Shown here: positions 1 to 64,000 of the stretch, piece after piece
Layout of the letters: the number at the start of each line of letters is the position of its first letter
How positions within the stretch are numbered: position 1 is the stretch's first letter
Assembly (NCBI GenBank): GCA_028873865.1
Contig: JAPPNI010000030.1
Location: 1-64,000 of the forward strand
Length of the DNA: 64,000 bases
From: Chloroflexota bacterium
GTDB taxonomy: Bacteria; Chloroflexota; Dehalococcoidia; Bin125
Direction of reading: 5' to 3'
Notes under the pieces: model-generated
Told to the model about the DNA's origin: nothing
What the model saw: the letters and a program-made list of their open reading frames with translations, nothing else
Databases searched by the model: none
Program-made: the position numbers and the translations under genes

Positions 1-191
1 AAGTCCCGCGCGTTTTTTTCTTTTCGCGGATCACCCGCACCCCGGCCCCGCCGTGCCCGCCCCACTCGATGCCGGGTCGAAGGGGGGTCTCCCCAACCTG
101 ATAGCGGCAGCCGATTAGTGCAGTGGATTACGCAACGACCCCGGCCCAGCGTCGGCGCGACGTAATGACCGCTTCGGTTACACCCACTTGC
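1..191. other. Gene-free left edge of the window
   Basis: No open reading frame here looks like a gene. Bases 13-24 form a T-rich tract (seven T, one C, four T) after a GC-rich run, which could be the tail of a plus-strand terminator whose stem lies outside the window. A short G-run/C-run pair near 83-95 could fold weakly. Nothing else is recognisable before the groES promoter. Confidence 0.4.
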
Positions 192-220
192 TTGCGACAC
201 CGGACATCCTTGCTTACGAT
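192..220 (+). promoter_or_regulatory. groES promoter (sigma-A type)
   Basis: A -35 box TTGCGA (192-197) and a -10 box TACGAT (215-220) are separated by exactly 17 bp. Transcription would start near 227, at the left edge of the CIRCE operator. The hrcA promoter at 60530-60558 has the same -10 box, spacer length and distance to its CIRCE, which supports this call. Confidence 0.75.
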
Positions 221-227
221 GCACTCG

Positions 228-254
228 TTAGCACTCGCAGCCTGTGAGTGCCAA
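228..254 (+). promoter_or_regulatory. CIRCE operator upstream of groES
   Basis: The inverted repeat TTAGCACTC-N9-GAGTGCCAA matches the CIRCE consensus with a single mismatch in the right arm (C for T). CIRCE is the binding site of the repressor HrcA, and hrcA lies in this window at 59362-60447. It sits 7 bp after the -10 box, so bound HrcA would cover the transcription start. Confidence 0.95.
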
Positions 255-312
255 CGTTCACCTGCGAGCAACCAGCAAGACAGCATCACAGCAGAGATTG
301 GAACTCAGCACT

Positions 313-2278
<1,966 letters not shown>

Positions 2279-2302
2279 GTCCCACAGCTCCCACGAGCAA
2301 TC

Positions 2303-2335
2303 AGAAGCCCCCGACGCTGAGCGTCGGGGGCTTCT
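2303..2335. terminator. Bidirectional terminator hairpin between groEL and rpoC
   Basis: A perfect 15-bp inverted repeat (arms 2303-2317 and 2321-2335, starting AGAAGCCCCCGACGC) surrounds a 3-base TGA loop. It sits between the convergent stop codons of groEL and rpoC, so one element can end both transcripts. The arms themselves carry A/T at their outer ends; no long T tract follows on either side. Confidence 0.85.
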
Positions 2336-2360
2336 CCGTCTCTCCTCAAACGGGCAGCCG

Positions 2361-10761
<8,401 letters not shown>

Positions 10762-10860
10762 CAGCGAACCTCCTCTATCGACATGGTCGCTCCCACCCGA
10801 GACTGACCGGGCGAGAGATCAGAGCGGCACCGCGGACGGCGCGGCGAAGATCCTTGCAGC

Positions 10861-10889
10861 TGCCAAGTGTGCGGCCGAGGCCGTTGGCA
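10861..10889 (-). promoter_or_regulatory. Hairpin in the rpoB leader
   Basis: Within the long untranslated leader between the predicted promoter and rpoB, an outer 6-bp stem (TGCCAA 10861-10866 with TTGGCA 10884-10889) encloses an inner 5-bp stem (CGGCC 10872-10876 with GGCCG 10879-10883) and a 2-base loop, with a 5-base bulge on one side. It could act as an attenuator or processing site. The function is inferred only from position and structure. Confidence 0.4.
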
Positions 10890-11025
10890 ACCGACAAATC
10901 AATTGATCCACGCCGGATGAGCGCACCGCTCCGCGGGCCAGGAGCAACCAACGAATGGCGCTCCGTAGCCAACCAGCGTGCAACTTGCAGGTGCAGTGAC
11001 GATCTGGGGCATAGGCTGAGGCTCT

Positions 11026-11054
11026 AATGTATTCCGCCAGTCCGGCTGCGTCAA
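11026..11054 (-). promoter_or_regulatory. rpoBC promoter
   Basis: On the minus strand a -35 box TTGACG (11049-11054) lies 17 bp from a -10 box TACATT (11026-11031). This is a close match to the sigma-A consensus and is the best match I found by eye in this gap. The start would be near 11019, leaving a leader of about 257 bases before rpoB. The rest of 10762-11025 has no gene; it contains the leader hairpin. Confidence 0.65.
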
Positions 11055-11128
11055 TCGCCAACTGCCCCGATCTGACACCTCACCTTTGAATGACCACCCA
11101 ATTGGCGAGGACGTTGGCGCAGAACTCT

Positions 11129-11156
11129 CGGACATTCACACGGTAACGTGTACACT
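11129..11156 (+). promoter_or_regulatory. Promoter and palindromic operator of the XRE gene
   Basis: A -35-like CGGACA (11129-11134) and a -10-like TACACT (11151-11156) are 16 bp apart. Between them lies the inverted repeat ACACG-GTAA-CGTGT (11138-11151), ideally placed for a repressor. Autoregulation by the downstream XRE protein is an inference. The element also argues against the upstream TTG start at 11086. Confidence 0.45.
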
Positions 11157-11175
11157 CGAGAGCAGGGTAGGCCAG

Positions 11176-11469
11176 ATGAGCATCGAGGGTGACAGACGAC
11201 AGCGAGATCAGGCGTGGGACGCAGAGGCGATCCGCCGGTTGCGCCATCACGCCGGGTTGAGCCAGCGCGAATTGGCTGGACAACTCAACGCGAGGCAGCA
11301 GACGATCTCGGAGTGGGAGCGAGGCGAATATGCGCCGCGTGGCACAGCCGCGCGGCTGCTCACACGAGTAGCGGAGGATGTCCGTTTTCCCTTTGAGACC
11401 GCAACGGATCCTCGCGATGAGCCGAGCACGCGGGCGGAGGAATCAGATGGCGTGGGCGAGGATGCCTGA
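11176..11469 (+). CDS. XRE-family (Cro/CI) DNA-binding protein
   Basis: Small transcriptional regulator of 97 residues. The helix-turn-helix spans about residues 17-60: IRRLRHHAGLSQRELAGQL, then QQTISEWERGEYAPRGTAARLL, the classic Cro/CI pattern. The acidic C-terminal tail has no recognisable domain. Start: the ATG at 11176 lies just after a plausible promoter; the longer reading from a TTG at 11086 would begin inside the promoter region. The last 23 bases overlap the downstream DUF2851 gene, so the two are translated together. The WERGxxxPxG pattern resembles antitoxin-type XRE proteins, but no toxin-like partner is visible. The target is unknown. Confidence 0.85.
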   Translation: MSIEGDRRQRDQAWDAEAIRRLRHHAGLSQRELAGQLNARQQTISEWERGEYAPRGTAARLLTRVAEDVRFPFETATDPRDEPSTRAEESDGVGEDA

Positions 11470-12544
11470 GCTACCGGCGAACGAGCTTGAGTTACAACGC
11501 CGCTGGGCCGAATCGCGCTGGCCAACCCCGTTTCTACACGAGGGCATGGACGGCTCGGTTCGCGTGATCTCCCCGGGTCGCTGGAATCGTGGTCCTGGGC
11601 CCGACTTCCACGGCGCCCAGATTCTCGACGCTGAGGGCCGGGCGCGGCGTGGCGACGTGGAGCTGCACATCGAAGCCGCTGCTTGGCTACAACACGGACA
11701 CGCCGGGAATCCGGCCTATGCCAATCTCCTGCTGCACATCGTCGAGTGGTCCGAGGGGCCAGGCCGCCGGCCGGCTCAAGGAAACAGGCACATCCCTGAT
11801 GCCATCCCGCTGCCTCAACCGATTACGGCCGCTGTGGAGGTCCTGCCCTGCGTCGGGATCGTGCCGCGTGTAGGGGCCGCCGCCGTGGAGGCTCGCTTGT
11901 TGCAGATCGCGCAGCAGCGTTTCCTGCGTAAGGCAGGCGAATTGCAGGATCTCGATATCCCCACCGGGCCGGGCACGGTGGAAGACCGCAGGGCCGTGAT
12001 CGCCGCAGCCCGCGCGCTGGGCCAGCCGTACAACGCCCGCATTGCCACACAGGTCGTTCGGCGGGCGCTCGAGCGGGCCGCGAACTGGTCGGCGGTTGAG
12101 CTGCTGATCGAGACGAAGGGTTGGCGGTATGGAAGAGGCGCCCTGGGCCAGCCCGAGGGCCTGGCACGCGTGCTGACGTCTCTGTTGCAGCGCTGGACGG
12201 CACCGGATTCCAGCCCGTGGACAACATTCCAGCGTCTGTCCTCGCGGCCGTTGCCGGAGGCGACAGCCGAACTTCGAATCGCAGGGAGCCTGGGGCCGGC
12301 ACGGACTAGGCAACTTTTGGCCGACGCCGTCTATCCGCTTGCCCGATCCTGGACACCGTGGTCACAGTTACCTGGCGTGCGCTATCGACGCACCGATGAG
12401 CTACGCGATCGGCTCGACGGTGATGAGGACGCCGGCTTCAACTGGCGGCATCCGCAAACACAGGCTCTGCTCGAACTGGAACAGACCCGCTGTCGACAGT
12501 GGGCCTGCCGCATTTGCCCACTGGCTGCCCTCGATTACGCCTAA
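11447..12544 (+). CDS. DUF2851 family protein
   Basis: Conserved protein of unknown function, 365 residues. Recognisable family features are the GRWNRGPGPDFHGAQI segment, GDVELHIEAAAW, the HGHAGNPAYANLLLHIV stretch, and the C-terminal cysteine-containing CRQWACRICPLAAL. The conserved Asp/Glu and His residues in the N-terminal half suggest a nuclease-like or metal-binding site, but this is only a guess. The ATG at 11447 is preferred because GGAGG lies 6 bp upstream; a second in-frame ATG at 11462 overlaps the end of the XRE gene. It is translated with the XRE regulator and ends 22 bp from the convergent tsaD. Confidence 0.8.
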   Translation: MAWARMPELPANELELQRRWAESRWPTPFLHEGMDGSVRVISPGRWNRGPGPDFHGAQILDAEGRARRGDVELHIEAAAWLQHGHAGNPAYANLLLHIVEWSEGPGRRPAQGNRHIPDAIPLPQPITAAVEVLPCVGIVPRVGAAAVEARLLQIAQQRFLRKAGELQDLDIPTGPGTVEDRRAVIAAARALGQPYNARIATQVVRRALERAANWSAVELLIETKGWRYGRGALGQPEGLARVLTSLLQRWTAPDSSPWTTFQRLSSRPLPEATAELRIAGSLGPARTRQLLADAVYPLARSWTPWSQLPGVRYRRTDELRDRLDGDEDAGFNWRHPQTQALLELEQTRCRQWACRICPLAALDYA

Positions 12545-12566
12545 GCACCCCGCGAGGTAGATCTCA

Positions 12567-13616
12567 CTAGACGCCGGGCGAAAAGACTTCGGGCCCCGAG
12601 GTGGAGAACACGTCGATGTCGAGGTCCCCCTCGCTGCGCCGGTAACAGGCTGCGGCGCCGATCATGGCGGCGTTGTCGGTGCAGAGCCGCGGTGGCGGCA
12701 CGCGGACAGGCAGACCAATCTCAGCGCAGCGCGCTGTCAGTGCCTCTCGTAAGGCTCCGTTAGCTGCTACCCCGCCGGCAACGATCACGCAGGCGGCTCC
12801 CAGCTCCTCGGCCGCACGCGCGGTCTTGCGAGCCAGGACATCGGTGACCGATTCCTGGAAGCGAGCTGCCACCGCGGGGACGTCAACCGGCTCGCCGGCC
12901 GCTTCGAGTTTGCGCACGCGGTTGAGCACCGCGGTCTTGAGCCCAGAGAAAGAAAAATCGTGCGTGCCCGGAAGCCAGGCGCGCGGCAGCGGGTCGAGCG
13001 CGGCGATCTGCTCGGTCGTCGCCAGCTTCGCCGCTCGCTCGATCTCGGGACCGCCGGGGAAAGGCAGGCCGAGCAGCCGTCCGACTTTGTCGAAGGCCTC
13101 ACCGGCAGCGTCGTCCAAGGTTTGGCCGATCCGCTCGACCCGTTCGTGGTTCTGCATCCAGAAGAGTTCGGTGTGGCCGCCCGAGACGACCAGCGCGACC
13201 AAGGGGAACGGTGGGGGCGAATCATCCCAGTTGTCTCGCGCCGGGCGCAGCCAGTTGGCATACAGGTGGCCAGCGATGTGATGAACGGGAATCAAGGGCA
13301 ACCCCCGCGCCCAGGCGGCAGTCTTGGCAGCGTTGACGCCAACCAGCAACGAGCCTCCCAAGCCCGGACCCTGGGTCACGGCGATCGCGTCCAAATCGTC
13401 CCAGTCCATCCCGGCCGACTCGAGCGTCGCCTGTATCACCGGCGCCAGGTTGCGCAGGTGCTCACGCCCCGCGACCTCGGGAACCACACCGCCATAGCGA
13501 GCGTGAATGCCGGTCTGCGAGGCGACCACCGAAGCGAGCACCTCGATCCCATCCTCGATTACTGCGCCAGCAAACTCGTCACAGGAAGACTCCAGGGCCA
13601 GAACTCGAAACGGCAT
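12567..13616 (-). CDS. tsaD: tRNA N6-adenosine threonylcarbamoyltransferase TsaD
   Basis: Transfers the threonylcarbamoyl group from threonylcarbamoyl-AMP to A37 of ANN-decoding tRNAs, acting with TsaB and TsaE. The 349-residue product has the ASKHA-fold motifs ALESSCDE (residue 7 on), the iron-binding HxxxH in HHIAGHLYA (His113 and His117), VVSGGHTELF, and the C-terminal VAGGVAANGALR and DNAAMIGAAA. It has normal length with no gaps. Two adjacent ATG codons occur; the second (13616) has the better spacing from GAGGTG. tsaB and tsaE are not in the window. Confidence 0.96.
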   Translation of the reverse strand: MPFRVLALESSCDEFAGAVIEDGIEVLASVVASQTGIHARYGGVVPEVAGREHLRNLAPVIQATLESAGMDWDDLDAIAVTQGPGLGGSLLVGVNAAKTAAWARGLPLIPVHHIAGHLYANWLRPARDNWDDSPPPFPLVALVVSGGHTELFWMQNHERVERIGQTLDDAAGEAFDKVGRLLGLPFPGGPEIERAAKLATTEQIAALDPLPRAWLPGTHDFSFSGLKTAVLNRVRKLEAAGEPVDVPAVAARFQESVTDVLARKTARAAEELGAACVIVAGGVAANGALREALTARCAEIGLPVRVPPPRLCTDNAAMIGAAACYRRSEGDLDIDVFSTSGPEVFSPGV

Positions 13617-13705
13617 CATTCACCTCACGGGAACAAGCAGGCGTCATTGCTGCGCTTCATCGATTCAGGCTATTCCCCGGACGCCTAAACAGGCGAGCCC
13701 CGTCG

Positions 13706-16030
13706 CTACTGCTGAGGGTCCGGCAATCGGCCCACAAGAATGGACGACGGCAACGCGTAGATGATCTGGCCACTCTGTTCAGCCACCCAAGCACCGCGTA
13801 ACTCGCTGAGCTCGGGCGACTGAACCTGGCTCACGACTCCACCGTCGGCTCCAACGACGATCATCCGACCTTCGCCCCGGTCGACGACATAGACCAGGCC
13901 AGACTGTGCTCCCAACGAGAGGGAGGCCGGGCTCAGCAGATTGCGCTCCAGGCCCAGCGCCAGCGGCAGCTCCTCGGCGCCGCTGAAGCGGCGCAGACGG
14001 CCGTCGCTGAAGGCGATCAGGAAGTCGACTGCGCCAGACGGGTTAACCGCAGCGACCAGTTCCGTAGCGTTGTGGAGATCGGTGCGCCCGACCGCGCGGA
14101 CCGGCTCGCTCAGTTCGGATCGCTCCACGGCGAAGCGCCAGACCGCGCCGCCCGCTTGATCGAGCAGGTAGACGCTGCCCGCCGTAGCAGCGACGGCGTC
14201 AACCGAGCCGAGCCGAACCAGATCGGGAATCGGCACCAGCAACACGCCGGACTGCGTCCAGCGGTAGAGCCGAGCATGGGAATCAAGAATCCAGAGCGCG
14301 TCTTCGGCTCCCGTCGCAGCCGACTGGTTGACGGTTTGTCCGTTCTGGCCCGACTGCGTCGATTGCGTTGACTGCCAGGCGAGCGATACGGGCTTGCCGG
14401 TGCGCAGCTGGCCCGCCAGACCGAGCAGTTCGCCCTCGAGGAAGATCACTGAGACCGTGCCGTCCGCGCTGACGCTGAACACCCGCCCGCCGGCGTCGTC
14501 GAGCACGAAGGCGCGGCCCGCACCGAAGCGTACGGTGCCCAGGGCGATAGCGGGACCGAAACGGGAGAGGTCGGCGATAGGGTTCAACTCGCCAGGCGAC
14601 TGAACCAAGTTCAGTTCGGCTAGCACGGCCTCGATCTCCTCCCGCAGTTGCAGCGCGTCCCCGGCCAGGGGATTGATCTCAAGCGCCGACTCGACATCGC
14701 GGAGCGAGTCCTCGAGGGCCAAGACCGCGGCCTCGGTGGTCGCCGCCAGCTGAGACGCTGCCAGCCCATTGCGGGCCCGTTCGACGCGCGAGCGGAACTG
14801 ATCATCATCCGATTGGAGCAGCGACGGACCGAGCAGGACGACGGCCACGCCGACCAACACGACCAGCATCCCGACCAACACCAGGCCAACCCGCCGCACC
14901 GTCGCCGCTCGCTGACGAGGGCCGCTGGGACGAATCTTCGGTGGATCGACAGCCGGCTCACGACGGTTCTCGAGTAGTGACGGGATCGCTCGGCCCAGCT
15001 CCACGAGCGGCCTGGCCAGGGGTGCCGCCGCCGATGTCGCCGGCGGCGACATCGGCTGGATCTCGGCAACCTGGGTCACAGCGAACGGATTTACTGGCCA
15101 GCCGACGACTTCCAATTCAGCCGTTGCAGGCGGGGCGAAAGCCACATCCCACTGCGGCCGCGGCTCTTGGGAGGCCAATCCTCCCCGGGCTTCCTCACCC
15201 GTGATGTCGAGCTCCAACGCATGTTCCGGGAATGGCTCCGGGTCTACCGAGTCGTCGTCGAAATCTGCATCGAGGCCTTCGGAATCCTCATCTTCGAGGC
15301 CGTCGCTCGACCCGGGATCAGGGGAAGGGGATAGCGGCCCACCGCCGCCCAGACTGACGACGAGCCCGGCTGCGTCGCGCAGGTTCAGCATCGAGGGATA
15401 GAGGTGTGGCAGGGTTTCGTGCGCCGCCAACCGACCCAGCCCCACCCGTCCTTCAGCATCCAGCAGCGGCGCTGCGTTGGAGGTGAGCAGCAATGCCCAG
15501 CCTTCCGAGGACTCAGGGGCTGAAGCAAACTCAAGACTGAGCGGGTCGGAGCCGCCGACCGCCGAAGCGACGGGATCGTCGAGCCGCGGAGGATGCGCAT
15601 ACAACGCAGTCGAGCGGAGGCCGCCCAGACCAGCGTCACCCGCCAGGAGACCAGTCGATGGACCTGCCTGGCCCAGCACGGCAGGCTGTTCGGCCCGCTG
15701 GATCACGAAGGAGACGCCATACATTGCATGCTCGTCCGGCAGGTGCTGCTGGTTCCACGCGCGTAGCTCCTCATGCGTCGTCTCAATCGCGAACTTGATC
15801 GCTCCGGTCAGAGAACGAGCGGCGGGATCGAAGAGTTCACCGAGCCGGCGCACAAACTGATCCATGAACGTGTCTGCGGCCGGTGCGGCCGGCTCGGCCA
15901 GAATCGAGAGGCGCACCAAACGTCCCAGCTGGTCATGCTTCTCGACAAATCCCACCTGGGGCGCCTCTTCCACGGCCCGCCCCGCCAGGATCCGCAGCTG
16001 CGAACTCCAGATCTCGGTTGGTTGCGTCAT
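13706..16030 (-). CDS. Membrane protein: degenerate PP2C-like domain plus beta-propeller
   Basis: Large single-span protein, about 774 residues from the ATG at 16030; an in-frame TTG at 16072 would add 14. Parts in order: an N-terminal domain with a PP2C/SpoIIE-like flavour (SLTGAIKFAIETTHEELRAW, then a WALLLTSNAAPLL strand) but without the metal-binding Asp motifs of active phosphatases; an acidic linker rich in Asp, Glu and Ser; a Pro-rich stretch; one transmembrane helix (LVLVGMLVVLVGVAVVLL); a short helical region; then repeated beta-strand units such as GRAFVLDDAGGRVFSV and SVYLLDQAGGAVWRF, as in an extracytoplasmic beta-propeller. A cytoplasmic pseudophosphatase joined to an external sensor is inferred. 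Family assignment is by pattern only. Confidence 0.55.
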   Translation of the reverse strand: MTQPTEIWSSQLRILAGRAVEEAPQVGFVEKHDQLGRLVRLSILAEPAAPAADTFMDQFVRRLGELFDPAARSLTGAIKFAIETTHEELRAWNQQHLPDEHAMYGVSFVIQRAEQPAVLGQAGPSTGLLAGDAGLGGLRSTALYAHPPRLDDPVASAVGGSDPLSLEFASAPESSEGWALLLTSNAAPLLDAEGRVGLGRLAAHETLPHLYPSMLNLRDAAGLVVSLGGGGPLSPSPDPGSSDGLEDEDSEGLDADFDDDSVDPEPFPEHALELDITGEEARGGLASQEPRPQWDVAFAPPATAELEVVGWPVNPFAVTQVAEIQPMSPPATSAAAPLARPLVELGRAIPSLLENRREPAVDPPKIRPSGPRQRAATVRRVGLVLVGMLVVLVGVAVVLLGPSLLQSDDDQFRSRVERARNGLAASQLAATTEAAVLALEDSLRDVESALEINPLAGDALQLREEIEAVLAELNLVQSPGELNPIADLSRFGPAIALGTVRFGAGRAFVLDDAGGRVFSVSADGTVSVIFLEGELLGLAGQLRTGKPVSLAWQSTQSTQSGQNGQTVNQSAATGAEDALWILDSHARLYRWTQSGVLLVPIPDLVRLGSVDAVAATAGSVYLLDQAGGAVWRFAVERSELSEPVRAVGRTDLHNATELVAAVNPSGAVDFLIAFSDGRLRRFSGAEELPLALGLERNLLSPASLSLGAQSGLVYVVDRGEGRMIVVGADGGVVSQVQSPELSELRGAWVAEQSGQIIYALPSSILVGRLPDPQQ

Positions 16031-16160
16031 CCACTCGTCCCGCTGATCGACCTGACAGACGCCCACGCCCAAGCACCATCGTAGCTACTCTCCCGCTGAC
16101 CTCGCTCAGCAACGGCTGCGCCCTGTTACTTCAGCGGCGGTGCAATTTCCGGAGCCTGCG

Positions 16161-16166
16161 TATACT
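16161..16166 (+). promoter_or_regulatory. Possible -10 box for the 16194 gene
   Basis: TATACT lies 28 bp before the predicted start codon, at a sensible distance for a short leader. No convincing -35 box is seen 16-18 bp upstream, so this is a weak call. The 163-bp gap between the divergent genes holds nothing else recognisable. Confidence 0.3.
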
Positions 16167-16193
16167 CATATTTCATCCACCTGAAGGTTCTGG

Positions 16194-16685
16194 ATGCTTC
16201 CAGGACATGCGAGCAGCCCACGATCGAAGCCGATGTCCGATTCCGACACCGCGTCCGCCGAGCAGACCGGGCGGCAGACGACCCAGCGAGCCGTACGCAA
16301 CGAGCTCCGACGACGACTGGCCGAGGAAGCGCTCTCTGGCGCAGCCGAGCAAGTCGAAGCGCTGCTACGCGAGGCAGCTCTAGAGCTACGCCCCTTCCCT
16401 CCGTTTCCCGGCGCATTCTTCACAATGGGCGTGGAGGTCGAACCAGACGGTGTGCGTGACAAAGACATCGGCTGCGTGATCGTGACTGAGGAGGGCGCAT
16501 TGCGTGAGCTGCAGCTGTCCTTCGATGACGAGGGACCAGCTGCTCTCCTCGGCGCCAACGATCCTGTATCGATGCGCGACGAAACCTTGGTGGAGCTTGA
16601 GGATGTATCGCCGCAGGACCGCTTGACCCTGGCGCTCAACGGACTCGATGCGATCAGCGACCTGTTGAAAGAACAACCCGACTGA
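16194..16685 (+). CDS. Conserved hypothetical protein, acidic, 163 residues
   Basis: I do not recognise the family. After a short polar N-terminus there is an amphipathic helix (VRNELRRRLAEEALSGAAEQVEALLREAA), then a Pro-rich turn (RPFPPFPGAFF), then beta-strands (FTMGVEVEPDG, DIGCVIVTEEGALREL) and an acidic C-terminal helix. No signal peptide or membrane segment is seen, so a small cytoplasmic alpha/beta protein is likely. The ATG at 16194 has GAAGG 6 bp upstream; a second ATG 13 codons later is possible. It lies 70 bp before the TPR gene on the same strand, so a shared transcript is plausible. Confidence 0.65.
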   Translation: MLPGHASSPRSKPMSDSDTASAEQTGRQTTQRAVRNELRRRLAEEALSGAAEQVEALLREAALELRPFPPFPGAFFTMGVEVEPDGVRDKDIGCVIVTEEGALRELQLSFDDEGPAALLGANDPVSMRDETLVELEDVSPQDRLTLALNGLDAISDLLKEQPD

Positions 16686-16755
16686 GGGACGCCGAGCTGG
16701 CGAGCTCGAAGTAGGCCCAGCAAGCGCTGTAACGCGCGAAGAAGAGGAGCACCCC

Positions 16756-17883
16756 TTGAGTTTCATCGCCATCATCATGCGCGTCCTTCTGCCCTGGGCC
16801 GCGATTATCTGGATATACCGCGCACTTCAATCTCAGCAACGACTCGAACGTGAGCTGACAGAAGAGCGGATCGATCACCTCGAACTCCAACTCGCCAACG
16901 AGCGCTCCCGACGAGAACAGGCCGAGCTGATGGCTCGCCAGATAGCCCAGGCCACGGGAAGTTCGATGGACCGACCCTCGCCCCTCATGGCTCCGGCGGC
17001 ACCCCCACCGCCGACACCGCCACCAGCTCCGGCCGCGCGCGCGCCTGAGCCGGCTCCTGCTCCACCTTCTCCGACAGCCGCAACAGCTCCACCACCACCA
17101 CCCGCGCCTACCCCGGCAGCCCCGCCTCCGTCTGAGGCTCAACTGGTTTCAGGTCCGCCCGCCATCCCGCCAACGCCACGGCCAACTGCAGCGCCTGAGC
17201 CGTCGCCCGCTCCACCGGCTCCCGCCCCGGCGCCGCCTGCGACCCCGGCTGCGGTCGAGTCCGCTCCGACTATTCCGAGCGAACGCAGCGCCGCCTCCCA
17301 TCTGGACGAGGGCAACGCCTATTTTGGCGCTGGCAACTACGACGCCGCCGTGAATCAGTACGCCCGCGCGATCGAACTCGACGCGAACTCCGCCGCCGCC
17401 TACTACAACCGTGCCAACGCGCTGGTCCGGCTCGACCGCACTGAAGAGGCGACCAGCGACTACGAGCGCGCCATCGAGCTGGCACCGGACGACCCTGACA
17501 TCTACGTCAACCGCGGACTGCTGCGCCTGTTCGGCCGAGACTTCGACACGGCCGAAGGTGACTTTCGTCACGCGCTGCGCCTGCGCCCCGATGACGGTGC
17601 TGCCCACACCAATCTCGGTCTCACGCTGCTCTACGAAGATCGCGCCCAAGAAGCTTTGCAGTCCTTCCAGGAAGCCGTCCGGCTTGAGCCCGAGCAGCCG
17701 GGCGCGCACTACGGGCTGGCCTCGGCGGCGGCCAAATTGGGCGAAGCTGATAACGCCGTCGCTGCTCTGCGCCAGGCCACCGTGCTCAACCCGCGCTATG
17801 CCGAAGCAGCGAGGACCGACGACCACTTTGACGGCCTGAGAGGCAACCAAGCCTTCGAATCGTTGGTTAACCCCGGCGGATAG
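16756..17883 (+). CDS. Membrane-anchored TPR protein with Pro/Ala-rich linker
   Basis: A 375-residue protein with an N-terminal hydrophobic anchor (residues 2-22, FIAIIMRVLLPWAAIIWIY), a short charged coiled coil (about 25-70), a long Pro/Ala linker (about 75-175) and a C-terminal TPR array (about 176-365). TPR units are visible as NAYFGAGNYDAAVNQYARAI, YNRANALVRLDRTEEATSDY and NLGLTLLYEDRAQEAL; residues after the last repeat (FDGLRGNQAFESLV) are typical of TPR tails. The start codon is TTG, supported by GAGGAG 6 bp upstream. It is probably a scaffold held at the membrane; partner proteins cannot be read from the sequence. Confidence 0.8.
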   Translation: MSFIAIIMRVLLPWAAIIWIYRALQSQQRLERELTEERIDHLELQLANERSRREQAELMARQIAQATGSSMDRPSPLMAPAAPPPPTPPPAPAARAPEPAPAPPSPTAATAPPPPPAPTPAAPPPSEAQLVSGPPAIPPTPRPTAAPEPSPAPPAPAPAPPATPAAVESAPTIPSERSAASHLDEGNAYFGAGNYDAAVNQYARAIELDANSAAAYYNRANALVRLDRTEEATSDYERAIELAPDDPDIYVNRGLLRLFGRDFDTAEGDFRHALRLRPDDGAAHTNLGLTLLYEDRAQEALQSFQEAVRLEPEQPGAHYGLASAAAKLGEADNAVAALRQATVLNPRYAEAARTDDHFDGLRGNQAFESLVNPGG

Positions 17884-17941
17884 GCGCAACCACCCGCGTC
17901 AAGACAGCTATCCCGTGGCTGCCGGGAGGTGAGGAGCGAGT

Positions 17942-18445
17942 TCAGCCCAACCTCACCGACCCTGACCGACCGCCGTCCTTCTCTCGCAGGCGGATCGCGT
18001 CGATTCTCATGCCCCGATCGACGGCCTTGGCCATGTCGTACACAGTGAGGCCCGCCACCGAGACAGCGGTCAGCGCCTCCATCTCGACACCCGTCTTGCC
18101 GGTGCAGCGCACTTCAGCCCTGATCGCCACTGACGGCGGCTCGTCGACCAAGGCTAGTTCGACCAGCACCGTGTTGAGCATCAAGGGATGACAGAGTGGG
18201 ACCAGTTCGTGCGTGCGCTTGGCCGCCATCACACCTGCGATCTCGGCTGTGGCCAGCACATCGCCCTTCTTCAACTCCGAGTTGCGAATCAGGTCTAGTG
18301 TCTCCGGCTGGATCAGCACACGGCCTTCTGCCACTGCGCGGCGCTCGCTCACGTCCTTGTCACCGACGTCAACCATTCGCGCCCGGCCTTGCGCATCGAT
18401 ATGGCTCAACTCCTGCGGCGTCTCTGGATTCTGCTCAGCCGCCAA
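17942..18445 (-). CDS. moaC: Cyclic pyranopterin monophosphate synthase MoaC
   Basis: Converts the MoaA product (3',8-cyclo-7,8-dihydro-GTP) into cyclic pyranopterin monophosphate in molybdenum cofactor synthesis. Motifs seen: [16 protein letters not shown] near the N-terminus, the catalytic [30 protein letters not shown] and the C-terminal [10 protein letters not shown]. The 167-residue length is normal. The TTG at 18445 is the proposed start: it overlaps the last 11 bp of moaA, implying coupling. The longer reading into moaA would add residues with no family match. Confidence 0.95.
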
Positions 18446-19466
18446 TGTGCGACATCTCCACCCGATCAAGCAGCGGCAGGTCATCGGTCATCGCCGCCCG
18501 CAACTCGGAGTAGCGGTCCTCGCGACCCGTCCAGATTCCGGCGATTCGATCGTACAACTCCTCGTCCGAGGCTCCAGAGCGCAGTAGCGCACGCAGATCG
18601 TGACCGACCGAGGCGAACAGGCAGGTGTAGAGCGAGCCCTCTGCTGACAGCCGCGCCCGCGTGCAGTCGCCGCAGAACGGTTCAGTGACCGAGGTGATCA
18701 CGCCAATCTCGCCGCTGCCGTCCGACCAGCGCCAGCGCCTGGCGACCTCACCTGAGTAGGCCGCTTCCACAGGTTCCAGCTCCTCGACTTGCTCCAGCCG
18801 CTCAATGATCTCGCGGGCCGGCACGACCTCGTCCAGTTTCCAACCGTTGGTCGTGCCGACGTCCATGTACTCGATGAAGCGGACAATGTGTCCCGTGCCA
18901 CGAAAATGTCGAGCCATATCGACTAGTCCATCGTCGTTGGCCCCGCGCTTGACCACCGCATTGATCTTGATCGGACCCAATCCGGCCCTGGCCGCAGCAT
19001 CGATCCCCTCAAGCACGCGCTCGTAGGGGAAGTCGACGCCGTTCATCTCGCGACAGATCTCTGCATCAATCGAGTCGAGACTGACTGTCACGCGGTCCAG
19101 TCCCGCCGCCTTCAATTCATCGGCCAACGATGCGAGCCGAGAGCCGTTGGTAGTCAGGGCAAGGTCGATCTCCGGCAACGCGTCACGAAGCATCGCCACC
19201 AACGTTGGTAGTTGCGCTCGTACGGTCGGCTCGCCGCCGGTCAAGCGCAGCTTGCGCAGACCCATCCGCCCAAAGATCGCGGCCAGGCGAACGATCTCCT
19301 CGAAGCTCAATATCGCTGAACGCGGCAGGAACTCGTACTCGGGGCCGAAAATCTCCTTAGGCATGCAGTAGGGGCAGCGGAAGTTACAGCGGTCAGTGAC
19401 CGAGATACGCAGGTCAGCGAAGCGGCGACCCAACCGGTCAATGGGCGCGTCGGCACGCGACGTCAC
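18435..19466 (-). CDS. moaA: GTP 3',8-cyclase MoaA (radical SAM)
   Basis: First enzyme of molybdenum cofactor synthesis; cyclises GTP by radical SAM chemistry. The N-terminal 4Fe-4S site is CNFRCPYC near residue 27, followed by RLTGGEP. The C-terminal cluster site lies in [20 protein letters not shown]. The chain ends in Gly-Gly, as in active MoaA, where the tail is needed for catalysis. Length (343) is standard. It overlaps rdgB upstream by 4 bp and moaC downstream by 11 bp, so all three are translationally linked. Confidence 0.96.
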
Positions 19467-20092
19467 GACGTTTGGTCCAGAGTTTTGGCCATCACATCAA
19501 GCGCCCAGGACGCATTCGCCAGCGCCCGCGCCCGATGTGAGATCCTGTTCTTCTCCGACACATCCAGCTCCGCCATCCGACGGTCGTCCGGCAGTGCGAA
19601 CAGCGGATCGTAACCGAAGCCCAGGTCGCCACGTTCGTCCACCGCAATCGATCCTTCTACTACGCCCTCGCCCAGCCGCACGTTGGTTGTGTAGGGAAAG
19701 GCGAGTGCGATCACGCAGCGGAATCGAGCCGCTCGCCGCTCGGTTGGGACGTTGGCCAATGCCTGAAGCAGCTTGGCGCGATTGGCGGCGTCGTCCGCTG
19801 CCTCCCCAGCATATCGAGCGCTGTACAGCCCGGGCCCGCCATCGAGCGCGTCGACCTCCAGCCCCGAATCGTCGGCCAGGGCAGGAAGTCCGCATGCGTT
19901 CGCGTAGGAACGCGCCTTGCGCCCGGCATTCTCGGCGTAGGTCTCTCCGTCCTCGACGACCGTGAAGTCCTTCAGACCAACCTCAGCGGGGGCAACCAGA
20001 TCCCACTGCGAATCGACGTGCGCATCGAACAGCTCGCGGAACTCGCGCAGCTTGCCGGGATTACCGGTGGCGATCAGGAGTTGATGCGGCAA
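19463..20092 (-). CDS. rdgB: dITP/XTP pyrophosphatase (RdgB/HAM1)
   Basis: House-cleaning NTPase that removes dITP, ITP and XTP from the nucleotide pool. Family signatures: [13 protein letters not shown] at the N-terminus, [22 protein letters not shown], the RYAGE segment, GFGYDPLF and the C-terminal [10 protein letters not shown]. The 209-residue length is normal. The start is a TTG at 20092 with no strong ribosome site. The C-terminus overlaps moaA by 4 bp. It lies in a minus-strand run with fbp and fba. Confidence 0.94.
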
Positions 20093-20135
20093 TGATCTGT
20101 TCCCAGACCTCCCACTCGGAGGGAGCTCTTGGTCA

Positions 20136-21146
20136 CTAGCCCGTGTACTCGCCCTTGCGCGCGGCCGAAGTGAGGCGAGCCCGCTCCTGAAATGCGGCCT
20201 GCGCGGCGTCGACGTTTTCGGGCTTACCTGCCCAGACTGCGAGCGGCGTCGCCTGCAGTCCGCGACCGTAAGAGAAGCTCAGTTCCCACGGCGCAGAGGG
20301 CGACCCAGCCGCTGCCTGGTTGATCGCGTTCAGATTGACCGTCGCCTCCTCGTCCGACTGTCCGCCGGAGAGGAAGACGCAGCCCGGCACTGCTGAGGGC
20401 ACGGAGTTGGCAAACACCCGCAGCGTCTCGGAAGCAACAACTTCCGCCGGCGCACGATCGGCTGCGCTCTTGCCTGAGAGCACCATGTTCGGCTTGAGCA
20501 GAGTGCCCTCAAGGTCGACATCCTGGACGGCCAATGCGGCGTACGTCGCGCGCAGGGCGGCCTCGGTCGCCGCCGCACAAGAGGCGATGTCGTGGTCGCC
20601 ATCCATCAACACCTCGGGCTCGACGATCGGTACGAGTCCCGCCTCCTGCGAAAGCGCGGCGAAGCGGGCCAGCGCGTGCGCGTTGACATCGAGGCAATAT
20701 GCCGTCGGACGGTCCTCGGCGATGTCGATCACCGCCCGCCACTTGGTGAAGCGAGCCCCCTGCTCGCGGTACACCTCAAGCCGCTCGCGCAGCCCGTCGA
20801 GACCCTCGGTCACTTTTTCGTTCGGCGAGCCGGCCAGGTCCTTGGCGCCCTTGTCTACCTTGACCCCCGGAATCACGCCGTTCGAAGTCAACACCTCAAC
20901 CAACGGCGTGCCATTCGATGAATCCTGGGCCAGGGTCTCCTCGAACAGAATCACGCCGGAGATCCAGTCGCCGATCCCGTCCGAGGTGAATAGCAGTTGT
21001 CGCCAGTCGCGGCGATTGGCCTCGGTCGATTCGAGGCCAATCGTGTCAAAGCGCCTCTTGATTGTCGGTGCGGACTCGTCGGCGGCCAGAATGCCCCGTC
21101 CCGGCGCGACCAGAGCGCGCGCAGTTTCATGTAGTTGGTTGCTCAT
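20136..21146 (-). CDS. Class I fructose-bisphosphate aldolase
   Basis: Cleaves or forms fructose 1,6-bisphosphate by Schiff-base chemistry. The 336-residue chain has the class I motifs GRGILAADESAPTIKRRF near the N-terminus, the FTKWRAVI strand, EPEVLMDGDHD, the Schiff-base lysine in TLLKPNMVL, and FLSGGQS. It ends with the NAAFQERARLTSAAR-like helix and a penultimate Thr-Gly rather than the usual C-terminal Tyr of vertebrate enzymes. A GAGG ribosome site precedes the ATG. It lies 50 bp after fbp, so the two sequential gluconeogenic enzymes are probably co-transcribed. Confidence 0.94.
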   Translation of the reverse strand: MSNQLHETARALVAPGRGILAADESAPTIKRRFDTIGLESTEANRRDWRQLLFTSDGIGDWISGVILFEETLAQDSSNGTPLVEVLTSNGVIPGVKVDKGAKDLAGSPNEKVTEGLDGLRERLEVYREQGARFTKWRAVIDIAEDRPTAYCLDVNAHALARFAALSQEAGLVPIVEPEVLMDGDHDIASCAAATEAALRATYAALAVQDVDLEGTLLKPNMVLSGKSAADRAPAEVVASETLRVFANSVPSAVPGCVFLSGGQSDEEATVNLNAINQAAAGSPSAPWELSFSYGRGLQATPLAVWAGKPENVDAAQAAFQERARLTSAARKGEYTG

Positions 21147-21195
21147 CTAGTACCGCCTCTCGGGCTCTCGATCTTCGTGTTGATGCGTCTCTGGG

Positions 21196-22212
21196 TTACT
21201 GGGCCAGTCTGGCGACGACTCGTTCGACCACGTCGGCATTGCCAACGATCAGCGGTGTTCGCTGATGCAGTTGTTGGGGCAGGACATCGAGAATCCGTTC
21301 CGTGCCGGTCGATCCTGCGCCACCTGCCTGCTCTGCCACGTAACAGAGGGGATTCGCCTCATACCCGAGACGCAGCTTGCCAGCTGGCGACTTCAGGTCG
21401 CCCGGATAGAGGAAGATCCCGCCCTTGAGCAAGTCACGATGGAAATCGGCGACCAGCGAGCCCACGTAACGCAGCCCATAGTCATTGCGCAGCTCTGCGA
21501 CGGCGGCTTGCATCTCCGGATGCCAGTTGCCCTGATTACCTTCGTTGACCGAGTAGGCGGCGCACTTTGCCGGGATCCGAATCTGGTCGTGCGAGTGCAG
21601 GAACTCGCCCGACGCCGGATCGAGCGTGAATCCATCCACCCGACCCTCGGTTGCGACGACCAACACTGTCGATGATCCGTACACGACGTACACCGCTCCG
21701 CATTGCTCGCGGCCGGGGCGCAGTAAGGTCTCATCGCTGACCCGCGAATCGTCGCTTCGGCGATAGACCGCGAAAATCGAGCCGATGGTGACCGCCACGT
21801 CGATATTGGAGGAACCATCAACCGGGTCAAACATCACGAGATAGGGGTGATCCGGACGATCTGAAACGAAGACCGCCTCCTCCAGCTCCTCGCAGGCCAG
21901 CGCGGCGACCACTCCGCAGTCGCGCAGGGAAGAGACAAATGCGTCGGTGCCGGCGGCGTCGAGCACCTGCACGATTTCGCCCTGCACGTTCGTCTCGCCA
22001 GTGTCCCCCAATATGCCCGCCAGCGCGGCTCGGCGAGTCAACCCGTCAACCCGCCTGGCCCCATCAGCGATCGCGTCGACTACGGTCAGAAAGCCGTCAG
22101 CAACCAGATCGGCGGGCGCCGTTTCCGCAACCACGTCGGCCAGGGTCTTCATCGAATCGCCGGAATCTGACATAACCGGTCGCCCGCCATTCGCCTGAAC
22201 GCTGCGCGACAT
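21196..22212 (-). CDS. fbp: Class 1 fructose-1,6-bisphosphatase
   Basis: Hydrolyses fructose 1,6-bisphosphate to fructose 6-phosphate, the committed gluconeogenic step. The metal-binding motif DPVDGSSNID is intact, as are the GTGETNVQGE-like N-terminal region (GDTGETNVQGE), CEELEEAVFV, the GIFLYPGD substrate loop and the LRLGYEANPLCYVAEQAGG stretch. The 338-residue length is typical. The ATG at 22212 is used; internal ATGs 14 and 21 codons in lack ribosome sites. It leads the fbp-fba-rdgB-moaA-moaC run and is divergent from folC. Confidence 0.94.
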   Translation of the reverse strand: MSRSVQANGGRPVMSDSGDSMKTLADVVAETAPADLVADGFLTVVDAIADGARRVDGLTRRAALAGILGDTGETNVQGEIVQVLDAAGTDAFVSSLRDCGVVAALACEELEEAVFVSDRPDHPYLVMFDPVDGSSNIDVAVTIGSIFAVYRRSDDSRVSDETLLRPGREQCGAVYVVYGSSTVLVVATEGRVDGFTLDPASGEFLHSHDQIRIPAKCAAYSVNEGNQGNWHPEMQAAVAELRNDYGLRYVGSLVADFHRDLLKGGIFLYPGDLKSPAGKLRLGYEANPLCYVAEQAGGAGSTGTERILDVLPQQLHQRTPLIVGNADVVERVVARLAQ

Positions 22213-22244
22213 GGCGCAGATACTCTTGCGCGGATCGTCGCAGC

Positions 22245-22274
22245 CTGAAACCGCCTGATCAAGTGGCGTACGAT
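22245..22274 (+). promoter_or_regulatory. Possible folC-fabF promoter
   Basis: CTGAAA (22245-22250) and TACGAT (22269-22274) are separated by 18 bp. The -10 box matches that of the two CIRCE promoters. Transcription would start near 22281, after the in-frame TTG at 22277, which supports the ATG at 22334 as the folC start. Confidence 0.45.
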
Positions 22275-22333
22275 GATTGAATCAGGAAGCGGTCCACGAA
22301 GAGACCAAGAGACGCCGAGCGAGAGACGCAGAA

Positions 22334-23818
22334 ATGCCGACGGCGCAGGACAACACCAACCAATCCGATAAACCGGCCAGCCAGCCGATCGCCGACTACT
22401 CCCAGGCGGTTGACTGGTTGATGTCGTTTGCCGACTTCGAGCGTGGCTCGGGGCCCCGGCGAGCGAAGGGTGACTTCGCGCTGGAACGCATCCGCTCGAT
22501 CTTGCGCCGCCTTGGCGATCCGCAGCACGGTCGCCCCACGATCCACATCGCTGGCAGCAAAGGCAAGGGTTCGACCGCAGCCATCCTCGAATCGATCTTG
22601 CGTGCAGCCGGCTTCCGCACCGGATTGTTCACCAGCCCTCACCTACACGAGTTCACGGAGCGCATCCGGGTTCTCGGCCCACCTCTGCCCGAAGAAGAGT
22701 TCGCCCGCCTCTGTGAGCAGGTCCGCCACGTGGTCGAGGCCGAACTGGCCGAGGATCCCGGGCACATCAGCACCTTCGAAATCCTCACGGCGCTTTGCTT
22801 CCACGCGTTTCATGCCCACGACGTTGACGTCCAAATCATCGAGGTCGGCCTCGGGGGACGGCTCGACTGCACCAACGTCTTCTCCCGCACCGACGCAGCC
22901 GTGATCACCTCGCTCTCTTACGAGCACACCGACATCCTCGGCCACAAAATCACTCAGATCGCCGCAGAGAAGGCGGGCATCATCAGCGCGGCCTGCCGCC
23001 AGGTCATACTCGCGCCGCAGCGCTATCTGGAAGCGGCCGAGGTCGTGCGCAACGCAGCCGACGATGTTCCGGTCCCGTTGATCGATGTCGACGCCGCCTA
23101 CATCACCGCTCCAGCGGGCGTCGAGCCTTGGGGTCAGTGGTTCCGACTCCACCGGCGCGAACCACGTCCCGATGAGCCACCGCAATCTATGCATCTGCTA
23201 CCGCTCCTGGGTCGACACCAAATCGACAACGCCGTCACGGCGATTGCCACGATCGACGCTCTGGTCGCCGCCGGTACTGTCGCGGTGCCATCCGAGGCTC
23301 TGCATAAGGGATTGGCCACCGTGCGCTGGCCCGGCCGTCTCGAGTCGTTCGAGCTGCCGGAGGCATTTGGCCCCAACGAGCCTGCGGGGCCACCGACCGT
23401 CGTGATCGACGGTGCTCACAACGCCGAGTCGGTCCAGCGCGCGCTCGATGCCTGCCGCGAGTACTTCCCTCATGAGCAGCTTCACGTCATCTTCGGCGTG
23501 CTCGGCGACAAGGCGCTGAAGGACATGGCCAACATCATCCAGACCCGCAGTGCCCACATCTATGCCACGACATCCGAGCACCCACGCGCCCGGCCGCCGC
23601 AGCAGGTTGCCGATGCGTTCGCGGATTCCGACTGGCAAGGCGATGTCGCCGTCCATGCCGATCCCCACGCGGCGCTGAGCGCCGCCGGTCAGCGCGCCCG
23701 GGCCGACGACCTGATCCTCGTGGTCGGCTCCCTCTCTCTCGCCGCGGACGCGCGACGCTTCCTGAGCGCTCCAGCGCAAACGCACATCGTCCGCCGAGCT
23801 GAGGATCCGACCGTATGA
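22334..23818 (+). CDS. folC: Folylpolyglutamate synthase / dihydrofolate synthase
   Basis: Mur-ligase-family enzyme that adds glutamate to folates, and to dihydropteroate in bifunctional forms. The 494-residue chain has the P-loop IHIAGSKGKGST, the folate-binding TSPHLHEFTERIRV, the GLGGRLDCTNVF motif, SYEHTDILG, the KAGII lysine region, and the C-terminal-domain VVIDGAHNAESV. Length is at the upper end of the family because of a polar N-terminal extension of about 40 residues. The ATG at 22334 is preferred over a TTG at 22277 that lies within the promoter region. The stop overlaps the fabF start as ATGA, so the pair is coupled. Confidence 0.93.
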   Translation: MPTAQDNTNQSDKPASQPIADYSQAVDWLMSFADFERGSGPRRAKGDFALERIRSILRRLGDPQHGRPTIHIAGSKGKGSTAAILESILRAAGFRTGLFTSPHLHEFTERIRVLGPPLPEEEFARLCEQVRHVVEAELAEDPGHISTFEILTALCFHAFHAHDVDVQIIEVGLGGRLDCTNVFSRTDAAVITSLSYEHTDILGHKITQIAAEKAGIISAACRQVILAPQRYLEAAEVVRNAADDVPVPLIDVDAAYITAPAGVEPWGQWFRLHRREPRPDEPPQSMHLLPLLGRHQIDNAVTAIATIDALVAAGTVAVPSEALHKGLATVRWPGRLESFELPEAFGPNEPAGPPTVVIDGAHNAESVQRALDACREYFPHEQLHVIFGVLGDKALKDMANIIQTRSAHIYATTSEHPRARPPQQVADAFADSDWQGDVAVHADPHAALSAAGQRARADDLILVVGSLSLAADARRFLSAPAQTHIVRRAEDPTV

Positions 23819-25098
23819 CTGAGTCAGAGCCTGCCCCGGAACGAGCCGAACGCACCCGAGTCGTCGTCACTGGCATGGGGGCCGTCTCTCCATACGGCCC
23901 CGGCGTAGACCTGTTGTGGGACAAACTGCTCGCGGGAGAAAGCGCGATCAAGCCAATCGAGAACTTCGACATCTCCGGGTTCAGCTGCACGATTGGCGGC
24001 GAGATTCGCGATTTCGACGCCCGAGATTTCATCGATCGAAAATCCGCCCGCCGCATGGCTCGATTCACTCATTTCGCTGTCGCCGCCGCACGGGAAGCCA
24101 TCGAGAATGCACAACTCGACCTCGACTCGCTCGACCGGAGCCGGATCGGCGTTGTCCTGGGCAACGGGGCCGGCGGATACCCGGAGATCCAGGCCACCGC
24201 CAGCACGCTTTTCGATCGAGGCGGGATGCGCCTCGACCCGCTCTTCCTGCCCAAGGTGCTGCCGAACATGGCGGCCGCCAATATCGCCATGCAATTCGGC
24301 CTGCTGGGCTACAACACGACGGTCGTGACTGCCTGCGCCGCCGGTACCCAAGCGCTCGGAGATGCCACAAACGTAATCCGAAACGGGCAGGCCGACATCG
24401 TCATTACCGGCGGCACCGAGGCGGGATTCTGCCAGCTCGGACTCGGGGGATTCGCGGTCATGCGCGCGCTTTCTACCAAGAACGAGAACCCGACGGCCGC
24501 GTCGCGACCGTTCGACGCCGACCGCGACGGCTTCGTCCCCGGCGAGGGCGCCGGCATCATCGTGCTCGAGTCGGAAGAGTCGGCTCGGCGACGGGGCGTC
24601 AACTATCAGGTCGAACTGGCCGGTTTCGGCTCCTCAGCCGATGCCCACCACCTGGTCATGCCCGACGCCGATGGAGCCGGACCGATCCGGGCGATCAACT
24701 GGGCCATGGAGGACGCCGATATTCAGCCGGAGGAGATCGACTACGTCAATGCACACGGCACGTCAACGCCGCTCAACGATGCCTCCGAGACCCGCGCCAT
24801 CAAAATTGCGCTGGGCGAAGCGGCCCACAATGTCCCGGTGTCGTCGACCAAATCGATGATCGGTCACATCTTCGGAGGGGCAGGTGGACTGGAGTCGATT
24901 GCGGCGATCAAAGCCATCACCGACGGCAAAATCCACCCCACGATCAACTACACCACGCCGGATCCCGAGTGTGACCTCGACTACGTCCCCAACCAGTCTC
25001 GCCACGCTGAAGTCGATGCCGTGCTCAAGAACTCATTCGGCTTCGGCGGCCAGAACGCCTGTCTCGTCTTCCGCCGGATCGACGGCGCCCGAGCTTGA
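23815..25098 (+). CDS. fabF: 3-oxoacyl-[acyl-carrier-protein] synthase II
   Basis: Condensing enzyme of fatty acid elongation. The complete catalytic set is present: Cys174 in VVTACAAG, His314 in HGTSTPLND, Lys346 and His351 in STKSMIGHIFGGAGG, and the C-terminal NSFGFGGQN loop. The 427-residue length is normal. It overlaps folC by 4 bp. It serves as the active reference for the ketosynthase-like gene at 60636-61883, where all of these residues are replaced. No acyl carrier protein, fabD or fabG gene is adjacent. Confidence 0.96.
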   Translation: MTESEPAPERAERTRVVVTGMGAVSPYGPGVDLLWDKLLAGESAIKPIENFDISGFSCTIGGEIRDFDARDFIDRKSARRMARFTHFAVAAAREAIENAQLDLDSLDRSRIGVVLGNGAGGYPEIQATASTLFDRGGMRLDPLFLPKVLPNMAAANIAMQFGLLGYNTTVVTACAAGTQALGDATNVIRNGQADIVITGGTEAGFCQLGLGGFAVMRALSTKNENPTAASRPFDADRDGFVPGEGAGIIVLESEESARRRGVNYQVELAGFGSSADAHHLVMPDADGAGPIRAINWAMEDADIQPEEIDYVNAHGTSTPLNDASETRAIKIALGEAAHNVPVSSTKSMIGHIFGGAGGLESIAAIKAITDGKIHPTINYTTPDPECDLDYVPNQSRHAEVDAVLKNSFGFGGQNACLVFRRIDGARA

Positions 25099-25101
25099 TT
25101 G

Positions 25102-25130
25102 GTCATGCCCGCGCCGGGCGCGGGCATGAC
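25102..25130. terminator. Terminator-like palindrome between fabF and the SWIM gene
   Basis: A perfect inverted repeat with 14-base arms (25102-25115 and 25117-25130, left arm GTCATGCCCGCGCC) around a single central base. It lies just after the fabF stop and before the convergent gene's stop, so it could end both transcripts. No T tract follows, so Rho-independent termination is not certain. Confidence 0.6.
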
Positions 25131-25143
25131 GAGTAATCGTCCA

Positions 25144-25404
25144 CTACTTCCCGGTTGGAAGCGCGGGCCGATAGCGTTCCGGCAACATCTGGTCGAGCAC
25201 GCGCTCAAGCGCCATCGTATGCGAGCAGGTTTTCGCGTCCTGGAAAAAATGACAGTCGCAGTCCCAGCCGTCGGGGCCGAGCTGGGCCGTGTGCGTCGTA
25301 GAGTCGCCGCGTACATCGCAACGCAACGACAGCACCTGGAAGCGCTCCAGTTCCTCCGCGTAGATTCGCGCCTTCTCAATCTTCGAGATGAGGCTGCTCT
25401 GCAT
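25144..25404 (-). CDS. Small SWIM-type zinc-finger protein
   Basis: An 86-residue protein. After an amphipathic helix (LISKIEKARIYAEELERF) comes a beta-hairpin (VLSLRCDVRGDSTTHTAQL) and then WDCDCHFFQDAKTCSHTMALERVL. The last part matches the SWIM zinc-binding pattern CxC...CxH. SWIM domains bind DNA or proteins; free-standing mini versions of this size are of unknown role. The ATG has GAGGGAG 7 bp upstream. It is followed at a distance by nothing on its strand; upstream lies thpR, 53 bp away, which may be co-transcribed. Confidence 0.75.
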   Translation of the reverse strand: MQSSLISKIEKARIYAEELERFQVLSLRCDVRGDSTTHTAQLGPDGWDCDCHFFQDAKTCSHTMALERVLDQMLPERYRPALPTGK

Positions 25405-25457
25405 CGCATAACTCCCTCGAAATCGCTCCGCCGGGCGGGCAATGGTACACCCGAATG

Positions 25458-26030
25458 TTACAACTCGGCCAGCGCCAGTCGACGGTATTGAGGCCCATCC
25501 TTCAACAGGATCGAGTGAACCAATGCCACCCGCTTCACGACCGACCGAATGTCCGGTGCGGGTGCTGTTTCGACGGCAGTGCGGATCGCAGCCAGATCGA
25601 GCCTGGTCGCCTGTCGACGCACCCTGCCCAAGGTCAGATGAGGGCGGAACGCCTCGGGCTCGCTCGAGAACCCCGCCTCGGCCATCGCCTGGTCGAGATG
25701 CCGTCGCAGTTGTTGCAGCCGGTCATATCCCTGGTCGCGGGCGACTCCAACCCAGACAACACGTGGGCGCCGTCCGCCAAAGGAACCCACCTCAGTCATG
25801 GATATCTCAAACGCCCCGCTACCAGCGAGTGCGTCGAGTGAGCGACCAATGTCCGGCAGCTGTTCCTCCCGCACTTCACCGAGAAAACGCAAGGTCAGGT
25901 GTATCGCCTCCCGCTTCACCCAGCGCACGGAGTGCCCGGGAACGTTGGGGTCTGCCTGCAGCCCATGACCGACGGACCAGACCTCATCCAGCGCTGAAGG
26001 CTCCAGGACCACTTCGATGAACATCCGCAT
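25458..26030 (-). CDS. thpR: RNA 2',3'-cyclic phosphodiesterase
   Basis: 2H phosphoesterase family enzyme (ThpR/LigT) that opens 2',3'-cyclic phosphates on RNA ends. The two hallmark HxTx motifs are present as HLTLRFLG and HLTLGRV. The N-terminus MRMFIEVVLEP matches the family start, and the 190-residue length is normal. GAGGGGG lies 8 bp before the ATG. It is divergent from the transketolase genes. Confidence 0.92.
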   Translation of the reverse strand: MRMFIEVVLEPSALDEVWSVGHGLQADPNVPGHSVRWVKREAIHLTLRFLGEVREEQLPDIGRSLDALAGSGAFEISMTEVGSFGGRRPRVVWVGVARDQGYDRLQQLRRHLDQAMAEAGFSSEPEAFRPHLTLGRVRRQATRLDLAAIRTAVETAPAPDIRSVVKRVALVHSILLKDGPQYRRLALAEL

Positions 26031-26147
26031 CGGCAGATCCCCCTCTTGTGCCTGCGTTTTCCAATGTTCCTATCTGCAATCCCAATCCGCCACTAGCATG
26101 ATCGTGCATTCGCTGAGCGGCCTGCTGCCACCGAAATCCAGCGCCAT

Positions 26148-27008
26148 ATGACCTCATCCCCTCTGCCTGCCATCGACACCGACGCCCTGGTCGATGTCTG
26201 CAAGCGGATTCGACGCCACATCGTGGAGATGACCCACGCCGCGCAGTCTGGACATCCCGGCGGTTCGCTTTCCGCGACCGAGATTTTCGCCGCCCTGTAT
26301 TTCGGCGGCGTCGTTCGACACGATCCAAGCAACCCCCAATGGGTACAGCGCGACCGGGTGATCCTGAGCAAGGGTCACGCGACGCCGGTCGTCTATGCCA
26401 CGCTGGCAGAGGCCGGCTACTTCAGCACCGAGCTGATTCCGTCGTTCCGCTCTCTGGGCACCGAGCTACAGGGACACGTGGTACGCAACAAGCCAGCCGG
26501 CGTCGAGATGTCCGGCGGCGCGTTGGGCATGGGACTCTCCTTCGCCGTCGGGGTCGCGCTCGGACACAATCTCGACGATCTGCCTGAAGACGAGGGTCAT
26601 GTTTTCGTCGTCGTCGGCGACGGTGAACTGAACGAAGGCCAGAACTGGGAGGCGATCATGTCCGCCTCGCACTTCGGACTGCATCGGATTACCGCCATCG
26701 TCGACCGCAATCACTTCCAGAACGACGGACCAGGCGACGAGATCATGCGGATCGATCCGGTCGGCGACAAGTGGGCCGCGTTCGGCTGGAGCGTGCAACA
26801 CGTCGACGGTCACGACGTGGAGGCCGTCCGGGACGCACTGCTGACGGCTCGCGCCTGCACTGATGCGCCGCAGGTGGTGATTTGCGAAACGGTCAAGGGA
26901 CGCGGCGTCTCGTTTATGGCAGAGAATCCGGCCGGCTGGCACGGCAAGGGGCCGTCGGACGAACAGCTCGCCCAGGCGCTACGGGAGATCGACGGAGGGC
27001 TGACATGA
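26148..27008 (+). CDS. Transketolase, N-terminal subunit
   Basis: Thiamine-diphosphate-binding half of a split transketolase of the pentose phosphate pathway, 286 residues. Motifs: AAQSGHPGGSLS, SKGHATPVVYA, the ThDP/magnesium motif VVGDGELNEGQNWEA and IVDRNHFQNDG. It corresponds to the first domain of the usual one-chain enzyme. The stop overlaps the C-terminal-subunit start as ATGA, giving balanced synthesis. Family members include similar split enzymes of unproven substrate, so activity on xylulose 5-phosphate is likely but not shown. Confidence 0.92.
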   Translation: MTSSPLPAIDTDALVDVCKRIRRHIVEMTHAAQSGHPGGSLSATEIFAALYFGGVVRHDPSNPQWVQRDRVILSKGHATPVVYATLAEAGYFSTELIPSFRSLGTELQGHVVRNKPAGVEMSGGALGMGLSFAVGVALGHNLDDLPEDEGHVFVVVGDGELNEGQNWEAIMSASHFGLHRITAIVDRNHFQNDGPGDEIMRIDPVGDKWAAFGWSVQHVDGHDVEAVRDALLTARACTDAPQVVICETVKGRGVSFMAENPAGWHGKGPSDEQLAQALREIDGGLT

Positions 27009-27979
27009 GCTCGAACGGGTGGGCCGCCATCCCTGAGCCGCCGCCGGCCGCAACCCGCGAAGCCTACGGCCCGGCGCTGGTCAAGCTGGCAGAGGCGGGA
27101 CACGACATCGTTGCGCTCGACGCCGATTTGTCCGCCTCGACCGGAGGCAACAAGCTCGCCGCCAGCTTCCCCGAGCGCTGGTTCACTGTCGGCGCCGCGG
27201 AACAGAACATGATCAGCATCGCGGCGGGCCTCGCCTCAACCGGCAAGACCGTCTACGCCGCCTCGTTCGCCGTCTTCATGCCCGGCCACTGCTTCGACCA
27301 GATCCGTGTGCAGATCGCGCAACAACGCATGAACGTCAAGCTGATCGCCTCGCATGGAGGCATCTCGGTCGGCGAGGACGGCGCCTCTGCCCAGGCGATC
27401 GAAGACCTCGCGTTGATGACCTCACTGCCCGGCATGAACGTGGTCGTGCCCAGCGATGCGGTCGAGGCAGATTGGGCAATCCGCCGCGCAGCCGAGGACG
27501 ACGAACCCTGGTACATCCGCCTCGGCCGACCCAAACTGCCGATCATCCATCTCGGCGTCGACGAGCCGCGATTCGAGCTTGGGCGGGCCGAAGTCATCTA
27601 CCTGGAAGACCACGTCACCCTGATTGCCTGTGGGCTGATGGTGGAGCCCACAATGCGCGCTGCCGAATCGCTCGCGCAGGAAGGCATCGGCGCGCGCGTG
27701 CTCAACATGGCGACGATCAAACCGCTCGATGAGGCGGAGGTGATTCGGGCCGCCGAGGAGACCGGCGCGATCGTCTGCGCCGAGGAGCATAACGTCATCG
27801 GCGGTCTCGGGGCGGCCGTGGCGCGTACTCTGGCGCTGCATTGTCCGGTACCGATGGAACAGGTCGGGATCAACGACACTTTCGGCCAGTCCGGGCCCTG
27901 GCAGGCGCTGCTCAATGAGTACGGCTTGACGTCAGAGTCAGTCGTTGAAGCGGCCAAGAGGGCGATCGCCAGGAAGTAG
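27005..27979 (+). CDS. Transketolase, C-terminal subunit
   Basis: Second half of the split transketolase, 324 residues. It shows the pyrimidine-binding domain (ALDADLSASTGG, the RWFTVGAAEQNMISIAAGLA motif carrying the conserved Glu, ASFAVF, SHGGISVGEDGASAQAIEDLA) and the C-terminal domain (EEHNVIGGLGAAVA). The ATG at 27005 overlaps the N-terminal-subunit stop; reading further upstream would only duplicate the other frame of that gene. It ends 22 bp from a convergent HAD gene. Confidence 0.93.
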   Translation: MSSNGWAAIPEPPPAATREAYGPALVKLAEAGHDIVALDADLSASTGGNKLAASFPERWFTVGAAEQNMISIAAGLASTGKTVYAASFAVFMPGHCFDQIRVQIAQQRMNVKLIASHGGISVGEDGASAQAIEDLALMTSLPGMNVVVPSDAVEADWAIRRAAEDDEPWYIRLGRPKLPIIHLGVDEPRFELGRAEVIYLEDHVTLIACGLMVEPTMRAAESLAQEGIGARVLNMATIKPLDEAEVIRAAEETGAIVCAEEHNVIGGLGAAVARTLALHCPVPMEQVGINDTFGQSGPWQALLNEYGLTSESVVEAAKRAIARK

Positions 27980-28001
27980 CCGGCCTCTTGGCAGCAGCCG
28001 A

Positions 28002-28733
28002 TCAGGAGCCAGCGAGCAGCCAGTCCGCCACAGCTTGCAGATCTTCACACCAGGCCACGTCACCATTGAGACTCGCCGGCCGCGGTCGGTCATCCTCCTC
28101 GACCAGCACCGCCTTCATTCCCGCTGAGAGTGCGCCCTCAACATCGGACTGGATGTTGTTGCCGATGTGCACGCACTCGCCCGGATCAACTCCAAGGTCG
28201 TTGGCTGCGTGCTCGAATATGCCCGGTTCCGGCTTCCAGACACCGACCTCGCCGGAGATGTAGATCCCATCGAACTGGCCTTCAAGGCCAGCGCCTCGAA
28301 TCTTCTCCCGTTGCATCGAACCGTCATTGAAGTTGGTGATCAGCCCGATTGGGCCGTGTGTCCGCGCGGCCGCCAACGCCTCCGGCCAATCCCGGATTGC
28401 TTCCGCCCGATCACTGCGTTCATCGCGGTACACCTGGTTCAGCTCCCGGAATTCATCGTCGCTGACAGTGATCTCTTCGACCGCCAGGCTCCGCTTCATC
28501 CATTCCTCGGCGTGCAGCCAGAGCGGCCATTGCCAGTCGTTGTCCTCCATGATCCCGCCGATCACCATCTCGACCGTGTCGGCAAAGGCCGGGGCTGGCT
28601 TGCGGTACAGCCCAAATTCGATCAACCGAGCGCCAACTGCTGCGCGGGCCTCGCGCACACCCATGCGCTCGCTGACCAGCGTGCCGTCCAGGTCGAAGAA
28701 GACGGCGGCGAAGCGGCCGTTTGCCCTGCTCAC
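28002..28733 (-). CDS. HAD-superfamily phosphatase
   Basis: Haloacid-dehalogenase-type hydrolase of 243 residues. All four motifs are visible: FFDLDGTLV (nucleophile and acid Asp), LITNFNDG (Thr), the Lys in VWKPEPGIF, and HIGNNIQSDVEGA. A helical cap lies between motifs 1 and 2, as in class C1 enzymes of the YjjG/NANP group. Substrate is unknown; nucleotide or sugar phosphates are typical. The GTG start overlaps the upstream small gene by 4 bp (GTGA), placing it last in the proA-DUF3500-small-gene run. Confidence 0.88.
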   Translation of the reverse strand: MSRANGRFAAVFFDLDGTLVSERMGVREARAAVGARLIEFGLYRKPAPAFADTVEMVIGGIMEDNDWQWPLWLHAEEWMKRSLAVEEITVSDDEFRELNQVYRDERSDRAEAIRDWPEALAAARTHGPIGLITNFNDGSMQREKIRGAGLEGQFDGIYISGEVGVWKPEPGIFEHAANDLGVDPGECVHIGNNIQSDVEGALSAGMKAVLVEEDDRPRPASLNGDVAWCEDLQAVADWLLAGS

Positions 28734-29158
28734 TCCTCGTCCCCGGCTTCGTCCACCTCTTCCTCCTCGAGTTCATCCTGGTAGATCTCGAGCGGCCAAA
28801 TCGGCCAGTCAAGAAACTGCTCCGGCGGATCTTCGGTCGCGCCTTCAGGATGCTCGACGTCCGGCTCGTGGTCCGGCACGTAGGTCTGCATCGGGTTGGC
28901 TTTGAACTCGATTCCGTCCTCGTGAGTGACGATGTTGGCCAAGGAATAGCCGATCCAGGCGAGGCAGCGGCACTCCAGCCGGAAGGAGACCGCGAAACGC
29001 CGTCGCATCAGCGCTTCCTCGCGGATGAAGTCGTGAAACTCCTCGATCTCCTCCGGAGGCAACATCACATCGACATGACCATCGAACAGCATCTGCAATG
29101 CGTCGGCCGCTTCGGCCTCGTCCTGCAAATCGCCCACTGCAACGTCTTCGTCAGTCAT
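28730..29158 (-). CDS. Acidic hypothetical protein
   Basis: A 142-residue protein of a family I do not recognise. It has an acidic N-terminal helix region, a central part (FHDFIREEALMRRRFAVSFRLECRCLAWIGYS) and a very acidic Pro/Glu/Asp-rich C-terminus (QDELEEEEVDEAGDEE). No signal or membrane segment is seen. The ATG at 29158 is favoured because GGAGG lies 5 bp upstream; it overlaps the end of the next upstream gene by 8 bp, and its own stop overlaps the HAD start. Tight overlap on both sides argues that it is real and works with its neighbours. Confidence 0.7.
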   Translation of the reverse strand: MTDEDVAVGDLQDEAEAADALQMLFDGHVDVMLPPEEIEEFHDFIREEALMRRRFAVSFRLECRCLAWIGYSLANIVTHEDGIEFKANPMQTYVPDHEPDVEHPEGATEDPPEQFLDWPIWPLEIYQDELEEEEVDEAGDEE

Positions 29159-29441
29159 CAGCCCCTCCATCATCCTGTGAGTAGACGCCAACCTCCTGGC
29201 CGCGCCAGACGGTCACGATCAGATCACCGCGAAGCGGATCCGCGGTCAGCGCCCAGCGATCGTCGACCTCGGCGATCACGTCCTGGATATCTTCCTCGCC
29301 CCAGGACTCGGGCACGCAGAGCGTGGCGTAAACCAGCGGCGAGGCGTAATGAAGATCGACCCGAGCACGCGAACCCGACTCATTTTCGACCACATAGCAC
29401 TCAGAGTGTGCAGTGCGGCTCTCGCGTTCGTAGTGGAACAT
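29151..29441 (-). CDS. Small hypothetical protein, 96 residues
   Basis: Family not recognised. The sequence alternates strands and turns (HSECYVVENESGSRARVDLHY, then ALTADPLRGDLIVTVW), suggesting a small beta-rich or alpha/beta domain, with an acidic C-terminus. It is soluble by appearance. AGGAGA lies about 10 bp before the ATG. It overlaps the next gene by 8 bp and lies 24 bp after the DUF3500 gene on the same strand, so it belongs to that operon. Confidence 0.68.
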   Translation of the reverse strand: MFHYERESRTAHSECYVVENESGSRARVDLHYASPLVYATLCVPESWGEEDIQDVIAEVDDRWALTADPLRGDLIVTVWRGQEVGVYSQDDGGADD

Positions 29442-29465
29442 GGGCTCGCCGTCTCCTGATCGCGC

Positions 29466-30455
29466 CTAGAGCACGTGATAAAGGATCAAGTGGTCGCCGA
29501 GCACATCGTTGGCGAAGTCGTTCTCGACATCGCGCCAGACCGAATGGATGTGATTGGCCCCATTCTGGCGATTGTCAAACTCGACCAAGAAGTTGCCGCC
29601 GTGGATCCGATAGTAATGCGGCTCTCCCGCTTGAACCGGACCGGCCCAGGCAAAATGCATGCCTTCGGGTCCGGCGGCCGCGATCCGCGCGCGACGGTCT
29701 TTGGCCAGGTCCGCGGGCGCCTGATCAACGTAGACGTTGATCAGCCGGTCAAGTACGGCTCGCTGGTCGTCGTCCATCTCTGACGCTGCCAGGCCCTCGT
29801 AGGCAGGCATGACGGCCCGCGAGGCGTTGAACGTGAGGATGTCCCACGGCGCTTCGGGGTAGATCACCGCTCGCTCCGCCTGCTCTGAATCCAGTGCGCT
29901 CATCAAGTCGAAGGCGAGGTCCTCACGCCGGTCAAGAATCCGCAGACCAGACTGCGGACCCCTGCGGACCTCGGCCGGGTTCGTGCCGAAAAAAAACGGT
30001 GTCAGTGAGAGCAAGCCGTCGCTCCAGAGCGAGAAGTTCAGCGAGATGTGGTGGCCCTCGACTCGCCAGCCCCAGGGCGCCTCGTCGCTTGCCGGATCGC
30101 CGAAGATCGTCCAGTAGTACAACTCGGGGTCTCGCTTGAAGGTCTTGCGCCCGGCGCCGACCTCAATTTCGCCGAGAATCACCTCCAGGTCGATGATTCC
30201 GATCGCCTGAGCGTAGGCCCGTTCGCTCAGGCCCGACTCCATCAATTTCATCGCCAACGACCGCTGCGACTCGTTCATGTCACGCAGGGGCAAGCCGTGA
30301 CGGTTGGTCGGCGGGTAGTACCAGAAGATCCGCTCGCCATCCATGAAGTCATAGATCGTCGTCGCCCGCTGCTCAGGGTTCAGGCTGTCGGCGAAGTCGG
30401 TCGCGGCGGCGCGCATGGCAGCCCCGGCGGCTGTGGCGGATGGACGTTCGGGCAT
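29466..30455 (-). CDS. DUF3500 family protein
   Basis: A 329-residue protein matching the DUF3500 pattern: NESQRSLAMKLMESGLSE, a YYWTIFGDP strand, the WGWRVEGHHISLNFSL motif, the TPFFFGTNPAEV segment and a C-terminal YYRIHGGNFLVEFDN with an HIHSVWRD histidine pair. The conserved His residues suggest a metal site. The function of the family is not established. No clear signal peptide is seen despite the Ala-rich N-terminus. It lies between proA and the small unknown genes on the same strand. Confidence 0.85.
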   Translation of the reverse strand: MPERPSATAAGAAMRAAATDFADSLNPEQRATTIYDFMDGERIFWYYPPTNRHGLPLRDMNESQRSLAMKLMESGLSERAYAQAIGIIDLEVILGEIEVGAGRKTFKRDPELYYWTIFGDPASDEAPWGWRVEGHHISLNFSLWSDGLLSLTPFFFGTNPAEVRRGPQSGLRILDRREDLAFDLMSALDSEQAERAVIYPEAPWDILTFNASRAVMPAYEGLAASEMDDDQRAVLDRLINVYVDQAPADLAKDRRARIAAAGPEGMHFAWAGPVQAGEPHYYRIHGGNFLVEFDNRQNGANHIHSVWRDVENDFANDVLGDHLILYHVL

Positions 30456-30479
30456 GGTTCGTTCTCTCTCAGGCGTGGC

Positions 30480-31787
30480 TCACGCGGGACGGATGTGTCC
30501 GTCGCCGCGAATCACCCATTTGTACGAGGTCAACTCGCGCAGCCCCATCGGCCCGCGAGCGTGCAGCTTGCCGGTTGAGATGCCGACTTCCGCGCCCAGC
30601 CCGAACTGTCCGCCGTCGGTGAACTGGGTCGACGCGTTGACATAGACCGCAGCCGCATCGACCTCGCGCAGGAAGCGTTGGCCCAGCGCCTCGTCCGCCG
30701 TGATCACGGCCTCGGAGTGGCCGCTGCCATGCTCGGCGATGTGGGCCAGCGCACTGTCGGCGTCGTCGACCACTCCGACCGCGGCGGTGAGCGAGAGGAA
30801 CTCGGTGTCGAAATCGTCGGGACCGGCCGGATGCACGTTGGCCGGCGTCCCCGCGAGCAGTTCACGCGCCCGATCGTCAGCGCGCAATTCGACCGGGGTG
30901 GGACCGTCGCCGGCCCAGCATCGGCCCAGTTCTGCGAGGAACTGCGGCGCGACCGCTTCGTGGATCAGCATCACGTCGAGCGCGTTGCAGATGCTCACCC
31001 GACGGCGCTTGGCGTTGTCCACAACGGACAGGGCCATCTCGATGTCGGCGGCGGCGTCGATGTAGGTGTGGCAAATGCCGACGCCGCCAGCGACGACGGC
31101 CATTGAGGCTTCCTTGCGTACCCGGTTGATCAGGGCCTGACCGCCGCGCGGAACCATCAGATCGATCAGGTCGTTCATCGCCAACAGTTCACCGACCAAC
31201 GCGCGGTCGGTGCTGCGCACCAGCTGGATCGCATCTGCGGGCAAATCGTTGGCGGCCAGCGCGTCGCGCAGGACGTCTGCGAGGATTTGATTGGAACGCA
31301 GCGCCTCGCGACCGCCGCGCAGCACTGAGGCGTTGCCCGACTTGAGGCAGATTGCGCCAATGTCGATGGTCACATTGGGCCTCGACTCGTAGACCGACGC
31401 GATCACTCCCAGGGGCACGCGCACGCGCTCGATTTCGAGCCCCGCTTCAGTTGTTGTGCCATCGATTGTCTCGCCGACCGGATCCTCGAGCAGGGCCAGA
31501 TCTTCCAGTGACGCAGCCAGCGCCTCGACGCGGTCGGGGGTCAGCGTGAGCCGGTCGATCATCGCTTCGCTCAGATGACCGCTGGCCTCCGCGACATCCT
31601 CGGCGTTGGCGACGACGATCTCCTCGCTTCGTTGGCGCAACAGCGCTGCGCCCGAGTGCAAGACCGCATTCTTCTGGTCGGTCGTCGCCCAACCCAGGGC
31701 CGGTGAGGCCGCCCTGGCCGCCTCCACCTGCTGTCTCAACTCGATCGACGCATCCACCGCGCTTCCCACCGCCGACTCTGTCGTCAT
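30480..31787 (-). CDS. proA: Glutamate-5-semialdehyde dehydrogenase (gamma-glutamyl phosphate reductase)
   Basis: Reduces gamma-glutamyl phosphate to glutamate semialdehyde in proline synthesis, using NADPH. The 435-residue chain shows the ProA motifs VPLGVIASVYESRPNV, LKSGNASVLRGG, LMVPRGGQALI, the catalytic Cys in RRVSICNALDV, and the C-terminal STQFTDGGQFGLGAEVGIS. Length is standard. No proB or proC is adjacent. It may share a transcript with the DUF3500 gene 24 bp downstream. Confidence 0.96.
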   Translation of the reverse strand: MTTESAVGSAVDASIELRQQVEAARAASPALGWATTDQKNAVLHSGAALLRQRSEEIVVANAEDVAEASGHLSEAMIDRLTLTPDRVEALAASLEDLALLEDPVGETIDGTTTEAGLEIERVRVPLGVIASVYESRPNVTIDIGAICLKSGNASVLRGGREALRSNQILADVLRDALAANDLPADAIQLVRSTDRALVGELLAMNDLIDLMVPRGGQALINRVRKEASMAVVAGGVGICHTYIDAAADIEMALSVVDNAKRRRVSICNALDVMLIHEAVAPQFLAELGRCWAGDGPTPVELRADDRARELLAGTPANVHPAGPDDFDTEFLSLTAAVGVVDDADSALAHIAEHGSGHSEAVITADEALGQRFLREVDAAAVYVNASTQFTDGGQFGLGAEVGISTGKLHARGPMGLRELTSYKWVIRGDGHIRPA

Positions 31788-31841
31788 CGTGTGTTCCCGT
31801 CCACTCGCTTGCTTCTCAACGATCGTAGTCAGAATCCGGAC

Positions 31842-32180
31842 TCAACGCCGCCTTCGCCGACGCTCAGGCGCCCTGGGCGGATCTCCGCTGCCGACAAAGC
31901 TGTACTCGTCCGAAGTGACGCCCAGCCGCTCCTCGAAGCCGTCGATGACTTCGATCCGGGCGCCGTCGCCCTCCTCGCCGCGGGCGCGCAGACGATAGGC
32001 CCCACCGAGAGAGTGTTCGGGGTTCGACAGCGAGGAAATCTTGCCCCGCCACGAGCGCTCGCGCACGTCGCCTGAACGAGTCGTCTCGATGTCGACGATG
32101 GCAAAACACTCGGTCAGCACCCACCCGCGGCTGGTCAACACTTCCGCCTTGAATTGCCGGCGTCGCCGCATCGTCGTCAT
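31842..32180 (-). CDS. Small basic hypothetical protein
   Basis: A 112-residue protein with Arg-rich ends (MRRRRQ at the start, RRRRRR at the end) and a central beta-rich stretch (RGWVLTECFAIVDIETT, then GARIEVIDGFEERLGV). I do not recognise the family. The basic ends suggest nucleic-acid or ribosome contact, which is only an inference. AGGAGC lies 7 bp before the ATG, a good ribosome site. It lies 39 bp after the MFS gene on the same strand. Confidence 0.62.
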   Translation of the reverse strand: MTTMRRRRQFKAEVLTSRGWVLTECFAIVDIETTRSGDVRERSWRGKISSLSNPEHSLGGAYRLRARGEEGDGARIEVIDGFEERLGVTSDEYSFVGSGDPPRAPERRRRRR

Positions 32181-32219
32181 CGGGATGCTCCTGTCGTTCG
32201 CAGCGTAGTCAACGCGCGC

Positions 32220-33533
32220 TCACCGTGATCGTTGGGGCGCGAAAGTCGCGGCGACCTTCGGATCCGATCCGACCAGGCGTCTGATCACGACCGGCCAGAA
32301 GATGATCACGAGCAGCATGAGGGCCAGCGCCTCGATCACCACCGAGATGACGCCGCCCTGGATGCCGAACCACTCGAACATGAAGAAGACCTGCAGACCG
32401 GTCACCGGGCCCATCCCGATCACCATCGAGAGGAATCCCATGACCCGACCGCGCATCTCCGCCGGCGTCCGCGTGACCAGCAGGGCCGTTTGCATGATCG
32501 CGAAGGCGGAGAAACCGAAGCCCATGCAGAACGAAATCAGCATCGACAGCGGATACCAGGGCGAGAGCACCATCCCGCTCACGCAGAGAATGAACCAGGC
32601 CGTTCCGGCGTAGTAGATCCGGCCCGACTGTCCCCAGCTGCTCCAACCGGCGATCACCAGCGCGCTGAAGAACGATCCTGCCCCAACCAGCGCTTCCAGC
32701 ACACCGATGCGCAGCTTGTCGACGCCGAGCAGTTCCTGTCCGATGTCGGGCAGGGCGGCGGCGTAGGCCGGATACAGCAGGTTGAACGCCAGGGTCACGC
32801 CGAGGGTGCCGACCAGCAGCTCGTTTCCGCGGATGTAGCTGAAGCCATCGCGAATGTCGCGCCAGGTCTCCCTCGCGACCTCGCCGAAGCCCTCAGCGCG
32901 TCCGCCGCGCAGTGGCGCGCGATAGCTCAGCGTCGTTGCGATTGCGGCCGAGACGATGAACGCGCAGGCGGTGAACAGGTAGGCCCACTCGGCGCCCAGC
33001 TCCTGCAGCAGACCGGCTCCGATCAGCGGGCCGGGAATGCGCACGATGGAGTCGGTTGACCAGTCCAGTCCGACCGCCCGGCCGACCTGGTGCGGGGGGA
33101 CGACGTCGGCGATCATCGCTCGGCGGGTCGGAAACTCGACCGACCAGACTGTGCCTGCGATGAAGACGAATCCCAGCAACAGCCAGAAGTCGATCCCGAC
33201 GAGCATGACGAAGACGGTCAGGGCGAAGTACATCACCGAGAGGATCAGCAGCGAGGCGATCCAGATCTTCTTGCGGTTGAAGCGATCGGCCAAGGCGCCG
33301 ACGAACATCCCGAACAGCAGACGGGGCAGCATCCGGATGAGGAAGGCCAGTGCGACGAATCCGGCGGCCTCGGCCAGATCGCGGGCGTAGAGGGTGAGCA
33401 CCAGCATGTCGAGCCAGCGCACCATGCCGGTGACGGCCCCGGCCGCCCAGACCCGGCGGAAGTCGGGGTTCGTTACGAGCGCGCCGACACCTTGTCTCCG
33501 TCGACCTGAACCTGGCTCGACGCGCAGGCTCAC
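32220..33533 (-). CDS. MFS transporter
   Basis: Major facilitator superfamily permease of 437 residues with about 11-12 hydrophobic helices. The loop after helix 2 carries GALADRFNRKKIW, the MFS signature, and the second half repeats it as RTPAEMRGRVMGF. The overall pattern resembles the EntS/MFS_3 type of efflux or uptake carriers. The GTG start overlaps the upstream split-barrel gene by 4 bp (GTGA), so it is coupled to it and probably moves a compound handled by this island. Direction and substrate are unknown. Confidence 0.9.
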   Translation of the reverse strand: MSLRVEPGSGRRRQGVGALVTNPDFRRVWAAGAVTGMVRWLDMLVLTLYARDLAEAAGFVALAFLIRMLPRLLFGMFVGALADRFNRKKIWIASLLILSVMYFALTVFVMLVGIDFWLLLGFVFIAGTVWSVEFPTRRAMIADVVPPHQVGRAVGLDWSTDSIVRIPGPLIGAGLLQELGAEWAYLFTACAFIVSAAIATTLSYRAPLRGGRAEGFGEVARETWRDIRDGFSYIRGNELLVGTLGVTLAFNLLYPAYAAALPDIGQELLGVDKLRIGVLEALVGAGSFFSALVIAGWSSWGQSGRIYYAGTAWFILCVSGMVLSPWYPLSMLISFCMGFGFSAFAIMQTALLVTRTPAEMRGRVMGFLSMVIGMGPVTGLQVFFMFEWFGIQGGVISVVIEALALMLLVIIFWPVVIRRLVGSDPKVAATFAPQRSR

Positions 33534-34075
33534 CGCACCGCCTGAGCCTCCTGATGGGCTGCCTGGTGCTCGCGGTCGCTGCGCTTGCCCCGGTAGACGG
33601 TCAGGTCAATCGCTCTCCAGACCTGGGGCGTGACCCTGAACAGCATCCGCGGCTCCGTCTGCATGTTGGCAAAGAAGGCGTCGACCGCCGCGTCGTTGGC
33701 CGGATCACCCTGACCCACGTACTTCTCCGCCAATTTGCGCGATACCGGCCAGATATCGAAGTCGGGCAGCGTGAGCGCCTCGGCCGTGCCGTCGATCTCC
33801 ACGTGCTGCGAGGGTGGGCCCGAGGTCTCGATGCAGAATGACATGCGCGGATCGTTGATCAACTGCCGGCACCAGACCCGGCCCAGGGTCCCCGTGAGCC
33901 AGAGGTGGCCGGTCGGAGGATTGCGCGAGGGATGGGCGTCGTCGGGGATATCCCCTTCCCAGAGGAACCAGAGCGGCACCGTATAGGGCCGGCCGTCTTG
34001 TCGCAGGGACGCGAGCACACCCATATGCGGCTGCTGCATGAATTCACGCCAGGCGTCCGGTCGCATACGGGCCAT
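33530..34075 (-). CDS. Split-barrel flavoprotein (PNPOx-like), copy 1
   Basis: A 181-residue protein of the pyridoxamine-phosphate-oxidase-like FMN/F420 split-barrel fold. Shown by the N-terminal GVLASLRQDGRPYTVPLWF strand pair, the LINDPRMSFCIE helix-strand and the C-terminal WRAIDLTVYRG. Such proteins use FMN or F420 as oxidoreductases or heme/flavin binders; the cofactor cannot be told from sequence alone. AAAGGAG lies 6 bp before the ATG. It is a close paralogue of the gene at 34207-34710. It is coupled to the MFS gene. Confidence 0.85.
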   Translation of the reverse strand: MARMRPDAWREFMQQPHMGVLASLRQDGRPYTVPLWFLWEGDIPDDAHPSRNPPTGHLWLTGTLGRVWCRQLINDPRMSFCIETSGPPSQHVEIDGTAEALTLPDFDIWPVSRKLAEKYVGQGDPANDAAVDAFFANMQTEPRMLFRVTPQVWRAIDLTVYRGKRSDREHQAAHQEAQAVR

Positions 34076-34206
34076 GTCACACTCCTTTGAGCGTCAGTTT
34101 GTCATCGCGCCAGGATTGCTTCGAGGGTATAGCCACCGGCCGTCACCGCTCGCCACACTCGCGCTCCGCGCGGGTCTCTCGCCGCGAGGAGCACAGATTT
34201 CGAGCG

Positions 34207-34710
34207 TCAGGCGTCCTGCCCGGCCTCGAACTCGGACAGATCGATCGCCCGCCACCTGGTCGGCGTCACCCTGAACAGGACCGGGGTCATCGAGCGAGTC
34301 GAGTCCATGTATTGCTCGACCGCCTCGTCGTTGGCCGGATCGCCGCGTCCCACATACTTCTCCACCAGCCGGCGCATGATTGGCCAGGGGTCCGTCTCCG
34401 CCTCGGACAGGCGCTCGACGGCGCCGTCGATTCCCACGTGCATCGCCGGCGGACCTTCGACGTCGATGCAGAGGGACATGCGCGGATCGTTCTGCAGGTG
34501 ACGAACCCAGGTGCTGGTCTCTCCGCCGAGGAACCAGGCGTGGCCGGTCGGCGGGTTCTGAATCGGATGGAAATCGTCCGGCACATCGCCTTCCCAGAGG
34601 TACCAGAGCGGGATCGTGTAGGGACTCCCGTCCCGCCGCAACGTGGCCAGGATCGCCGGAAGCGGCTCCTCCAGGAACTCGCGCAGGGCGTCGGCCCTCA
34701 TCTCGAACAT
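34207..34710 (-). CDS. Split-barrel flavoprotein (PNPOx-like), copy 2
   Basis: A 167-residue paralogue of copy 1, sharing blocks such as YTIPLWYLWEGDVPDD, NPPTGHAWF, KYVGRGDPAND and RVTPTRWRAIDLSEF. The ATG at 34710 is supported by GGGAGGAG 6 bp upstream; the longer frame continues into the BKACE gene and is spurious. It lies 14 bp after the BKACE gene and 131 bp before copy 1; that small gap holds no gene. Tandem duplication within the operon suggests two related substrates or a heterodimer. Confidence 0.85.
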   Translation of the reverse strand: MFEMRADALREFLEEPLPAILATLRRDGSPYTIPLWYLWEGDVPDDFHPIQNPPTGHAWFLGGETSTWVRHLQNDPRMSLCIDVEGPPAMHVGIDGAVERLSEAETDPWPIMRRLVEKYVGRGDPANDEAVEQYMDSTRSMTPVLFRVTPTRWRAIDLSEFEAGQDA

Positions 34711-34724
34711 CGGACGCTCCTCCC

Positions 34725-35639
34725 TTACGGCGTCGACGGCAGCCCGAGGAGCTCCCGAGCCTCCGACGGCGACGCCACGGGCCGGCCGACCTCGTCGCAG
34801 AGGCTGACCGCTTCTTCGAGCAGCTCGGTGTTGGTCGGCGTGCGGGCGCCCTGGTAGAAGTCCTCCAGGCCGACGCGCAGGTGGCCGCCCTTCTCCAGCG
34901 CCAGGCGGGCGAAGCCGGAGCCGATGCAGTCGCCGCCGAGGATGGCGACCGACCATTCCAGTCCGGTGCCTTCGAGCATCGAGAGATAGGCGTTGAGACA
35001 GGGTTCGGTGGGGAACATGCCGAAGCCCAGCGGCCCGCGCTCGGTGCCTCCGAAGTAGAGCTTGACCAGCGCTCCCTGCGGCACCAGGCCCTGTGCGTGA
35101 TAGGCCAGCACGACGCGCAGGAAACCGGGTTCGAAGATCGAGATCGACGCGCCGCGGCCCATCCGCTGGCAGGTCTCGAACATGTAGCGAGCGTCGCGGT
35201 AGGTGTTGATGTAGACGTTGTCGGTCGGCGACGGCAGGCCGTGCTCGTCGGCCGCACCGAGTCCGACGCAGCCCGGATCGATTAGTCCCTGGCCGAGCAC
35301 GCCGGCCTCGTTCAGCGCCGGCAGATGCGAGTAGCGCACGGCGATCTCCGAGTCGAGACCGCCCGAGCCCATCGTTGGATAGAGAATCGTGTCGGGCCGC
35401 TGGGCCAGCACCTCGCGCCAGGCGTCGATGTAGGGCTGCGGATCGTGCCAGCCCGCCGTGGTACGACCGCCGGGGACGATGACCGCGTCGTCGTTGTGGT
35501 TGTGCACAATGGCGGCTCCGGCATCAACCGCCCGAATCGCATCGGCGGCGATCTCCTCCACCGAACGGGGAGAGTTCGGATTGCGCGACTTGGGCGTCGC
35601 GCCGTTGATCGCTGCTTCAATCACGACCGGCTTGGACAT
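34725..35639 (-). CDS. BKACE-family enzyme (beta-keto acid cleavage, DUF849)
   Basis: Zinc-dependent enzyme of 304 residues in the 3-keto-5-aminohexanoate cleavage family, which condenses a beta-keto acid with acetyl-CoA to give acetoacetate and a new CoA ester. The zinc histidines are in IVHNHND near residues 46-48. Other family blocks are TILYPTMGSGG, ASISIFEPGF, LKLYFGG-like VKLYFGG, and GHLRVGLEDFYQG. The N-terminus MSKPVVIEAAINGATP is typical. GGAGGG precedes the ATG. The substrate in this family varies widely and cannot be set from sequence. It heads the BKACE, split-barrel, split-barrel, MFS run. Confidence 0.92.
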   Translation of the reverse strand: MSKPVVIEAAINGATPKSRNPNSPRSVEEIAADAIRAVDAGAAIVHNHNDDAVIVPGGRTTAGWHDPQPYIDAWREVLAQRPDTILYPTMGSGGLDSEIAVRYSHLPALNEAGVLGQGLIDPGCVGLGAADEHGLPSPTDNVYINTYRDARYMFETCQRMGRGASISIFEPGFLRVVLAYHAQGLVPQGALVKLYFGGTERGPLGFGMFPTEPCLNAYLSMLEGTGLEWSVAILGGDCIGSGFARLALEKGGHLRVGLEDFYQGARTPTNTELLEEAVSLCDEVGRPVASPSEARELLGLPSTP

Positions 35640-35759
35640 GTCAGACCCTCCATCACAGCACCGAGTCTAGGCTCTTGCTCATTCGTCGCTTCCGTGGTCC
35701 GGCGTGAGCACCCGGTGAAATTTTCGGGCGATTTTGGCGGATCTGCTGCTGTGGGCTGG

Positions 35760-35780
35760 GAATGCGCAGGCTGCGCATTC
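35760..35780. repeat. 21-bp perfect palindrome
   Basis: Two 10-base arms (GAATGCGCAG and CTGCGCATTC) flank one central G. It lies about 120 bp upstream of the BKACE start codon. The size and symmetry fit a dimeric regulator site (for example TetR- or GntR-type), but the regulator is unknown. Confidence 0.6.
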
Positions 35781-35787
35781 GGAAATC

Positions 35788-35817
35788 TCCAGATATGTCC
35801 AGAAATTTCCAGATTTT
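35788..35817. repeat. TCCAGA tract, 10-bp period, three copies
   Basis: TCCAGA occurs at 35788, 35798 and 35808, exactly 10 bp apart, each followed by an A/T-rich tetramer. One helical turn per repeat would put the same face of DNA forward each time. Confidence 0.7.
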
Positions 35818-35902
35818 GTTGGATTTTTTCGGGTGGCTTCGGCGGTCTGCTGGGAAATCCGGGTCTGATCCGGAGGATGAGGGGAGCGGCTCGGCCTTCA
35901 GC

Positions 35903-35942
35903 ACTTTTCAGGTTCTTTCAGGTTTTTTCAGGTTCTTTCAGG
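35903..35942. repeat. GGTTCTTTCA tandem repeat
   Basis: The 10-bp unit GGTTCTTTCA is repeated at 35911, 35921 (one change, T for C) and 35931, with partial copies on both sides (35903-35910 and 35941-35942). Roughly four units in all. Confidence 0.8.
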
Positions 35943-35948
35943 TCCGAT

Positions 35949-35979
35949 CTCGGGTCTGCTCGGGCTTGTTCGGGCCTGC
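35949..35979. repeat. CTCGGGYYTG tandem repeat
   Basis: Three units of about 10 bp with the core CGGG at 35951, 35961 and 35971, each followed by a pyrimidine-rich pair and TG. It begins just after the GGTTCTTTCA tract. Confidence 0.6.
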
Positions 35980-36016
35980 GCGTGGCTGTCGCTGGGGGAG
36001 GAGATGAACATGACAG

Positions 36017-36043
36017 ATGGCTCCGATGGCTCCGATGGCTCCG
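36017..36043. repeat. ATGGCTCCG repeated three times
   Basis: Three perfect 9-bp units in direct tandem at 36017, 36026 and 36035. The repeat would keep a reading frame, but the surrounding frames are not gene-like. Confidence 0.8.
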
Positions 36044-36091
36044 AGAGAACTGATGCACTGAGTTTACTCGAATTTCGGGGCGATGGCGCAA

Positions 36092-36113
36092 CTCTGCCCA
36101 TGGGAGGGCAGAG
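36092..36113 (+). promoter_or_regulatory. Hairpin in the LLM gene leader
   Basis: Perfect 8-bp stem (CTCTGCCC with GGGCAGAG) and a 6-base loop, about 75 bp before the LLM start codon. It could be an mRNA leader structure or an operator. No known riboswitch pattern was recognised around it. Confidence 0.4.
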
Positions 36114-36188
36114 CCTTGCTTCGCGCGCCGGGTGTGGCAATCCCGATCCAGATTTCCGATACTGCGCACGAGTGAACAGGACTTCATC

Positions 36189-37490
36189 ATGCTGATCGGC
36201 TACTTCACCGAGCGCCCCTACCAGGACCCGCAGACCGGATTCTTCGGCGCGACCGGACTCGACCTGACCGACCTCGACGCGTCGAACTCGGCCTATGACC
36301 CCACTGTCGGGTCGGAGCTCTACCACCGCTACCTGGACGAAAAGCTGTACGCCGAGGAGATGGGCTTCGACGCGCTGATGCTCAACGAGCATCACTCGAC
36401 TCCCTTCTGCATGGGCTCGGTGATGAACGTCGAGGCGGCGATCCTGGCGCGGATCACACGCCAGGCGAAGATCGTGCTGCTGGGCAACATCCTGCCGATC
36501 TGGGAGGACCCGCTCTGGCTGGCCGAGACGCTGGCGCAGATCGACATGATTTCCGGCGGCCGCCTGGTCACCGGTTGGGTGCGCGGCGGCGGCCGCGAGT
36601 CGGTCTCGCACAACGCGCAGGCGCCGTTCAACTGGGAACGCTTTCAGGAGGCCCACGACTTTGTCGTCAAGGCCTGGTCGACGCCGGGCCCCTTCCGCTG
36701 GGAGGGGGAGCACTACAACTTCCGCTACGTCAACCCCTGGTCACGGCCGATCCAGGACCCGCATCCGCAGATCTGGATCCCGGGGATCATGAGCCGCAAC
36801 ACGGTCAAGTGGACAGCCGAGCACCGCTATCCGTACGTCATGCTGGCCACCGACTTGGAGCCGACCAAGCAGTCATTTGAGTACTACGACGAGGTCGCCC
36901 GTGAGAACGGCTATGAGGCCGGCTCGGAGCACCACGGCTACCTGTTCAAAGTGCACGTCGACGAGACGGAGGAGCTGGCAGAGGAGGCCGGACGGCGTTA
37001 CCTGCAGGGTCCATCCAACCCGTTCCTCGAGGGCAACCAGGGGGTAGTCAAGTCACACTTGCAGAACCTGCCAGGTTTGACATCACGAACCAACGTCCTG
37101 CCCACGATCCAGAACTTCGCCGCCGCCGCCTCGCGCGGCCGCACGGCCGCGGCCGAGGCGGCGCTCGCCGCGCGCAAGGAGGAACAGCCGGAGGCAGCCG
37201 ACATCTTCGGGTCATACGAGGACCAGAAGGCGCGGATGACGATCATCACGGGCACGCCCAAGACGGTGATCCCGAAGATCCGTCACGTGCTCGAATACCT
37301 TCGACCCGGCCAGATTTTTTTCTGGGACGGCGACGGCGCGATGACGCACCAGGACTCGATGCGCTCGCTGCGGCTGTTCGGGGAGGAAGTCATCCCGGCG
37401 ACGAGGGAAATCGCCAAGGAGCTCGACCTGAAGTCCGCCTTCGAAGTCGACACCAAGACCGGCGCAGACCTCACCGCCGCCGCCGACTGA
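36189..37490 (+). CDS. LLM-class flavin-dependent oxidoreductase
   Basis: Luciferase-like monooxygenase-family protein of 433 residues. Family features: the N-terminal strand MLIGYFTERPYQ, the YAEEMGFDALMLNEHH segment, DMISGGRLVTGWVRGG, and the QIWIPG strand near residue 215. It is longer than most single-domain members and has an Ala-rich helical stretch near 320-345. FMNH2 or F420H2 could be the cofactor. The ATG at 36189 is used because the family N-terminus starts there, with CAGGA about 9 bp upstream. It lies 6 bp before the Gfo/Idh gene, so the two form an operon. Confidence 0.88.
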   Translation: MLIGYFTERPYQDPQTGFFGATGLDLTDLDASNSAYDPTVGSELYHRYLDEKLYAEEMGFDALMLNEHHSTPFCMGSVMNVEAAILARITRQAKIVLLGNILPIWEDPLWLAETLAQIDMISGGRLVTGWVRGGGRESVSHNAQAPFNWERFQEAHDFVVKAWSTPGPFRWEGEHYNFRYVNPWSRPIQDPHPQIWIPGIMSRNTVKWTAEHRYPYVMLATDLEPTKQSFEYYDEVARENGYEAGSEHHGYLFKVHVDETEELAEEAGRRYLQGPSNPFLEGNQGVVKSHLQNLPGLTSRTNVLPTIQNFAAAASRGRTAAAEAALAARKEEQPEAADIFGSYEDQKARMTIITGTPKTVIPKIRHVLEYLRPGQIFFWDGDGAMTHQDSMRSLRLFGEEVIPATREIAKELDLKSAFEVDTKTGADLTAAAD

Positions 37491-37496
37491 GCAGCG

Positions 37497-38558
37497 ATGG
37501 CCAGTCGCGAACCGAAGCGAGTCGGCGTCTTCGGCACCGGCTGGGGCACGCGAGTCTCCGTGCCCGCCTTTCGCGCCGCCGGCTGGGAGGTCGCCGGCCT
37601 GTGGAGCCGCAAGCCCGAGCGGGCCGCTTCGATGGCGGAACGCCTTGAGATCCCGTTTGCCACCCACGAAGCTGGGGAACTGCTCAGTCGCGCCGAGATC
37701 GACGCCGTCGCGATCCACACGCCGCCGCACATGCACCTCGACCTGTGCCGCGATGCCTTCGCCGCCGGCAAGCACGTGCTAGTCGACAAGCCGTTCGCCA
37801 CTAACGTCGAGGATGCCCGAGCGCTGGCCGCTGCAGCCGAAGCCTGCGACCGCACCGCGATGGTCAACTTCGAGTTCCGCTACGCCCCGCTGCGCGCTCG
37901 GGTCGAAGAGCTCTTGAGGGATGGGGCGATCGGCGCAGTGCGGCACGCTTCCGTTGATCTGCACACGACCAATCCGCTGTTGCAGATGGATCGTCCGTGG
38001 CGACTTGACCCGGCTCACGGCGGCGGACTGTTGAACGAACTTGGCTCGCACGCCATTGACCGCTTCCGCCAGTGGTTTGGGGATATCGCGTCGGTGTCGG
38101 CGCAGTTCGCCTCGTTCCCGCCCGACGATCTGCCAGCCGGGCTGAGCAGCGAGGACCAGATCGGCGCGAGTTTCAGGTTCGAGTCGGGCGCCTCAGCCAC
38201 GCTCTCGATGTGCTGGGTGTCGGACCCTCCGCTCGGTCTGCGCGTGGTGATCACCGGCTCCGAGGGCGTGATTCAGGCGACCTCGCCCGGGAGCATGCTG
38301 TCGGAGGGTGAAGTCATAATCGGCCGGGCCGGCAACGGTGACTTCACGACGGTGGAGGCACCGGGGGAAGGCTCGGGCGGGCTGCCTGGAGGAGCCGTCG
38401 GTGTGTCGGCGCGGTTGATCCAGGCCTTTGCCCAGGGCATCGACGAGGGATACTCGCCCGCCCCGAACTTCGTGGACGGTTTGCACTCGCAGCTCACCAT
38501 CGAGGCGATGCGCCAATCCGATGCCAGCGGACGAGTCGTTCGGCTGTCCGTTGGATGA
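37497..38558 (+). CDS. Gfo/Idh/MocA family oxidoreductase
   Basis: NAD(P)-dependent dehydrogenase family of 353 residues. The Rossmann motif is GVFGTGWGTRVSVPAF; the family EKP-like motif appears as VLVDKPFATN with the catalytic-region lysine; the C-terminal beta domain begins near residue 120. A His-containing segment LNELGSHAIDRFRQWFG matches the family position of the catalytic His. The substrate is probably a sugar-like or cyclic alcohol compound but is not known. It is co-transcribed with the preceding LLM gene. Confidence 0.9.
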   Translation: MASREPKRVGVFGTGWGTRVSVPAFRAAGWEVAGLWSRKPERAASMAERLEIPFATHEAGELLSRAEIDAVAIHTPPHMHLDLCRDAFAAGKHVLVDKPFATNVEDARALAAAAEACDRTAMVNFEFRYAPLRARVEELLRDGAIGAVRHASVDLHTTNPLLQMDRPWRLDPAHGGGLLNELGSHAIDRFRQWFGDIASVSAQFASFPPDDLPAGLSSEDQIGASFRFESGASATLSMCWVSDPPLGLRVVITGSEGVIQATSPGSMLSEGEVIIGRAGNGDFTTVEAPGEGSGGLPGGAVGVSARLIQAFAQGIDEGYSPAPNFVDGLHSQLTIEAMRQSDASGRVVRLSVG

Positions 38559-38565
38559 CTGCGCC

Positions 38566-39543
38566 CTAGCGCAACTCCTCGACGATCTCGGCGAGCTCCG
38601 CCATCGCCTGCATCTGCTGCTCGGGCGGGACGTCCCAGTTCGGCGTCCGATAGGCGGGGATGCTCAACGCGTGCTCGAGGCCGGCCTCCTCGTACTGTCC
38701 GAGCTTGTCCACGATCTCGTCTCGTGAACCTCCGACCACGGCCGGGAAGCCTCGGACCGAGTCGGGGTCGCCGTCGAGGAGGACCATCGGTCCGAGCATC
38801 GAGATCTCCAGCTCCGACATGTCGCGGCCGGCGCGTTCCATCTCTTCCCCGACGATGGCCAGTTCCTCGCGGATCTGGTCCGGCTCGGACGTGATCGTGT
38901 GGTAGCCCGTGCCGTAGCGAGCCACGCGTCGGGCGGCGATCCGGCCCTTGCCGCCGATCCAGATTGGGACATGCGGTTGCTGATAGCAGCCACTCAGGCC
39001 GCCCAGATTCTCGAACTGGCGGAAGTGGCCTTCGTGCGAAATCGGGTCGCGGTTGACGCCGTTGTTCCAGGCGCTGATCGCGATCGTCATCCACTCGTCG
39101 GTCAATGCGCCTCGACGGTCAAAGGGCTCGCCGCCCAATCCGAGCGCTTCGAACTCCTCTTCCATCCAGCCGACGCCGATGCCGAGCAGCACCCGGCCCT
39201 CGGAGAGCTGGTCGATCGTCGCGATCGCCTGGGCCTGGTAGAGCGGGTCGCGATAGGGAACGATCAGCACCGAGGTGCCGATCTGCACCTCCGACGTACG
39301 CACCGCGATCGCGGACATTACAGCCAGGGGGTCCATGATGTCCTGGTGATAGGCGAAGCCGGCCACGCCTGAGTCGTTGTAGGGGTAGCGGGACTTGATG
39401 CTGGCCGGCATGAAGATGTGGTCATGCACCCAGACGGAGTCGAAACCGAGCAGTTCAGCCCGCTCGGCGATGTCGATCACGTCGTTGATGTCGCCGAACT
39501 TGCCGGCCGTGCCAAAGTTGCCGATCGGGATTCCAAACTTCAT
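38566..39543 (-). CDS. LLM-class F420/FMN-dependent oxidoreductase
   Basis: A 325-residue luciferase-fold oxidoreductase resembling the TIGR03619 (Rv2161c-type) F420-dependent group. Blocks: AELLGFDSVWVHDHIFMP, the VQIGTSVLIVPYRDPLY strand, GRVLLGIGVGWMEEEFEALG and VPIWIGGKG. A strong ribosome site (GAGGAGC) lies 6 bp upstream. It is a paralogue of the next upstream gene and convergent with the Gfo/Idh gene (7-bp gap). Confidence 0.9.
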   Translation of the reverse strand: MKFGIPIGNFGTAGKFGDINDVIDIAERAELLGFDSVWVHDHIFMPASIKSRYPYNDSGVAGFAYHQDIMDPLAVMSAIAVRTSEVQIGTSVLIVPYRDPLYQAQAIATIDQLSEGRVLLGIGVGWMEEEFEALGLGGEPFDRRGALTDEWMTIAISAWNNGVNRDPISHEGHFRQFENLGGLSGCYQQPHVPIWIGGKGRIAARRVARYGTGYHTITSEPDQIREELAIVGEEMERAGRDMSELEISMLGPMVLLDGDPDSVRGFPAVVGGSRDEIVDKLGQYEEAGLEHALSIPAYRTPNWDVPPEQQMQAMAELAEIVEELR

Positions 39544-39558
39544 CGTTTCGCTCCTCGA

Positions 39559-40533
39559 CTAGGCGAATGCGGGCAGGATTTCGTCGGAGACGAACTGCAT
39601 GCTGTTCAGCACTCGTTCGACGGTGGTTTCGCCCTCGGGTTCGATCATCATCGGCGTCGCGATCAAATGCTCGACGCCGACCCGGCCGAAGGCGAGCAGA
39701 TCGGAGGCGATCTGGTCGGGCGAGCCGTGCAGCAGCGGGCGGTCGTCGTCGTCCAGCGCCGTCATTGACGGGCGGAGATTCTGCAGCAGCTGAATCTCCA
39801 GTTCGTCCGGGTCGCGGCGATCACGCTCGCAGGCGGTACGCACGCCCTCGACCTCGACCGCCATGTTCTCGACGGTCTGGAAGGCGGCGTGATAGCCGTC
39901 TCCGTAGCGCGAGGCTCGGCGCCAGGCGTTGATGCCGTTGCCGCCGATCACGATCGGTATTGTGCCGCCGTCCTCGCGACGGACGGGCTTGGGATAGGCG
40001 CCGACGTTGTGAAACTCGACGAACTGGCCGTGGAAGGAGGCGGGTCCGGGATTGGTCCACATCTCGCGCATCGCCCGCAGATACTCGTTGGTCACCGCGC
40101 CGCGACGGCGATAGTGGACCTCGGTCAGGCCGAGCGCTTCGAACTCCTCGCGCATCCAGCCGACGCCCGCTCCCAGCACGATCCGGCCGCCGGAGATCTG
40201 GTCGGCGGCAGCCAACATCTTGGCGACGACCGCGGGGTGTCGGTAGGGAATGACGAGCACGGAGCAGCCGATCTCGACGGACTGCGTCGCTTCGGCCAGC
40301 GCGCACATCACGACCAGTGGATCGAAACACTGGATCGTCGACGGCGCGGGGAACTCGCCGAGGTCGTTGTAGGGATAGCGAGATTCGATCTGGGTGGGAA
40401 CGACGATGTGATCGTTGGTCCAGACCGAGTCGAAGCCGAGGTCTTCGGCCGCCTGGGCGACATCGATGCAGGCGTTGGGACCTGACTCGTCGTTGAATCC
40501 GTTCATATTGCCGACGCCGACGCCAAATCGCAT
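39559..40533 (-). CDS. LLM-class F420/FMN-dependent oxidoreductase, second copy
   Basis: A 324-residue paralogue of the gene just downstream, sharing DLGFDSVWTNDHIVVP, SRYPYNDLG, SVLVIPYRHP and GVGWMREEFEALGL. The third in-frame ATG (40533) is preferred: AGGTGA sits 5 bp upstream, while the first ATG overlaps the ribosome site. The two LLM genes are 15 bp apart and co-transcribed. Together with the plus-strand LLM gene there are three such enzymes in under 5 kb, suggesting a pathway for several oxidations of one compound class. Confidence 0.9.
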   Translation of the reverse strand: MRFGVGVGNMNGFNDESGPNACIDVAQAAEDLGFDSVWTNDHIVVPTQIESRYPYNDLGEFPAPSTIQCFDPLVVMCALAEATQSVEIGCSVLVIPYRHPAVVAKMLAAADQISGGRIVLGAGVGWMREEFEALGLTEVHYRRRGAVTNEYLRAMREMWTNPGPASFHGQFVEFHNVGAYPKPVRREDGGTIPIVIGGNGINAWRRASRYGDGYHAAFQTVENMAVEVEGVRTACERDRRDPDELEIQLLQNLRPSMTALDDDDRPLLHGSPDQIASDLLAFGRVGVEHLIATPMMIEPEGETTVERVLNSMQFVSDEILPAFA

Positions 40534-40589
40534 GATCATCACCTGCGCTCTCGTCTCAGGCCCGCGTTGTCCGTGAATGGTACGCCTTC

Positions 40590-41696
<1,107 letters not shown>

Positions 41697-41703
41697 GTCT
41701 GTC

Positions 41704-42654
41704 ATGTCCCGCCTGCGACGGATTCGTGAGTGGATCGCCCCTCCTGTCCCGGAAGCGGGAGCGACGGCGCCGACGCTGGATGATGTCCGGCGCCAGGTGC
41801 GCCACATCGAAGTGCGCGCCCGACGAGCGCTGCGTGACGCCCTGGCCGGCGAGTACCGCACGGCGTTCCGCGGCCGAGGCCTCGAGTTTTCCGAGTTGCA
41901 ACCGTACAGCCCTGGCGACGATGTTCGATCGATTGACTGGAAGGCCACGGCCCGACTGCGCACTCCGGTCGTGCGGCGCTACGTGGAGGAACGCGAACAG
42001 ACCGTCTTGATCCTTGTCGACGTGTCCGGCTCGATGGGATACGCGGCCTCGGGACCATCGGTCCGCGACCGCGCGGTCGAAGTGGCCGGCGTGGTGGGGC
42101 TGGCTGCGGCAGCGGCCAACGATGTGGTTGGGGTCGCGGCCTTCGCCACCGACGTGGTGCTCGCCGTGCCCCCAGCCAAGGGATCAACCCACGTGTTACG
42201 CATCCTGCGCGACCTGCTCAGGCTGGAAGCCGGAGGCCGGACCGAGCTGGCCCGGGCTCTGCGCTACGCCAGACGGGTGATGCGGAAGCGGGGCGTCGTG
42301 ATCGTGATCTCGGACTTCGTCGCCACGCATCCCGACCACGTGTGGGAACCGGCCCTGGCTCAGCTCAGTCGACGGCACGATGTGGTCGCCGTCTGCCTCC
42401 GGGACACTCGCGAGACCAAGCTGGTCGCCGCCGCGGAGGGCGCGCTGGTCCACTGGGGCGGGGCGGAACGCGAGGACATGCTGCTTGCCGATGCGGGCAT
42501 CTCTGGCACCCAGCAACACGAGCTGACGTCGGAACGGGGCCGTATGCTGGCCCGCCTCAGGCAGTGCGGCTGCGACGCGGTGATGATCGATACCGACGAG
42601 GACTGGGTTCCGGCGCTGGTCGGACTCTTCCGGCAGCGGCGGAACCGACCGTGA
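41704..42654 (+). CDS. DUF58 / VWA-like protein, first module
   Basis: A 316-residue DUF58 protein. The family core motif is SPGDDVRSIDWKATARL near residue 65, then a von Willebrand A-like fold with an intact MIDAS motif DVSGS (in LILVDVSGSMGY). No transmembrane segments are seen, in contrast to the second DUF58 protein at 49214. DUF58 partners MoxR in many bacteria. It lies 7 bp after moxR and overlaps the next gene by 4 bp (GTGA). Confidence 0.92.
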   Translation: MSRLRRIREWIAPPVPEAGATAPTLDDVRRQVRHIEVRARRALRDALAGEYRTAFRGRGLEFSELQPYSPGDDVRSIDWKATARLRTPVVRRYVEEREQTVLILVDVSGSMGYAASGPSVRDRAVEVAGVVGLAAAAANDVVGVAAFATDVVLAVPPAKGSTHVLRILRDLLRLEAGGRTELARALRYARRVMRKRGVVIVISDFVATHPDHVWEPALAQLSRRHDVVAVCLRDTRETKLVAAAEGALVHWGGAEREDMLLADAGISGTQQHELTSERGRMLARLRQCGCDAVMIDTDEDWVPALVGLFRQRRNRP

Positions 42655-43532
42655 TCCGCGCCGGTATCGGGCTGCTGATCGTTCTCATCGGGGTCTTGAA
42701 CGTTGGGGTGGCCGGGGCGGATGGTCCCAGCGCCAGTGTGGTCATCGTTCCCGACGGCCAACTGACTATGGGGGATCCCGTCGAGGTGCAGGTCACCATC
42801 ACCCATGGTTCGGGCGGCCGGGTCCTGATGGACGGCTCGGTCGTGCAGATGGGCGGGATGGAGCCGTCGGCGCCGGTGGTCACTGCGGTGAGCGAGACGG
42901 AAACTCTCGTCGTCTTCCAGACCCGCGCTTTCAACACCGGCGCCTTCGACGTCGAGTTGCCGGCGGTCCCCTTCCAGGAGGCTGACGGGTCTCTGACCGA
43001 GGTTCCGCTGCGGCCGGTCTCGATCACGATCTCCTCCGTACTCGATGGCGAGAGCGAGCCACGACCGATCACGGGACCGGACCTGCTGCAAGGCGATGAT
43101 CGAACGTTCACGCCATGGATCGTGGCGGCGATTGGCGTCGGCCTGGGATTCGTCCTGGCTCGCCTGGTTCGCCGCCGTTATCGACGGCCTGCGGTCGCGG
43201 TCGTCCAGGAGGTCGACGCCGCGGTGTCGGAGACGGCGTCATTTGACATGGATCCATCGCTCGATGCTGCGGAGCAGTGCCGTCGTCTGGCGACCTCGGT
43301 CCGTTCCCGACTTGGCCACGATTGGTCGCTGCCGGCATCGGCGCTGGCATCATCGGAGATTGGCCCAGCGTTGGCGGCAGCCGGGGCGCCGGGCGTCGTC
43401 GTTTTACGGGTGACGCGGCTGCTGGAGGCCTGTGATCGGGTCCAGTACGGGGGTGAACGGCCAACGCCGGAGCGCCTGGCTGGCTATCGGCAACTCGCGG
43501 CGGCGATCTGGGCTGAGAGCGAGTCGCCGTGA
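42651..43532 (+). CDS. BatD-like membrane protein
   Basis: A 293-residue protein with an N-terminal signal or anchor helix (residues 2-22, IGLLIVLIGVLNVGVAGA), an extracytoplasmic Ig-like beta domain (about 28-145), one transmembrane helix (WIVAAIGVGLGFVLARLV near 155-175) followed by Arg-rich residues, and a cytoplasmic helical domain. This layout and its place between DUF58 and BatA fit the BatD/DUF4381 group. The GTG at 42651 overlaps the preceding stop. Sequence identity to BatD is not obvious, so the name rests mainly on context. Confidence 0.7.
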   Translation: MIRAGIGLLIVLIGVLNVGVAGADGPSASVVIVPDGQLTMGDPVEVQVTITHGSGGRVLMDGSVVQMGGMEPSAPVVTAVSETETLVVFQTRAFNTGAFDVELPAVPFQEADGSLTEVPLRPVSITISSVLDGESEPRPITGPDLLQGDDRTFTPWIVAAIGVGLGFVLARLVRRRYRRPAVAVVQEVDAAVSETASFDMDPSLDAAEQCRRLATSVRSRLGHDWSLPASALASSEIGPALAAAGAPGVVVLRVTRLLEACDRVQYGGERPTPERLAGYRQLAAAIWAESESP

Positions 43533-44494
43533 GATTTGACGATCCGGCGCTGTTCGCTCTGTTCGCGCTGTTGGCGCCCTTGCTCTGGATGCTCAGGCGC
43601 GAGGCGCGGCTGGTCCGGCCGCGCTATCTGTTGCCTCAGCTCTACGGCGCGCCGCCGCTCGCGAGTCGTGCCGGGCGTCGTATGCGAGCGCTGCCCTTTC
43701 TCGGCGCACTGCGCCTGATTGCGCTGGTCTTGATCATCATCGCCGCGGCCCGGCCGCAGGCGACGACCGTCGAGGCCGTGCGACCTGCCGAGGGCATCGA
43801 CATTGTTCTGGTGATCGACACTTCGTCTTCGATGGCGACGGCACGGCTGACTGATGATGAAACGCGAATGGACGCGGCGCGGCGGGTGGCCCGTGATTTC
43901 ATCGCCGACCGCAGAGCGAATGGGACCGATCGGATTGGGTTGGTCATGTTCCAGCGCCGCGCACTGGTGCTGAGTCCGCTGACGCTCGACCTGGATGCGA
44001 TCGACGAGATGGTCGAGGTCTCGGTGCGCAGCGGACTGATCCCCGACGGAACCGCGCTGGGTGTAGCGACGATGGAAGCGATCGACTTGCTGCGCGGGTC
44101 AGACGCGGCGTCGCGGATCGTGGTGGTGCTGACTGATGGTGAGAACAACGTTCCCGAGATTACGCCGAATCAGTCGGCCGCCGTTGCGCGGGCGACCGGC
44201 GTTCGGCTCTACACGATCGGCCTGCCATCGAACGTTCGGCAAGTCGGCGTGGGTTTCAACGAGCTGACCCTGGTGTACATGGCTGATGAGACTGGAGGTG
44301 TCTATTTTCGCGCGACCGACGCACGCGAACTGGCGGACGCCTATCAGTCAATCTCGGAGCTCGAACGTGAACGGGTGGGCGATGAGCTGTTTCTCACGAC
44401 CGTAGAACTCGCGCCGTGGTTCCTCTTGGCCGCCGGACTCCTGCTTGTCATTGAGATCGGGTTGCGTTCGAGCTGGTGGCGGAGGGTGCCCTGA
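43529..44494 (+). CDS. BatA-like VWA-domain membrane protein
   Basis: A 321-residue protein with two N-terminal hydrophobic helices (the first about residues 5-20, the second LRLIALVLIIIAAA near 65), an intact VWA domain with MIDAS DTSSS (Asp97) and VVVLTDGENN, and a C-terminal transmembrane helix (FLLAAGLLLVIEIGL). This is the usual BatA/YfbK-type topology. VWA domains bind partners through a metal ion. It overlaps the genes on both sides, so it is translated with the rest of the Bat module. Confidence 0.9.
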   Translation: MRFDDPALFALFALLAPLLWMLRREARLVRPRYLLPQLYGAPPLASRAGRRMRALPFLGALRLIALVLIIIAAARPQATTVEAVRPAEGIDIVLVIDTSSSMATARLTDDETRMDAARRVARDFIADRRANGTDRIGLVMFQRRALVLSPLTLDLDAIDEMVEVSVRSGLIPDGTALGVATMEAIDLLRGSDAASRIVVVLTDGENNVPEITPNQSAAVARATGVRLYTIGLPSNVRQVGVGFNELTLVYMADETGGVYFRATDARELADAYQSISELERERVGDELFLTTVELAPWFLLAAGLLLVIEIGLRSSWWRRVP

Positions 44495-46356
44495 TGGCCC
44501 TTGGCTCGCCGGCGATGCTTGCGCTGCTCGCCCTGATTCCGGCCGCCGGCATTGGTTGGTGGTGGCTCTGGCGAGCTCGGCGGTTACATCGGATCGCCGT
44601 CGGGTCGCAGGTGGCGGGAGTTCGTCGCGGCCTCACCTTGTCACGGACCTTGCTGCTGGTGACCCTGGTTCTGATCGCCGTCGCAGCATCCCGTCCGATG
44701 TGGGACCCGGGTGAGCAGACGCTCGGTCTGTCTGATTTCTCATTAGTCGTCGCGCTGGATGTTTCCGAGAGCATGGCGGCTGAGGATGTTGACGCCGCGA
44801 TCGGGGATCCGGTGAGTCGCCTCACAGCGGCGAAATCTGAGATCCGGCGGCTGATCGACGGACGGCGCGGCGACCGTGTGGGGCTGGTGATTTTCGCTGG
44901 CGATGCCTTTCTTCGGTTTCCCTTGACCCGCGACCACGAGGCAGCGCTGCAAGTGCTCGAGGCATTGCAGCCGGGAGAGGCGCTCGTACAACCGGGGTCG
45001 AATATCGCCAGTGCGATCGAACTGGCAACCGCCACCGTGCTCCGGGCCTCGGAGGATGATGGCACGGGCGTCATCAGCGGCGCCATCGCGGTGGTCAGCG
45101 ACGGTGAGATTCACGTCGGCGACGCCGAAGAGGCCGCCTCGGCAGCACGGAGAGAGGGCTTGCAGGTGTTCGCATTCGGCGTGGGATCGGAGCGAGGCTC
45201 GACCATTCCTCTCGGCTCGTCGAAGGAGCCGAAGCTCAACGTGGTGACCGACGCGCCGATCGTCACACGGTTGGATTCGACGCATCTACAGCGGATCGCG
45301 GCCGCCGGCGGCGGTCGTTATCTCAAGCTCGACCAACCTGGAACGATGGCGGGCATGAATGCCGATCTCGCTGCTCTGGACCTGGTCCGCGAAGTCGTTG
45401 TAGAGGAGACGGCGCTGGCCGAGCAGTTCCAGTGGTTCGCCGGAGCGGCGGCGCTCGCGCTGCTCGGTTCGCTTGCGGCGCGGGTCTTCGGATGGTCGCG
45501 TCGACGTGTCATTGGCCTCGGAGCGCTCGGCGCCGTGGCTGCATCGATGCTCGTAGCCAGCGGCTGTAGCGGAGCGGGAGTCGGGCAAGCCAATCGCGAA
45601 GGGGTCGCTCATTATGAAGCGGGCCAGTATGGCGAGGCGCTCGACACCTGGCGCGAGGCGCAGAGATTGGCCCGGTACACGGATGAAGGGATCGTTCCGC
45701 AGCTGCATCTCAACGCGGGCCGCGCCCTGCATCAGCTGGGCGAATACGAGCGCGCGGAGACCGAGACGCTGAACGCGCTTCGGTCCGAGGATGCCGCAGT
45801 TCGCGCCCTCGCCTGGTTCCACACCGGGAACCATCGTTGGGCTACGGAGGATCTACTCGGCGCACGGCTGGCGTTTGTCGAGGCGTTGCGCGAGTCACCG
45901 TCTCTGGTTGACGCGAAGGTCAACCTGGAGATCGTCAACGGCCTGCTCGCCTCGTTGCAGGAAGAAGATGATGGGCAATCGACTGGCGACCACCCGGGTG
46001 AGGGGGATCAGGCGGGCCAGCAGAGCGAATCCAGCGGATCCGATGCCAGCCTCTCGGATGAGGCAACGTCTGGCGAGGGACAGCGGAATCAGCCAGGAGG
46101 CGAGGAACAGAATCAGTCGACGGCAGGACAGGGCTCCGGAGCCAGACCAGCCACGCCTTCCTTCGGCGAGGAGGGTTCCTTACTTGAGCGCCGTCAGGAG
46201 GCGATGCAGGAGTTGCAGGCTGCGCTTGACGAATTGCCCCTGGAGAACGCCAGCCTAGAGCAGGCGCTGGCCGTGCTGGACGCGTTGCGCGCAGTCCCCG
46301 GCGAGCGTCTTGCAGCGGGACGACTCCAGTTCGCGGGGCAACCGCTGGATTGGTGA
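44494..46356 (+). CDS. BatB-BatC-like fusion: VWA domain plus TPR domain
   Basis: A 620-residue protein. The first half is BatB-like: N-terminal membrane helices, VWA domain with MIDAS DVSES, and a third hydrophobic segment near 310-330. A further short hydrophobic segment ends in LVASGCSGAG, which looks like a lipobox inside the protein. Then come TPR-like repeats (GVAHYEAGQYGEALDTW, LHLNAGRALHQLGEYERAE), a Ser/Glu/Gln-rich low-complexity linker and a C-terminal helix. BatB and BatC are separate proteins in many species. The ATG at 44494 has GGAGG 8 bp upstream and overlaps the BatA stop by 1 bp. It ends 2 bp from the convergent transglutaminase-like gene. Confidence 0.85.
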   Translation: MALGSPAMLALLALIPAAGIGWWWLWRARRLHRIAVGSQVAGVRRGLTLSRTLLLVTLVLIAVAASRPMWDPGEQTLGLSDFSLVVALDVSESMAAEDVDAAIGDPVSRLTAAKSEIRRLIDGRRGDRVGLVIFAGDAFLRFPLTRDHEAALQVLEALQPGEALVQPGSNIASAIELATATVLRASEDDGTGVISGAIAVVSDGEIHVGDAEEAASAARREGLQVFAFGVGSERGSTIPLGSSKEPKLNVVTDAPIVTRLDSTHLQRIAAAGGGRYLKLDQPGTMAGMNADLAALDLVREVVVEETALAEQFQWFAGAAALALLGSLAARVFGWSRRRVIGLGALGAVAASMLVASGCSGAGVGQANREGVAHYEAGQYGEALDTWREAQRLARYTDEGIVPQLHLNAGRALHQLGEYERAETETLNALRSEDAAVRALAWFHTGNHRWATEDLLGARLAFVEALRESPSLVDAKVNLEIVNGLLASLQEEDDGQSTGDHPGEGDQAGQQSESSGSDASLSDEATSGEGQRNQPGGEEQNQSTAGQGSGARPATPSFGEEGSLLERRQEAMQELQAALDELPLENASLEQALAVLDALRAVPGERLAAGRLQFAGQPLDW

Positions 46357-46358
46357 GC

Positions 46359-49217
46359 CTAGTCGCCGGCCGGGGCCGGGGCAGTCGGTTCGATCTCCGG
46401 TTCCTCGGCCGTGGCCGACTTGGCCGGAATACGGAGGGCCTGGCGAATCAGGGCTGAGCGCAGCGTCTTCCACAGCCGCGTCGTGGTCTCGCGTTCTTCG
46501 TCGCTCAACATCTTGCGGCCGAACCGGGTCGCGGTGTAGCGATCCGCGAGGTCGATTGCCGGTGTACCCAGTCCCAGCACCTCGTCGATGCGTCTTGCGT
46601 GTTCCTGAGGCGTCGTGGATATGTCTGCGCCGATCCCGGTCCAGCGGGCAAGTCGGGTGGTGGAGACCCAGTGTCGGGCTGTTGGCTCCAGGCCGCGCAG
46701 GGACATCCGCCAGATCAGCCAGAACGCCAGCGCCAGCGCGGCAATGATGCTGGCGGCGATGGTCGGCCCCAGCCAGTACCACTTGCTCGGGCCCTGTTGG
46801 AGCTGGAGATTCTCGGCCGGTATCGTGCCGGCCGCGAGGTACTGAAGGATGTCGTCCAACACCACGTCTGCCAAGCTCGTGCCGCCGATGCCGGGTCGCA
46901 GATCGAATCGGGGTGTGGTCAGTCGCTGGGCAGCGATCCTGCGTCCAGCGCCGCCTCCGCTGGCGATCGAGGCCAAGGCTTCATCGGCCGATGTGCTGGG
47001 CGTCGGGTCGAAGTCGACCCAACCGTAGTCGGGGAAGTACACCTCGACCCAGGCGTATGCGTCGTGTCCACGAACGATGTAGTTCCGGGTGCGCTCGTCG
47101 AAATTGTTGGCGCTGAGCACGAAGCCGGTCGCGATTCGGGCCGGTATCCCCGCGAGGCGAAGCAGGATGGCCATCGATGAGGCGTGGTAGTCGTAGTAGC
47201 CGCCGATCGGTCGGCCATCCTCCATGTTCTCGAACAGGAACCAGTAGACGGCGTCGGACTTGGCGGGCGGCAGTTCGATGTCCGTCGTCAGTGGGTAAAG
47301 CGGGACCGGCTCTCCTTCGTCATTGCGCACAATCTGGCCGTTCTCGTCGATCGCGGGCGCGGCATGCAGGTACGTCTCAATCGCCGAGGCGATCGCGTAT
47401 GGGTTGTAGCCGTTGTCCTCGCGCGTCGGATCCGGACCCAGATTGAAGGTCCGGGCGATCTGATGCAAGAGAGTGGTCAGATTGGCCAGCTCCGCTTCGT
47501 CGTACTCGGGCAATTGCAGGAAGGTCTCCCTGACCCACAACGGGTAGTCGCTACCGGCGGCCGCAAGCGCGGCCTCGTTGGCGTCGGAGACCGTACCGGT
47601 GATTTGATATGTGAAGCCGGCCCGGACCCTGCGCTGCGCCGGACGCAAGGACAGTACGTCGGTTTCCTCCGGCACGGAGCGCAGCAACAGGCCCGTGGGC
47701 GCGCCGCTTTTCGAGTCGATCGCGACATCGATCAGGGTGTACTGGACCGGCACGTACGAAGCGACCTCATCGGCTGACGGCGCTTCGATCTCGTCGTCGG
47801 GATTCTCATCGGCCTCTGAAACGCGCTCGCGGATTGCCGCCAGCGGCTGTTCCAAATCCGTCCCGGTAAATTGCTCGGGGCGGCCAAAGTCGACGGTGAA
47901 GTCGACGGACGCCAGGGTATCGACTCGGAGGTCCTTGTTGGCGATCACCGGCGCCCCGAAGGAGAACATGACCGCCGGGGATTTCTCAACCGAGATCTGA
48001 GCGGCGACCGGACGGCGTTCCAGGTACTCGCTGGTCAGCACCGAGCTCTCGCCCTCAACCGACGTTTCGTCGGTCGCGGCGGTTCCGCTAATCGGCTGGA
48101 GTTCAGGTACGGTCCGGGCGACGGAGGGCGATTGGCGCCAGCCTCGGCCGGTGTATTCGTCGTAGGCCGCGCCACGTAACAACCCCGGTTCGGTCGCGGC
48201 GGCGCGCATGATGATTGCATCGCCCGGATCGACATCGCCCTGCAGGACCAGGAAATTGTCGAAGGAGTGCACCGGCACGCCGCGGCGTGAATCGATCCCG
48301 CTGAACAGCCGGCGGAAGTCGTCGTTGAGTCCGTCGAACGGCTCGGCGATTGCCGCCCAGGCGTCCTCGAGCGCCTGTGACTCGTCGGGACGGGGGATCG
48401 CTCGAGACAGGCTGAGCAGCAGGATGACCGCGATCATCGTTGCACCGAGGAATGAGAGAGAGATCCAGTCGGGATAGGCGGAGCCCTGCTGGCGCCAGCG
48501 ATCCATGCGTCGCAGCAGTGAGGCGCGCATCAGCAGCAGCATCGAGCCGGTGAGGAAGAACCCGTAGGACAGATTCCACTGACGGTCCGAGAGATAAGAG
48601 ACGTTGACCGCCAACAGCGCGCCGAGCAGGATCATCGCAACCCAAGCATTGCGCCACCGAGCGACCGCATAGGCACCGACGAACGAGGCGATGTAGACGA
48701 ACACATCGGTGAAGAAGACGAAGGGCAGGTTGTCGGTCGTGAGGCCCGAGCTGAACGCCTGTCTGAACCAGTCCTGGAAGCGAAAGCCGAAGTCGGTGAA
48801 TCGGTCCCAGAAGAGGGGCTGTCCCCCCAAGGTCTCCATCTGGGTGATCTGCGCCATGATGATCAGGCCGCCGATGATGAAGCCGATCAACCAGGCGAAG
48901 GGCCAACGCAGCCGGCGCACACGCCCCAGCGCCAAGGCCAGGATCACGCCGGCGGCGGCGGTCACCCGCAAGTCGGGCATGTCTGCGACCCAACCGGCGA
49001 TGTAGATGCTATTCGCAGTCGACAAGGCAACCAGCAGCAGGATGCCGAAGGTGATGGTCACTTCCAGCGCACGCTGGGTGACGGTCAACCGCCGTTGCTG
49101 TCCAGAGACAACGAGCGTTTCTCCTGAGGATCGGCGGGCGAAAAAGCGGCGTTCCGCCTCGGCGACGAGTGTCGTCGGTTCTCCGGAATCGTCGTTACCA
49201 GGAGGTCTCACGCTCAT
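46359..49217 (-). CDS. Transglutaminase-like membrane protein (TgpA type) lacking catalytic Cys and His
   Basis: A 952-residue protein with the TgpA layout: several N-terminal transmembrane helices (to about residue 300), an extracytoplasmic domain, a transglutaminase-like core, one more helix near 815 and a C-terminal DUF4129-like region (PQEHARRIDEVLG, then DRYTATRFG). In active relatives the core reads G-x-C-E/D-x-x-AS and AHAWVEV. Here it is GYYDYHAS, with Tyr675 at the Cys position, and AYAWVEV, with Tyr721 at the His position. The Asp in DFDPTP (Asp737) remains. Cysteine-protease chemistry is therefore unlikely, and a binding or structural role is inferred. It overlaps the DUF58 gene by 4 bp. 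Confidence 0.88.
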   Translation of the reverse strand: MSVRPPGNDDSGEPTTLVAEAERRFFARRSSGETLVVSGQQRRLTVTQRALEVTITFGILLLVALSTANSIYIAGWVADMPDLRVTAAAGVILALALGRVRRLRWPFAWLIGFIIGGLIIMAQITQMETLGGQPLFWDRFTDFGFRFQDWFRQAFSSGLTTDNLPFVFFTDVFVYIASFVGAYAVARWRNAWVAMILLGALLAVNVSYLSDRQWNLSYGFFLTGSMLLLMRASLLRRMDRWRQQGSAYPDWISLSFLGATMIAVILLLSLSRAIPRPDESQALEDAWAAIAEPFDGLNDDFRRLFSGIDSRRGVPVHSFDNFLVLQGDVDPGDAIIMRAAATEPGLLRGAAYDEYTGRGWRQSPSVARTVPELQPISGTAATDETSVEGESSVLTSEYLERRPVAAQISVEKSPAVMFSFGAPVIANKDLRVDTLASVDFTVDFGRPEQFTGTDLEQPLAAIRERVSEADENPDDEIEAPSADEVASYVPVQYTLIDVAIDSKSGAPTGLLLRSVPEETDVLSLRPAQRRVRAGFTYQITGTVSDANEAALAAAGSDYPLWVRETFLQLPEYDEAELANLTTLLHQIARTFNLGPDPTREDNGYNPYAIASAIETYLHAAPAIDENGQIVRNDEGEPVPLYPLTTDIELPPAKSDAVYWFLFENMEDGRPIGGYYDYHASSMAILLRLAGIPARIATGFVLSANNFDERTRNYIVRGHDAYAWVEVYFPDYGWVDFDPTPSTSADEALASIASGGGAGRRIAAQRLTTPRFDLRPGIGGTSLADVVLDDILQYLAAGTIPAENLQLQQGPSKWYWLGPTIAASIIAALALAFWLIWRMSLRGLEPTARHWVSTTRLARWTGIGADISTTPQEHARRIDEVLGLGTPAIDLADRYTATRFGRKMLSDEERETTTRLWKTLRSALIRQALRIPAKSATAEEPEIEPTAPAPAGD

Positions 49218-50650
49218 GGGACCGGCGTCTCTTCGCTGGACGCTTCGATATCGCTGTCGCCGCTGCTCCAGTCTGTTTCGGCCAGGACCTCTTCCATTTC
49301 CAGGTTGGCCTGCGCGGCCGGAGCGCCACCGGCTCCATTCGCCCCGTTCGGTGCAGGTTCGGCCAGCGCAGCAGCGGAACTCCTGCCACCGCCCGGTACC
49401 TGTCCAACCATCACCGCGGGAATATGGTCACCCTTGCGGATCAGGTTGACCTGCACGCCCATCGCCCGCAGCTCGACCGCAGTGGCTGCGGCGCCGGCGC
49501 GACCGCCCCACGCATCGAGGTCGATCAAGGCCACCGCTGCCTTCACGCCCCGTTGGGTCAACGTCCGGATCGCGCCCTGCCAGCGGGGATCGGTTGAGGG
49601 GGTGATCACGATCACGGTGGTGTGGCGGCCCCAACGACGCGACTGCTGGTACAGGATCGAGGCGACTGGCACGTTGCCGATTGGCTGCGCCACCGCCAGC
49701 GACTCGAGGATCCGGCCGAAGTGTTGCGATCCACGGTCGGGCTCGATCACATCGAGCCGTTCGCCGAACATCATCAGGCCAACGGACCGGTTCTGATTGA
49801 TGAACAACCGCACCACGGAAGCGGCGATCGTGACAGCGGTCTCGATCGTTGCGTCATCGCCGGTGCCGAGGTGGTCCTGGCCTGACAGGTCGAGGACGAC
49901 CCAGAGGTGCGATGCTGGATCGAGCTCGAAGGTTTTGACCTTGAGTGATCCGGTGCGCAGGCTGCTCTTCCAGTGAATTCGGTTGACCGAGTCGCCCGGT
50001 TCGTAGTCACGGATGCCTGAGGCATTGGGCGTCACATAGTGGGTCCGGCGGCGGAAGCGGCCCTCGCCGGGCAGGTTGGCGGGAGGCACGGAATAGCGCG
50101 GCAGTTCCAGTGCGCGCGGATACACGACGAGCCCACGGCGATGACCGAACCGCAACTCGCGGTGGAAGATGTCGAACGGATCGGAGCTGCGAACCGTGAT
50201 TGGCCCCAGGTTGTAGAGGCCGCGTCGATCACATTGCGTCTGCACGCGCCAGTTGCGATGACCGCTGCGTCCCAGCGAGGTGACGAACTGGGCCGTGTGA
50301 CCGGGTAGATCGGATGCTTCTTCGACTTCGAGCCAGAGCTTGGGGATGGCCGAGTCGTTGATCACCTCGAACCGCTCGATGATCGACTCGCCGGCCTGCA
50401 CGCGGTCGCGCGAACGCGACATGCGCACGCGCACGCCCTGACCGGAGGACCAGGTCCAGAGCGCGGCCAGCAGGAGGCCGAAGAGCAGGGTGTAGCCGAG
50501 CCGCTGGGGCAGCCAATAGTTGGAGGCGAAGCCGACGGCGAAGGCCACGATCGTGAGGGTGACGATGATGCTCATCGACCGGCGAGTGCCGAACGTCGCG
50601 CGCCAGGCGCTGCGCAACGGGTTCGTCAGTGCTCCTCCGAGGCCGCGCAC
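49214..50650 (-). CDS. DUF58 protein, second module
   Basis: A 478-residue DUF58 protein with two N-terminal transmembrane helices (about residues 25-68) and the core motif IRDYEPGDSVNRIHWKSS. The VWA-like MIDAS is degenerate: DLSGQ instead of DxSxS. A long C-terminal tail is rich in Ala, Gly and Glu and probably disordered. This is the membrane-bound DUF58 type usually found with MoxR and TgpA-like transglutaminases, as here. The start is GTG at 50650. It overlaps the downstream gene by 4 bp (ATGA). Confidence 0.92.
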   Translation of the reverse strand: MRGLGGALTNPLRSAWRATFGTRRSMSIIVTLTIVAFAVGFASNYWLPQRLGYTLLFGLLLAALWTWSSGQGVRVRMSRSRDRVQAGESIIERFEVINDSAIPKLWLEVEEASDLPGHTAQFVTSLGRSGHRNWRVQTQCDRRGLYNLGPITVRSSDPFDIFHRELRFGHRRGLVVYPRALELPRYSVPPANLPGEGRFRRRTHYVTPNASGIRDYEPGDSVNRIHWKSSLRTGSLKVKTFELDPASHLWVVLDLSGQDHLGTGDDATIETAVTIAASVVRLFINQNRSVGLMMFGERLDVIEPDRGSQHFGRILESLAVAQPIGNVPVASILYQQSRRWGRHTTVIVITPSTDPRWQGAIRTLTQRGVKAAVALIDLDAWGGRAGAAATAVELRAMGVQVNLIRKGDHIPAVMVGQVPGGGRSSAAALAEPAPNGANGAGGAPAAQANLEMEEVLAETDWSSGDSDIEASSEETPVP

Positions 50651-50691
50651 GAGCTAGTCCGATCTGCAGTCCGAGCCAGCGACCGGCCAGG

Positions 50692-51642
50692 TCATGAGGC
50701 AGCCCTGGCTCCCGGAACCGCCACGCGCTCCAACACATCGTCAATCACGGTGCGGGCGTCCTGGTTGCGGACCTGAGCCGATGGGCTGAGGATGATCCGA
50801 TGTCCCAGCGCCGCGTGGGCGAGGGACTTGATGTCGTCGGGAATGACGTAATCGCGGCCGGCCAGCAGCGCGGAGGCCTGCGCACAGCGAAAGAGCGCCA
50901 GCGAGCCGCGCGGTGAGGCGCCCAGGTACACCGCTTCATGTGAGCGCGTCGCGGCGACGAGCTGGACCGCGTACTGCTTGAGTTGTGGGTCGACCCAGAT
51001 ATCGCGGGTCACGCGGTGGATCTCGCGGACCTCCTCGGGTGAGGTGACCGGCGCCAGCGACTGGATTGGATGCTGCTGCTGCTGTCCTTCCAGGACCGCG
51101 ACCTCGTCGTTGGCATCGGGGTAGCCGAGGTGGATGCGCAGCAAGAACCGGTCGAGTTGCGCTTCGGGCAGCGGGAATGTGCCCTCGTACTCGACCGGAT
51201 TCTGAGTCGCCATAACCATGAACGGCGGCGGCAGCGGACGGGTGACGCCGTCGGCGGTGATCTGGCGTTCCTCCATTGCCTCAAGCAGCGCCGACTGCGT
51301 CTTGGGCGTGGCCCGATTGATCTCGTCGGCGAGGACGATCTGCGAGTAGACCGGTCCCTGGCGCCACTCGAAGTCCTGGGTTTTCTGGTTGTAGACGGAA
51401 ACGCCGGTCACGTCCGAGGGCAACAGGTCGGGGGTGAACTGGATGCGGTTGAAGGTGCAACCGGTCGACACGGCAAGTGCCCGCGCCAACATCGTCTTGC
51501 CGGTGCCGGGCACATCCTCGATCAGCAAGTGACCATCGGCGACCAGAGCGATGACTGCCTGGCGTACTTCTCTCGTCTTGCCGAGGATGACGCGCTCGAC
51601 ATTGGCCACGACGCTGAGGAGCACGGTTCGGGGATCATCCAT
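50692..51642 (-). CDS. MoxR-family AAA+ ATPase, second module
   Basis: A 316-residue AAA+ ATPase without the Pro-rich extension of the first MoxR. Walker A is [10 protein letters not shown], followed by [16 protein letters not shown], Walker [15 protein letters not shown], sensor [18 protein letters not shown], and the arginine-finger/lid region [12 protein letters not shown]. It represents the common MRP subfamily found with DUF58 and TgpA-like proteins. It heads the minus-strand module moxR-DUF58-transglutaminase-like. The 41-bp gap to the DUF58 gene suggests one transcript. Confidence 0.94.
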
Positions 51643-51826
51643 CAGGGAGTTCTCCGCTTACAGGTCTGCCGCTCAATCGCCCTCAAGGCGACCATGCCGC
51701 CGTCGGTCCGAGCGGCCTCCAACATCTGGTTTCGGGGGCACTTGATGAGAGCGTAGCCCATGTATGTACAGTAATTCCGTCGGTATGGCGTATTCGGGAG
51801 ATCTCCAGCAGGTTGGGCGAGAAACG

Positions 51827-52936
51827 ATGCAGCGACCGCTGCAACAGCCCTTGCGTCTCAGTCGGCGAACCGTGTTACGCGCCTTCGTCGGCGCAGGCGC
51901 CGGGGTGTTGCTGACCGCCTGCGGCGGAGACGACCTGGACCCGTTCGCGACCGACCGCCAACCCACGGCTCCTCCGTCCGGGAACGGCGACGTTGCGGAT
52001 GAAGCGGTGGTAGAGGGAGCGACGGCGCAAGAAGCGGTTTCACAGGCGTCCGAGCAAGCGGCGCCGCTCGCCGAGCTGCCGGAGCCGCTGGTGTACATCA
52101 TCCCCAGTCCGGTGAGCCAGGGACAGACGGTGCTGGTGCTGATTGAGGCCCCGGGTGCGGAGGAGGCCTCGCTGTCCTGGCAAGGGCAAGCGTTCTCGCT
52201 GCTGCAGAGCGACGGGCGCTTCGTGGGCTTCTTCGGAATCGATGCCAACTCACCTGCCGGTCCACAATCGCTTGGTGTTGCTGTCTGGGGACCCCGGGGG
52301 GAGCAGTTGCTCTGGCAGGAGACGGTGATCGAGATCACGTCGGTGGAGTGGACCATCGACAACATCCAGATCGACGGCCCCAACGCGGCGCTGCTTGAGC
52401 CCGCGATCCGACAGGCCGACGAATCCACCCGGCTGCCATTTCAAACGAGGCTCACGCCGCAACTGCACTGGCTGGGAGTCTTCGATCCGCCGTCCGACGG
52501 CCAGATCACAGCCCTGTACGGCGAGCAACGCTCGTTCAACGGCGGACCGATCGAGGAGTATCACACGGGCATCGACTTTGGCGGCGAGACGGGGTCGTCG
52601 GTGAACGCGGCAAACAGCGGGATTGTCAGCTGGGCGGGCCGGACCCGGCGGCGCGGCAACGGGATCATCGTCGATCACGGAGCGGGGGTCTTCACCGGCT
52701 ACTACCACCTGTCCGAGGTGCTGCAAACCGCCGGTGCAGTCGTCGAGCAGGGCGACCTGATTGCACGGATGGGCGCAACCGGCCTGGCCACCGGCCCACA
52801 CCTGCATTGGGAAGTGGTCGTGCGGGGCATCACCGTCAACCCGCTGCCCTGGCTGAGGCTGCTGGAGTTCCCCGACCCCCACCAGGAGCTGAACCCGGTC
52901 AACGCGTTGACCTCGACAAATCTCGCCACGGGCTAG
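51827..52936 (+). CDS. M23-family peptidase, lipoprotein with Tat-like signal
   Basis: A 369-residue cell-wall endopeptidase of the LytM/M23 type. The signal has a twin-arginine pattern (Arg13-Arg14 in LSRRTVLRAF) and a lipobox LTAC with the lipid Cys at residue 32. An Ig-like domain (about 80-185) precedes the M23 domain. Zinc ligands are seen: His246 and Asp250 in YHTGIDF, and His325 and His327 in GPHLHWE. The ATG at 51827 is preferred because it gives a normal Tat n-region; earlier ATGs at 51764 and 51785 lie over a possible -10 box (TACAGT, 51767). It probably cleaves peptidoglycan cross-links outside the membrane. Confidence 0.88.
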   Translation: MQRPLQQPLRLSRRTVLRAFVGAGAGVLLTACGGDDLDPFATDRQPTAPPSGNGDVADEAVVEGATAQEAVSQASEQAAPLAELPEPLVYIIPSPVSQGQTVLVLIEAPGAEEASLSWQGQAFSLLQSDGRFVGFFGIDANSPAGPQSLGVAVWGPRGEQLLWQETVIEITSVEWTIDNIQIDGPNAALLEPAIRQADESTRLPFQTRLTPQLHWLGVFDPPSDGQITALYGEQRSFNGGPIEEYHTGIDFGGETGSSVNAANSGIVSWAGRTRRRGNGIIVDHGAGVFTGYYHLSEVLQTAGAVVEQGDLIARMGATGLATGPHLHWEVVVRGITVNPLPWLRLLEFPDPHQELNPVNALTSTNLATG

Positions 52937-52985
52937 GCAGGCCAACTCGGTCGCGGCGAGTCGGAAGGACCAGGCGAAAAGTCGC

Positions 52986-53789
52986 TCAGGAGCGGGCAGC
53001 TTCCAGGGTCAAGGCGACGGCGATGATCGCGGCCGTCTCCGCGCGCAACGGCCGATTGCCCAGCGAAATCGGCTGCCAGCCGTGGCTTCGAGCGAGGTCG
53101 GCTTCTTCGGGTGTGTACCCGCCTTCCGGTCCGATCAGCAGATGTACCGGGTCGGGCTCCGATAGGCCTTGCTGGCGTCGCTGCTCGAAGATCGGGGCGA
53201 TGCGTTGGTCCGGTTCGAGCGCCGAGGCCAGCAAACGCAACGTGCTGGGTCCTGCCGATTCCTGGATCAGATCGACCACCTCGACCGGGGCATGGATCTC
53301 GGGCCGATACTCGCGGCGACACTGCTCGGCCGCCTCGGTCGCCAGCCGACGCCAGCGATGCAGCCGCTGGGCGGCGTCACCGCGGATGATCGCGCGCTGC
53401 GACCAGACCGGGCGGATTTCATCGACGCCCAGCTCGGTCGCCTTTTCGATCATGAAGTCATAACGCTGCGGCCGGATCAGCGAGGCGGAGAGCACGATTC
53501 GAGGCGGCGGTAGCGGCTTAAGCGGGCGGCTCGCATCGATCCGGCAGATGACGTCATCGCGGGTGACGCGCTCGACCGAGGCTCGGTAGAGGCGGTCGGT
53601 GATCGGGTGAATGAGCTCCAATGGGTCGTCGCGACGGACTCGCATGACCCGCTTGAGCCGATTCGCCTTGCCGCCGGTGATCGTGATCGAATCATCGTCG
53701 ACGCGGGCCGACTCGTCGAGGAAGTAGCGCGGCACCAGCCCGCTGCCTTGCTCATCATCCAGCGCCGGGTTGTCGTCATGCCGAGTCAT
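52986..53789 (-). CDS. rsmE: 16S rRNA (uracil-1498-N3)-methyltransferase RsmE
   Basis: SPOUT-class enzyme that methylates U1498 of 16S rRNA using S-adenosylmethionine. The 267-residue chain has the PUA-like N-terminal domain (GGKANRLKRVMRVRRDD) and the knotted C-terminal domain with EKATELGVDEIRPV, AAEQCRREYRPEI, LLIGPEGGYTPEE and SLGNRPLRAETAA. All motifs of the knot are intact. It lies downstream of prmA as in the common dnaJ-prmA-rsmE order, but here a plus-strand SDR gene is inserted between prmA and rsmE. Confidence 0.95.
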   Translation of the reverse strand: MTRHDDNPALDDEQGSGLVPRYFLDESARVDDDSITITGGKANRLKRVMRVRRDDPLELIHPITDRLYRASVERVTRDDVICRIDASRPLKPLPPPRIVLSASLIRPQRYDFMIEKATELGVDEIRPVWSQRAIIRGDAAQRLHRWRRLATEAAEQCRREYRPEIHAPVEVVDLIQESAGPSTLRLLASALEPDQRIAPIFEQRRQQGLSEPDPVHLLIGPEGGYTPEEADLARSHGWQPISLGNRPLRAETAAIIAVALTLEAARS

Positions 53790-53887
53790 CGCGCCCAGCC
53801 TCTCTCCGACCCGGTCCTGGCGATGATCCCGAGACCGAGCATTAGACTCCGCTGGGACAGAAACTGTACTACTTCAGCTCAGACACA

Positions 53888-53918
53888 TTCAGAGCGGACA
53901 GGTTCAGAACGGACAAGG
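53888..53918. repeat. 15-bp tandem direct repeat before the SDR gene
   Basis: TTCAGAGCGGACAGG (53888-53902) is followed directly by TTCAGAACGGACAAGG (53903-53918), almost the same sequence. It ends 13 bp before the SDR start codon. It could be a regulator site or a recent duplication. The 142-bp gap 53790-53931 holds no gene. Confidence 0.6.
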
Positions 53919-53931
53919 GACGGGGCGACTT

Positions 53932-54711
53932 ATGGATCTCGGACTCAACGGGAAGGTGGCGATCGTCACCGGCGGTTCGGAAGGGATCGGCCGGGCGACG
54001 GCGATCCTGCTGGCGCAGGAAGGTGCAAGCGTGGCGATCGGCGCACGACGGCAGGGCCCGCTGGACGAGGCGCAGGCAGCCGTCGAGGCGGCGGGCGGCG
54101 ATTGTCTGGCGATGTCGATGGACGTCACCTCAGACGGTGACTGCGAGCGGCTGGTGGCGGCCACGATCGAGCGCTTCGGCGGTGTAGACATTCTGATCAA
54201 CAACGCCGGACAGTCATCGTCCGGGATGATCGAATCGCACGACATCGAGACGTGGGCGGTCGACCTCGATCTCAAGCTCTACGGAGCGATCCGCCTGTCC
54301 AAGCTCTGCGCGCCCTCGATGCGCGAGCGCGGCGGCGGACGAATCGTCAACCTGCTCAATATCGGCTGCAAGACACCCGGCGCCGGCTCGATGCCGACGG
54401 CTGCCTCGCGCGCAGCCGGTCTGGCGATGACCAAGGCGCTGAGCAAGGAGGTCGCGGCCGACCAGATCCTGGTCAATGCGGCCTGCATCGGATCGGTCGA
54501 CTCGGCCCAGTGGCACGGATTCCACCAAGCGCAGATGCCCGACGCCACCTACGAGGAGTTCCTGGCCAGCGTCGGAGAGCGGATCCCGGTGAGGCGGATT
54601 GGCACGTCGGAGGAGGCGGCGAACATGATCGTGTTCCTCGCCTCGGGCGCGGCCAGTTTCATCTCCGGCTGCGCGATCAACATCGACGGCGGCGCCTCGC
54701 CGGCGTGGTAG
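53932..54711 (+). CDS. SDR-fold protein with replaced catalytic residues
   Basis: Short-chain dehydrogenase/reductase-fold protein of 259 residues. The cofactor part is normal: TGGSEGIGRA glycine motif, DVTSDGD, and NNAG. The catalytic part is not. Where active SDRs have Ser, Tyr and Lys, alignment by spacing gives Asn143, Thr156 and Arg160 (the segment is MPTAASRAAGLAMTK). It may bind NAD(P) without usual hydride chemistry, or use other residues. The position between rsmE and prmA, on the opposite strand, breaks up a conserved gene order and suggests insertion. The ATG has only a weak ribosome site. Confidence 0.85.
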   Translation: MDLGLNGKVAIVTGGSEGIGRATAILLAQEGASVAIGARRQGPLDEAQAAVEAAGGDCLAMSMDVTSDGDCERLVAATIERFGGVDILINNAGQSSSGMIESHDIETWAVDLDLKLYGAIRLSKLCAPSMRERGGGRIVNLLNIGCKTPGAGSMPTAASRAAGLAMTKALSKEVAADQILVNAACIGSVDSAQWHGFHQAQMPDATYEEFLASVGERIPVRRIGTSEEAANMIVFLASGAASFISGCAINIDGGASPAW

Positions 54712-54752
54712 CCCTTGGTAGCCGGGCAGCTCTCTCAGTGACTTCTTGATGG

Positions 54753-55715
54753 CTAGCCCGACGAGGGGGCGCCCAAGAGCAGCGCGCGCCATTCGTCTTC
54801 GCCACGGTCAGCGTGGAGCTGCAGACCGCACTCGGCCAGGGCGGCCGTTACCTCATCCTGCCGAGCGTTGATCAGTCCGCTGACGATCAGCTTGCAGCCC
54901 GGCATCAGTGCACCGGCCAGATCTCCGGCCAGGAACTGCAACAGGTCGGCCGTCAGGTTCGCGACCACGAGATCGAATCGCTGACCCGCCGGGACCGAGC
55001 CTTCCTGCACCCGGACGCAGTCGGCGAGCTGATTCTGACGCACCGTCTGACGCGCTGCGTCGACGGCGAGTGGATCGATGTCGGTCGCGAGCACCGACCC
55101 TGCGCCTAACCTGGCTGCGGCGACTGCGAGAATCCCACTCCCAGTGCCGACGTCCAGCACGTGCTCTCCGCCGTGGATCTGCTCGGCGAGCAGGCCGAGG
55201 GAGAGCCGTGTCGACTGGTGCTGTCCAGTGCCGAAGGCGAGTCCGGGCACGAGGTCGATGACGATCTCGTTCGCCCCGGGTTCATGTTGAACATGGGGTG
55301 AGCGAACGATGATCGTTTTCGGGCCGGGAACACGCACGATGTCGAAGTGGTCGTGCCACGCGGTGCGCCAATCACGGTTGGGCAGTTGCTTGACCTGAAG
55401 CAGTGGATCGACGCCGAGCAGATCGGCTGCCGCCGTTCGCGCAAGCGATTCGAGTCGATGCCACTGTTGGGCGGAGAGATAGGCGGCGACCTCGGCATGT
55501 TCGGTGCGATTGTCGTGGCCGGGCCATGGCTCTTCAGTCGGCTCGCCGAGTACGTATTCGACGCTGGAGTTGTGGACGCCAGCCAGCTCCCAGGCGGCGA
55601 CGGCGAGTTCCACCTGGTTTGCTTCGACGGCGATGGAGACGCGAAGCAGCGCCGGCGACCGGCTAATTGGAGAACGCTCCGCGGATGCGCGAGAAGACGC
55701 CGTCGTCGTCGCCAC
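54753..55715 (-). CDS. prmA: Ribosomal protein L11 methyltransferase PrmA
   Basis: Methylates ribosomal protein L11 on several amino groups. The C-terminal Rossmann domain has VLDVGTGSGILAVAAA (SAM binding), ATDIDPLAV and the NLTADLL motif; the N-terminal L11-binding domain begins near VSIAVEANQVELAV. The start is problematic. The nearest in-frame GTG is at 55715, 53 bp inside dnaJ, with no ribosome site. An ATT at 55667 overlaps the dnaJ stop as ATTAG and fits the family N-terminus better. Length from the GTG is 320 residues. It is coupled to dnaJ in either case. Confidence 0.88.
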   Translation of the reverse strand: MATTTASSRASAERSPISRSPALLRVSIAVEANQVELAVAAWELAGVHNSSVEYVLGEPTEEPWPGHDNRTEHAEVAAYLSAQQWHRLESLARTAAADLLGVDPLLQVKQLPNRDWRTAWHDHFDIVRVPGPKTIIVRSPHVQHEPGANEIVIDLVPGLAFGTGQHQSTRLSLGLLAEQIHGGEHVLDVGTGSGILAVAAARLGAGSVLATDIDPLAVDAARQTVRQNQLADCVRVQEGSVPAGQRFDLVVANLTADLLQFLAGDLAGALMPGCKLIVSGLINARQDEVTAALAECGLQLHADRGEDEWRALLLGAPSSG

Positions 55716-56787
55716 CGGAGTTGGCGGGAATGTCGAGTTCCTCGGCGAGCTGCTCAAACAGCTCGCGCTGGCGACTCGATAGCTTGGCCGGGATCTCAAC
55801 CACGACATGGACGCGCAGATCGCCCCGGCCGCGACCGCGCAGATGCGGGACGCCCTGTCCGCGCAGGCGGAATTCATGACCGTGCTGCGTCCCGGCGGGG
55901 ACATTGAGGGGCTGCGCATGCCCATCGATGGCCGGGATGTCGACCTCGGCACCGAGCACGGCCTGCGCGACATTGAGATGCAGCGGCAGAATCAGGTCGT
56001 TGCCGTCGCGAAGAAAGGTCTCGTGCCCTCGGACGTTGATGTCGACGTAGAGATTGCCGGCCGGACCACCGCGCATACCGGCGTCGCCCTCGCCGGAGAG
56101 ACGCATCTGCGCCCCATCGGTGACGCCGGCAGGAATCTTCACCTTGAGCCGGCGGTTGCGCTGCTCACGGCCGACGCCGCCGCAGGACTTGCAGGGATGT
56201 TCAATCACCGTGCCCTCGCCCTCGCAGGGCTCGCAGGGCGCGACGTTGACGAAGCGGCCGAAGACATTGCTCTGCGTGCGGCGGACCTCGCCGGAGCCGC
56301 CGCAGAACTCGCAGGCGACGCGCTGGGTCCCGGGCTCGCCGCCCGAGCCGCCGCAGACCGTGCAGTGTTCCAACCGCGAGGCGCGAATCTCTTCCTCGCA
56401 GCCGAAGACGGCTTCTTCGAAATCGAGTTCGATCTGGATGCGGAGGTCGCCGCCGCGGATTGGGCCGGCGGCGCGGCGGCCGCCGAAGAAGGCGTCGAAG
56501 ATGTCACCGAAGCCGCCGAAGTCGAATCCCTCGAAGCCGGTCCCCTGGGCGAACGCGCCGACCGAGCCGTACTGGTCGTACTTGGCCTTCTTCTCAGCGT
56601 CGGAGAGCACCTCGTAGGCCGCGGCGATGCGCTTGAACTTGGCCTCCGAGGCCTCCTTCTGCGCCGGGTCGGTCACCCGGTCGGGGTGATGCTCCATCGC
56701 CAGCTTGCGAAACGATCGACGGATCTCATCCTGCGAAGCCTCTCGAGAGAGGCCAAGAATCTCATAGAAGTCGTCGGATTGAGCCAT
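55663..56787 (-). CDS. dnaJ: Chaperone DnaJ (Hsp40)
   Basis: Co-chaperone that stimulates DnaK ATPase and delivers substrates. The 374-residue chain has the J domain with HPD at residues 34-36, a Gly/Phe-rich linker (GFEGFDFGGFGDIFDAFFGG), four CxxCxGxG zinc repeats (CTVCGGSG, CEFCGGSG, CEPCEGEG, CKSCGGVG) and the two C-terminal substrate-binding domains. It is a complete type I DnaJ. It lies 82 bp after dnaK with a stem-loop between them, and its end overlaps prmA. Confidence 0.97.
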   Translation of the reverse strand: MAQSDDFYEILGLSREASQDEIRRSFRKLAMEHHPDRVTDPAQKEASEAKFKRIAAAYEVLSDAEKKAKYDQYGSVGAFAQGTGFEGFDFGGFGDIFDAFFGGRRAAGPIRGGDLRIQIELDFEEAVFGCEEEIRASRLEHCTVCGGSGGEPGTQRVACEFCGGSGEVRRTQSNVFGRFVNVAPCEPCEGEGTVIEHPCKSCGGVGREQRNRRLKVKIPAGVTDGAQMRLSGEGDAGMRGGPAGNLYVDINVRGHETFLRDGNDLILPLHLNVAQAVLGAEVDIPAIDGHAQPLNVPAGTQHGHEFRLRGQGVPHLRGRGRGDLRVHVVVEIPAKLSSRQRELFEQLAEELDIPANSGGDDDGVFSRIRGAFSN

Positions 56788-56810
56788 CAGGCCGTTTCTT
56801 CGTTTGGCGC

Positions 56811-56869
56811 GGAGTTGGCGTCAGGGTACCGTCATGCCTTGCCTCAATACGAGGCGCCTGTCGCAACTC

Positions 56870-56870
<1 letters not shown>
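56811..56870 (-). promoter_or_regulatory. Stem-loop between dnaK and dnaJ
   Basis: Outer arms 56811-56824 (starting GGAGTTG) and 56857-56870 (ending CAACTCC) pair over about 11 of 14 positions, with mismatches in the middle. An inner hairpin GCCTC-AATAC-GAGGC lies at 56841-56855. The structure begins at the dnaK stop codon. It could reduce read-through or protect the dnaK mRNA so that DnaK exceeds DnaJ; that role is inferred. Confidence 0.45.
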
Positions 56871-58762
<1,892 letters not shown>

Positions 58763-58771
58763 AAGGTTCTC

Positions 58772-59365
58772 CTACTCGGTAGCTTCTTCTGCTGCTTCGT
58801 CTGGTGTGTCTGTTGATTCGATCGAGCCGTCGCCGACCATCACCTGCGTCGCCCTCAGGATGCGACTCCCGACGGTGTATCCGGTGCGCAGGACGGCGAC
58901 GATCTCGTTGTGTCGTCCGGGCAGTTGCCCAACCGCTTCATGGAATTCGGGATCGAAGGACTGTTCAACCGTCTCGATCCGCTTGACCTGTTGGCGTAGC
59001 AGCAGGGCGTTGAGCTTCTGCGAGATCAGCTCGACACCCTGGCGCCACGGGTCGTCAGCGTTTGGGTCGTCCGCCGGTGCTTCGCGGTTGGCGCGTTCGA
59101 AGTCGTCGGCCAGATCGAGCAGGTCGAGCAGAATCGCGCGCTGCGACTGCTGAACCCGATCGCGCACGTCCTGGGCCGAGCGACGCTTGAGATTCTCGTA
59201 GTCGGCCTGGGCGCGCTGCCAGCCGGCATAGTTGCGCGCCGACTCCTCGCGCAGGGCCTCCAGCTCGTTCGCCGGCGCCTGAGAAACGTCGGTATCGGGT
59301 GCTGGTTCGACTACCTCGTCGGCCTGCTGCTCCGCCTGGTCAGTCGTCTGGCTGTCCTGGCTCAT
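58772..59365 (-). CDS. grpE: Nucleotide exchange factor GrpE
   Basis: Releases ADP from DnaK. The 197-residue chain has an acidic, disordered N-terminus, a long coiled-coil region (ELEALREESARNYAGWQRAQADYENLKRR in parts), the DLLDLADDFERA segment and a C-terminal beta-wing with FDPEFHEAVG and GYTVGSRILRATQVMV. The ATG at 59365 overlaps the hrcA stop as ATGA. A longer frame reaching 59545 runs inside hrcA and is rejected. Confidence 0.95.
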   Translation of the reverse strand: MSQDSQTTDQAEQQADEVVEPAPDTDVSQAPANELEALREESARNYAGWQRAQADYENLKRRSAQDVRDRVQQSQRAILLDLLDLADDFERANREAPADDPNADDPWRQGVELISQKLNALLLRQQVKRIETVEQSFDPEFHEAVGQLPGRHNEIVAVLRTGYTVGSRILRATQVMVGDGSIESTDTPDEAAEEATE

Positions 59366-60447
59366 CGACTGACTCCGTAGACCGAGTCGATCATCTCCCG
59401 GAGCAAACGGGAGTAAAAGCGCGCAGCGGCGATGCTGCGCGGATAGTTCATCCGCGTCGGTCCGATCACACCGACGTAGCCGGGGATCTCGGGCGAGCTC
59501 GCAGAAGTAGTAGAGGAGTGGTAGGGAGCCAGTACGAGAGAGCATTCCTGGAGCAGCTCGGTCGGGTGATCGTCTCCGATCAACACGTGCATGCCGCCCT
59601 CGACCGTGACCTCGTCAATGACCGAATGCGGGATCAAGTGTTCGGAGGCGTGCTGGTCGACCAGCTCGATCAGCTCCAGTGATCGCTCCGGCTCCTGCTG
59701 GAACTCCGGCTGCGCCATCATGCCGCCCAGCCCGGCGATCGACGGTACGCCGGCGCGTTCGGCGTCGCGATCCAGCACCTGCGCCAGCGTCTCCAGCACG
59801 AAGTGCTCGGCCGGATGCGTATCGGGCGTCTCAATCGCCTGGCGCGCCGCTTCGCGAACGTCGGGCGCCGAGCGACCGCGCAGCATCCAAGACAGTCGGG
59901 TCGACAGATCGTCCAGTTCATCCACTTCAATTGGCTGGGGTAGCGGCATCAGCTGCCGGATCATCCGCGCTTCCTGGACCACAACGATCATCAGAACCAA
60001 GAGCTCGTTCAGCGAGATCAGTTCTACCTGGCGGACACGCAGCCGCTCGGGATGGGGCGGCGCGACGATCACCAGCAGACCGAGCGATCGGGCCAGCACA
60101 TTGGCTGCCAGCTCGACCCATTCCTCGACCGAGGGAGCTGCCTGGAAAAACTGGTGGCGGACCTGCGCCTGTTCGGCCAGACCAAGCTCGGCGTGGCCCA
60201 TCAGCGACTGGACGAAGTGGCGGTAGCCGCGATTCGAGGGCACTCGACCAGCGGAGGTATGCGGATGGGTGAGATAACCCTCCTGCTCGAGGGCGTGCAT
60301 CTCATGTCGTATCGTGGCGGGCGACGCCGGCAGCGCGTACTTTTCCACCACATGGCGCGACGCGACCGGCGTCGCCGTCTCGATGTAGTCCTGGATGACG
60401 AGCTGCAGAATGCCGGCGCGTCGGTCTGACAACTGTTCGGAGATCAT
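59362..60447 (-). CDS. hrcA: Heat-inducible transcription repressor HrcA
   Basis: Represses heat-shock operons by binding CIRCE; folding of HrcA depends on GroEL, linking it to chaperone supply. The 361-residue chain has the N-terminal winged helix (YIETATPVASRHVVEKYAL, SPATIRHEMHALEQEGYL, HTSAGRVPSNRGYR) and the C-terminal motif GYVGVIGPTRMNYPR, all typical. It is first in its operon, 48 bp after a CIRCE element, so it represses itself as well as groESL. Confidence 0.97.
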   Translation of the reverse strand: MISEQLSDRRAGILQLVIQDYIETATPVASRHVVEKYALPASPATIRHEMHALEQEGYLTHPHTSAGRVPSNRGYRHFVQSLMGHAELGLAEQAQVRHQFFQAAPSVEEWVELAANVLARSLGLLVIVAPPHPERLRVRQVELISLNELLVLMIVVVQEARMIRQLMPLPQPIEVDELDDLSTRLSWMLRGRSAPDVREAARQAIETPDTHPAEHFVLETLAQVLDRDAERAGVPSIAGLGGMMAQPEFQQEPERSLELIELVDQHASEHLIPHSVIDEVTVEGGMHVLIGDDHPTELLQECSLVLAPYHSSTTSASSPEIPGYVGVIGPTRMNYPRSIAAARFYSRLLREMIDSVYGVSR

Positions 60448-60495
60448 GGCTCGTATCGAGTCGTGTTCCGTCCCGAAGGCTCCGTTAGGCTGCGC

Positions 60496-60522
60496 TTAGC
60501 ACTCTCCTACCGAGAGTGCTAA
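60496..60522 (-). promoter_or_regulatory. CIRCE operator upstream of hrcA
   Basis: A perfect TTAGCACTC-N9-GAGTGCTAA inverted repeat, identical to the consensus arms. It lies between the hrcA promoter and its start codon, 7 bp after the -10 box. HrcA binding here would repress the whole hrcA-grpE-dnaK-dnaJ-prmA operon. Confidence 0.97.
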
Positions 60523-60529
60523 CGCGGTC

Positions 60530-60558
60530 ATCGTAACAGCGTTTCCAAGAATCGGCAA
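60530..60558 (-). promoter_or_regulatory. hrcA operon promoter
   Basis: On the minus strand a -35 box TTGCCG (60553-60558) and a -10 box TACGAT (60530-60535) are 17 bp apart. The -10 box and the 7-bp distance to CIRCE are the same as at groES, so the two operons should respond alike. Confidence 0.75.
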
Positions 60559-60635
60559 AGGAAATCGATACTCAGACGTGGTCGACAGAACACGTCAGTC
60601 AGCTCAGCACACGGGGATGATGAGAGGCTGAAATC

Positions 60636-61883
60636 ATGGTCAGCGGTGCGTCCCATCGGGGACAGTTCGACGAATCTCTCGGCGAGCGCCGACGTGTGGT
60701 GATCACCGGGCTGGGCGCCGTGTCGGCCGCCGGAGGCAGCGCCGCAGACCTCTGGACCGCGCTCTCCGAGGGTCGCGTGTGCACCTCACCGCTGACGACC
60801 TTCGACGCGCCCCGAGCAGCTGCGGCCGGACAGGTCGACCGCGACTGGCACGGTCCCTCGGGCGCTCCGGATTGGCTGCTGGCACGGATGGATCGCGCTT
60901 CACGGCTGGCGCTGGACGCCGCGATTCAGGCCCAGACCGATGCGCGGATTGAGTTCAATCAACAGAACGCCTTCGCCGTCGGAGCCGTGAGCGGAATCGC
61001 GCACCCGGGAACCGGCGATGATTGGGCGGCGTTGGGCTCCGGGCTCTCCGGCGCTTCGCTGGGACTGAACATCGCCGGACCGGTTTTCACCGTCGCCATG
61101 GGCGGCGCTTCCGGCCTCGCCTCGGTCGTGCTAGCCACCCAGATGATCCGCACGGGGGTTATCCGCGCCGCGCTGGCGATCGGCGCTGAGGCGCCGCTTC
61201 GAGCCGATATCTGGAACGCGTATGAGTCCGCGGGTTTACTCGACTCCAGCGGCGATCTCAATGCGCAGCGTCCATTCGACGCCAACCGTCAGGGCATGAT
61301 TCTCGGCGAGGGCGCCGCCGCTTTGATGCTCGAAGATCGACAGCTCGCGACGCAGCGAGGGATTCACATCTACGCGGAGATCGGCGGCGAGGCGCTGACC
61401 GCCGGTCCGATGGGGGACGGGCAGGGACCCACCGATGTCGAGGTGGCCCGACGCGCAACCGGCGATGCATTGCTCGGCGGCGAGATCGCTCCGGCAGATG
61501 TCGACGTGGTGGTGACCGCAGGACTGGGGTTGCCCCGGGGCGACGAGCGAGAGACCGACGTGATCGAGCGAGCCTTCGGTCGGCGCACGCTCGACATGTA
61601 CGCCGCCGCCGTCACTCCGAACGTTGGCTATACGGTCGGTGCATCGGGAGCACTCACGGCGGTGGCGGCCACGCAGATCGTCGACCAGCGTCAGATCCCG
61701 CCGCACGCCACGTTCGAGCAGGAAGACATCGCCTGTCGGCTGGGGTTCGTCCAGAAGCTCTACCGGGACCGGATCGTCGGCGTCGCCACCGCCGCCTACG
61801 GCGCGCACGGACAGAACGCCGCCCTGGTTCTCCTGCCCCACCAGGCCGAAGCCGGCGACGAACTTCCCTTGCTAGCCAACTAG
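60636..61883 (+). CDS. Ketosynthase-fold protein lacking all catalytic residues (KAS II / chain-length-factor-like)
   Basis: A 415-residue thiolase-fold protein. Ketosynthase landmarks are clear: RRVVITGLGAVSAAG at the start, QRPFDANRQGMILGEGAAALMLED in the middle, and a C-terminal AAYGAHGQNAALVL in place of the NSFGFGGQN loop. Compared with the active FabF at 23815, the catalytic Cys is Gly157 (MGGASG), the first His is Ala295, the Lys is Thr327 and the second His is Tyr332. Polyketide chain-length factors also lack the Cys, but usually carry Gln there and sit beside an active ketosynthase; this gene stands alone. A structural or partner role is possible. GAGAGG lies 8 bp before the ATG. Confidence 0.85.
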   Translation: MVSGASHRGQFDESLGERRRVVITGLGAVSAAGGSAADLWTALSEGRVCTSPLTTFDAPRAAAAGQVDRDWHGPSGAPDWLLARMDRASRLALDAAIQAQTDARIEFNQQNAFAVGAVSGIAHPGTGDDWAALGSGLSGASLGLNIAGPVFTVAMGGASGLASVVLATQMIRTGVIRAALAIGAEAPLRADIWNAYESAGLLDSSGDLNAQRPFDANRQGMILGEGAAALMLEDRQLATQRGIHIYAEIGGEALTAGPMGDGQGPTDVEVARRATGDALLGGEIAPADVDVVVTAGLGLPRGDERETDVIERAFGRRTLDMYAAAVTPNVGYTVGASGALTAVAATQIVDQRQIPPHATFEQEDIACRLGFVQKLYRDRIVGVATAAYGAHGQNAALVLLPHQAEAGDELPLLAN

Positions 61884-61932
61884 AACCCCAGCTGCGTCTG
61901 CGCATATGTCACCTGCTCCGTAGGCTGTGCCT

Positions 61933-62586
61933 ATGGATATCGCCTGGTACGGACATGCCGCGTTTCGCCTGCGTGGTCGCGAAGCGGCCGTGGTCATGGA
62001 TCCCTGCTCGCCGGAGACGGGCTTCCGACTCAACCGTCCTTCGGCCGACATCGTTACCGTCTCGCGCGAACACGATTCCTCGCACAACTGGGTCGAGGGC
62101 GTGACCCTGGAGTCCTCCGGACTCCAGCGCACGCTGGATGCGCCCGGCGAGTACGAGATCAAGCGCGTGCTGGCGACGGGGGTTCGCACTCTCGGGGCCG
62201 ACGGAACGCGAAACATCTCGTTCGTCGTCACGATCGACGAGGTGATCGTGGCTCACCTCGGCGATCTGCAGGAGATGCCGGAGCGAGCCGCAATGGAGGA
62301 ATTGCAACGAGCCGACGTGGTCCTCCTGCCCTGTGGCGGCGGATCTCACCTCTCCCCTCAGGCTGCCGCGGGGGTCGCAGCGGTGATTGCTGCCCCCCTC
62401 GTCATTCCCATGCTCTACCAGCCGGAGGGCGCGGAAGACGTCCATACCGGCCTCGAGCCACTCTCCGTGTTCCTCCAGGAGATGGGCCTGACCGTCGAGC
62501 CTCCGTCCGACAACCACATCAACGTGACCCGTTCGTCACTTCCCTCGGCGCCGACTGTGGCGCCGCTGCTGGCCAGAGGAGCCTGA
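61933..62586 (+). CDS. MBL-fold (UlaG-like) metal-dependent hydrolase, altered metal motif
   Basis: A 217-residue metallo-beta-lactamase-fold protein. It begins MDIAWYGHAAFRLRG and has DAPGEYEI, VAHLGDLQEMP, and VVLLPCGGGSHLSPQAA, all as in the short UlaG/YtkL-like family. The metal motif normally reads SHxHxxH; here it is SREHDSSH, with Arg at the first His and one extra residue, so metal binding may be altered. The ATG at 61933 matches the family start; a GTG two codons earlier is possible. It ends 1 bp before the hydrolase gene and is probably co-transcribed with it. Confidence 0.82.
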   Translation: MDIAWYGHAAFRLRGREAAVVMDPCSPETGFRLNRPSADIVTVSREHDSSHNWVEGVTLESSGLQRTLDAPGEYEIKRVLATGVRTLGADGTRNISFVVTIDEVIVAHLGDLQEMPERAAMEELQRADVVLLPCGGGSHLSPQAAAGVAAVIAAPLVIPMLYQPEGAEDVHTGLEPLSVFLQEMGLTVEPPSDNHINVTRSSLPSAPTVAPLLARGA

Positions 62587-62587
62587 C

Positions 62588-64000
62588 ATGGGTGAACAGC
62601 ATTCGCAGCCCGAGTTTGAGGTCGTCATTCAACGCAACCGACGCGTCTCGATGCGCGACGGTGTGACCCTGGCCACCGACGTCTACTTGCCTGCTCGCGA
62701 CGGCGTTGCGCTCGACGGTCGGTGGCCGACGCTGCTCACCCGGACCCCCTATGACAAGCTCGGGTTCGCCGCCGACGGCGAATGGTGGGCGAGCCGGGGC
62801 TACGCCCGGGTCATGCAGGACGTCCGCGGCCGCTTCGCCTCGGAAGGCGACTTCTACCTGCTCAAGAACGAAGCAGAAGACGGCTACGACACGATCGAGT
62901 GGCTCGCCGAGCAACCCTGGTCGACGGGCAAGGTCGGTACCGTCGGCACCTCCTACATGGGCTGGGTGCAGTCGGCCGCGGCGACACAGAATCCACCGCA
63001 CCTCTCGGCGATGTGGGTGAACCAGGGCGCCTTCAACGGGCTCACCTCGTCGCTGCGGCAGGGCGGCGCGCTGGAGCTGCGCTGGCTGGCCTGGGCTTTC
63101 TGGAATGCACCTGTCAGCCCCGAGGCCATGTCGGACCCGTCGCTGTACGCGGCGCTCGACCAGGCCGCCGTGGACCTGCGCGGCTATCTCGATCGCCTCC
63201 CCTGGCGAGACGGCGACACCCCTCTCGCCCAGACCCAGGATTACGAGCGCTGGGCGATTGACCTGCTCACGCTTGCGCGCGAGGACGACTGGCTCTGGCA
63301 GTTGCCGTCAATGAATTTTGAGCGATTCATCGGCCAGACCGCCGATGTGCCGAGCGTCTACTCGGGTGGCTGGTACGACAGCTACACCAGAGCCACGACC
63401 GAGTCGTTTATGGCCTTTTCCGAGGCGATGTCGTCGCCGCAATACCTGCTCATGGGTCCCTGGACACATGGTGAGGTCACTCTCGACCGCACGTGGTCGG
63501 GCGATGTCGACTTCGGTCTCACCGCGCCGACATCGGGCAATCTCGCGCCGAGCATCTCCGACCTGCGCCTGCGCTTCTTCGACCACACGCTGAAGGACCT
63601 CGACAGCGGCTGGGCGGAGATGGCACCGGTCACGATGTTCGTGATGGGCGGAGGCAGCGGCCGCCGAATTCCCTCAGGCCGGATGGATCACGGTGGCGAG
63701 TGGCGCGAAGAGTCGTCGTGGCCCCCGGCTGCTGCTGAGCAGGTCGACTGGTTCCTCCAGCCCGGCGGCGGACTGGCCACCGAGCCAGCGGGTGAAGATG
63801 GAGGTTCCTCCAGTTATCTCTTCGACCCGACGAACCCGGTTCCGTCGATCTCTGCCAACGTGTCGTCCCTGCGCGAATACGCGCCTGAGGATCCGACGCT
63901 GAAGTCGCAGATCTGGCCACCGACTCAGCGCTCTCGAGAGCTGATCCTGCCCGGGGGCGCCGACCAGCGCACGCGTCCCGACGTGATGGGCGCCGAGGCA
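62588..64000 (+). CDS. CocE/NonD family hydrolase (X-Pro dipeptidyl-peptidase-like), cut by window end
   Basis: The first 471 residues of an alpha/beta hydrolase; no stop codon occurs before the window ends. The family start MRDGVTLATDVYLPA is followed by LLTRTPYDK, YARVMQDVRGRFASEGDFY, and the nucleophile motif GTSYMGW with the catalytic Ser. An acid/His region is suggested by VYSGGWYDSYT and LLMGPWTHGE. The C-terminal jelly-roll domain would begin near residue 370. Members cleave esters, amides or beta-lactam-like substrates such as cocaine or glutaryl-cephalosporins; the natural substrate here is unknown. It is transcribed after the MBL gene. Confidence 0.9.
   Translation, partial: MGEQHSQPEFEVVIQRNRRVSMRDGVTLATDVYLPARDGVALDGRWPTLLTRTPYDKLGFAADGEWWASRGYARVMQDVRGRFASEGDFYLLKNEAEDGYDTIEWLAEQPWSTGKVGTVGTSYMGWVQSAAATQNPPHLSAMWVNQGAFNGLTSSLRQGGALELRWLAWAFWNAPVSPEAMSDPSLYAALDQAAVDLRGYLDRLPWRDGDTPLAQTQDYERWAIDLLTLAREDDWLWQLPSMNFERFIGQTADVPSVYSGGWYDSYTRATTESFMAFSEAMSSPQYLLMGPWTHGEVTLDRTWSGDVDFGLTAPTSGNLAPSISDLRLRFFDHTLKDLDSGWAEMAPVTMFVMGGGSGRRIPSGRMDHGGEWREESSWPPAAAEQVDWFLQPGGGLATEPAGEDGGSSSYLFDPTNPVPSISANVSSLREYAPEDPTLKSQIWPPTQRSRELILPGGADQRTRPDVMGAEA

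Follow-up and report, generated by a model that had tools for sequence, protein, structure and literature searches.

A free-standing protein of the ketosynthase (KASII) fold that has lost all four catalytic residues is encoded beside the heat-shock repressor gene hrcA in a family of Dehalococcoidia, where it is under strong purifying selection and is neither a chance product nor a one-off. This pseudo-ketosynthase (pseudo-KS) was recognised in a stretch of 64,000 nucleotides from a Chloroflexota bacterium, called the window in the following (Table 1). It is best read as a descendant of a FabF-type ketosynthase and, judging from its sequence, very probably works by binding and not by catalysis. 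What is new is the free-standing lineage and its regulatory and genomic setting, not the category, since FabF paralogues of anammox bacteria and the pseudo-KS domain of PfaB are precedents.

Table 1. Positions of the features of the window that are discussed in the text
Feature	Position	Strand	Remarks
Second CIRCE	228..254		1 mismatch; upstream of groEL
groEL (Cpn60)	650..2278		
Active FabF, comparator	23815..25098	+	Cys174, His314, Lys346, His351
hrcA, heat-shock repressor	59362..60447	-	PF01628 3e-35; divergent from pseudo-KS
Perfect CIRCE (HrcA operator)	60496..60522		TTAGCACTC-N9-GAGTGCTAA; divergent hrcA/pseudo-KS intergenic region; 0 expected by chance
Pseudo-ketosynthase (pseudo-KS, KASII fold)	60636..61883	+	415 aa; Gly157, Ala295, Thr327, Tyr332 at catalytic positions
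MBL-fold protein (PF13483)	61927..62586	+	43 bp downstream of pseudo-KS
CocE/NonD-family hydrolase	62588..64000	+	runs off window; next gene in genus and in genome G017

Results

An intact ketosynthase fold without catalytic residues

The open reading frame of the pseudo-KS is intact over its whole length and free of internal stops. Pfam matches both ketoacyl-synt (PF00109, 5.5e-25) and Ketoacyl-synt_C (PF02801, 1e-13) and detects no AT domain in this free-standing frame, and the NCBIfam fabF score of 174.4 bits lies below the cut-off of 493.75 bits. When the protein was aligned over its length with the active FabF of the window, the Cys-His-Lys-His tetrad of the latter was matched, in this order, by the Gly, Ala, Thr and Tyr residues given in Table 1, exactly as had been predicted; the same catalytic columns were obtained with many active ketosynthases, and local realignment against the window FabF recovered no Cys or His at the catalytic sites. 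The fold-defining motifs, which were said to remain, are indeed in place: RPFD, GEGAA, GASGA and GQNAA stand in register with the window FabF. The genome holds four other ketosynthases, the window FabF among them, and each of them carries Cys-His-Lys-His.

An AF2 model of the pseudo-KS was built from a 19-sequence alignment (pLDDT 65, pTM 0.76, which corresponds to moderate confidence), and its top Foldseek matches are FabF structures with TM values of 0.75-0.78. The predicted structure confirms the thiolase-like KASII fold and is too weak for reading the pocket or the interface.

Conservation and selection in the family of the window

The family of the window (f1) comprises 20 genomes in five genera, 15 genomes belonging to the genus of the window and 5 to four other genera; from the isolate names we take most of them to be sponge-derived. 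Each of the 20 encodes a full-length orthologue of the pseudo-KS (49-86% identity), and the catalytic sites are replaced throughout: Gly or Ala stands for the Cys, Ala for the first His, Thr or Ser for the Lys, and Tyr, Phe or, once, His in the last position. The original prediction had named a coherent clade in related genomes, sharing these substitutions, as the finding that would support it, and such a clade does exist. Within the genus the dN/dS of the pseudo-KS against ten congeners is 0.08-0.21, which is mostly above the values of hrcA and CocE next to it, yet is far from neutral.

Conservation in f1 extends over the N-terminal VVITGxGAV strand, the 136-150 region (dimer strand and nucleophile elbow) and GEGAAxLMLEDR, and a new motif set, GPxGDGxxPTD and TPxxGY, has appeared around the former gate and mouth. 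The segments of low entropy are the dimer strand with the nucleophile elbow and the former gate, names that we assign from general knowledge of the KASII fold.

Distribution and phylogeny

A profile search with an alignment of all pseudo-KSs over 393 Dehalococcoidia genomes detected the protein in 29 of them: besides all 20 f1 genomes, in six of family f17, two of f66 and one of f50. The catalytic positions read Ala-Ser/Thr-Lys-His in f17, Gly-Tyr-Lys-His in f66 and Pro-Gly-Gln-Phe in f50. Beneath these 29 proteins there is a gap in the scores (from 3e-125 to about 1e-114), and among the next-best matches below it all 14 loci that were read have Cys-His-Lys-His. Outside Dehalococcoidia, the Chloroflexota genomes that were sampled showed no pseudo-KS, in a search that scored only the top few candidates of each genome and that distant ones may escape. 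For one orthologue from f66 the match to T. thermophilus KASII reaches 3e-82.

Trees were calculated with IQ-TREE (C20 PMSF) from three row sets. In each set a single branch had the pseudo-KSs on one side (support 93/84, 90/85 and 96/92), and the actinomycete chain-length factors (CLFs) formed a clade of their own (100/100). A position of the pseudo-KS inside the CLFs was considered and not adopted: f1 and the CLFs stood apart in all trees, and we do not claim exclusion, the AU test having given p values of 0.195 and 0.26 for their union. With this union not rejected, the common gene order is a better guide to the origin of the pseudo-KS than the tree alone.

The hrcA locus, its operator and the gene order

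In f1 the genes hrcA-grpE-dnaK-dnaJ-prmA are divergent from the pseudo-KS, which is followed by the MBL-fold gene. The gap between hrcA and the pseudo-KS is 188 bp long and contains the 27-bp CIRCE about 114 bp upstream of the start codon of the pseudo-KS; this operator is kept across f1 with 0-2 mismatches and is present at the f66, f17 and f50 loci too. A promoter and terminator scan came out empty, with no promoter-like site. The operator and its position predict that the pseudo-KS is controlled by HrcA through CIRCE, which we regard as likely. The CIRCE upstream of groEL is the only other one in the window. Our search of the literature on hrcA/CIRCE together with fabH, or on this protein in Chloroflexi, returned nothing.

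The order at the f66 loci is hrcA, fabH - pseudo-KS - MBL, in f17 (genome G208) and in f50 it is hrcA, fabH - pseudo-KS, and in the families without pseudo-KS it is often hrcA, fabH - MBL or hrcA, MBL. Some copies of f17 lie away from hrcA. The hrcA loci of two f50 genomes differ from each other (L118/L148, in genomes G128 and G087): one has fabH-folC-fabF, with an active FabF, and the other fabH-pseudo-KS-folC. Near the pseudo-KS of two f17 genomes (L106, L108) there is a short protein that looks to us like DUF302, and an enoyl-CoA hydratase-like gene adjoins the pseudo-KS at L051 and L106.

The protein had been called solitary. This holds insofar as no carrier protein, ketosynthase or ketoreductase adjoins it, and no ketosynthase or ACP gene stands beside it in the f1 genomes examined; however, it has a conserved context, consisting of hrcA with CIRCE and the MBL-fold gene, and the solitary state is that of f1 only.

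A second gene without its active site

In both f66 genomes that have a pseudo-KS, and in those f1 genomes for which there are data, the MBL-fold gene comes directly after the pseudo-KS. In all f1 genomes read, its product no longer has the first His or the Asp of the HxHxDH motif, the last His is gone as well (MHY has become MLY or MLH), and HLGD is retained; the His residues are kept in most of its relatives elsewhere in Dehalococcoidia. Its dN/dS of 0.08-0.13 indicates purifying selection. The strangest feature of the locus is that two adjoining genes, both without active sites, have both been retained.

Genes of fatty-acid synthesis

By profile search, with positive-control genomes included, none of the 20 f1 genomes had a fabH match above the TIGR00747 cut-off, as compared to 16 of 41 genomes of other families, so f1 seems to be without a canonical FabH. 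Nevertheless, the pseudo-KS is not to be inferred as a substitute for FabH, and we disfavour it as a replacement, because it coexists with fabH in three families (f17, f66 and f50) and many families have neither. At another locus (L010, G000:C10:140782-145281) genes that we read from their sequences as SDR/FabG-like and FabD-like accompany two adjoining ketosynthases, both with Cys-His-Lys-His and the first of them long-branched; this may possibly be a second fatty-acid or polyketide system.

Loss of ACP docking and of the acyl gate

The docking residues were compared in E. coli FabF numbering, with the roles in the AcpP-FabF interface taken from PMC7138838, according to which Lys65, Arg68, Arg128 and Arg206 serve in ACP docking, and Asp265 and Phe400 form part of the gate. 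These are replaced in nearly all pseudo-KSs and largely kept in the active ketosynthases of the class, which mostly retain Lys65, Arg68, Lys/Arg69, Arg128, Asp265 and the GFGG gate. In f1 there is mostly Trp or Asp at 65, Ala or Gly at 68, Gly at both 206 and 265, and a GAHG-like gate. The 112-135 loop (E. coli numbering), a part of the dimer/ACP face of KASII, is deleted in f1, f17 and f50. The f66 proteins have kept the GFGG gate and lost the docking residues.

Discussion

Comparison with known systems

The original prediction saw in this protein a possible undescribed pseudo-ketosynthase class. It is a coherent clade, apart from the actinomycete CLFs in the tree, but the word undescribed was too strong in view of PMC2649909, PMC12895367 and chain C of PDB 9s5h. 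From Kuenenia stuttgartiensis, FabF paralogues in which every catalytic residue is exchanged were reported in 2009 (PMC2649909); Kuste3606, Kuste2805 and Kuste3348 are anammox paralogues whose active site is replaced. Like the pseudo-KS, these anammox proteins have a KASII fold in which other residues stand for the Cys and the two His, and in some of them for the Phe of the gate; their genes lie in large FAS clusters, whereas the pseudo-KS is found at the hrcA locus without ketosynthase or ACP. Chain C of 9s5h, the second-best PDB sequence match of the pseudo-KS, has V/N/K/E at the catalytic sites and R at the gate, which is the pattern published for Kuste3606, and from this pattern we infer that it is probably an anammox protein; the same entry includes another ketosynthase chain. 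In the tree this chain was placed elsewhere than f1, and their union was neither rejected nor supported (p-AU 0.115).

The CLFs (KS-beta, e.g. the actinorhodin CLF, 1tqy_B) share with the pseudo-KS the loss of the catalytic Cys/His and of the ACP-docking residues in a retained fold. They were expected to have Gln at the Cys site, and three of the four checked do so (Q-D-K-R), the fourth having Gly as in the pseudo-KS (G-D-K-R). Unlike the f1 proteins, the CLFs keep the Lys, Asp265 and the 120-135 loop, and they are encoded beside KS-alpha and ACP, which is not the case of the pseudo-KS in f1. In the Iga11-Iga12 structure the ACP contacts the CLF (PMC8358021). The pseudo-KS domain of PfaB (KS'), without the Cys-His-His triad and the ACP-binding motifs, has been proposed to be a structural scaffold (PMC12895367); it is set apart by description, being a domain of reduced length that PUFA synthases carry in fusion with an acyltransferase, while the pseudo-KS is full-length and free-standing. 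FabF/KASII is the parent family according to the best PDB and Foldseek matches, and it is the catalytic tetrad, the gate and the ACP-docking patch of this family that the pseudo-KS does not have. The CIRCE/hrcA context, the co-degenerate MBL-fold protein, the fabH neighbour in the relatives, the f1 genomes without fabH and the lost docking patch are additions to the original prediction.

Possible function

Since the chemistry and the ACP docking have been lost and the fold has been retained, a CLF-like or scaffold role gives the best fit. The complete reading, to which we assign about an even chance, is that of a FabF-derived protein without catalysis, CLF-like or a scaffold, which probably belongs to the HrcA regulon and acts by binding. 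Such a subunit might use the conserved dimer strand of KASII to pair with an active ketosynthase, or with itself together with the MBL-fold protein. The candidate partners are the MBL-fold protein and the four intact ketosynthases of the genome, among them the FabF that the original prediction had named as a possible partner. The heterodimer with an active ketosynthase can be suggested only tentatively as the specific mode. It counts against the complete reading that no ketosynthase or ACP gene adjoins in f1, that the deletion of the 112-135 loop could weaken the canonical pairing, and that the MBL-fold gene does not adjoin the pseudo-KS in f17 or f50. HrcA would set the level of the pseudo-KS alongside the DnaK and GroEL chaperones, and the protein may thereby adjust or protect fatty-acid synthesis under stress. 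The most elaborate form of this proposal, a heat-shock-controlled FAS accessory in which the pseudo-KS and the co-degenerate MBL-fold protein would bind a lipid intermediate or one of the active ketosynthases and link membrane-lipid synthesis to HrcA/DnaK in a family where no FabH was detected, appears rather unlikely to us.

The two genes might instead encode a two-component non-catalytic complex, a scaffold or ligand sensor unrelated to the FAS ketosynthases and left over from an enzymatic fabH-KS-MBL cassette. Their direct succession in f1 and in both f66 genomes argues for it, as does the purifying selection on two f1 genes which have both lost their catalytic residues, but the pseudo-KSs of f17 and f50 have no adjoining MBL-fold gene and many families have this gene beside hrcA and no pseudo-KS, so that such a complex is doubtful. 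It is improbable that the protein has gained a different enzymatic activity in a remodelled pocket, where the conserved polar residues Tyr322, Asp261, His357 and Asp303/Glu306 would substitute for Cys-His-His: although the strongly conserved new motifs encircle the former gate and the purifying selection is deep, the elbow reads GGASG or AAASG and shows no recognisable nucleophile motif, the patch for ACP docking is gone, and the residues vary from family to family (G/A-A-T/S-Y, A-S/T-K-H, G-Y-K-H, P-G-Q-F).

The failure to detect fabH in f1, together with the position of the pseudo-KS where relatives have fabH-pseudo-KS, would suit a KSQ-like malonyl-ACP decarboxylase supplying acetyl-ACP starters. 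KSQ-type decarboxylation is, however, understood to require the active-site His residues. Both His have been described as indispensable (PMC2649909), and the pseudo-KS has lost both of them along with the Lys and the ACP-docking residues; moreover, pseudo-KS and fabH occur together in f17, f66 and f50, and many fabH-less families have no pseudo-KS, which makes this activity very improbable. Finally, the missing catalytic residues are what would be expected of a decaying pseudogene or an assembly artefact. The intact full-length frame in 20 genomes of five genera, the low dN/dS within the genus and the conserved synteny leave hardly any room for this explanation, which we reject for f1, and the one-off decaying copy, considered in the original prediction as the outcome that would overturn it, is refuted by the same observations.

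CLFs, or fused domains within biosynthetic clusters, are the main forms in which ketosynthases devoid of catalytic residues are known. Here a free-standing pseudo-KS is held by selection at a chaperone operator, beside a second protein without an active site of its own, and related families keep stages of partial loss in the same place (G-Y-K-H and A-S/T-K-H, then none). They offer a natural series in which to ask what role is left to a ketosynthase fold after it has lost its chemistry and its ACP docking, and whether HrcA is connected to fatty-acid synthesis; a related question, open to testing, is how these uncultured Chloroflexota start this synthesis when no FabH can be identified in them.
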